Source of the DNA: a virus
IMG/VR virus record: IMGVR_UViG_3300046690_000486
Coordinates: 1-29,118 of that record
Length of the DNA: 29,118 bases
Strand: one strand, 5' to 3'
Part shown: one piece after another, positions 1 through 29,118 of the stretch
Position numbering within the stretch: the first letter of the stretch is position 1
Layout: every line of letters begins with the position of its first letter
The notes under the pieces: model-generated
Databases searched by the model: none
The model's input: the letters and a program-made list of their open reading frames with translations, nothing else
What the model was told of the DNA's origin: nothing
Position numbers and translations under genes: made by a program

Positions 1-1346
1 TCGCGCGGCAGCCGTCCGAAGACCTGGCGCATAACGTCCGCGCTGAAGTCGGGGAACACGAGCCCGGCCCGAGGATGCTCTCCGTCCAAGTCCTGAAGCC
101 CAATACAGATTCCTCCGGCTTTATTATTCACAAGTATAACACGCGCGCTGTTGTCCTGGAACCGCGCCACGCACGAGTCTCGCATTCCGCGCTTGTTATG
201 CTGCGGTCGTCCGTCAACGATGCAGTCGGTTTTTAGTCGAGTTGCGAGAGCGTCGATAGTCTCGCTAAAATTGCAGAAAATTGCAACAGAGCATCCCTTA
301 TCAAGGTAGTCGGCGCATAGTTCGAGAGCGAGTGGGACTTTGAGAATCTCAAGGCGCTGTCTAGCTCGGAGTATAGCCGTAAGCGGGCTGTCTGGGGCAA
401 CGTCTGCGTCTGCGACGGCCTTCCAGCGGTCGAGACTATCCCGCATAGAATCATAGAGGGCGTCGATGCGCTCGGGGGCTTCGATGTCATAACATTCGCT
501 GATTATGGTGCGACTCGGGAAGTTAGGTATTTCCGATGTGCGGACTCGCACTCCGCGCTCAGGGAAAATATGGGCGTGGAGGTCTCGCATGATGGCGCGC
601 TGTCGCGCTGCGCCGACGGTCCAGCAGAATCCGGGCTTGTGGGGCAGCTTGCCGCAGCCGACGGTGCGGAGCCAGTCGTAGAAGCCAAGTCCAAACCGTG
701 GCGTGAGTGTGTGCAACCCGAGAACGTATCCCAGGGCACGCATCTGCAACGGTCCGATAGCTGGCGTCGCAGTAAGTCCCAGGATGATTTTGTTAGCGCG
801 CTTTGCGCCAATGAGTAGTTCTGCGTTAAGACTATTGCGCCCGGAGCAGCGGTGGGCCTCGTCAAAAATGACAGCAGCCACTTGCGGAGCGAAGTGAAAC
901 GACCCGTAGTTGTGTTCGTAGGCGCGAGTGATAATGCAATGTATCCCTGCTGGGTGACAGTAACACGGAACGGGGGCCGCAAGCTGCACCACCTGTTGAC
1001 AGCATTGGCAAGTGTAAACCGGAGGGGGCGGCGGCTCGGGGAGCGGATTATTCCAGCGTCCGAAAACTGTTTTTCCTGTTCTGAGTTGTTCATAATTGAT
1101 AACAGAAACCGTGTCGTTGAAATGCGCCGCCACTTGCTTCCACGCAGTCTGCGCGATTTTCGGGCAAACCACCAGGGTCGGCAGCCCGAGGGACTTGGCC
1201 ACGGCACACGCGACATACGTCTTGCCGGTGCCGGTATACGAGCAGTCGAGCGCAGAGCGATACTTGCGAAGGCTGCGCAGAAGGCTATCGGCGGGGGCTA
1301 CCTGCCAGGGCCGAAGCCGCGCGGCTGTGTCAGGTGAGATAGTCAC
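1..1346 (-). CDS. SF2 DEAD/DEAH-box helicase, C-terminus cut by window edge
   Basis: ATP-dependent DNA/RNA helicase or translocase of superfamily 2, probably acting in phage replication or recombination. An 'LRPWQ' stretch near residues 11-15 resembles the Q-motif region. Walker A 'YTGTGKT' lies at about 37-43, followed by 'VVCPK' (motif Ia), 'VIFDEAHR' (Walker B, DEAH) and 'LGLTATP' (motif III). The second RecA domain contains 'VAIFCNFSETIDAL', and the frame is still open at base 1 shortly after an 'MRQVFGRLPR' stretch that resembles motif VI. A Cys pair (CQCC), after the 'PEPPPP' segment, sits between motifs Ia and II, which could be a small zinc insert. I chose GTG at 1346 because no ATG lies upstream in frame; it overlaps the metallopeptidase gene by 17 bases. 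Motifs are read directly; the precise role is inferred. Confidence 0.9.
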   Translation of the reverse strand, partial: MTISPDTAARLRPWQVAPADSLLRSLRKYRSALDCSYTGTGKTYVACAVAKSLGLPTLVVCPKIAQTAWKQVAAHFNDTVSVINYEQLRTGKTVFGRWNNPLPEPPPPPVYTCQCCQQVVQLAAPVPCYCHPAGIHCIITRAYEHNYGSFHFAPQVAAVIFDEAHRCSGRNSLNAELLIGAKRANKIILGLTATPAIGPLQMRALGYVLGLHTLTPRFGLGFYDWLRTVGCGKLPHKPGFCWTVGAARQRAIMRDLHAHIFPERGVRVRTSEIPNFPSRTIISECYDIEAPERIDALYDSMRDSLDRWKAVADADVAPDSPLTAILRARQRLEILKVPLALELCADYLDKGCSVAIFCNFSETIDALATRLKTDCIVDGRPQHNKRGMRDSCVARFQDNSARVILVNNKAGGICIGLQDLDGEHPRAGLVFPDFSADVMRQVFGRLPR

Positions 1347-1626
1347 GAACGAATTTTCGATTCGAGCGCACGAAGTCCGCCAGAGCTTTGCCGAGCCACG
1401 TCACGGTCGCTTCCTCGCTCTGGCGGACGGGAAACTTGTATTCCTCGAACAGACAGTGCGCGATTTCGTGCCAGAGCGTTTCGCGCTGCTTGTAGGACGG
1501 TAACGTTTCGTCAATGTAAATGGTGTGGGAATCGAAATCCACCCACCCGAACGCGGCGCGCTCGTCGGCTACGTGATGTGCGACGAAAACGACTGAGTAG
1601 CAGGTGTTTACGATACGGATTTTCAT
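1330..1626 (-). CDS. Small zinc metallopeptidase (ImmA/IrrE- or SprT-like), HEXXH
   Basis: A 98-residue protein with the zinc-protease motif HEIAH at residues 53-57. It is preceded by an 'IYIDETLP' strand and an amphipathic helix, the arrangement of the short ImmA/IrrE-type phage peptidases. Acidic residues 71-72 (EE) downstream could give the third zinc ligand. Family members cleave repressors or other regulatory proteins; the substrate here is unknown. The start at 1626 gives an ATGA overlap with the upstream gene, so I prefer it to the longer frame reaching 1740. The 3' end overlaps the helicase start, so the two are probably translated together. Confidence 0.75.
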   Translation of the reverse strand: MKIRIVNTCYSVVFVAHHVADERAAFGWVDFDSHTIYIDETLPSYKQRETLWHEIAHCLFEEYKFPVRQSEEATVTWLGKALADFVRSNRKFVRDYLT

Positions 1627-1820
1627 GGGCACTTTGCGGTGAAAAATTCCTTCGGAAGTGCGGGGTTGACTGGGAAAAGCAACTCCACAGTCAGCAGGTG
1701 AGCATCGTCGCACACTTGGACGGTGTATTGCGGCGTCCACGTAATCAAGTCAACGCTGCGCACAACGACAAGAGTATCGTCGTGCGCAACGAGGACAAGT
1801 GCTAGCCAGGCGGCAATCAT
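1623..1820 (-). CDS. Small secreted protein of unknown function (65 aa)
   Basis: The N-terminus 'MIAAWLALVLVAHDD' looks like a short signal peptide. The mature part contains 'RSVDLITWTPQYTVQV' and ends in 'FFTAKCP'. The 'S-V-D-L-x-x-W-T-P' pattern resembles short beta-strand proteins I associate with Verrucomicrobiota-type genomes, which is the only weak host hint on this strand. It overlaps both neighbours by ATGA (1817-1820 and 1623-1626), which fixes the start and places it in one translationally coupled string with the fibronectin-III and metallopeptidase genes. No enzyme motif is visible. Confidence 0.65.
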   Translation of the reverse strand: MIAAWLALVLVAHDDTLVVVRSVDLITWTPQYTVQVCDDAHLLTVELLFPVNPALPKEFFTAKCP

Positions 1821-2167
1821 GGCGTCTTGGCGGTGATGCGGATGGTGATGCCGCGCGGCGCGCTGGCCGGGCCTGCGGGGGTCGTGACGGTGTTCGATGG
1901 GTCGGACTCGCCCCACATATTCGTGGCGGTCACGTAGAACTGATACACGCCAGGGGTGAGCGCGGGCACCGTGCAGGTGAGCGTAGGGGCCGCAACGTCG
2001 GCGACTTTGACGAAAACGCCCGTGAGGCCGTCGGCCTGATACAAAGTGTATTTGGTCACGTTGTCGGCGGCAAGATTTGCGTCCCACGCGAACGTGATGT
2101 CGAAGGTGACGGCGCGCGCAGCGGCGAGGGTGATGAACAGTAGTAGCAGTGTTAGGTATTTTTTCAT
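1817..2167 (-). CDS. Secreted fibronectin type III-domain protein
   Basis: A 116-residue protein with a clear signal peptide (MKKYLTLLLLFITLAAARA, cleavage probably after ARA). A single fibronectin-III-like domain follows: 'VTFDITFAWDAN' (strand A/B), 'VTKYTLYQAD' (strand C), 'PGVYQFYVTATNMWGESDPSNTV' split over strands F/G. The F-G pattern 'Y-x-F-Y-V-T-A-x-N-x-W-G-E-S-x-P-S-N' is diagnostic of the fold. Such domains bind carbohydrate or other proteins. It lies between an RlpA-like protein and a small secreted protein, all with ATGA overlaps, so the cluster probably acts at the host envelope. Confidence 0.8.
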   Translation of the reverse strand: MKKYLTLLLLFITLAAARAVTFDITFAWDANLAADNVTKYTLYQADGLTGVFVKVADVAAPTLTCTVPALTPGVYQFYVTATNMWGESDPSNTVTTPAGPASAPRGITIRITAKTP

Positions 2168-2535
2168 TGGTGCATTTTGGTTATGGTTACTTCAATCAAT
2201 CCGATTTTGGGCTCAGCCAGCAGGGAAAAAGCGGCCTCGCTCAAATCAATAACTCTGTGCAGACGGCGAGCCGGTCCCCGGTCGGTCACGGTCACGATAA
2301 CGGAGTGGTCCGGGGTGCTGACCCGAAGCTTGGTGCCCAGGGGGTATTCCCAGCACGCACAGGTGAACGCCGACGGGTCGAATGGCTGCCCGTTCGCCAT
2401 AGCGCGTCCCTCCGCTTCGCGGCCATACCAGGACGCGGTGCCGGTGGTGCTGGCGGTCTCCGGCGCGCCGAGAGCACTCCAGGCATAAAGCAGGAACCCG
2501 AGTATCACGAGCCCAGTGGCGGCGTAGTCGTTCAT
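2164..2535 (-). CDS. RlpA-like double-psi beta-barrel protein, catalytic His replaced
   Basis: A 123-residue secreted or membrane-anchored protein: N-terminal hydrophobic segment (residues 5-23), then the RlpA/DPBB signatures 'TASWYG' (33-38), 'ANGQPFD' (47-53), 'PLGTKLRV' (65-72), 'VTDRGP' (83-88) and 'VIDLSEAAF' (95-103). RlpA proteins are lytic transglycosylases acting on denuded peptidoglycan glycan. In the family the stretch after the PFD aspartate normally reads T-A-A-H before the PLGT strand; here it reads T-C-A-C-W, so the catalytic His appears to be Cys61. The Asp of 'FD' and of 'DRGP' are kept. It may be a binding-only barrel or an altered lysis or entry enzyme. ATGA overlaps link it to the HAD gene upstream and the fibronectin gene downstream. 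Confidence 0.85.
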   Translation of the reverse strand: MNDYAATGLVILGFLLYAWSALGAPETASTTGTASWYGREAEGRAMANGQPFDPSAFTCACWEYPLGTKLRVSTPDHSVIVTVTDRGPARRLHRVIDLSEAAFSLLAEPKIGLIEVTITKMHQ

Positions 2536-2891
2536 AAATTATCGGAACCATCAACCCGGTTGCCGGTGTTTTCTATCACTTGCACGGCCCGGTCGTCCCA
2601 TAGCTGATACATATTCATGTCCTTTTCGTGCGTGACCGCTAGCGCCAGTCCGATGTGCTTCAAGCACCAAGCTTGGATGTATCCCTCCGCCTGTGCCCGC
2701 GATTGAATGTGCGCCACTCGGGCAGTGAAAATTCGGACTTCGGTTCCCTCCGCCAACCACTTTTGAATCCGTGTAACCATTTTTGGAATGGGCTCTCCGA
2801 TGTGTTGTGGTCCGCGCCAAACGTGGTCGTAATGCGCCAGCGTGCCATCCAGGTCAACGCCTATCCAGCCGGTGTGTATTTTTTCACTCAT
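2532..2891 (-). CDS. HAD-superfamily phosphatase
   Basis: A 119-residue HAD hydrolase. Motif I 'DLDGTLA' is at residues 13-19 (nucleophile D13, acid/base D15), motif II is the T of 'IFTAR' (T56), the motif III Lys is probably K90 ('HEKD'), and motif IV is 'LWDDRA' (D99, D100). All catalytic residues are visible and the length fits small phage HAD phosphatases without a large cap. The substrate is unknown; a nucleotide or polynucleotide 3'-phosphate is possible given the nucleotide-kinase-like gene in the same string. The start at 2891 overlaps the upstream small gene by 8 bases. Confidence 0.85.
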   Translation of the reverse strand: MSEKIHTGWIGVDLDGTLAHYDHVWRGPQHIGEPIPKMVTRIQKWLAEGTEVRIFTARVAHIQSRAQAEGYIQAWCLKHIGLALAVTHEKDMNMYQLWDDRAVQVIENTGNRVDGSDNL

Positions 2892-3069
2892 AGTTTTTGG
2901 GTAACGGTTTGATGGAGCGCAGGTATTCGCCCCACGAACGCAACTCCGGGGGTCGCCCCGGCGATACCCTCACCCATCGTTGCGCGCGCTTCAATCGTGC
3001 CAGAGTGTTCCGAGCATGAGGACAAGAAACACAACAAGCAAAAGGGTTTGGCTTTCGTTCATAAGTCAT
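2884..3069 (-). CDS. Hypothetical protein, 61 aa
   Basis: A short basic protein with a Cys cluster near the N-terminus ('FACCVSCPHA', residues 10-19), then an Arg-rich region. C-C-x-x-C-x-x-H could bind zinc, but no known family is recognised. It is held in place by an ATGA overlap with the 25-residue membrane protein upstream (3066-3069) and an 8-base overlap with the HAD gene downstream. Confidence 0.6.
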   Translation of the reverse strand: MTYERKPNPFACCVSCPHARNTLARLKRAQRWVRVSPGRPPELRSWGEYLRSIKPLPKNYE

Positions 3070-3143
3070 TTGTCGGTCATAAAAAGGAGGACGCCCAGCA
3101 CCCCCGCCGCGAACAGCAGGATGACAATATCCTCGGGTTTCAT
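3066..3143 (-). CDS. Tiny single-pass membrane protein (25 aa)
   Basis: ATG at 3143, stop at 3066. The protein is M-K-P-E-D followed by one hydrophobic helix (IVILLFAAGVLGVLLFM) and a short polar tail T-D-K. It has ATGA overlaps on both sides, with the 33-residue membrane protein upstream and the 61-residue gene downstream, which is strong positional evidence for a gene this small. Tiny phage membrane proteins of this size can be lysis-related or host-modulating; no family is recognised. Confidence 0.6.
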   Translation of the reverse strand: MKPEDIVILLFAAGVLGVLLFMTDK

Positions 3144-3241
3144 CGAAGTGAACGAAAAAAGATTACGATGCCGAGCCAGGCCAGCAGCATTCCGCCGATG
3201 ATAACCGCGGCGCTATCGGTGATGATGTGTAGATATTCCAT
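3140..3241 (-). CDS. Tiny single-pass membrane protein (33 aa)
   Basis: ATG at 3241, stop at 3140. The protein is 'MEYLHIITDS' followed by a transmembrane helix (about residues 11-29, AAVIIGGMLLAWLGIVIFF) and a basic end R-S-L-R. It starts 4 bases after the upstream stop at 3246 and overlaps the next tiny membrane gene by ATGA. Two such genes side by side, a few genes upstream of an RlpA-like protein, would fit a holin or accessory-membrane role; this is inference only. Confidence 0.6.
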   Translation of the reverse strand: MEYLHIITDSAAVIIGGMLLAWLGIVIFFRSLR

Positions 3242-3245
3242 AGTG

Positions 3246-3467
3246 TTAGCGAACGATAGGGATATGAATCTTTTCGGGCTCACGCGTGCCGTCGGTATCG
3301 GTGCTATCGGTGCCGGACTCTGGCGCGTGGCCGTCGTCGGGCCACTGTGGGTTTTGCCCCGTAGTGCCTTCGGGCATCGGGATTAAGTCGCGTTTTGGTT
3401 GTTTGTCTTTCATATTTCGTTGGGCTGCGATATACAGCAGTTCGATGTCTATTTGTTCCGGGCTCAT
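3246..3467 (-). CDS. Hypothetical acidic protein, 73 aa
   Basis: The start at 3467 is set by an ATGA overlap with the kinase-like gene stop. The N-terminus is helical (MSPEQIDIELLYIAAQR), followed by a low-complexity polar tail rich in Pro, Asp, Thr and Gly ('GTDSTDTDGTREPEKIHIP'). It is probably disordered and not recognised. The longer frame reaching 3575 runs inside the kinase gene and is not needed. Confidence 0.55.
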   Translation of the reverse strand: MSPEQIDIELLYIAAQRNMKDKQPKRDLIPMPEGTTGQNPQWPDDGHAPESGTDSTDTDGTREPEKIHIPIVR

Positions 3468-4546
3468 TCCAGTGAAAAATCCGTCACGGCGATGTCGGTC
3501 GGCTCCGCAATCGGAGAGCCTGCGGCATTCGCGGCGGTCCACTCCGCCAGAGTCCACAGCCGGGTGCTGGGGCACGGGGCGGCGCTGTTCCAGATGACGC
3601 GCATCTTTGCGCCATTGCGAACCGTGCTGAGTTGTTTGATTACCTGGTTGTCCAAGGCTCGGCTAAGTTGCTCGGAAGTATCCTTGAGCACAGGAGACTC
3701 AGGTGTAAGGCCGCGCTTAGCGAGTCGCTCGATGCGCTCCGCGGGCGTGGTGATAACGTGAAAATTGGTCCATCCGAGTTTGGTCAGTTGCGCAAACTCG
3801 TTCGCGAAACGCACGTTGGTGATGGAAATTCGCTCCGGTCCCGCGGCGGCGATGCGCACGAGCGCTGCGTCCAGCCAGATGTTTTCGTTGATGCCAAAGC
3901 TGGCCCAGTCCACGCCCAGGTTTCCGGGAAGAGTCCCGGCGAGGGAACGAATCATGCCGATGAATGCCGCGCGCGCCGGGCTGACGGGATATTGCGCGTT
4001 GATGGTGCCCCGGCCCCACTGACCGACGGTTTGCAAGAAAGCCCGCATTCCCGGCAGTGCGTCCTTGTTCCCGTTAGCGTCAACCGACGCAGCGAAAAAA
4101 AGGTTAGCGAGTGCATACAGCGGGCGCGCAAGGCCCTCAATCGGAAGTCCGGCCACGCCCGCCATGTGGTCCTTGCCCACGGCAAGCCCGCCGGTGAAGA
4201 ATACCTTGCTGAGTGCTGGCGCTGGCGCTGGCACGAACGACGGCATAGCCGATGCGCCGCCGCCAGAAACCGGCGTAACTGAGACGGCGGTGGGTATGGC
4301 GGCGGCGGGCTTGTGTCGGGCATTCGGGTTGGCACTCACCTGGGCAGCCTGCGCTTCGTCAGTCGGCGTGGTTTGCATGAGCGCGGTAGCGGCATCCATT
4401 TCACCGTTGCGTGCCTCCGGCGCGGCGGTCTCCATGAGCGGGCTGTTGAGGAAGCCCACGAGAGAGTTGATGGCGGCGGCGTCGTTGCCCAGGCTGGACC
4501 TGTCGAGCGGACGTTTCAGTTCGGGGGTAAGCAGGCTGTTCTTCAT
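3464..4546 (-). CDS. P-loop nucleotide kinase-like protein (dNMP-kinase-like) with long N-terminal extension
   Basis: A 360-residue protein. Residues 1-75 are polar and helical, 78-112 are a Pro/Ala/Ser-rich linker, and a kinase-like domain starts near 113. The P-loop is 'FFTGGLAVGKDHMA' (117-129). Its G-K-D ending, rather than G-K-S/T, is the form seen in phage deoxynucleoside monophosphate kinases. A later 'ITNVRFANEFAQLTKLGW' (242-259) matches the 'D/N-V-R-F-x-N-E' helix of the same family, followed by a strand and 'TPAERIERLAKRG'. The predicted role is phosphorylation of dNMPs for phage DNA synthesis. The first Met of the longest frame is a TTG at 4570; I prefer ATG at 4546. A promoter-like motif lies 50-80 bases upstream. 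Confidence 0.6.
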   Translation of the reverse strand: MKNSLLTPELKRPLDRSSLGNDAAAINSLVGFLNSPLMETAAPEARNGEMDAATALMQTTPTDEAQAAQVSANPNARHKPAAAIPTAVSVTPVSGGGASAMPSFVPAPAPALSKVFFTGGLAVGKDHMAGVAGLPIEGLARPLYALANLFFAASVDANGNKDALPGMRAFLQTVGQWGRGTINAQYPVSPARAAFIGMIRSLAGTLPGNLGVDWASFGINENIWLDAALVRIAAAGPERISITNVRFANEFAQLTKLGWTNFHVITTPAERIERLAKRGLTPESPVLKDTSEQLSRALDNQVIKQLSTVRNGAKMRVIWNSAAPCPSTRLWTLAEWTAANAAGSPIAEPTDIAVTDFSLE

Positions 4547-4595
4547 TCGGCGTATCAGGTTGAGTATCAAAGGTTGGCGGTCGGTTGTTCTCTAT

Positions 4596-4625
4596 ACAGT
4601 GTAGCTCACCGCGCGCGAAAAGCAA
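4596..4625 (-). promoter_or_regulatory. Promoter of the TTGC-N-CACTGT family before the kinase-like gene
   Basis: Read on the minus strand: TTGCTT (4625-4620), 18 nt, CACTGT (4601-4596) followed by ATAGAGAAC. It matches the motif found upstream of several other genes here, with one extra spacer base. The first usable start codons lie 26 (TTG) and 50 (ATG) bases after the CACTGT box. The -35 end overlaps the 3' end of the upstream gene. Confidence 0.45.
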
Positions 4626-5091
4626 GTTCGTCTTTGATTTTTCCCCACTGCTCGTCGAAGTGCTGCGCCTGGAGGCTCAGGACCGCCATCGCTTGGTGTC
4701 GGCGCGCTTGTTGCCGCGCTGTGATGCCGACGGGATTCTCGATGTCGGGCACCGATGCCAGGAGTTGGTAGTCCACCTGCGCATTGTGCCGACGATGTAT
4801 TACACGCTTGAGCCACTTGCCGATTTGGGCCAGCGTTGCGCGGGCCAGTTTCGGGTCGCGAGAACCAGCCGCCCGCTCGGGTGCCGGGGGCGTGCTATAC
4901 AGTGAGTGGTCGGTTTTGTCAGTCCGGCGGTTCGTCCGCAGCGGGGTCGCGCTGGTGTAGCTCGTTTCTCGGGCTCGACGACACGTTTTGCGAAAAGCGT
5001 TCGTCAGCTTCGCCTTCGGGTCAGTCAGCAGCGCCGTCGCTACCTGTTTTGGCATTCCGTAATTTTCGTCCGGGGTCAGTTTGGTTTTCAT
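4606..5091 (-). CDS. Hypothetical protein, 161 aa
   Basis: A basic, Arg-rich, largely helical protein. Residues 1-45 are polar, then a Ser/Thr/Arg-rich region, then a long predicted helix from about 80 to the end (KLARATLAQIGKWLKRVI..., QQARRHQAMAVLSLQAQHFD). Not recognised; a nucleic-acid-binding role would fit the charge but is not shown. It is the first gene after a 147-bp gap with a promoter and palindrome, so it probably heads a transcription unit. An internal minus-strand CACTGTAT at 4904-4897 has no convincing -35 hexamer. Confidence 0.65.
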   Translation of the reverse strand: MKTKLTPDENYGMPKQVATALLTDPKAKLTNAFRKTCRRARETSYTSATPLRTNRRTDKTDHSLYSTPPAPERAAGSRDPKLARATLAQIGKWLKRVIHRRHNAQVDYQLLASVPDIENPVGITARQQARRHQAMAVLSLQAQHFDEQWGKIKDELAFRAR

Positions 5092-5110
5092 TTGGGTGTT
5101 GTGTTTGTGT

Positions 5111-5139
5111 TAAATAGGGCGCGAGGGTAGGGGTTGCAA
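5111..5139 (-). promoter_or_regulatory. Promoter for the 5091 leftward unit
   Basis: On the minus strand TTGCAA (5139-5134), exactly 17 nt, TATTTA (5116-5111), then an A/C-rich leader of 19 nt to the ATG at 5091. The -35 shares the TTGC core of the other promoters here, while the -10 is closer to the bacterial consensus. No Shine-Dalgarno is visible in the leader. Confidence 0.55.
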
Positions 5140-5144
5140 CCCCT
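5129..5144. promoter_or_regulatory. Perfect 16-bp palindrome overlapping a -35 box (operator candidate)
   Basis: AGGGGTTGCAACCCCT is identical to its reverse complement and is centred exactly on the TTGCAA -35 hexamer of the leftward promoter. That position suits a dimeric repressor that blocks RNA polymerase. The rest of the gap 5145-5238 holds no gene; a TATACTGA stretch at 5182-5175 (minus) is another weak promoter-like element. Confidence 0.5.
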
Positions 5145-5238
5145 TGTTGTCAGCTTGCGCTAAATTATCAGGTCTCAGTATACGCGCGGCACGGCTAGCA
5201 CAGCGCGCGGATAAGATTTTTGCCTGCCCTCTCATAAA

Positions 5239-5547
5239 TTAAAGCACGTATGTATTAAGTTCGTATCGGCCTTCAGTCGAGCGCCAGATGTTTACGTGAA
5301 AGTAGCTTCGGGTGCGCTTGCCCTTGATGGTGCGTATCTCGAAATTGAAATCCCGGTGGTCGCCATAGGACAGCGGACCGGCGCGGCCAATTTCGGCAGT
5401 CCAGTGGCCGTCCTCCGGGCAAGTCGGACCGCTGGACACCAAGTCCACGCCTCGGTCATCGAGAGCCGGTTGAATCGCGTCCACGGTTTCGTGCAGCGTG
5501 TCGAAAAAGCAGGGTCGTTTTGTCAGTGTAGGCATATCGTTAGTCAT
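5239..5547 (-). CDS. Hypothetical protein, 102 aa
   Basis: A soluble mixed alpha/beta protein starting 'MTNDMPTLTKRPCFFDTLHE' and ending in beta-rich 'YFHVNIWRSTEGRYELNTYVL'. No family or catalytic motif is recognised. It overlaps the upstream gene by 8 bases (5540-5547) and is the last gene before the 147-bp gap, so it closes this leftward string. Confidence 0.65.
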   Translation of the reverse strand: MTNDMPTLTKRPCFFDTLHETVDAIQPALDDRGVDLVSSGPTCPEDGHWTAEIGRAGPLSYGDHRDFNFEIRTIKGKRTRSYFHVNIWRSTEGRYELNTYVL

Positions 5548-5728
5548 TAAACCATTTCGTGACTTTGAAAATCAGAGGACCGTCCTGGCGGGTGTGTCCG
5601 CGGTTCCACATTTCGCGTCGGGCTTGTTTGACAGCGTCCGCGGAATTGCGGGCATCAAACTCAAACGTGCCAGGGTGTTCTCCGGCGGCGGGGTGCTTGG
5701 CAGTCACAGTCACGAGATACCTGTTCAT
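5540..5728 (-). CDS. Hypothetical protein, 62 aa
   Basis: A small alpha/beta protein: strand 'RYLVTVTAKH', strand 'GTFEFDARNSADAVKQARREMW', strand 'GPLIFKVTKWF'. The beta-(DARNSADAVKQAR)-beta layout resembles small phage proteins in which a strand is followed by the 'A-x-x-A-x-x-A-R' helix. Function unknown. ATGA overlap with the upstream gene. Confidence 0.65.
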   Translation of the reverse strand: MNRYLVTVTAKHPAAGEHPGTFEFDARNSADAVKQARREMWNRGHTRQDGPLIFKVTKWFND

Positions 5729-5979
5729 GCGGCCTCCAGTTCAGAAACAACCGAACGCAGCGCGGTGTCGATGTGGGTGTCGTTGAGATAGGGGTAAAGC
5801 TCGGAGCACACCCAGGCCGCGCCCTTAAAGCAGTGCAACAGGTCCCAGCGCAGCCGCTTTTCCAAGTCTTTGGCCGGGCGGGGGTTCGCGGGGGACTTCA
5901 GGAACGCTCGGTGCTCCGCGATTGCGGCCTTGTGAATGCTGGCCTTGATGGCCTCGTAGTGCTCGGTCTTAATCTTCAT
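5725..5979 (-). CDS. Hypothetical helical protein, 84 aa
   Basis: An all-alpha protein with 'MKIKTEHYEAIKASIHKAAIAEH' and 'DLEKRLRWDLLHCFKGAAWVCSELYPYLND', followed by 'HIDTALRSVV'. The pattern 'A-H...F-L...N-P-R-x-A-K-D-L-E-K-R-L-R-W-D-L' looks like a conserved small phage helical protein, but I cannot name it. ATGA overlaps on both sides fix the start. Confidence 0.65.
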   Translation of the reverse strand: MKIKTEHYEAIKASIHKAAIAEHRAFLKSPANPRPAKDLEKRLRWDLLHCFKGAAWVCSELYPYLNDTHIDTALRSVVSELEAA

Positions 5980-6278
5980 GCCGGTAAAGTATCACAGCCG
6001 GGGGCATCCGCAAGCTCAGGATTTACTGTGCGTGACTTAGGGGATTTACGTAGTGCCGCCCTAATCGTTCCGATTCGCCAGCCAGCGACAGCCGGGTTAA
6101 TAGCGAGACGGACTTCGCCACGGATGCCAGCATAAGTAAACCGGTGCGCAGGCGCGGGTATCACACTGCCGTAGCTACCGATAACGAAGCTAACACATTC
6201 CCGCTGACGCGCCGCGGTGCGCGCGCCGTTGAGGGCGTATTCACTGTCCGCGCTCCCGAATCCCGAGACCAAGCTCAT
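5976..6278 (-). CDS. Hypothetical protein, 100 aa
   Basis: A Gly/Ala/Arg-rich protein of mixed structure with no recognised motif. Two Cys (near residues 28 and 95) are far apart. Coding status is supported mainly by ATGA overlaps with both neighbours (6275-6278 and 5976-5979). Confidence 0.55.
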   Translation of the reverse strand: MSLVSGFGSADSEYALNGARTAARQRECVSFVIGSYGSVIPAPAHRFTYAGIRGEVRLAINPAVAGWRIGTIRAALRKSPKSRTVNPELADAPGCDTLPA

Positions 6279-7210
6279 AGGTTACTGTCGGACTCTCGCG
6301 GTAACTCCCCGTTAGTCACTAGCTTAGTGATTGGGTCGGGCACCACACGATTCCACACGTTACCGGCATCGGCATTCTCCGGCTGGCGGTCAATGGCCTG
6401 CTGCTCCAGCGCACGAACGGCGGGGTCGTTCGCACGGCTGCGTGCAAATTCGATTTGAGGATTTCGGTCGGCATCGAAAATTGCACCGGCGACGATTTCC
6501 TTATTCGCACCACGGGGAGCGAAAAGGATTGCGCTACAGTTGCCGCGGGAGTTGATATTCCACATGCCGTTGACGGCGCGCTCGAACGCGGCGCTGAAAA
6601 CGGCATCACGAAACATGGTGAGGGTGGCTGAATCGGAACACTTGAGATTGGTGACGACTTCGGTCGGGATGAAAACCGTCACGCCATAGCCGGTCCGGCC
6701 TTTGGCCGACATTTGATGCACTCGCAATTGCAGCAAGGCAGCCCGCGCGGTTTCTTCCTCGTAGGTTTCGAGATTGTGATACCGCTCGACTGCATCCTCC
6801 GCTATGCGCAACCGTTGCTTGTCGATACGCGCACCGGATACCTGGTTGAGAGCATCGCCTAACTCAGCGACGAGCCGTTCGTTGCGACGCTGGTGTTCGT
6901 CAGCACGGGAACACGCGGCGCTTAGCTCACCGGTGATGCGTTTGTTCTCACGATTTGCTCGGGCAATGTCGTAATTAACGGCATCGAGTCGGTCCCGAAG
7001 TTCTTTGACTTCAGCGTAAAGCTTATCTCGTTCCGAAGTGCGGGCAGCCAGGTGTTCCCGAGTGCCTTCTAACGAGACGGTAAGGCCGGTATTGTCCGCA
7101 ATCAGTTCCTTGTTTCGGGCGAGGACCCGAGCGGCCATACTCGGCTTGCCGCGCCGCAGCGATGCGCCCAGCTTATTCAGAAATTCTCTTGGTTTCATGG
7201 GGAGATTCAT
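6275..7210 (-). CDS. Coiled-coil protein, 311 aa
   Basis: Residues about 20-150 form a long charged coiled coil (ELIADNTGLTVSLEGTREHL..., RDKLYAEVKELRDRLDAV..., RRNERLVAELGDAL...). A globular C-terminal half follows with 'GVTVFIPTEVV', 'FSAAFERAVNGMW' and a DNA/RNA-end-like 'ILFAPRGANKEIVAG'. No enzyme family is recognised. The frame extends to an ATG at 7285, but that would overlap the zinc-ribbon gene by 113 bases, so I use ATG 7210 (ATG 7198 also possible). Long coiled coils in early phage regions are often structural or host-interaction proteins. Confidence 0.65.
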   Translation of the reverse strand: MNLPMKPREFLNKLGASLRRGKPSMAARVLARNKELIADNTGLTVSLEGTREHLAARTSERDKLYAEVKELRDRLDAVNYDIARANRENKRITGELSAACSRADEHQRRNERLVAELGDALNQVSGARIDKQRLRIAEDAVERYHNLETYEEETARAALLQLRVHQMSAKGRTGYGVTVFIPTEVVTNLKCSDSATLTMFRDAVFSAAFERAVNGMWNINSRGNCSAILFAPRGANKEIVAGAIFDADRNPQIEFARSRANDPAVRALEQQAIDRQPENADAGNVWNRVVPDPITKLVTNGELPRESDSNL

Positions 7211-7355
7211 TTTGTTTTGGTGGAGGCAGTTCGTGGTGCCAGCGATTACCGCATTCACCGCATAATTTGTCGATATGGCTTCCATCGCATATCGTGCAGT
7301 AGTTGATGGTGCAGTTATTGCGGGTGTTGCCGCATTTCGGGCATTGGCTGCTCAT
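7173..7355 (-). CDS. Small zinc-ribbon protein, 60 aa
   Basis: Three C-x-x-C knuckles, at C5/C8 (CPKC), C20/C23 (CTIC) and C32/C35 (CGEC, followed by GNRWHH), strongly suggest binding of one or two zinc ions. Such tiny phage zinc-ribbons usually bind nucleic acid or RNA polymerase; the target here is unknown. The tail is polar. It has an ATGA overlap with the upstream gene and runs into the coiled-coil gene. Confidence 0.7.
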   Translation of the reverse strand: MSSQCPKCGNTRNNCTINYCTICDGSHIDKLCGECGNRWHHELPPPKQNESPHETKRISE

Positions 7356-7546
7356 TTAAGTTCTTTCATCAAGTCCTGGATGTCTTCTCGACACCAGCGC
7401 GTGCCGGTCGCTACGCCTTCATACCGGCCACGGTTCTCGGGAACCGCGGAGTCGGTAGCCGCAGTGTCGTAGGTCGCATGGCGGACAGACCAGCGAATGA
7501 GTAGCGCGCGCAGCTTGCGCCGCAGATTTAAGACTTCGGTTGTCAT
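7352..7546 (-). CDS. Hypothetical protein, 64 aa
   Basis: Basic N-terminal helix (MTTEVLNLRRKLRALLIRW), then 'YEGVATGTRWCREDIQDLMKELK'. Not recognised. The start at 7546 is set by an ATGA overlap with the upstream gene; the frame runs further upstream but that part lies inside the neighbour. Confidence 0.6.
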   Translation of the reverse strand: MTTEVLNLRRKLRALLIRWSVRHATYDTAATDSAVPENRGRYEGVATGTRWCREDIQDLMKELK

Positions 7547-7812
7547 AGTTTTCGGATGGTTTCTCCGGCGAGGTCTGGGTAAGTGCCCGGACCCACGGGC
7601 ATTTGATAAACCCGAAGTTGGTCGGGCGCACATATGAAATGAATGTCGGACTCCGGCCCGGCGGATACCCAGTCCGGGTTGATGCTGACCCGTCGCCGCA
7701 TATACACGATGGGCAATATGTTGCGCGGTCGAGGCTTGGGCAGAATCACTGCCGCGAAGCCAGTGAATACAGCACCGAACGTGCGGGCGAAAAAGTTGCG
7801 TCGGGTAATCAT
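7543..7812 (-). CDS. Small protein with twin-arginine-like signal, 89 aa
   Basis: The N-terminus 'MITRRNFFARTFGAVFTGFAAVILPKP' has the R-R-x-F-F motif followed by a mildly hydrophobic stretch, which is the layout of a Tat export signal. The remaining 60 residues (starting 'RRRVSINPDWVSAGPESDIHFI') show no known domain. A Tat signal is uncommon in a small phage protein; a chance match is possible. ATGA overlaps on both sides support the frame. Confidence 0.6.
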   Translation of the reverse strand: MITRRNFFARTFGAVFTGFAAVILPKPRPRNILPIVYMRRRVSINPDWVSAGPESDIHFICAPDQLRVYQMPVGPGTYPDLAGETIRKL

Positions 7813-8018
7813 CCTAGCGTCTGCCTGGTGATAGGGGTGAATTGAAGCGGCGGGTAGCGGTGCAACAGCACGGCGAAGCCCAGGTCACAGCCCGTCAGAC
7901 TGGTAACGCACCAGCCCGCGAGCATGTGCTCGCTCAGGCTGGCTGCAAGGAGTGTGGTCTCAGCCCCGAAAATGACCTTTTGGTATATGTTCGGGGAAGT
8001 GTCGGGGGGAGTCGTCAT
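7809..8018 (-). CDS. Hypothetical protein, 69 aa
   Basis: ATG at 8018, chosen for the ATGA overlap with the upstream stop at 8015; the longer frame to 8192 lies within that neighbour. The protein has a moderately hydrophobic middle (AETTLLAASLSEHMLAGWCV... GCDLGFAVLLH), possibly a membrane-associated segment, with no recognised motif. Confidence 0.55.
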   Translation of the reverse strand: MTTPPDTSPNIYQKVIFGAETTLLAASLSEHMLAGWCVTSLTGCDLGFAVLLHRYPPLQFTPITRQTLG

Positions 8019-8290
8019 GGTAATCGCTTTAGTTTGTTGGTCGGCCACGTTATGCCTGCGGACTCCAGTTCCTCCGGGCTGTATCGCTTGAGCGGTGCCG
8101 GGGTTCCGTATACCTTGCGCAGCCGTCGGCCAGCACGGACGAAGCCGTCCGTCGTCGCGGGCCACGCGATTTCTCGGAAGTTGTTTTGCCACGCCGGGCT
8201 GGCGAAATTCGTTCGCGTCTTGTCGCCCTTGCCGTTTACGTTGTGGGCGCTGAGTAGTCCTCGCGCCGCGGGTCCAGAATGCTTAGCCAC
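8015..8290 (-). CDS. Hypothetical protein, 91 aa, GTG start with strong RBS
   Basis: I choose GTG at 8290 because GGAGG lies 6 bases upstream, one of the very few clear Shine-Dalgarno sequences in the window; the longest frame would start at 8347, deep inside the upstream gene. The protein is basic, with 'GKGDKTRTNFASPAWQNNFREI' and a C-terminal 'YSPEELESAGITWPTNKLKRLP'. The last part resembles a short helix-turn element, but no family is recognised. Confidence 0.65.
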   Translation of the reverse strand: MAKHSGPAARGLLSAHNVNGKGDKTRTNFASPAWQNNFREIAWPATTDGFVRAGRRLRKVYGTPAPLKRYSPEELESAGITWPTNKLKRLP

Positions 8291-8540
8291 GGGGAACCTC
8301 CACGGTGATAGCGCGGCACTTGGTTTTGCGAAGACAGTGGCCGTCAACGAACCAACAGCCGGGGTTAATGCGCACGCTAGCGAGGTCCGCGGCGGTGACG
8401 TTGTTGGCTACCTCAACAACTCGGTCGCCCGACAACGCTGCGGCCCATCGGTCAGAAATACCCCAGCAGATAAGCTGGGCTTCGGTTACGCGCAGTCGAG
8501 CAAGCTGCCCGGCTAGGAAAAGATATTTAGTTTTTTTCAT
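8283..8540 (-). CDS. Hypothetical protein, 85 aa
   Basis: The N-terminus 'MKKTKYLFLAGQLARLRVTEAQLICWGISDRW' is amphipathic rather than a signal peptide. A beta-rich part with 'INPGCWFVDGHCLRKTKCRAITVEV' contains three Cys. Function unknown. It overlaps the next gene by 8 bases and sits 1 base from the upstream stop at 8542. Confidence 0.65.
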   Translation of the reverse strand: MKKTKYLFLAGQLARLRVTEAQLICWGISDRWAAALSGDRVVEVANNVTAADLASVRINPGCWFVDGHCLRKTKCRAITVEVPRG

Positions 8541-8541
8541 G

Positions 8542-8841
8542 TTACTTCGGGGTTAGTTGTTTTGCGAATCGCCGTGCCGCGCGGGCTCGCGATACCCGAC
8601 CGGAGGCGTCGAGAGGCCACTTGTGGGCGGACCACCTGCCGTAGGCGGTTTTGATTGAATGTATGCGCCGATTCATTCTGAGCCAGATAACTGTGCTAAT
8701 TCTTCCGCTGTTGCACAACTGGGAGATTGCATAGCAAAGCCCCCACCGGCTAATCAACGACGGATCGTTGAAGGAATATTCGTGGTCAAAAGCGTGGGCG
8801 ATAGCCAGCCATGCGGACCGCTCGGTTAATTTTTTAGTCAT
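8542..8841 (-). CDS. Hypothetical basic helical protein, 99 aa
   Basis: A helical protein ending in an Arg/Lys-rich tail (SGRVSRARAARRFAKQLTPK), with conserved-looking 'AWLAIAHAFDHEYS' and 'SRWGLCYAISQLCNSGRIS' segments. The layout resembles small phage proteins of unknown function carrying a 'G-L-C-x-A-I' motif. Start ATG at 8841; the frame extension upstream has no support. Confidence 0.65.
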   Translation of the reverse strand: MTKKLTERSAWLAIAHAFDHEYSFNDPSLISRWGLCYAISQLCNSGRISTVIWLRMNRRIHSIKTAYGRWSAHKWPLDASGRVSRARAARRFAKQLTPK

Positions 8842-8849
8842 GGTGTTAG

Positions 8850-9071
8850 TTATGTTGTCTGTTGATACCAAAGGCGTTCTGCGGCGGTTTGATAGCCGCT
8901 TTGATTCTGCACCGTCATCGGCAACCACCGGCCCATCTCATTGCGGTATTCCGCCACATACCAATAGGTCATGTCGGAGTATCGCTTGACGACGCGGTGC
9001 CGCATCTCGCCGCAGATGGATTCTCGATGGATGTATAGCGGCCCGCGCGCTTGGCGTGATTTGTTTTTCAT
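8850..9071 (-). CDS. Hypothetical basic protein, 73 aa
   Basis: ATG at 9071, set by an ATGA overlap with the upstream gene. Basic N-terminus (MKNKSRQARGPLYIHRE), then a Tyr/Trp-rich part (YSDMTYWYVAEYRNEMGRWLPM). Not recognised; possibly a small nucleic-acid-binding fold. Confidence 0.6.
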   Translation of the reverse strand: MKNKSRQARGPLYIHRESICGEMRHRVVKRYSDMTYWYVAEYRNEMGRWLPMTVQNQSGYQTAAERLWYQQTT

Positions 9072-9271
9072 GGGTTGTGTTGCTCGTAAATGGAGGCACC
9101 GATGTCGTGCAGCGAAATGATGTAGACCTCGCCGTTGTGCGTCAGTTCGACGGTTCGCCATTCCGTCACGGCTAGCCGGAGCGCGTCGTCGATGCACCTG
9201 TGAATGGATGCGCCGGGCTGCGCAGTTGTCTTGATTGCCAGGATTTCTAGGTTGGTATTAGCTTGTGGCAT
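9068..9271 (-). CDS. Hypothetical protein, 67 aa
   Basis: A small alpha/beta protein with helix 'ASIHRCIDDALRLAVTEWRT' followed by beta hairpin 'VELTHNGEVYIISLHDI'. No recognised family. It overlaps its upstream neighbour by 14 bases and the downstream one by ATGA. Confidence 0.65.
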   Translation of the reverse strand: MPQANTNLEILAIKTTAQPGASIHRCIDDALRLAVTEWRTVELTHNGEVYIISLHDIGASIYEQHNP

Positions 9272-9617
9272 ATTTTTTTCTGTCGAGGGTTGAGTGGTTG
9301 TCGGAGCGTTTGTTACTCCAGCAGGTTTTGACGATGGCCGCGCCGTCGTTGAAGTCTACCAGCACGAGGACCATATCGCGCTCTGCATCGTATCTGTGCC
9401 GCACCGTAATTTTCGACACCCGCCCGTGATTGGAATCCCATTCGGCTTCGACCACGTCGGTAATGAACAGCGAAAATGGGGGTTGCAGCAGGTTGTCGTC
9501 GATGCACTCAAGCTGAGCGTGCCGGGTGTAGCTGAGAGATACCCGCTGGCCGATGAATTGGTCGCGTATCCACTCCGGCATGAACACGTCGCGATGAAAA
9601 AGCTTTGGGGGTTTCAT
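9258..9617 (-). CDS. Hypothetical protein, 119 aa
   Basis: A beta-rich soluble protein: 'QRVSLSYTRHAQLECIDD', 'PFSLFITDVVEAEWD', 'RVSKITVRHRYDAERDMVLVLV'. The 'Y-T-R-H-A' segment preceding an acidic stretch is reminiscent of small phage proteins that begin with 'S-x-H-A-x-x-R', but I cannot assign it. Start ATG at 9617, 3 bases after the upstream stop. Confidence 0.65.
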   Translation of the reverse strand: MKPPKLFHRDVFMPEWIRDQFIGQRVSLSYTRHAQLECIDDNLLQPPFSLFITDVVEAEWDSNHGRVSKITVRHRYDAERDMVLVLVDFNDGAAIVKTCWSNKRSDNHSTLDRKKYATS

Positions 9618-9620
9618 GGG

Positions 9621-9866
9621 TTATAGCGGTCCGAGTTGCAGCACGGCGGGCACGGGACGCAATTCAAGTTGCGCGCGTTGAAGCGCAGCACCCTGGTCAC
9701 GGGTCAGATTGACGCACCACGCACCCCAGGAACGATACGCGACGCTGCTGCCGAAGCCGCAGTCGGTAAGGGTGCTCGCCGGGATGTTTTCTACCCGGAT
9801 GCCGCCGATGCTGTCGCGGTCGGTGATTTTGACCACAATGTTTTCTCGCAATTCGTGTATCTTCAT
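9621..9866 (-). CDS. Hypothetical protein, 81 aa
   Basis: An 'MKIHELRENIVVKITDRDS' start followed by 'NIPASTLTDCGFGSSVAYRSWGAWCV'. It appears beta-rich and is not recognised. Its ATG overlaps, as ATGA, the stop of an open frame that continues upstream from the next gene across a TGA (see 9863-10048). Confidence 0.65.
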   Translation of the reverse strand: MKIHELRENIVVKITDRDSIGGIRVENIPASTLTDCGFGSSVAYRSWGAWCVNLTRDQGAALQRAQLELRPVPAVLQLGPL

Positions 9867-10048
9867 AATAATTCAGTTTTAAAATTGGCTCGGCGCTCGG
9901 GGTCCTTACACCCACTAGCACCGAGTTTGTGAACAGGCCACGGTCCCAGGGCGGTGCAACCCGTTCCTGTTTCCCACTTGCGCCGGTTCAGCCGAGGTCC
10001 GTTTGCATCCCCTGACGGCGTTCCGACTTCTACGTGCGTCCTGTCAAC
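9863..10048 (-). other. 61-codon open frame with no start codon, in frame after a TGA
   Basis: Directly after the TGA that ends the 122-aa gene (10049-10051), the same frame stays open for 61 codons (V-D-R-T-H-V-E-V-G-T ... F-K-T-E-L-L) and stops at 9863-9865. There it overlaps the next ATG as ATGA, the arrangement of genuine neighbours in this string. No ATG, GTG or TTG is present in it. It could be the C-terminal part of a readthrough product, a gene broken by a nonsense mutation, or a chance open stretch in a 182-bp gap. Other genes here use TGA as an ordinary stop, so a recoded genetic code is excluded. Confidence 0.35.
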
Positions 10049-10417
10049 TCAATGACTATAACACGGAAGCTCGGAACCGCAAGGACATTCTGTCGGAGGA
10101 ACTACGGGCGGAGGGGTAGGGGAATCCCCTGCCCCGTAGCATAGTCTACACTCACCGTTTCCGCAAGGGGTTTCATGTGCGGCGGCTACTGGAGGGTCCA
10201 GCAGCGATAACAAGTCGCTAAGCCGAACAAATCTGCGCTCGGGCGCGCCGCATGACGCGGCTTGCTCGAATGACTCCCGGCTCTGCCAGAGGCTGCCGTC
10301 GGAGCCATCCAGGAACACCGGCAACTCCGCGCAATCCGCGCGCGTGATGAACGGCTGGGCCTTGCTTTCATACGGATATTCTCCGGCTGGCCAGCATTTG
10401 TCACTGTCGTCGCTCAT
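10049..10417 (-). CDS. Hypothetical protein, 122 aa, Cys-rich C-terminus
   Basis: The N-terminal part resembles a small globular domain ('SDGSLWQSRESFEQAA', 'RRFVRLSDLLSLLD'). The C-terminus has four paired Cys separated by Pro-rich sequence (C-G-x-G-E-C-R-L-C ... C-P-C), a likely zinc-binding tail. Not recognised. The frame continues open past its TGA stop for 61 codons, so the end shown may not be the original end. Confidence 0.65.
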   Translation of the reverse strand: MSDDSDKCWPAGEYPYESKAQPFITRADCAELPVFLDGSDGSLWQSRESFEQAASCGAPERRFVRLSDLLSLLDPPVAAAHETPCGNGECRLCYGAGDSPTPPPVVPPTECPCGSELPCYSH

Positions 10418-10422
10418 ACCAC

Positions 10423-10779
10423 TTACTTGGTAATGAGCAGGCTCACGTTGTCCGGATGGGGGTGCTCGGGTGCGGCGGGCTGTGGGGCCTCCACTTGAGA
10501 CCGGCTGTCGTTCGTGGCGATGGCGCGCCGGGCCAGCACACTGAGGACGCCAATGAGCGGCTCGTATTCAGACCGCAGGACTTGCCAGCAACCGAGGAAT
10601 TCCGCGGCGTGGTCGATGAAAAACTGCGCCATGAATTCGGTGAGTCCGCGAAGTTCTGCGTCGTCGTTCGCCTGCTTAATGGTTGCGTTGCGGATGAACT
10701 GGAACCGCGCGAAGGACTGCGCCAGTTGGGCAAACTCTGCGCCGGTGATTGGGGTGTGGTTGGTGTTATTAGTGGGCAT
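10423..10779 (-). CDS. Hypothetical helical protein, 118 aa
   Basis: Mostly alpha: 'ITGAEFAQLAQSFARFQFI', 'ATIKQANDDAELRGLTEFMAQFFIDHA', 'PLIGVLSVLARRAI', then a disordered Pro/His-rich tail. No enzyme motif. It is spaced 5 bases from the 122-aa gene and 28 bases from the upstream gene, so it is probably co-transcribed. Confidence 0.65.
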   Translation of the reverse strand: MPTNNTNHTPITGAEFAQLAQSFARFQFIRNATIKQANDDAELRGLTEFMAQFFIDHAAEFLGCWQVLRSEYEPLIGVLSVLARRAIATNDSRSQVEAPQPAAPEHPHPDNVSLLITK

Positions 10780-10807
10780 AGCTATGTTTGGTTTGGTTGG
10801 GGGTTGA

Positions 10808-11278
10808 CTAAAGTTCGTTTCCGTAATCGTAGCGGGGCACCCGCTCTGCGCGTGGCGCTGGGACGTAATTACCTACGCCCGCGGTGCCGGATGGATTGGC
10901 AGCCGTATTGAAATCGTCCTGCGCACGCTCACGAAAAGGTCCAAGTGGTGAGTTGTCGGCCTTGGCGTTCGTCGGATGAAAATCGTCGTCTTGAGCGCAA
11001 CACGTAACCTCGTATGGGCGCGCGGGCGCAACGTCGGTCGGGAGCGGCGATGGCAAAGGAGCGGTTACGTAGATGAAGTTCTGTCGTTGCTCCAGTGTCT
11101 TGAGCCGTTCCCTAATCTCCACAAGCTCGCGATTGACTGCTTCCTGATGACGAACCTGCGCAAAGAGCGCGTGCTTGATGTGGTTGATGCCGCGCTCCGC
11201 GCTGTCGGTGGACATAAATAGTTTGGCGAGCAGCGACTTGATTCCCTTGAAGGTTTCGTTGATTTCAGTGAGTAGCAT
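10808..11278 (-). CDS. Coiled-coil protein, 156 aa
   Basis: Residues 1-70 form a helical, coiled-coil-like region (MLLTEINETFKGIKSLLAKL, REAVNRELVEIRERLKTLEQ pattern). The rest is Pro-, Asp- and Asn-rich and probably disordered. Not recognised. It lies 12 bases downstream of the AP2-like gene. Confidence 0.65.
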   Translation of the reverse strand: MLLTEINETFKGIKSLLAKLFMSTDSAERGINHIKHALFAQVRHQEAVNRELVEIRERLKTLEQRQNFIYVTAPLPSPLPTDVAPARPYEVTCCAQDDDFHPTNAKADNSPLGPFRERAQDDFNTAANPSGTAGVGNYVPAPRAERVPRYDYGNEL

Positions 11279-11290
11279 AGTGTTAGTTGG

Positions 11291-11920
11291 TTACAGTTTG
11301 TTGAGGGCCTGACTGACGGAGCCAACATAAATCTGGGACTGGGATATGTGCTCGGTGGTCATGTCCACCACAGTGGCAGCCTCCGGGCTGAGTTGAGTCA
11401 GGACAGAGAGCGCTTCACGCATGGCTTCGTCGAAGGCCCGGTGAGCGTGCAGCAGCTTTTTGCGCGCAGCGGCTGGAACCGGGATAGCCTCACTGACGGC
11501 GGGTTCGGCGACCGGCGATATTACGCCGATAGCCAGTAGGTGGTTCTCGATAGCATCAATGAGTTGTCGGCATTGAGACCCTTCGACCATGTCGGAGTTT
11601 GCTTGGGACAGAGAAAAATTCACGTCGCTGTCGAGGATGGCGCGCGTGCGTTTGCGGTAAGGCCAGAAACGCACCAGGCACACATCGGCGAAGCGCGCCG
11701 CGGAATACCCGTTCTCAGTAATGCCGAGGATGTATTGCTTCCCGCCCAGGCTCAGCTTCACGAACCACTTGCAGTTCTGCGTGGCGTAGTATGCGTTGCG
11801 CAGCGTGCTAGCCTTGCGTTTGTCCAGATACACCTGGTCGTTGTGCCCGGCGTCCCACTGGGTCAGGGCATCCAGTCGGTTCGCCATTGCGTTGAGTTTC
11901 GGGTCATTCGGTATTTGCAT
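11291..11920 (-). CDS. AP2-like DNA-binding protein (209 aa), first gene of the leftward arm
   Basis: Residues about 48-110 fit an AP2-type three-stranded sheet plus helix: 'KWFVKLSLGGKQYILGITEN' (51-70) then 'GYSAARFADVCLVRFWPYR' (71-89). In phages this fold is usually attached to HNH endonucleases or acts as a small DNA-binding regulator; no HNH residues are present. The C-terminal half is helical, with 'RKKLLHAHRAFDEAMREAL'. Being first after the divergent control region, it could be a regulator, by inference. I use ATG 11920, which sits 16 bases downstream of a CACTGT box; the longest frame starts upstream at 11962 inside the promoter. Confidence 0.65.
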   Translation of the reverse strand: MQIPNDPKLNAMANRLDALTQWDAGHNDQVYLDKRKASTLRNAYYATQNCKWFVKLSLGGKQYILGITENGYSAARFADVCLVRFWPYRKRTRAILDSDVNFSLSQANSDMVEGSQCRQLIDAIENHLLAIGVISPVAEPAVSEAIPVPAAARKKLLHAHRAFDEAMREALSVLTQLSPEAATVVDMTTEHISQSQIYVGSVSQALNKL

Positions 11921-11930
11921 ATCCAAGAAC

Positions 11931-11959
11931 ACAGTGCGGCAAGTGGACAGAATAAGCAA
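11931..11959 (-). promoter_or_regulatory. Leftward promoter, TTGCTT-N17-CACTGT
   Basis: On the minus strand TTGCTT (11959-11954), 17 nt, CACTGT (11936-11931), GTTCTTGGAT, then ATG at 11920. Same hexamers and spacing as the rightward promoter at 12276-12304. With the CACTGT box at the -10 position, transcription would begin within a few bases of the ATG. Confidence 0.6.
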
Positions 11960-11979
11960 CATTAAAGTGGAGATTATTT

Positions 11980-12012
11980 CTAGTTCTAGGATAAGGGTGT
12001 ATTAGGGTAGTC
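11980..12012 (+). repeat. Left arm of perfect 33-bp inverted repeat
   Basis: This 33-base segment (starting CTAGTTCTAGG, ending AGGGTAGTC) is the exact reverse complement of 12189-12221. It lies upstream of the leftward promoter, 20 bases from its -35 box. No target-site duplication flanks the pair. Confidence 0.9.
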
Positions 12013-12188
12013 GATGCCAAATCGGCATGGCTGAATACCTAAACCTGTTTGGACTAGAGTATACCTAATATGTGGGCTGCAAGCCCTGTTTTGGGGACCC
12101 CTATGGTCTGGTATATAATAAAATATTTTTCGCGTATTCTATTCTAACTTTTTCCAGTCTAGGTTTTGGGCTGTGCCGATTTTGAGGT
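12013..12188. other. AT-rich core of the divergent control region; origin/regulatory candidate
   Basis: No gene. It holds short hairpins ATGCC-N5-GGCAT (12014-12028), GGGCT-GCA-AGCCC (12074-12086) and GGGGACCCC near 12093. A run of AT-rich sequence spans about 12110-12160, with TATAAT at 12114-12119 preceded at 17 bp by TTGGGG (weak rightward promoter). Enclosed by the 33-bp inverted repeat and flanked by divergent promoters, it could be a replication origin, a shared regulator site or an invertible segment; the sequence alone does not decide. Confidence 0.4.
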
Positions 12189-12221
12189 GACTACCCTAAT
12201 ACACCCTTATCCTAGAACTAG
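12189..12221 (-). repeat. Right arm of perfect 33-bp inverted repeat
   Basis: Exact reverse complement of 11980-12012. It lies 54 bases upstream of the -35 box of the rightward promoter. The two arms enclose 176 bp. Confidence 0.9.
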
Positions 12222-12275
12222 CCGGGGATGTGCTGGCCTGCTTTTTCGTCGGCTGGTCTTTTCGTCGGTTTGTCA

Positions 12276-12304
12276 TTGCGTATGCCCCCGGCTCCGCGCA
12301 CTGT
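12276..12304 (+). promoter_or_regulatory. Rightward promoter, TTGCGT-N17-CACTGT
   Basis: TTGCGT (12276-12281), 17 nt, CACTGT (12299-12304), then TTTTTGAAC and ATG at 12314. It mirrors the leftward promoter across the divergent region and would make a nearly leaderless mRNA for the first rightward gene. Confidence 0.6.
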
Positions 12305-12313
12305 TTTTTGAAC

Positions 12314-12481
12314 ATGCCGACGACCCCCGACGACCATCTGTTTAAACACCAACCCAAGCAGGTGCGCATCCTCAACGAGCAGGCGCGCCGCGAGAAGAGG
12401 GCGCAGGAGCGATACTCGTGGGCTACCCAAAACCCCACCAACCCAAAAGTTGCAGGCAAGCGATTGACGAAGCCCGTATGA
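12314..12481 (+). CDS. Hypothetical basic protein, 55 aa
   Basis: ATG at 12314, 15 bases after the CACTGT box. A helical, Lys/Arg-rich protein (FKHQPKQVRILNEQARREKR, then AQERYSWATQNPTNPK). It is the first gene of the rightward arm; its charge suggests nucleic-acid binding, but no family is recognised. The longer frame from 12230 lies across the promoter and is rejected. ATGA overlap with the next gene. Confidence 0.6.
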   Translation: MPTTPDDHLFKHQPKQVRILNEQARREKRAQERYSWATQNPTNPKVAGKRLTKPV

Positions 12482-12774
12482 CCCCCGAAGAACTGTCCGA
12501 AATGTTTGAGCGCCACGAGAACGAGGCCCATCACTTTGACCGGGTGTCGCACCCCACGTCGAAACGCGCGGACTTGCACGCATTTATGCTGCTCGACAAA
12601 CTGGTGCCCGAGGCTGGTTTGGATATGGTGAGTGCCGCGGAGCACGATGAAATCTGGCTCGATGTTGATGTTGAAAAATTGGCCGAGGTAATCCAGGAGT
12701 GCCAGGTGATTGAGTTGCGGCGCTGTGGCATTCGGTATTGCTCGGAGTTCGATTGCCTTGGAATGTTTGTATGA
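12478..12774 (+). CDS. Hypothetical acidic protein, 98 aa
   Basis: 'MTPEELSEMFERHENEAHHFD' followed by an acidic helical body ('DEIWLDVDVEKLAEVIQECQVIEL') and a Cys-containing end ('RRCGIRYCSEFDCLGMFV'). Not recognised. The start is set by ATGA with the 55-aa gene; the end overlaps the next start as ATGA. Confidence 0.65.
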   Translation: MTPEELSEMFERHENEAHHFDRVSHPTSKRADLHAFMLLDKLVPEAGLDMVSAAEHDEIWLDVDVEKLAEVIQECQVIELRRCGIRYCSEFDCLGMFV

Positions 12775-13424
12775 CCCACGACATAATCCCCCCGGACCTG
12801 GACCGCGAGCAAGCGTTCCTGCTTTACGCAACGTTCACCGGCGACATCGTCCGAACGGCGCACGCACTTAATGTCCCAGAGGCAGCGGTGCTAAAAATGG
12901 CCGACGACGAAGGCTGGCAGAACAAACTCGGACCAATCCTGGCGCTGAAGAAGTCCACGCGCCCAGGCGATGTAGAGCGCGCGTGCAATCGCGCCCTTAA
13001 CTTCGTCCAGGCCCATAAGATGCGGCTGTTCGTTCAACGCGTGCTGCACCGCGTGTCCAGCATGAACGATGGCGAACTGGAGGAATACATTTTTCAATCC
13101 ACGGCGAGCAAGAACGGCGACACGTCGAAGAAGATGACAACCCGCGCTGTCGCTGACCTGGCTGTGGCAATGGAGAAAGCTCAGTCACTCACGTATCAGG
13201 CGCTCAACGACTCCGCACCCGAGAGAGCCAAGCGAAAAGAGAACGACGGAGACAGTGAAGTGAGCGCCGGTGATTTACACGCACAAATCAGCGCTGGCCT
13301 TGCAGCCGTTCGCGCATCAGCTACGCCCAGGGCTCAGTTGTTTGATGCTCAGCTTGCGCAGGCCAATGAGATAGCGAAGGAAGCAGTGAAACCCAAATCC
13401 CCGAACGACGATGACGACCACTGA
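12771..13424 (+). CDS. Probable small terminase subunit (helix-turn-helix), 217 aa
   Basis: Residues 20-50 ('ATFTGDIVRTAHALNVPEAAVLKMADDEGW') form the helix-turn-helix typical of phage small terminase subunits, where 'G-D-I-x-x-T-A-x-x-L-x-V' recruits packaging DNA. A long helical middle (e.g. RALNFVQAHKMRLFVQRVLH, AVADLAVAMEKAQSLTYQAL) fits the oligomerisation region, and the C-terminus is acidic (PNDDDDH) as in many small terminases. It lies about 9 kb from TerL, which is farther than usual. It could instead be another HTH regulator; the family call is by pattern only. Confidence 0.6.
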   Translation: MTHDIIPPDLDREQAFLLYATFTGDIVRTAHALNVPEAAVLKMADDEGWQNKLGPILALKKSTRPGDVERACNRALNFVQAHKMRLFVQRVLHRVSSMNDGELEEYIFQSTASKNGDTSKKMTTRAVADLAVAMEKAQSLTYQALNDSAPERAKRKENDGDSEVSAGDLHAQISAGLAAVRASATPRAQLFDAQLAQANEIAKEAVKPKSPNDDDDH

Positions 13425-13713
13425 GTATGTCCCGCTGCCCCCAGGCGAGCGCTGGTATTGCGAGCACCACCAGCGAATAGCCACGCACACTTTTCGCGGA
13501 GAGCCCCACTGTGACCCACGCGCTAGCGGCATCATGCTCCCGTGCAAATGCTATCCTGTCGTCAGCGATTTGCGCCCATTGCGTTTTCGCTCCCTCGAAG
13601 AATACCATCGCTACTCCGCAGGCGCAATGTCTATGCCTATGTTAGTCCAGCCCGGCACATGCGAATACGACAGCGCCCCGTATGAGGTTGCCGTGGTCGC
13701 TCGGACTAAGTAG
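13411..13713 (+). CDS. Hypothetical protein, 100 aa, possible zinc site
   Basis: 'WYCEHHQRIATHTFRGEPHCDP' and 'LPCKCYPV' together give C, H, H, H, C, C, C that could hold zinc. The rest is beta-rich. Not recognised. It overlaps the small-terminase-like gene by 14 bases and is followed by a 71-bp gap carrying a possible promoter. Confidence 0.6.
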   Translation: MTTTEYVPLPPGERWYCEHHQRIATHTFRGEPHCDPRASGIMLPCKCYPVVSDLRPLRFRSLEEYHRYSAGAMSMPMLVQPGTCEYDSAPYEVAVVARTK

Positions 13714-13756
13714 TTTCCCCGGTCAGTTGCTCCGCAGTTCCGCACGCATTTTGTGT

Positions 13757-13784
13757 TTGCGTTTAAACAGCGCCGTGGTATTGT
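13757..13784 (+). promoter_or_regulatory. Weak promoter, TTGCGT then ATTGTAT
   Basis: TTGCGT at 13757-13762 is followed after 16-17 nt by TATTGTATGG. It keeps the TTGC core and the TGTAT of the better copies but lacks the full CACTGT. The distance to ATG 13794 is like that in the strong members of this promoter family. Confidence 0.3.
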
Positions 13785-14003
13785 ATGGGCATGATGAATG
13801 AGAAATCTTACGAGCAGCAAGTGAAGGACCTGGACGCCAAGGAACTGGCCAAGCACGCTCGTGTGTCGAGCTATCACCGCTGCGGCTGCGGCACTTGCTT
13901 CTGTTGCTTGTGCCTCGCGGAGCAGCAGCGCCGACTGGCGGCACACCAAGCGAACGAGCGCAAGCTCGGGGTGTTCATCAACTTCGACGGCAACAACCAC
14001 TAA
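13785..14003 (+). CDS. Hypothetical Cys-rich protein, 72 aa
   Basis: A helical N-terminus (SYEQQVKDLDAKELAKHARV) leads to a 'CGCGTCFCCLCLAE' cluster (six Cys, residues about 33-44), probably metal-binding. A helical 'QQRRLAAHQANERK' follows. Possible ATG starts at 13785, 13791 and 13794; the last fits the promoter spacing seen elsewhere. Not recognised. Confidence 0.65.
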   Translation: MGMMNEKSYEQQVKDLDAKELAKHARVSSYHRCGCGTCFCCLCLAEQQRRLAAHQANERKLGVFINFDGNNH

Positions 14004-14024
14004 ACTGTAAAGGAATCCGACACT

Positions 14025-14279
14025 ATGAAACTCAAGATATTTGGAGCAAACCTGCGGGACCAGAGCAAGGGCGCGTTCGTGGTCCACGCCGCAGACTGCG
14101 CCGACTGTGCCAAACTCCACAAGCTCAACGAGCATTGCGTCATCGAAGACCACACAAGCCACGAGTCGGTGTCGCGCTCCATTTGGGCCGACATGATTGA
14201 CGAGGGCAGCATGACCGCCGCGGACGGGCTGGGCGAGATTCATTTCGCGCCGTGTGTCAAATTCGGGAGGGCCGCATGA
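14025..14279 (+). CDS. Hypothetical protein, 84 aa
   Basis: 'MKLKIFGANLRDQSKGAFVVHAADCADCAKL' with an H-x-x-x-C-x-x-C arrangement, then acidic 'SIWADMIDEGSMTAADGLGEIHFAPCVKF'. The combination 'F-V-V-H-A-x-D-C-x-D-C' followed by a C-terminal 'I-H-F-x-P-C' is the pattern of small phage/actinophage proteins of unknown function and suggests a metal site. An AAAGGA lies 8-13 bases upstream of the ATG, a weak ribosome-binding site. Confidence 0.65.
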   Translation: MKLKIFGANLRDQSKGAFVVHAADCADCAKLHKLNEHCVIEDHTSHESVSRSIWADMIDEGSMTAADGLGEIHFAPCVKFGRAA

Positions 14280-14464
14280 GCGCTGACCAATTGACAGAGC
14301 GCGAGCTACGGCTCGCCCGAGCCCTTGAGAAGGTGCTGGCCATAGCCACACCGCTACGCACGCTGCCCTGGGAGCGCGACCACCCCGTGAACATGGCGCG
14401 CCTACTCGACAACGTAGCGAAGACAGCCCACGCAGCGCTTATCGAGAGCGGAGCCTGGGATTAA
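14276..14464 (+). CDS. Hypothetical helical protein, 62 aa
   Basis: Helical: 'SADQLTERELRLARALEKVLAIATPLRTL' and 'MARLLDNVAKTAHAALIESGAW'. The start at 14276 is set by ATGA with the previous gene. No known motif. It is the last gene before the 445-bp gene-free region and is followed by a terminator-like hairpin. Confidence 0.65.
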   Translation: MSADQLTERELRLARALEKVLAIATPLRTLPWERDHPVNMARLLDNVAKTAHAALIESGAWD

Positions 14465-14480
14465 CGTTAACGTAACACAG

Positions 14481-14506
14481 TGGGACAAGTTGTCCCATCT
14501 TTTGTT
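14481..14506 (+). terminator. Probable intrinsic terminator after the early rightward genes
   Basis: TGGGAC-AAGTT-GTCCCA (14481-14497) followed by a T-rich run (TCTTTTGTTT). The stem is 6 bp of mixed sequence with a 5-nt loop. It sits 17 bases after the last stop codon and just upstream of the operator pair. Confidence 0.5.
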
Positions 14507-14587
14507 TCTCAATCTTGAGAACCTATTAGCCCCAATAGCGCATACCAATAGCGGATATGGAGCGTAATAGGTTCTCAATAATGAGAA
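14506..14587. promoter_or_regulatory. Pair of 16-bp palindromic operator candidates
   Basis: Site 1 at 14506-14521 (TTCTCAATCTTGAGAA) and site 2 at 14572-14587 (TTCTCAATAATGAGAA) share the half-site TTCTCA/TGAGAA and have centres 66 bp apart. The wider segments 14505-14528 and 14565-14588 form an imperfect 24-bp inverted repeat (2 mismatches). Direct repeats of CAATAGCG lie between them. This is the layout of a dimer binding two operators with a looped intervening DNA. Confidence 0.55.
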
Positions 14588-14625
14588 AGCAGTGTAAGCG
14601 AAACCGACGGACATCCCGAGGACGT

Positions 14626-14664
14626 ATGCGTGATTTTCACGCATTATGCGTGAGGCTCACGCAT
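14626..14664. promoter_or_regulatory. Two tandem 19-bp palindromes, 20-bp period
   Basis: 14626-14644 (ATGCGTGATTTTCACGCAT) and 14646-14664 (ATGCGTGAGGCTCACGCAT) both have perfect 8-bp arms ATGCGTGA/TCACGCAT and differ only in the 3-nt centre. A 20-bp period (two helical turns) puts both on the same face of DNA, as for cooperative regulator binding or origin iterons. Between here and 14874 no gene is supported. Confidence 0.6.
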
Positions 14665-14874
14665 GTGAGACATTCTGCCCCACTCGACCTGTGGTCAACT
14701 CACGAGATGGCCGTGCTCCGCAGCCGCACCGCCAGGAGGGCCAGCCGACCCACGGTCCCAGGGCGCGCAGACCGGCAGAAAAGGCCCCACCCCCTAGGCA
14801 AGAATTTCCCTGACAGCCGATGGGGGGTATCGCCAGCCCGGACTCGCTTAGACAATCTGCCGCGATATTAAAAT

Positions 14875-14903
14875 TTGACATCGAAGGGCCGGTGTGCTAA
14901 GGT
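14875..14903 (+). promoter_or_regulatory. Sigma-70-like promoter for the tRNA cluster
   Basis: TTGACA (14875-14880, consensus), 17 nt, TAAGGT (14898-14903), ending 6 nt before the first base of the tRNA-Ile at 14910. AT-rich sequence (TATTAAAAT) precedes the -35. The GC-rich segment after the -10 (GTCCGTGCC) resembles the discriminator of stable-RNA promoters. Confidence 0.65.
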
Positions 14904-14909
14904 GTCCGT

Positions 14910-15049
14910 GCCGGTGTAGCTCAGTGAGCGCCGCCTGATGGCTGGAAACGGTTCCCTAGGCTACGGAGCACGACCAGGGTTTGGGGGGCGCGTAGTAGAG
15001 CAGCGGACTTATAATCCGCAGGTCGGGGTGTCAATAGCCCCCACCGGCG
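14910..15049 (+). tRNA. tRNA-Ile (anticodon UAU) with ~65-nt insertion in the D-loop
   Basis: Acceptor GCCGGTG (14910-14916) pairs perfectly with CACCGGC (15042-15048), then T8 A9 and D-stem GCTC (14919-14922). D-stem partner GAGC is at 14998-15001. Anticodon stem GCGGA/TCCGC (15003-15007, 15015-15019) encloses loop CTTATAA with anticodon TAT at 15010-15012. Variable AGGTC; T-stem GGGGT/GCCCC (15025-15029, 15037-15041) with loop GTCAATA. All arms are intact except that the D-loop begins AGTG at 14923 and resumes GTAGTA at 14992, with 65 nt inserted between. The insert can close by GCGCC (14928-14932) with GGCGC (14987-14991) and has an inner GGAA-ACGG-TTCC hairpin. No CCA is encoded (CTA). 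It reads the rare AUA codon. Confidence 0.6.
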
Positions 15050-15066
15050 CTAATTTTTTCTGAAAT

Positions 15067-15160
15067 CCCGGTGCTATGCGCAAAGCCATCGACCCGAGTG
15101 TGCCGGACGCGGCGAATCGGTGAGGCTGAACAATGGGTGCAATTCCCGTGACCGGGGCCA
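15067..15160 (+). tRNA. tRNA-like element with T-arm and CCA end, anticodon unclear
   Basis: 5' CCCGGTG (15067-15073) pairs at six of seven positions with GACCGGG (15150-15156), followed by G and CCA (15158-15160). T-arm ATGGG-TGCAATT-CCCGT (15133-15149) is well formed. D-stem ATG/CAT (15076-15078, 15087-15089) is only 3 bp. The length of 94 nt fits a long-variable-arm tRNA, but no proper 5-bp anticodon stem exists; the best candidate (CCG-AGTGTGC-CGG) lacks U33. It may be a degraded tRNA or a tRNA mimic. A T-run follows. Confidence 0.4.
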
Positions 15161-15181
15161 ATTTTTTTTGAAAATAAAAGT

Positions 15182-15210
15182 CGGACATCGGGGCTCTGAG
15201 TCCGCACTGT
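15182..15210 (+). promoter_or_regulatory. Promoter-like motif CGGACA-N17-CACTGT
   Basis: The CACTGT box at 15205-15210 is 16 bases before the ATG at 15221, as in other members of the family. The -35 position reads CGGACA, which matches only the ACA end of TTGACA, so this copy is weaker. Confidence 0.4.
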
Positions 15211-15220
15211 ATCTGTGAAC

Positions 15221-15523
15221 ATGGACAACTGGCTGATGCTTCTCGCGATGGTGTGGGTGCTTTGGCGAAACAACAAACAAAGGAAACAAATCATGGGCGC
15301 TCTTGCAAATCTTCAGGCGAACACGCTGGCTCTCGCCGGTGTGACACAAACTCTTTCGGCCACGGGGGACCTGGTCATCGCGGCGTTGAAGGCCAAGCCC
15401 ACCGGCATTGCGGAGGCAGACGTTCAGGCCCAGGCGGACGCGGTGCAACATCAAACGGACTTGGTGGGCTCGGTAGCTGCCGCTCTGAACAGCGCCATTT
15501 CGACACCGCCTCCAGTGGCCTAA
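15221..15523 (+). CDS. Small membrane-anchored helical protein, 100 aa
   Basis: 'MDNWLMLLAMVWVLWRNNKQRKQ' is a membrane-spanning helix followed by basic residues (inside). The rest is an Ala-rich coiled coil (NLQANTLALAGVTQTLSA, ADVQAQADAVQHQTDLVGSVA). This layout is common in small phage membrane or spanin-like proteins, but no family is recognised. An alternative ATG lies at 15293 (M25 here, beginning MGALANLQ), which would remove the helix. I use 15221 because of the CACTGT spacing; a GTG at 15215 is also in frame. Confidence 0.6.
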   Translation: MDNWLMLLAMVWVLWRNNKQRKQIMGALANLQANTLALAGVTQTLSATGDLVIAALKAKPTGIAEADVQAQADAVQHQTDLVGSVAAALNSAISTPPPVA

Positions 15524-15527
15524 CGTT

Positions 15528-15914
15528 ATGAAGTTCTTCCTCGCAATCCTTTTTTCGCTGCTGCTCTGCGTTAGCGCAAAGTCGGCATCTTTCCCAATCT
15601 ACTTGGTCACGCAATACAACTCGGACCTGATTTACGTTGACCCGGACTTCGGTCCGATTTACGAGTATTCTTTTCCCGCGCCGCCATTCCTCGGTGTGTT
15701 CGACCTGCAAGTGTCGCACGACCTGGGAACTACCTGGAGAAGCACCGGGGACCTGGTGGTGTTCGATAACCCCGCGAACCCTCCGTTGCTCGGGGCCTTC
15801 GTCAACCTGGCCGCGCGGTATCCGTCGGCGTATCGTTTCTGGCCGGTAGAAACCTTTGCGCCCTCTCCGGATTTGCGCAATCGGCTTCCTCTCCGGCTCA
15901 AACACCCGCGATGA
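15528..15914 (+). CDS. Secreted protein of unknown function, 128 aa
   Basis: Clear signal peptide (MKFFLAILFSLLLCVSAKSA) with cleavage likely after SA. The mature domain is beta-rich with 'FDLQVSHDLGTTWRSTGD' and 'YPSAYRFWPVE'. This resembles the 'S-x-D-L-x-x-T-W' and 'Y-R-F-W' strands of the other small secreted protein at 1623-1820. Such proteins may bind envelope sugars; the function is not shown. It overlaps the protease gene start by ATGA (15911-15914). Confidence 0.7.
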   Translation: MKFFLAILFSLLLCVSAKSASFPIYLVTQYNSDLIYVDPDFGPIYEYSFPAPPFLGVFDLQVSHDLGTTWRSTGDLVVFDNPANPPLLGAFVNLAARYPSAYRFWPVETFAPSPDLRNRLPLRLKHPR

Positions 15915-16723
15915 AAAAGTTAGTTTTTCTATTGGCCCTCCTGCTAACGGCGTGCTCGGTGCCGAACAAATACACCGACGCGCAGAATTCCACCGCGCTG
16001 CTAAAGACCAGCGCGGGCCAGGGTAGTGCGTTCGCGGTGCAGAGAACCAACCCCTTCGGGAAACCCCGCACTTTTCTCTGGACGGCGAACCACGTTGTCG
16101 AAGGGTTCAACGAGGTCAGTGCCGTAAAGCTGGTTCGGTTCGAGGGCCGTAAGGTGGGCGAGTGCAAGTTCACCGCTACCGTTATCGCGCGGGATTCCGA
16201 CCTGGATTTGGCCCTACTCAGTATCGACGTGCCGCCGGGATACTTCGAGCCCGTGCGTTTTGCTCGTGAAGAGTGGGACGCCGTCGGTGCGCCGGTGTTC
16301 ATCGTCGGCAATTTTCGGGGTGAAGTTTTCGACGGCAGCATTACCTCCGGCATCGTGTCCCAAGTCGGGGTGCATGTCGCTGGCTGGCCCTGGTCCGGGC
16401 CGGTGGACCAAATGAGCGCTGTCGTAGTGCCCGGCGCGTCCGGAGGACCAGTCTTTTCTGACGGCGGCGTCATCGGCGTCACTGTCGGCAATAACCAGCC
16501 GGGGGTAGAGTTTTTCGTCCCGGTGCGCGCCGTGCGTATGTTCGCGGCCCGGCACAGGGTGCAATTTGCGGTGGACGGATATGGCTGCCCCGGCGATGGC
16601 GCGCTGGCTGCGCTGGCCGATAGTGCCAGGGTAGTGGTGCCGGTGCTCGATGCTGAGTTGAAAACGATTCTGCACCTGCCGGACAAAAAATCTCCAACTC
16701 CGCCCTTGCGGCGCATCCACTAA
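15911..16723 (+). CDS. Trypsin-like serine protease, predicted lipoprotein
   Basis: A 270-residue protein with a lipoprotein signal (LLLTACS, lipidated C15) and a chymotrypsin/HtrA-like fold. The catalytic triad is visible: H61 in 'TANHVV', D99 in 'DLDLALL' and S177 in 'PGASGGPV' (the G-x-S-G-G motif). The length fits a single protease domain without a PDZ domain. It would be anchored in the outer or inner membrane facing the periplasm. A phage-borne lipoprotein protease is unusual and could serve superinfection exclusion, envelope remodelling or virion maturation. It is translationally coupled to the upstream secreted protein. Confidence 0.8.
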   Translation: MKKLVFLLALLLTACSVPNKYTDAQNSTALLKTSAGQGSAFAVQRTNPFGKPRTFLWTANHVVEGFNEVSAVKLVRFEGRKVGECKFTATVIARDSDLDLALLSIDVPPGYFEPVRFAREEWDAVGAPVFIVGNFRGEVFDGSITSGIVSQVGVHVAGWPWSGPVDQMSAVVVPGASGGPVFSDGGVIGVTVGNNQPGVEFFVPVRAVRMFAARHRVQFAVDGYGCPGDGALAALADSARVVVPVLDAELKTILHLPDKKSPTPPLRRIH

Positions 16724-16734
16724 ACCCACACTGT
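16706..16734 (+). promoter_or_regulatory. Promoter, TTGCGG-N17-CACTGT
   Basis: TTGCGG (16706-16711), 17 nt, CACTGT (16729-16734) followed by ATACTGACGG. The ATG lies 28 bases after the box, after an A/C-rich leader (AACACAACACGAAATTT) without a Shine-Dalgarno. The -35 sits inside the end of the protease gene. Confidence 0.5.
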
Positions 16735-16762
16735 ATACTGACGGTAACACAACACGAAATTT

Positions 16763-17047
16763 ATGGCCATTCTCACTACAGCGCAAAGCACCAAACTGCA
16801 AGCCCTCGCGGATTATCTGCAAGGGAACCACGACCTGCCCATCCCCGCGGAAGTCGTGGACCAACTCGCAATTATCTTCGGCAACACGTCCGGTTTCCCG
16901 TGTAGCTGCGGCGTTCGCGGCGTTGACATCCGCACCGCGTTCCGGGACGAGCCCATTCGCACTTTCATCCGGCTGCTCATCGCCCTGAACAGCGACGCTA
17001 CCGGCGGGACGCTGGCGGCTACTCCGACCGGTGCCCTCGCTCCCTAA
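16763..17047 (+). CDS. Hypothetical protein, 94 aa, probable virion-region protein
   Basis: A helical N-terminus (TAQSTKLQALADYLQGNHDLPIPAEVVDQLAIIFGNTS) then 'CSCGVRGVDIRTAFRDEPIRTFIRLLIALN'. No motif recognised. The position at the head of the fibre region with its own promoter suggests a structural or assembly role. Confidence 0.65.
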   Translation: MAILTTAQSTKLQALADYLQGNHDLPIPAEVVDQLAIIFGNTSGFPCSCGVRGVDIRTAFRDEPIRTFIRLLIALNSDATGGTLAATPTGALAP

Positions 17048-17219
17048 CGCGCCGGAGCCGCACGCGGTAGTGCTGGAGTCGATTGTTGACCTACTCAACT
17101 CCGACACCCGCTGCACCCGAGTGCGAGTGCGCAGACTGACGCTCGGCAAAGCAATCGGGTTTCGTAACAGGCTTCGTCGCAGACTGCATCGCACCGCGAG
17201 ACTTTTCTATGGCCCTTGA
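17031..17219 (+). CDS. Hypothetical basic protein, 62 aa, GTG start
   Basis: GTG at 17031 overlaps the previous gene by 17 bases and the stop overlaps the next ATG (17209) by 11 bases, filling an otherwise empty 160-bp gap. The C-terminal half is very Arg-rich (RVRVRRLTLGKAIGFRNRLR). Not recognised; coding support comes from position and an uninterrupted frame. Confidence 0.5.
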   Translation: MPSLPNAPEPHAVVLESIVDLLNSDTRCTRVRVRRLTLGKAIGFRNRLRRRLHRTARLFYGP

Positions 17220-18474
17220 CGAACAGGACCCCCGCCCAGGCGACACGGACAACAATCTGCTCCGGAAGATACTGCTGCGCCTCAAGTCGCTTATCACCGG
17301 CGGCGGGGGCGGCATCCCGGTTCCGCTGCCGGTCATCGTCGAGCCCGGCGATATTGAAATCGGCGCAGTAGAAATCAAAGACAGTGCGTCCGATAATCGG
17401 GCTACGGTCCTAGATTCGTGCCCGGCTGTCAATGACTTCGGACTCGTGGTGCGTAACATTCCGTGCGGCACCCAGGAGGTAGACGTTCAGTCGTGGCTTG
17501 GCAGTTCAGCACCCACTGTCGGCTCGAAGACAAGCGCTAACAGTATACCGGTCGTCATTGCTTCCGACCAGAGCACCATCCCGGTCTCCGTCAGCAACTT
17601 TCCGGCAACGCAGCCGGTATCAACTACCGGGGTTATATCGGCTGCCAATTCGTCTAGCACCCCACTAGGAGCCTTCGGCACCTTCACAGGAACTTCCGAA
17701 GACATTCTAGGCTACGCCGCTGTTAGTATATATGCGGGGTCGTCTCCCTTCGCGGGCACCGCCACTGTCGTTGTTTCTTTTTCAAATGACAACGTAACCT
17801 TTTTCTTCGGTCCGACCACGACGATTACCGCAGCTAACATTTCTGAGTTGCACTTTCCCCCGCTAGCGAGATATTTCAAAGTCACGGTGTTCAACGGTTC
17901 GACCCCGATGACGGGGTTCAACCTACAAACAATTTTCAGGTATTTTTCGGTGTGCGGAGCCACAGCTTCAAACACGGCCCCGATTGCTTCCGACATAGGG
18001 CTTATCACCCGCAACATTCCCAGCGGGACCCAGACTTCAGCGGGAAATAAGTCGAATAATTCCGTAGTGCCTGGCGCTACGAATTTGGGGGTGTTGCCAG
18101 CCGTGGCTAATGCCGCATCGCCTACGTGGACCGAAACTTTTCAAGTAGCTTTGAGCGAGGACCTGAGCGGCAACCTACGCACCATAAATACGGCCCAGCG
18201 TGGAACTCTTACGGACCGCTCCGGCACAGTGGCCACCGGCGGCGTCAGTCAGCAAGTTATGGCGGCTAACACTGCACGTAAATATCTTCTTTTCGAGAAT
18301 GTCAGCACCGAAGATAAGTGGATAAATTTTACTACTGCCGCCACGGCGGCACAGCCTAGTATACTTATTAAGCCTAATGGCAGCTACGAACTGGAAGGCA
18401 ACTACATCACGACAGAAGCCATGAATGTCATAAGCGCCAGCACTAGCAGTCCGTATACCGCCAAGGAAGGATAA
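17209..18474 (+). CDS. Phage virion fibre/tail structural protein, 421 aa
   Basis: A Ser/Thr/Asn-rich, low-Cys beta protein. Two related segments, '[13 protein letters not shown]' (77-89) and '[13 protein letters not shown]' (263-275), plus '[17 protein letters not shown]' (111-127), are patterns typical of phage tail-fibre and other virion surface proteins. The N-terminal 30 residues are helical, followed by a Gly run (GGGGG at 31-35) that looks like a virion-attachment hinge. GC content is visibly lower between about 17,700 and 18,400 than around it. It lies directly before the collagen-like protein, so it probably belongs to the same fibre. Confidence 0.65.
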
Positions 18475-18476
18475 CC

Positions 18477-19241
18477 ATGCTACGAAACCCAGGACCAACA
18501 GGACCAACAGGACCCACGGGAGGCACCGGCGCATCAGGTCCGACCGGACCAACCGGGCCTACCGGGGGCACCGGCGCTTCTGGAGCAGCCGGACCTACTG
18601 GTCCTACAGGACCGACTGGCGGAACCGGAGCATCGGGTCCTACCGGTCCGACCGGGCCAACCGGAGGAACTGGGGCAGCCGGTCCCACTGGACCGACTGG
18701 ACCCACCGGACCCACCGGACCGACTGGCGCTGCCGGTCCTACCCTGGCTAACGCTAACGTCACTGACGTAACCGCGAACGCCACCGACACGTATCTGACC
18801 AACTCCGACCTGGCTATCTCCGGGCACGTCAAAATCGGCACCACCGTCCGGTGGCGCATCACGGCCACGAAGACCGCTACCGGAGTGGCAGGTCCAATCT
18901 TTTCAATGCGGTTTGGAACCGGCGCTACGGTTACGGATGTTAGTCGGTGCTCGTTCACGGGCGTTGCGCAAACCGCGGCAACCGACACCGGGTGTTGGGA
19001 TGTGGAGGGCATCGTCCGGGCGACTGGCGCAAGCACCGTCGTCCAGGGCTCCGTCATAGCGAACCACCGTAACGGGTCCTCCGGTTTTCAAAATGTGCCC
19101 ACGGCCCAGGTGCTGCAATCCCTTTCCACCGGCTTCGATGTAACTCCCGCCAGCACCAAGGTAGGGCTATCTGTTAATCCAGGTGCCGCCGGAGTCTGGA
19201 CTTTCCAATCAATTTCTTCGGAGGCAATCAACATAACCTGA
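18477..19241 (+). CDS. Collagen-like fibre protein (GPT repeats), 254 aa
   Basis: Residues 6-89 are 28 uninterrupted Gly-X-Y triplets, mostly GPT, GGT, GAS and GAA, a bacterial/phage collagen-like stalk. A beta-rich C-terminal domain (about 90-254) follows, containing '[25 protein letters not shown]', likely the trimerising head. In the family, collagen-like triplets assemble into triple-helical tail or head fibres. Thr in the Y position of GPT could be O-glycosylated; a glycosyltransferase gene starts 2 bases after the stop. Confidence 0.85.
18492..18743 (+). repeat. Collagen-like tandem repeat, 28 triplets
   Basis: A 9-base periodic coding repeat (GGA CCN ACN), with a higher-order block of [15 protein letters not shown] (45 bases) recurring four times, with small variants. 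Codon choice varies between copies (GGA/GGT/GGC, ACA/ACT/ACC), so it is an old repeat under protein-level selection rather than a recent expansion. Confidence 0.9.
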
Positions 19242-19242
19242 C

Positions 19243-20301
19243 ATGAGTATTCACCTGCTCGCCCTACCGACCACCCAAACCACCAGCAAATACGAACTAT
19301 GCGGCTTTACCCAGGCCACGATTCGTTTCGCCAAACTGCTGCGGCACCTGAATCACACCGTTTTTCTTTACGGCGCGGAGCACAACGAAGCGCCCTGCTC
19401 GGAATTCGTGTCGTGTATTTCCGAGGAAGAACAGCGGGTTCTTCTTGGCAACACGCAATACCAATATGCCGCCACGGATAATTCCCCGGCGCTGTGGGCG
19501 CTGTGCAATCCTCGGATGGTGTCTGCCATCGCGAAGCGAAAACAACCTCGGGATATAATCTGCACCATCGGAGGGCGCAGCCAGCAGTCCGTAACAGAGG
19601 CTCACCCGGACTGTCTGGCGCTCGAATACTCCATTGGCTACGTCGGCAGCTACGCACCGTATCGGGTGTATGAAAGCCACGCGTGGCGGCACTGCACGCA
19701 CGGGTTCCAGGACAGTTGGGAAGGACGATTTTTCGACGACGTGATACCTCTGTTCTTCGACGAGAGCGATTTTCAGTTCCGGGAGCGATTCAACAAGGAA
19801 AGATTCGCGCTGTATGTGGGGCGGCTAACACCCCGCAAGGGAATCGCCATTGCGTGCCAGGCCGCACACGCCGCGGGCATCCCGCTCAAGGTCATCGGCC
19901 ACGGGGACACGAGCCTGGTCACCCACGGCGCGGAGTATCTCGGACCGCTGTGCAACGCGGAGCGAAACGAATACATGAGCCGCGCAACTGCGCTACTGTG
20001 TCCGACGCAATACATTGAGCCCTTCGGCAGCGTGGCAGTCGAGGCACAGATGTGCGGCACCCCGGTCATTTCCACGGACTTCGGAGGCTTCACCGAGACC
20101 GTGGACCACGGGCGCTCCGGCTTTCGATGCAATTACCTGGGCGAGTTTGTGAGTGCGCTGCGCGTGGCGAAATACCTGGATTGCGAATACATCCGCGAGC
20201 GTGCCGTCCGGCTGTATTCAATTCCGCAGGTAGCCAAGCAATACGACCACTATTTCAAGCGGCTGGAGCTTCTGTGGGAACACGGATGGAACTCCCAGTA
20301 G
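19243..20301 (+). CDS. GT4-family glycosyltransferase
   Basis: A 352-residue GT-B fold enzyme. The C-terminal half carries the nucleotide-sugar-binding signatures 'YVGRLTPRKGI' (191-201; Arg194 and Lys199 contact the phosphates) and 'EPFGSVAVEAQMCGTPVIST' (259-278; E259 and E267 are the E-x7-E motif), then 'GGFTETVDHGRSGF'. The N-terminal domain ('CGFTQATIRFAKLLRHLNHTVFL') fits the acceptor side. It transfers a sugar to an acceptor in the cytoplasm. The adjacent collagen-like fibre is the obvious candidate substrate; host cell-wall sugar or phage DNA are alternatives. Confidence 0.85.
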   Translation: MSIHLLALPTTQTTSKYELCGFTQATIRFAKLLRHLNHTVFLYGAEHNEAPCSEFVSCISEEEQRVLLGNTQYQYAATDNSPALWALCNPRMVSAIAKRKQPRDIICTIGGRSQQSVTEAHPDCLALEYSIGYVGSYAPYRVYESHAWRHCTHGFQDSWEGRFFDDVIPLFFDESDFQFRERFNKERFALYVGRLTPRKGIAIACQAAHAAGIPLKVIGHGDTSLVTHGAEYLGPLCNAERNEYMSRATALLCPTQYIEPFGSVAVEAQMCGTPVISTDFGGFTETVDHGRSGFRCNYLGEFVSALRVAKYLDCEYIRERAVRLYSIPQVAKQYDHYFKRLELLWEHGWNSQ

Positions 20302-20344
20302 AAATACGGACTTGATTATCCCGCAGCCCGTGTTACCTTCCCAC

Positions 20345-21073
20345 ATGAATGTAGTGAGTTATCTACGAGTAAGCGGCGCGACCCAAATCGCGGGCGACGG
20401 CTTCGACCGACAGGACAGGGTTATTGAGGACTTCTGCCGAATCCACAAGCTCACCAACCACCGAGAGTTTCGGGAGGAAGGCGTTTCTGGAACCGTGGAG
20501 GGCATCGACCGACCGATGTTTTCGGCTGCCCTGGAGATAGTATCCTGGAGCAAGCAGAACGGCGGGGAACCCCTCGAAGCAATCGTCGTCGAGCGGATGG
20601 ACCGACTCGCGCGCGACCTGATGGTCTCCGAACTACTCCTGAAAGAGTGTCGGACCCGAGGCATCAAAGTTTTCAGCGCCGACCAGGGCAACCTGACGGA
20701 CATGGCAGCCGACGGCGGTGACCCCACGCGCGTGCTCATTCGACAAATCATGGGCGCGCTGGCGGAATGGGAGAAGTCCGTCCTGGTGCGCAAACTGCGC
20801 AGCGCCAAGGACCGGCTCAAGGCCGCGGGCAAGATGAACGTGGAAGGCGTTAAACCTTACGGTTTTTTCAAGCCCGAGGCGGCATTGCTCAAACTCATGC
20901 TGGACTGGCATAATGGAGAACCGGGCAGGGACGACGACCACGCCGACCACCCCAAAAACTACCGCGAAATAGCGCGGCTGCTGAACATCATGGACTCCCG
21001 CACGCGGTCCGGCAAGCACTGGACCGAGCAAAACGTGCGCACAATTATTTTGAACGCAAAACGAAAACAATAG
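20345..21073 (+). CDS. Serine recombinase (resolvase/invertase family), short form
   Basis: A 242-residue site-specific recombinase. Catalytic Ser is S10 in 'YLRVS'; the 'ERMDRLARD' motif (83-91) and 'GALAEWEKSVLVRKLRSAK' (137-155) complete the active-site domain. Residues about 165-242 resemble the start of the Recombinase domain (KMNVEGVKPYGFF..., YREIARLLN..., HWTEQNVRTIILN). There is no Cys-rich zinc ribbon or long C-terminal coiled coil, so it is much shorter than large serine integrases. I use ATG 20345; a TTG start at 20312 is in frame. It could act in integration, resolution of multimers or DNA inversion. Confidence 0.8.
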   Translation: MNVVSYLRVSGATQIAGDGFDRQDRVIEDFCRIHKLTNHREFREEGVSGTVEGIDRPMFSAALEIVSWSKQNGGEPLEAIVVERMDRLARDLMVSELLLKECRTRGIKVFSADQGNLTDMAADGGDPTRVLIRQIMGALAEWEKSVLVRKLRSAKDRLKAAGKMNVEGVKPYGFFKPEAALLKLMLDWHNGEPGRDDDHADHPKNYREIARLLNIMDSRTRSGKHWTEQNVRTIILNAKRKQ

Positions 21074-21084
21074 TCAAACCCACT

Positions 21085-21264
21085 ATGAACTTATCATTTA
21101 CTTACGAAGCCGCCCCGAAGGGTAGCAAATTCAGTCCCGCGGTTGAAACCGCCAACCAACGTCGTCGGGACGAGGCTACGCTCCGGCTGGCCCGCATCAC
21201 CAACGGCAAGAGCCCCGAGCACAAGAACGGCGGCAAGTGCTGCGGCGGAAAATGCGGAAAGTGA
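21085..21264 (+). CDS. Hypothetical protein, 59 aa, Cys-rich tail
   Basis: Starts at ATG 21085 (M-N-L-S-F-T-Y-E-A-A), 11 bases after the recombinase stop, and ends in 'NGGKCCGGKCGK'. The Gly-flanked C-C-x-x-x-C end probably binds metal. The middle is helical (RRRDEATLRLARITN). Not recognised. It is the last gene before a 530-bp non-coding region with two tRNA genes. Confidence 0.55.
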   Translation: MNLSFTYEAAPKGSKFSPAVETANQRRRDEATLRLARITNGKSPEHKNGGKCCGGKCGK

Positions 21265-21274
21265 ACCAATTTGT

Positions 21275-21371
21275 TGCTGTTTGTCAGAGTGGTCTAATGA
21301 TGATTGGCGATAGACGAATAAACAGGTCGCCACTTGTTTACCCGCCCCAGGTTCGAGTCCTGGAACAGCAG
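21275..21371 (+). tRNA. tRNA-like gene, anticodon unresolved
   Basis: Acceptor TGCTGTT (21275-21281) pairs perfectly with AACAGCA (21364-21370), discriminator G, then CAA instead of CCA. T-arm CCAGG-TTCGAGT-CCTGG (21347-21363) is canonical. A 3-bp D-stem TCA/TGA (21284-21286, 21298-21300) fits a long-variable-arm tRNA. The 46 nt between D-arm and T-arm fold either as TGGCGA/TCGCCA (21305-21310, 21327-21332) with a 16-nt loop or as AACAG/TTGTT with an 8-nt loop; neither gives a standard anticodon. It could be an interrupted or degenerate tRNA. Confidence 0.45.
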
Positions 21372-21656
21372 CAATAATTCGGGCCGGGCGTTACTGCCCG
21401 TAAATAGCCCTCCGACAGTCGGACGCCAGGGCCGCGATAGTGTCCACCAACTTTTATCAATTATGAACACAACCAAATAATTTACCGGGGGGTCGTCCAA
21501 AATCTAGGACACCGGCAATTGTGCCGATGAATGAGTGGAAGAAGTCACTCTCCCCCGACCAATCTCCCCTCCAGGCCCTTTCTGATTCATCCCTGGTTTT
21601 ATTCATTGTTTTTCCAGGGTCCCAACACAAATTAAGTCTTCACCAGCCTGGGTTAC
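21372..21656. other. Gene-free region with a series of hairpins; possible structured RNA
   Basis: No convincing gene. It has clear short inverted repeats: CGGGC/GCCCG (21385-21400), TCCGA/TCGGA (21411-21423), GTCC/GGAC (21495-21510), CGGCA-ATTG-TGCCG (21513-21526), GAGTG/CACTC (21533-21550) and CCCTGG/CCAGGG (21591-21619). With the tRNA upstream and the strong terminator directly downstream, a structured transcript spanning it is possible. Confidence 0.3.
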
Positions 21657-21697
21657 AGCCGCCATCTGATAATACGGATGGCGGCTCGTCTTTTTTT
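21657..21697 (+). terminator. Strong intrinsic terminator
   Basis: AGCCGCCAT (21657-21665) and ATGGCGGCT (21678-21686) form a perfect 9-bp stem with a 12-nt loop, followed by CGTC and seven T (21691-21697). It closes transcription from the recombinase/tRNA side before the next tRNA and head genes. Confidence 0.85.
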
Positions 21698-21707
21698 GGC
21701 ACACTGT
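21679..21707 (+). promoter_or_regulatory. Promoter, TGGCGG-N17-CACTGT, for tRNA-Met and head genes
   Basis: TGGCGG (21679-21684) lies inside the 3' arm of the terminator; 17 nt later comes CACTGT (21702-21707), then TTAGTGAAC. The tRNA 5' end is 15 nt after the start of the CACTGT box, the same offset as between this box and ATG codons elsewhere, which marks the likely transcription start. Confidence 0.6.
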
Positions 21708-21716
21708 TTAGTGAAC

Positions 21717-21791
21717 TGCGGGGTAGAGCAACGGTAGCTCGTCACGCTCATAACGTGAAAATAGCGGGTTCGACTCCCGCCCCCGCTACCA
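21717..21791 (+). tRNA. tRNA-Met (CAT), initiator-like
   Basis: Acceptor TGCGGGG (21717-21723) with CCCCGCT (21781-21787): six pairs and a T1-T72 mismatch. A mismatch at 1-72 is the hallmark of bacterial initiator tRNA. D-arm GAGC-AACGGTA-GCTC, anticodon arm TCACG-CTCATAA-CGTGA with anticodon CAT at 21749-21751, T-arm GCGGG-TTCGACT-CCCGC, discriminator A and encoded CCA (21789-21791). The three consecutive G-C pairs expected in an initiator anticodon stem are absent, so it is initiator-like in acceptor and D-arm but not in the anticodon stem. Confidence 0.85.
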
Positions 21792-21797
21792 AATTTT

Positions 21798-22190
21798 ATG
21801 CCCAAACCAAACGTTTACACCTACTGGGATAGCTCGGAGCACGCTGACCCCAGCCAAGCGAGCATCCTCCGACTCTGGGTCCGGTCCTGGTCCGCGCGCG
21901 GCTGGAGCCCCCGCATCCTCACCGTCCGCAACGCCGCGAAGCACCCCCGATTCGACGTGCTCGGGCGAATATCCTCGAACCTTCCCCATCTCGCCGCGGA
22001 AGTCGAAAAGGTCCGCTGGCTAGTCCCAATCGAAGCGATGAACTTTTCATTCACCCCGGCGATGCACCGCAAGTCAGGCACTCCCCGCATACACCACTTC
22101 CACGCCGTCGGATGGGAATCCGCGCCGGTGGTTGACTTCCCCAACGTCCACGACGCCGACCTAATCGAGCACTGCGGACGCCCCCTCTAA
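21798..22190 (+). CDS. Glycosyltransferase-like small protein, 130 aa
   Basis: The N-terminus ('VYTYWDSSEHADPSQASILRLW' over two strands, then 'RSWSARGWSPRILTVRNAAKHP') matches the start of small GT-A-like sugar-transferase or capsule-type proteins with a 'W-x-x-S-W-x-x-x-G-W-x-P' segment. No D-x-D motif follows before its end, and the length is short, so it is probably a binding domain or a truncated enzyme. It begins 6 bases after the tRNA CCA end and its stop overlaps the TerL start (TAATG). Confidence 0.5.
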   Translation: MPKPNVYTYWDSSEHADPSQASILRLWVRSWSARGWSPRILTVRNAAKHPRFDVLGRISSNLPHLAAEVEKVRWLVPIEAMNFSFTPAMHRKSGTPRIHHFHAVGWESAPVVDFPNVHDADLIEHCGRPL

Positions 22191-24118
22191 TGCTTCCTGA
22201 CGGACCAGCTAAGGTGTTAGCGGCCCAGGTAGCGTCGCTCGTGCATTCCGACCGGAAGCGGGAAGCCGCGATGGCCGTCGTCGAAGCGTGCAAGATGAAG
22301 GTCAAGATTTCCGATGACAATCCGGCCAAATACAATCCCATCCTAACACACTACCTGCACGACCTGCTGGAATCCGACGCTCCGGAGGAAGCGGCACAGA
22401 TACTCTGGACCCCGACACTATTCAACCCAGCGCCGCAATCGACGCGAGACCTGTGGGATTTATTTCGCACCACGAATCAGGGGCTCATTATGGGCGGCGG
22501 CAGCATGAGCAAATCCTACAGCGTCGGTGTGCGGCTGTTCCTCGAATTCATTCGCGACCCGGAATACACCGCGGTGCGCGTGCTCGGCCCGAGCGAGGAC
22601 CACTTGGAATCGAACCTTTTTTCGCATCTGGTCCGGTTGCACAGCAGCGCCACGCTGCCGATGCCGGGCGAAGTGAATGCACTATTCATCGGGCGCTCCC
22701 GGCGAAATCAGGCGGGCGCAATCAAGGGTCTCGTCATCCCGATGGGCAAGCAAAAGAAAGCGGGGCGCATCCAGGGAACGAAGCGTATCCCGCGGCCAGT
22801 CCCGCATCCGGTCTTCGGCCCGCTATCCCGGCTGTTCTTGTTCCTGGACGAAATCGAGAACATCCCGCAAGGCGTGTGGGGCGACATCGACAACGTGTTG
22901 AGCCAGGTTGAAGAAGAAGGGGCCGTGGGTGGGTTCAAGATTTTTGGTGCCTACAATCCCCGCAACCAGCGGGACGAAGTCGGTATCCGCGCAGAGCCCC
23001 CGTTCGGATGGGAGAGCTTCGACATCGACAAGCACTTCCGGTGGAAATCCACGCGCGGCTGGGACGTGCTCCGACTTGACGGAGAGAAGTCGGAGAACGT
23101 GGTCACTGGCAAAACCATCTATCCCGGTCTGCAAACGCGCGCCGGGCTCGACGCTATTGCGCTCAATTCCGGCGGGCTGCAATCGCCCGGATATTACACG
23201 ATGGGCCGCGGCGCGTATCCGCCCCAGGGCATCGAACTCGCGGTAATTCCTCCGGGAATGCTGCACAACATGCGCGGGGAATTCATTTTTCTCGATACCC
23301 CCGTGGCGGTTGCCTCGTGCGACTTGGCGCTCGAAGGCGGCGCAGGAGCCCCGTATACCCTCGGGCGCTGGGGTCGAGCCACGGGCTACAAGGTCCCCCC
23401 GACGTTGGAATTCCCGAACGGGCGCACTATCATGTTCAAGGATACTAACAGTCGTTCAACCACTCGATGGGCGCTTCAGGCGGACCAGCAGTTCATGCTG
23501 CCGAAGGGCGACACCGTGGCCATGAGCGCAAAGCTGATTGAAATCAACAAGAAGGCGGGCGTTAAGCCGGAATGGTTCGCGTGCGACAGAACCGGTCACG
23601 GCGCGGGCATCGCGGACTTGATGAAGCACGACTGGTCCCCCGCCATACACGATGTTAACTACAGTAACAGCGCAAGCAAGACCCGGCTCATGGAGGAAGA
23701 TACTCACACCTGTGAGGAAGAATTTTTACGAGTTTGCAGCGAACTTTGGTTCGGGCTACGCGCGTATGCGGAATTTGGCTACTTGCTGTTGCACCCCAGC
23801 ATGAACCTGGAGAAACTAGCAGTCCAGGTGACTCAGCGAAAATTCGTTACGACTGGCAAACAAAAAAAAGTCCAAACGAAGGCGGACTACATCAGCACTG
23901 GGAAAACTTCCCCGGACGAAGCCGACAGCTTGACGCTTTTTGTATTCGCCGCCCGACGCGGCTCCGGGACTATACTGAGTATGAAGGGCAACGATGTTCC
24001 GATGCCGGGGGACTCCGATGACTTCGACGGCTGGTCCGACGAACGGGTGCTTAAGGGCGGGGCGTATCACGACTGCACGAACACCACAGACTACCTCAGC
24101 GACACCCCGATTTTATGA
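22190..24118 (+). CDS. terL: Terminase large subunit (TerL)
   Basis: A 642-residue DNA-packaging motor ATPase-nuclease. Walker A is the deviant 'GGGSMSKS' (102-109, Lys in place and Ser last), Walker B is 'LFLFLDE' (215-221; D220, catalytic E221), and 'GAYNP' (253-257) fits the coupling motif. The C-terminal RNase H-like nuclease has acidic residues in 'CDLAL' (D378), 'CDRTGHG' (D466) and 'SPDEADSLTLFVFA' (D576/D579), as in this family. It works with the small terminase and portal to cut and pump DNA into the head. The stop overlaps the next start by ATGA. Confidence 0.9.
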   Translation: MLPDGPAKVLAAQVASLVHSDRKREAAMAVVEACKMKVKISDDNPAKYNPILTHYLHDLLESDAPEEAAQILWTPTLFNPAPQSTRDLWDLFRTTNQGLIMGGGSMSKSYSVGVRLFLEFIRDPEYTAVRVLGPSEDHLESNLFSHLVRLHSSATLPMPGEVNALFIGRSRRNQAGAIKGLVIPMGKQKKAGRIQGTKRIPRPVPHPVFGPLSRLFLFLDEIENIPQGVWGDIDNVLSQVEEEGAVGGFKIFGAYNPRNQRDEVGIRAEPPFGWESFDIDKHFRWKSTRGWDVLRLDGEKSENVVTGKTIYPGLQTRAGLDAIALNSGGLQSPGYYTMGRGAYPPQGIELAVIPPGMLHNMRGEFIFLDTPVAVASCDLALEGGAGAPYTLGRWGRATGYKVPPTLEFPNGRTIMFKDTNSRSTTRWALQADQQFMLPKGDTVAMSAKLIEINKKAGVKPEWFACDRTGHGAGIADLMKHDWSPAIHDVNYSNSASKTRLMEEDTHTCEEEFLRVCSELWFGLRAYAEFGYLLLHPSMNLEKLAVQVTQRKFVTTGKQKKVQTKADYISTGKTSPDEADSLTLFVFAARRGSGTILSMKGNDVPMPGDSDDFDGWSDERVLKGGAYHDCTNTTDYLSDTPIL

Positions 24119-24690
24119 AGCGCATAAACGTAAACCTTTTCCCGCGGGACGGATATTTTTTCACCGATAGCGACGGCGCTCGAATCCGGGGACACTCTTG
24201 GGCCGACGTGATGCGTCGGGTAGCCGCATATCGCAAGCGCGCCGGACGCGCGCAGGGAAACGTCGAGGCGGAAGTGAGCGCCCAGGCGTGCGCGCGCAAC
24301 CCGGCGCACTGCTCCGAAATCAACGGCGAAAACGAGCGGCACCTGAAGATTGCGTCCCTCAAGGGGCGCGTGCTCAAATACCTGTCTTTCATTCGCGGGC
24401 TGATGCCCGGCAACCGGGTGCCTTGGGCCAGCCCCACCGACGCCGCCAACCGCGCGAACGTGTGCGCGGCCTGCCCGCTGAACACGGCTCTCCCGGAGGG
24501 ATGCAGCAGTTGTCGTGCCGCAGTCCGTGCCATGCACAAAGAAATTCTCGGGGGCCGGACGATAGATGCGCGTTTAAACGGATGCAGTCACCTGGGGGAG
24601 AGCCTGCCGGTGTCGGTGTGGGTGGACCATGACGTGGTGGACGATGCGTCACTCCCGGCCCATTGCTGGAGAAAGCGACGCACGCCATGA
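24115..24690 (+). CDS. Hypothetical Cys-rich protein, 191 aa
   Basis: The N-terminal half is basic and helical ('DVMRRVAAYRKRAGRA'). The C-terminal half carries 'VCAACPLNTALPEGCSSC' (C-x-x-C ... C-x-x-C), with further Cys near the end ('LNGCSHL', 'AHCW'). The spacing suggests a zinc finger. It lies between TerL and portal with ATGA overlaps on both sides, a position where small accessory zinc proteins are common in such phages; function unknown. Confidence 0.65.
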   Translation: MKRINVNLFPRDGYFFTDSDGARIRGHSWADVMRRVAAYRKRAGRAQGNVEAEVSAQACARNPAHCSEINGENERHLKIASLKGRVLKYLSFIRGLMPGNRVPWASPTDAANRANVCAACPLNTALPEGCSSCRAAVRAMHKEILGGRTIDARLNGCSHLGESLPVSVWVDHDVVDDASLPAHCWRKRRTP

Positions 24691-24956
24691 AGATACCGAA
24701 CCCTTTTCGATTCGCCGCGGCTATGCTGGCTGTCGGCTACGCTCGTTTCCGGGGCTACCGGGCGCTGGTGAATCCCGCGGAAGAAGTGAATCGCTGGCAT
24801 GAGTGCCGCCGGTGCCCGCATCGCATTCCGGGGCCGGAGCTTATCGGAGACCAGTGCGGGCTCTGCGGGTGTCTGCTCGACGCCAAGGTGTTGCTGACGA
24901 CCGAGCGGTGCCCGGATGGCCGGTGGAAACGAATCTGGCGGAAATCCCCCGAATAG
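24687..24956 (+). CDS. Small zinc-finger protein, 89 aa
   Basis: ATG 24687 overlaps the upstream stop as ATGA. A hydrophobic, basic N-terminus (FRFAAAMLAVGYARF) precedes a 'HECRRCPHR' and 'CGLCGCLL' cysteine set plus 'ERCPDGRW', a four-Cys zinc-ribbon-like core. Such proteins occur next to portal genes in phages of several groups; the molecular role is unknown. Confidence 0.65.
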   Translation: MKIPNPFRFAAAMLAVGYARFRGYRALVNPAEEVNRWHECRRCPHRIPGPELIGDQCGLCGCLLDAKVLLTTERCPDGRWKRIWRKSPE

Positions 24957-24964
24957 CACACTGT
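24936..24964 (+). promoter_or_regulatory. Promoter, TGGCGG-N17-CACTGT, before the portal gene
   Basis: TGGCGG (24936-24941), 17 nt, CACTGT (24959-24964), TTAGAGACGCT, then ATG at 24976. The -35 and most of the spacer lie inside the 3' end of the zinc-finger gene. The box-to-ATG distance of 17 matches the other near-leaderless members. Confidence 0.55.
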
Positions 24965-24975
24965 TTAGAGACGCT

Positions 24976-27081
24976 ATGCCTGCCGAAACGCAGTATCCTA
25001 CTTCTAACAACCTGGACCCCGCCGGGGGGATTATCCAATCGCCCAAGATTGACTCCGCCGGGCACCCGACTCAACGCAGTATCCGGGACTCGGGCATGGC
25101 CGTCAACGTGGTGCGCACCATCATCGCCGCGAACCGCCAGCGGCAGGTGGTCAATTCCCGCATCCTGGCCAAATACAACGCGGAGCGCCCATACGACAGC
25201 GCCCGACTGGAGTCCGAAGGATTGGGGTGGAAGCAGAATTTTACCACCAAACCACTGCCGCTCTGGATTGAAAAAGTCGCGCCCAGATTTTGTGAGGCCG
25301 TCTCGGGTGTTAAATACCTGACCGACAGCACCCTGAGTAACAAGTGGCAGAACAACGTCGAGAAGTCGGAGAAATTCCGGGACGTAATCACCAAGACAAT
25401 CCGCAACCGCGTCGGATGGCGGACCCTGGTGGAGGACCTGGCGTTCGACAACGCGCTGTTCGGCCACACCGTGGCGGCGTGGCTCGACGAGGGATATACC
25501 TGGTTCCCCAAAGCTTTTCAGCAAGCAGAAAATTTTCTCCCGGACGGTTGCAAGCAGGCGGCATCGAATGCCCAGTTCGTCGTGCTCAAGGAAATGTATC
25601 TGCCGCACGAACTTTTCGCCTACATCAAGGACCGGGAAACGGCGGAAGAATTGGGTTGGAACATTGAGCAAACCATCGCCGCTATCAATGCCGCCAGCCC
25701 GGCCCAGATTCGAGACCTTCTCAACATCGGCGGCACTATTGAAACCTGGTATCAGAACGCAATCCGCGAACTGACCATCGGTGTTAGCTACATGGCGGGC
25801 GCGAGCGTATGCACGGTGTATACGCTGCTCGTGCGGGAAGTGACCGGCAAAGTCAGTCACTACCGGCTCGCGGGCGCGGAGATGTCGGAGATTTTCACCA
25901 AGCTCGACCGGTTCGACGGGATGGAAGACTGCATGTCGTTTTTCGCCTTCCAAAAGGGCAATGGCACCATGCACGGGAGCAAGGGCATCGGGCGCGACCT
26001 ATACGAACTCGCGGGGATGATTGACCGGACGCGCAACGAAGTCGTTGACAGGAGTATCCTCTCCGGCAAGATTCTCGTCCAGGGCGACGTGAAGCGGCTG
26101 CACACGTTCAAGATGAACGTCATCGGCTGCATGGCCCTAATCCCCCGAGACTGGGACCTGCGCGAGCAAAAAATCGACGGCGACATTGAGCCATTCCTCA
26201 AGCTCGACGCGTATCTGGCGTTGCTCGCTGACCAACTTATCGGCAACACCAGCCCCCGGCAATTCGGGGGCGAGCGCACCACCAAAGCGGAAGTGGATTT
26301 GTTCGCCGCGCGAGAAGAAGAGACCAAGGATGTGCGCATTACCAGATTTTTGGAGCAGTTCGTGGCGATGGTGCGCACCATGCAAAAACGAATTTGCGAC
26401 CCGGACACCCTCGAAGAAGATGCCAAGGCCGCGCAGAAGGAATTGCTGGAGCACATGACGCGGGCCGAAATCGAGGAACTGCGGATGCAGCCCGTGGCCA
26501 GCACGATTCGCGACCTAACGCCCGCGGAGCGCCAAATGACGAGCGCGTTTTGCACCGAGAAAAGGGGCAACCCGCTGTATAATCAGCGCGCCCTCGAAGT
26601 AGAAGACGGCACGGCCCGAGTCGGCTCGGACTTCGTGGACCGCGTGTTGCTTCCGACGAACGACCCGACGGAGCAGGCGGAGCAGAGCCGGTTACAGCAG
26701 ATGGAACTGGCGCTCATTATGCAAGGCCAGCCGGTGCCGGTGTCCCCCCGCGATAATCACGAAATCCATCTGAGCATTTTGATGCCGATTGCCGAGCAAC
26801 AAGCGTCCGCGATGATGGAGGGCCAGAGCCACACAGCAATTTTCGAGACGCTCGTAGCGCACATCAACGAGCACGCGAACAACTGGGAAGCTCAGGGCGC
26901 GCCGAAGGACAAAATAAAACCTGTCCTCGATTTTCTTAAGAAAGCCGGGCCTGAGATTGCGAATTTACACGCGCTCGACGCCCAGGCGCAGCAAGTTCAG
27001 CAGCAGAGTATGGCCCACGATGCCGAGGGCCACCAAATCATGTCTTCCGTCGGCCCACCCCCGCCGGAAGCCCAACCATAA
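24976..27081 (+). CDS. Portal protein
   Basis: A 701-residue protein with the long, helical, charged build and size of portal proteins that form the dodecameric ring at the head vertex. Supporting signs are its place between TerL and the scaffold-like gene, a core with 'KGIGRDLYELAGMIDRTRNEVVDR', a central helix-rich wing ('ERTTKAEVDLFAAREEETKDVRITRFLEQF') and a Gln-rich C-terminal barrel/crown ('QAQQVQQQSMAHDAEGHQ'). I use ATG 24976, which has a promoter-like box just upstream; the longest frame begins at 24916 within the upstream gene. No single catalytic motif exists in this family, so the call rests on position and build. Confidence 0.75.
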   Translation: MPAETQYPTSNNLDPAGGIIQSPKIDSAGHPTQRSIRDSGMAVNVVRTIIAANRQRQVVNSRILAKYNAERPYDSARLESEGLGWKQNFTTKPLPLWIEKVAPRFCEAVSGVKYLTDSTLSNKWQNNVEKSEKFRDVITKTIRNRVGWRTLVEDLAFDNALFGHTVAAWLDEGYTWFPKAFQQAENFLPDGCKQAASNAQFVVLKEMYLPHELFAYIKDRETAEELGWNIEQTIAAINAASPAQIRDLLNIGGTIETWYQNAIRELTIGVSYMAGASVCTVYTLLVREVTGKVSHYRLAGAEMSEIFTKLDRFDGMEDCMSFFAFQKGNGTMHGSKGIGRDLYELAGMIDRTRNEVVDRSILSGKILVQGDVKRLHTFKMNVIGCMALIPRDWDLREQKIDGDIEPFLKLDAYLALLADQLIGNTSPRQFGGERTTKAEVDLFAAREEETKDVRITRFLEQFVAMVRTMQKRICDPDTLEEDAKAAQKELLEHMTRAEIEELRMQPVASTIRDLTPAERQMTSAFCTEKRGNPLYNQRALEVEDGTARVGSDFVDRVLLPTNDPTEQAEQSRLQQMELALIMQGQPVPVSPRDNHEIHLSILMPIAEQQASAMMEGQSHTAIFETLVAHINEHANNWEAQGAPKDKIKPVLDFLKKAGPEIANLHALDAQAQQVQQQSMAHDAEGHQIMSSVGPPPPEAQP

Positions 27082-27100
27082 CCCCCTAAAATGACCACCA

Positions 27101-27406
27101 ATGGAAATCACGAATGACAGTTTGCCCTGGGACAGCGAGGATTGCGCTGTTCTACGCACGTTTTTTAACACCCGCACCGGTCAAAGGCTTATCCCGAAGC
27201 TTGCGGAGTCCGTTCCGGCGCTATTAGCCAAGGGCGATACTAACGAAATATGCGTTCGTTCCGGTGAAGTGCGTGGATGGCAGGAATCCCTCAAGGCTAT
27301 AATCACTCTGACGGTCCCGACGCAGGATGCGCCGAAGTCACAGGACAATTACCCCCCGCTCGAAGACGACGAGGCTCACTCTGACGGTAAAAAACTCAAC
27401 GAATAA
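27101..27406 (+). CDS. Hypothetical protein, 101 aa
   Basis: The N-terminal part is helical ('SEDCAVLRTFFNTRTGQRLIPKLAE'), the middle is 'EICVRSGEVRGWQESLKAIITLT', and the tail is acidic and disordered ('QDNYPPLEDDEAHSDGKKLNE'). It sits between portal and scaffold-like genes; small proteins with a 'N-T-R-T-G-Q-R-L-I-P-x-L' element are common there, but I cannot name it. Confidence 0.7.
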   Translation: MEITNDSLPWDSEDCAVLRTFFNTRTGQRLIPKLAESVPALLAKGDTNEICVRSGEVRGWQESLKAIITLTVPTQDAPKSQDNYPPLEDDEAHSDGKKLNE

Positions 27407-27412
27407 CCACCT

Positions 27413-28750
27413 ATGCCCGAAAACACTAACACAAACAAGGTAGCGCTGGAGACTTTTCCTGACGCGACGGCCCACAACACCGAAGTTGCGCAGAAATTAG
27501 CGGCGCAGGACATTTCCGGCCAGAATATGGCCCCCGTGGACAGCGGAGATGCGGCTGACGCACTCGACGCCCTCGCCAAATCCGCTGAAGAATCCGCGAA
27601 AAAGGCCGCAGAAGCCCCGACAGAGGAAAAACCCGCTGAAAATACTCCCCCGGCAAAGACCGAGGCTGAAATCGCCGAGGCGAAGGCTGCCGCGGACAAA
27701 ATCGAAGCCGACCGCAAGCGCGCCGAAGCCCTTTTCAAGGACAGTCCGACACTCGCGCCGAACGCCAGCCCCAAAAGTGCTGAATCTTTCGCCGCCATCA
27801 AAATTAAAGCGGCCCAGGAGGTTGCCAAGCTCGAAGCCGAGCTTGAAAAGCTACGCAAGGAGAACGCAGAAGCTGCGGAGCGACTGAAAAACACTGCGCC
27901 GCCGGAAGCGCTCAAGGAATTGGAAGACCACCGGACCTGGCGCGCAAAACTCGACATTGAGTCCGACCCGAAGTGGAAAACTTTCGACAAGGACGTAGAA
28001 ACCACGCGCGAATTCATCTACGCGCAGCTTCAGCGCTCCAAAGTGACCACCCCGGAAATTATCGCCGAAATCAAGAAGCACGGCGGACCGGAAAACGTCA
28101 AGATGGATGCCCTTTTCGCTGCCATCGCTGACCCCGCGCTGCAACGCACCGTGGAGTCCAAGATTGCTGACATTGAGCAGCGCAAGTTTGAGAAAAGCCG
28201 CGCCATCGAAGCCGCCAAGACCAACGTGACGGAATACGTCGCGGAGCGCACCAAGGCCGCGGAAGCCGCCGCAGTTCAGCACAATACGGCGACCCAAAAA
28301 CACCTGGGGGAGCTAACAAAGTCCCTGTCCTGGTTCACCGAAAAGCCGATTGACCCGAAAGCACCAGAAGCCGACCGTAAATCCGCCGCAGAACACAATG
28401 AGTTTGTGAAAACGACCAAGGGCCATCTGGAAGCGGCCATGAAAGATGACAGTCCGGAGATGCGTGCCATCATGCTGACCGCGACCGCGCAGCTTTTCTA
28501 TCTGCAAAAGGAGCACGCTGCGCTTAAGTCAGGTTCTGAGGTTGACAAGAAAACCATCGCCGACCTGACGGCTAAGCTGGACAAATTCAAGCAAGGAAGC
28601 GTGACGCGCATCCGCGAGTCGAATGCGCCGACGAATGCTCCGGCACCCGTGTCGAAGAAAGACGACTTTAATCAGTCCGCCGGAGACGCCCTCGATAATC
28701 TGCGAAAACAGGTGACGGAAGAACGCGAACGCGCCGCCGCCAACAAGTGA
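27413..28750 (+). CDS. Scaffold-like coiled-coil protein, 445 aa
   Basis: Highly charged, Ala/Glu/Lys-rich and almost entirely helical. The N-terminal 90 residues are acidic and disordered, then long coiled coils ('AAIKIKAAQEVAKLEAELEKL', 'RKENAEAAERLKN' and beyond). The C-terminal part is again helical with a basic end (REERERAAANK-like). This build, directly after the portal, is typical of phage head scaffolding proteins that template capsid assembly. No protease or capsid domain is visible, and the capsid gene probably lies beyond the window. Confidence 0.6.
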   Translation: MPENTNTNKVALETFPDATAHNTEVAQKLAAQDISGQNMAPVDSGDAADALDALAKSAEESAKKAAEAPTEEKPAENTPPAKTEAEIAEAKAAADKIEADRKRAEALFKDSPTLAPNASPKSAESFAAIKIKAAQEVAKLEAELEKLRKENAEAAERLKNTAPPEALKELEDHRTWRAKLDIESDPKWKTFDKDVETTREFIYAQLQRSKVTTPEIIAEIKKHGGPENVKMDALFAAIADPALQRTVESKIADIEQRKFEKSRAIEAAKTNVTEYVAERTKAAEAAAVQHNTATQKHLGELTKSLSWFTEKPIDPKAPEADRKSAAEHNEFVKTTKGHLEAAMKDDSPEMRAIMLTATAQLFYLQKEHAALKSGSEVDKKTIADLTAKLDKFKQGSVTRIRESNAPTNAPAPVSKKDDFNQSAGDALDNLRKQVTEERERAAANK

Positions 28751-28751
28751 T

Positions 28752-28850
28752 ATGAGCCCGTTTGAGACAACTATTGCGGCAGTATTTTTTGGATTCGTTC
28801 TTATATTCATTATTATCGGAGTGTGGGCGTGTTGGGACCGGGACTACTAA
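28752..28850 (+). CDS. Tiny single-pass membrane protein (32 aa)
   Basis: M-S-P-F-E-T-T then a hydrophobic helix (about residues 8-27, AAVFFGFVLIFIIIGVWACW) and a charged end D-R-D-Y. It starts 1 base after the scaffold-like stop and ends directly before the next ATG (28851), so it fits the packed gene string. Its AT-rich codons differ from the neighbours, as expected for a membrane helix. Function unknown. Confidence 0.6.
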   Translation: MSPFETTIAAVFFGFVLIFIIIGVWACWDRDY

Positions 28851-29118
28851 ATGATTGCGACAACTCCAACTAACAGCGTGACCGTCCTCGACAAGAAGGT
28901 CATGCTCGTGCTGCCCTGGATGAAGCAGACGAATCCGATGACAGCATTCTGCGTGGCGCAGCTTACGGACAAGCGGCGCACCGCCAGTATGCTGAACTTC
29001 GGGGACGCCTTCGTGGCCCACAGCCGGAATACATGCGCAGACCTTTTTCTGCAATCGAGCCTTGAGTGGATGCTGACCATCGACGACGACATGGTGCTGC
29101 CCTTCGGCAACGCGCTCT
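28851..29118 (+). CDS. GT-A-type glycosyltransferase-like protein, cut by window edge
   Basis: The first 89 residues contain 'VMLVLPWMKQTNPM' (first strand and donor loop) and 'HSRNTCADLFLQSSLEWMLTIDDDM', a helix and strand ending in D78-D79-D80. That is the D-x-D metal/nucleotide-sugar site of GT-A enzymes. The 'S-R-N-x-x-x-x-x-F-L-x-S' helix before 'L-x-I-D-D-D-M' is typical of phage glycosyltransferases. The frame is open at 29118, so the acceptor domain is not seen. Probably modifies phage virion or host surface sugars. Confidence 0.65.
   Translation, partial: MIATTPTNSVTVLDKKVMLVLPWMKQTNPMTAFCVAQLTDKRRTASMLNFGDAFVAHSRNTCADLFLQSSLEWMLTIDDDMVLPFGNAL

Follow-up and report, generated by a model that had tools for sequence, protein, structure and literature searches.

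A long inverted repeat at the divergent gene junction of an uncultivated phage group: a candidate paired regulatory element beside an AP2-like protein gene

Introduction

In the immunity region of lambdoid phages, the divergent promoters pL and pR are accompanied by the sites oL and oR and by the regulator gene cI. Divergent genes also frame the herpesvirus origins oriL and oriS, in which inverted initiator boxes surround an AT-rich center. A third kind of paired arrangement is known from the serine invertase switches of the Hin and Gin type, which combine inverted repeats, carrying dyad sites, with a serine recombinase. Proteins of the AP2 type, on the other side, are known mostly from plants and apicomplexans, where they are transcription factors. 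In phage HK022, each of the two divergent arms has its own copy of a cis element, the put site, and the two copies act as structured RNA (PMC9378689).

Here we describe a locus that recalls each of these systems and is identical to none of them. It lies in a stretch of viral DNA of 29,118 nucleotides (IMG/VR record IMGVR_UViG_3300046690_000486), which we call the window. The locus resembles the lambdoid immunity region in its divergent promoters, its paired sites and the fast-diverging candidate regulator gene next to them, and also in the fact that sites and putative regulator change together between otherwise similar phages. It is unlike that region in having two long, non-palindromic arms of a single inverted repeat (IR) around a short AT-rich core, and in a candidate protein that is AP2-like; no tyrosine integrase was found in the genomes tested, and a temperate life is no more than a possibility here. 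With oriL and oriS the locus shares inverted sites, an AT-rich core and divergent promoters on the outside, whereas no homologous protein is present and the arm sequence varies by lineage; the likeness is one of geometry. No description of this element, or of the junction in this phage group, was found in the literature searched, which was mostly non-subscription.

The repeat and its genomic setting

The window covers part of a phage for which there is also a record of 74,478 bp (G001). The ends of this record overlap by 146 bp (140/146 identical), and the genome thus closes to a circle of approximately 74.3 kb. Its genes are arranged in two arms. Leftward genes encode a helicase-like protein, a family-A DNA polymerase, an exonuclease, a SprT-like protein and a sigma-70 region 4 protein, several of these names being family matches only, and the rightward genes run through the structural region. 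The features of the window that are discussed below are as follows.

11291-11920, minus strand: first leftward gene, predicted AP2-like domain and coiled coil, candidate arm binder; start codon uncertain, with an upstream ATG at 11962
11931-11959, minus strand: promoter-like site reading leftward, TTGCTT-N17-CACTGT, at 20 bp from the outer end of the left arm
11980-12012, plus strand: left arm, perfect 33-bp part (exact match)
12013-12044, plus strand: imperfect inward extension of the left arm
12045-12156, no strand: AT-rich core (62% AT)
12157-12188, minus strand: imperfect inward extension of the right arm
12189-12221, minus strand: right arm, perfect 33-bp part, inverted (exact match)
12276-12304, plus strand: promoter-like site reading rightward, TTGCGT-N17-CACTGT, at 54 bp from the outer end of the right arm and 10 nt before the ATG at 12314
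12314-12481, plus strand: first rightward gene, a basic protein of 55 aa; first or second rightward gene in most relatives
12771-13424, plus strand: conserved rightward gene, the anchor of the searches for relatives; weakly small-terminase-like, by the layout of its predicted helices only
20345-21073, plus strand: serine recombinase (PF00239) by family match, putative as to any action on the repeat

A preliminary description, made from the letters of the window, had reported a perfect 33-bp inverted repeat with 176 bp between its halves, too long to be due to chance, around an AT-rich core at the only divergent junction, with one promoter of the same family at 20 and 54 bp outside the two arms. 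All of these observations hold. The two 33-bp parts are exact reverse complements, and the repeat is larger than first noted: the similarity runs inward to cover 11980-12044 and 12157-12221, which makes an imperfect IR of 65 nt per arm, 83% complementary, around a core of 112 nt. Its score of 37.5 compares with a maximum of 11 in 40 dinucleotide shuffles, and it is the strongest IR in the whole of G001, where no third copy of the arm was found (the next best place has 18/33 matches). The core is 62% AT, against about 42% across this 58% GC genome, and the two-arm genome has one divergence only. At the repeat of the window no tandem repeats were found; the arms fold as RNA no better than shuffles (mean z +0.2), and the best dyads inside them are no better than those of shuffles (mean p 0.72). 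The one exact match to the arm outside this phage, in the locus L005, was rejected as chance, because it falls within the coding sequence of a portal-like gene in an AT-rich phage that is not related.

Both promoters of the junction have weak -35 boxes (TTGCTT and TTGCGT), and further members of this family precede other genes of the genome (TTGACA-N17-CACTGT and TTGGCG-N17-CACTAT). Many of the related loci described below likewise have sites of the form TTGACA-N17-[CG]ACT[ACG]T beyond the outer end of one arm or of each. Such promoter-like sites at the junctions usually end 8-14 nt before the start codon, and a sigma-70 region 4 protein is encoded in 14/14 genomes. Since the promoters sit outside the arms, the arms lie upstream of the recognised transcripts and not within them.

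Several other observations were made along the genome. The protein encoded at 12314-12481 belongs to a family of basic proteins of approximately 50-60 aa with the pattern 'LF...(A)P..V..L...A+KE.R', which corresponds to no known family. Between rightward genes, at 14505-14588, there is a hairpin-like inverted repeat of 33 nt (82%), which is partly extended in G001 (score 19) and is close to the point where that record begins and ends. A collagen-like GPTGPTG array occupies 18477-18750 in a gene of the structural region, and similar arrays occur elsewhere in the genome. The Rfam search of the window returned tRNA only, away from the repeat, and a tRNA-Met (CAT) gene is located at 21717-21791. 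Outside the window, at 49417-57300 of the rotated G001, the far end of the late arm encodes a protein of 2627 aa with a weak match to an ADP-ribosyltransferase 'polyvalent' protein.

Recurrence of the layout in related phages

No cultured relative was found, and both nucleotide and protein searches of a phage collection came back empty. Relatives were gathered using the conserved protein of 12771-13424 as anchor, which gave 31 viral loci and one MAG contig, the latter being the only match among genome contigs. We compared 25 loci, counting near-identical records once except for the trio L069-L071. A strong IR is present at the same junction in 19/25 loci, each of them above all 40 of its shuffles; the arms measure 16-107 nt and the gaps 11-136 bp, and the core is AT-rich in every lineage (53-82%). 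The IR of the junction ranks as the strongest in 9 of the 14 complete-size genomes and second in a tenth, and in a control of 70.6 kb downstream of the anchor gene one IR only had a score of 15 or more.

Five or six of the 25 loci are without a clear IR. No convincing one was seen at the junction in L049, L060, L062 and L069, and L038 and L070 have a weak gapped IR only; in L062 the junction is almost completely filled by extra leftward genes. The preliminary description had proposed that the repeat should persist in close relatives that keep the divergent layout, and this expectation is borne out in most loci and fails in the minority just named. Its suggestion to compare cores and arms among related phages was similarly answered in two ways: the layout recurs in most of them, but from one lineage to another the arms have, for the most part, unrelated sequences. 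The nearest lineages have motifs of 12-13 nt in common in their arms, with the same outward direction, namely CCGCCAAGGTGC in the pair L041/L042 and CTACCTACCGAG in the pair L036/L057. The IR of L057 contains an indel, and its arms are built of two identical blocks, 16 and 13 nt long, with an unrelated spacer between them; this is the pattern that binding sites would show. A different organization is seen in L067, where three tandem 27-bp, iteron-like copies of the arm stand on one side and inverted copies on the other, and where a gene of repeated modules of about 35 aa replaces the AP2-like gene beside the repeat. The junction of this locus is dense in repeats (L067:3400-4000), including a 77-bp unit that is present twice and has a 30-nt near-palindrome.

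The AP2-like neighbour protein

The product of the first leftward gene is predicted by AlphaFold (pLDDT 85.5) to form a three-stranded antiparallel sheet packed against a helix, followed by long helices. In this model the strands are at residues 43-46, 51-58 and 61-68, and the helix is at 71-88. AP2 domains take ranks 1-6 in Foldseek (7et4, prob 0.99) and ranks 1-4 in VIA, at moderate Z values of 6.2 to 4.6 (among those listed, 7wq5 with Z 6.2 and 1gcc with Z 5.1); lambda integrase is a weaker structural match, through its arm-binding domain, which is AP2-like, and coiled coils are what the long helices match. The Pfam AP2 model matched neither the window protein nor appeared among the families listed for 19 relatives, and a PDB sequence search with a profile of the AP2-like protein brought up coiled-coil noise only. 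Membership of the AP2 DNA-binding domains is thus predicted at the level of the fold and lacking at the level of the Pfam sequence model, and for this reason we use the name AP2-like only. Among viral proteins that carry a name, the best matches are AP2/ERF and HNH-AP2 proteins (those of Raoultella phage Ro1 and Xanthomonas phage Xp10, for example), which are alike in bringing an AP2-like DNA-binding fold into a phage genome. Unlike them, the protein described here has no recognised HNH nuclease, is predicted to be fused to a coiled coil, and has a fixed place beside an IR.

The gene adjoins the junction in the great majority of loci and is present somewhere in 13/13 complete-size records. The association is not strict in either direction, as L038, L062, L069 and L070 have a clear AP2-like neighbour despite no clear IR, and L067 has an IR with no AP2-like gene beside it.

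Concerted divergence of protein and repeat

Comparison of close relatives indicates that the AP2-like gene and the IR diverge together and much faster than their neighbours. For L041 compared with L042, identity is 38% in the AP2-like protein but 71% in its left neighbour, 76% in its right neighbour, 87% in the TerS-like anchor protein and 84% in the recombinase, and the arms have 12 nt in common only. The trio L069/L070/L071 provides an even closer comparison. Their DNA is about 98-99% identical over several kilobases rightward, and the proteins right of the locus are 97-100% identical, whereas the DNA identity of the AP2-like genes drops to 70-84%; between L069 and L070 the AP2-like protein is 66% identical and the IR region cannot be aligned. 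Within the trio, the beta-sheet segment has the most amino-acid (non-synonymous) change or nearly the most, and over all lineages variable columns of the sheet alternate with conserved ones. Synonymous change (dS) in the AP2-like gene of the trio is high as well, and therefore allele replacement is as possible as positive selection. Among all lineage pairs, no correlation was found between arm similarity and AP2-like identity. Its absence is expected if arms and protein are both saturated, and we do not count it as support.

Interpretation of the repeat

We give about even credence to the reading that the repeat is a two-sided cis-regulatory element, consisting of paired cognate sites of the AP2-like protein that would coordinate both divergent promoters. 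Among the roles named in the preliminary description, symmetric regulator sites controlling both arms is the one best supported by the recurring layout and the co-diverging neighbour; that the AP2-like protein binds the arms, in which direction it regulates, and whether it has any role in immunity or competition is what we infer. The evidence read directly from the sequences comprises the layout with its outside promoters, the unique position and its recurrence, the predicted fold of the neighbour, and the concerted divergence, and it presents what a lambda-type regulator-operator pair has, namely putative paired sites at divergent promoters beside a candidate regulator gene. According to this model, a long, non-palindromic region that binds protein would be present in two inverted copies, one on each side of the AT-rich core, just upstream of the two promoters that head both gene arms, the leftward arm with replication and early-type genes and the rightward arm with structural genes. 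The AP2-like coiled-coil protein would be the most likely cognate, binding both arms, perhaps bridging them via its coiled coil, and setting the activity of both promoters including its own. Protein and sites would co-diversify rapidly between phages, like the repressor-operator pairs of immunity regions. The IR-less loci that have the AP2-like gene and the IR of L067 that lacks it count against this reading, and so do arms of up to 107 nt, which are longer than one regulator site needs. Also weighing against it are the missing correlation of arm similarity with AP2-like identity, the high dS, which would fit allele replacement, and an AP2 assignment made at fold level.

The main rival, less probable though plausible, is a replication origin, another of the roles named at the outset. 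Each arm would be an initiator site, the two in inverted orientation on either side of an AT-rich core that unwinds between the divergent promoters, and the initiator would be the AP2-like or another replication protein; such an origin may coexist with a regulatory role. An AT-rich core in every lineage, a repeat at the single divergence point of the genome and the iteron-like tandem and inverted copies of L067 speak for it, but no initiator family was recognised and initiator-origin pairs have no obvious need to change faster than every neighbour. Cumulative GC skew, which had been suggested as a check, reaches an extremum at the junction, or close to it, in the majority of genomes; its partner, however, is found in most relatives at the point of gene convergence (0.58-0.68 of the genome) and not at the antipode, and the sign is reversed in the genome of the window, where the coding strand is C-rich and not G-rich as in most relatives. 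The skew follows the direction of the genes, an effect that transcription would have, and so does not count as independent evidence of an origin. A replication terminus at the antipode of the repeat, taken from a first GC-skew pass, was dropped for the same cause, as thirteen relatives follow gene direction.

The remaining readings are all improbable to different degrees. The arms may have no site function, being an inverted duplication that recombination or template switching regenerates repeatedly at a hypervariable junction; this would explain why they are unrelated between lineages and concerted within each, yet it sits poorly with the same position and spacing range in 19/25 loci, the block-wise conservation in L057, the motifs common to near lineages and the near absence of such repeats from the control, and we regard it as quite unlikely. 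Very unlikely is that the repeat consists of crossover sites, at which the small serine recombinase (242 aa, with one homologue per genome in 15/15 genomes tested) would invert or homogenise the core. The preliminary description had offered an invertible segment as one role, and like the Hin and Gin switches this genome has inverted repeats together with a serine recombinase; near-identical arms with fast turnover would also fit homogenising recombination. Unlike those switches, the arms have no dyad sites, there is no switchable gene between them, and the core had a single orientation wherever it was compared, across five assemblies of one relative that are 99% identical and across the two records of this phage, which leaves the invertible segment unsupported. 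Moreover, inversion of the core would switch nothing obvious because the promoters are outside the arms, and the recombinase does not co-vary with the arms, as the comparison of L041 with L042 makes clear. A packaging (pac) recognition region is suggested by the small-terminase-like layout of the gene at 12771-13424, which is next to the repeat in the loci found. It is more unlikely still, as the structural match to small terminases is weak (G20c TerS is among the weak matches) and the TerS-like protein is conserved where the arms are not. Least probable of all are paired RNA leaders of the put or nut kind, in which both divergent transcripts would carry arm sequence. The presence of a cis element in two copies, so that each divergent arm has its own, does recall HK022 (PMC9378689), and an arm would read the same each way if transcription began in the core; but unlike put the arms are unstructured and upstream of the recognised promoters, which end shortly before the start codons.

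Implications

Returning to the paired regulatory sites, an element whose position and architecture are kept while its arm sequence is almost wholly changed, together with a changing gene of DNA-binding type, has the footprint of a rapidly turning-over specificity pair. We further propose, as a doubtful extension, that the junction may be a hypervariable specificity locus, in which the AP2-like protein and its own long inverted sites would form a one-gene identity system. Specificity would be exchanged or re-evolved even between phages that are 98-99% identical nearby, and would decide compatibility in co-infection, whether as superinfection immunity or as origin incompatibility. The lineages compared here make up a natural panel, with about 19 candidate pairs of protein and site, for studying how DNA specificity shifts among AP2-like proteins. 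For the widespread and uncultivated group of phages of approximately 67-75 kb, the junction offers a first candidate for a main control point or an origin, with the appearance of a rapidly diversifying lock-and-key control point, or of a replication start.
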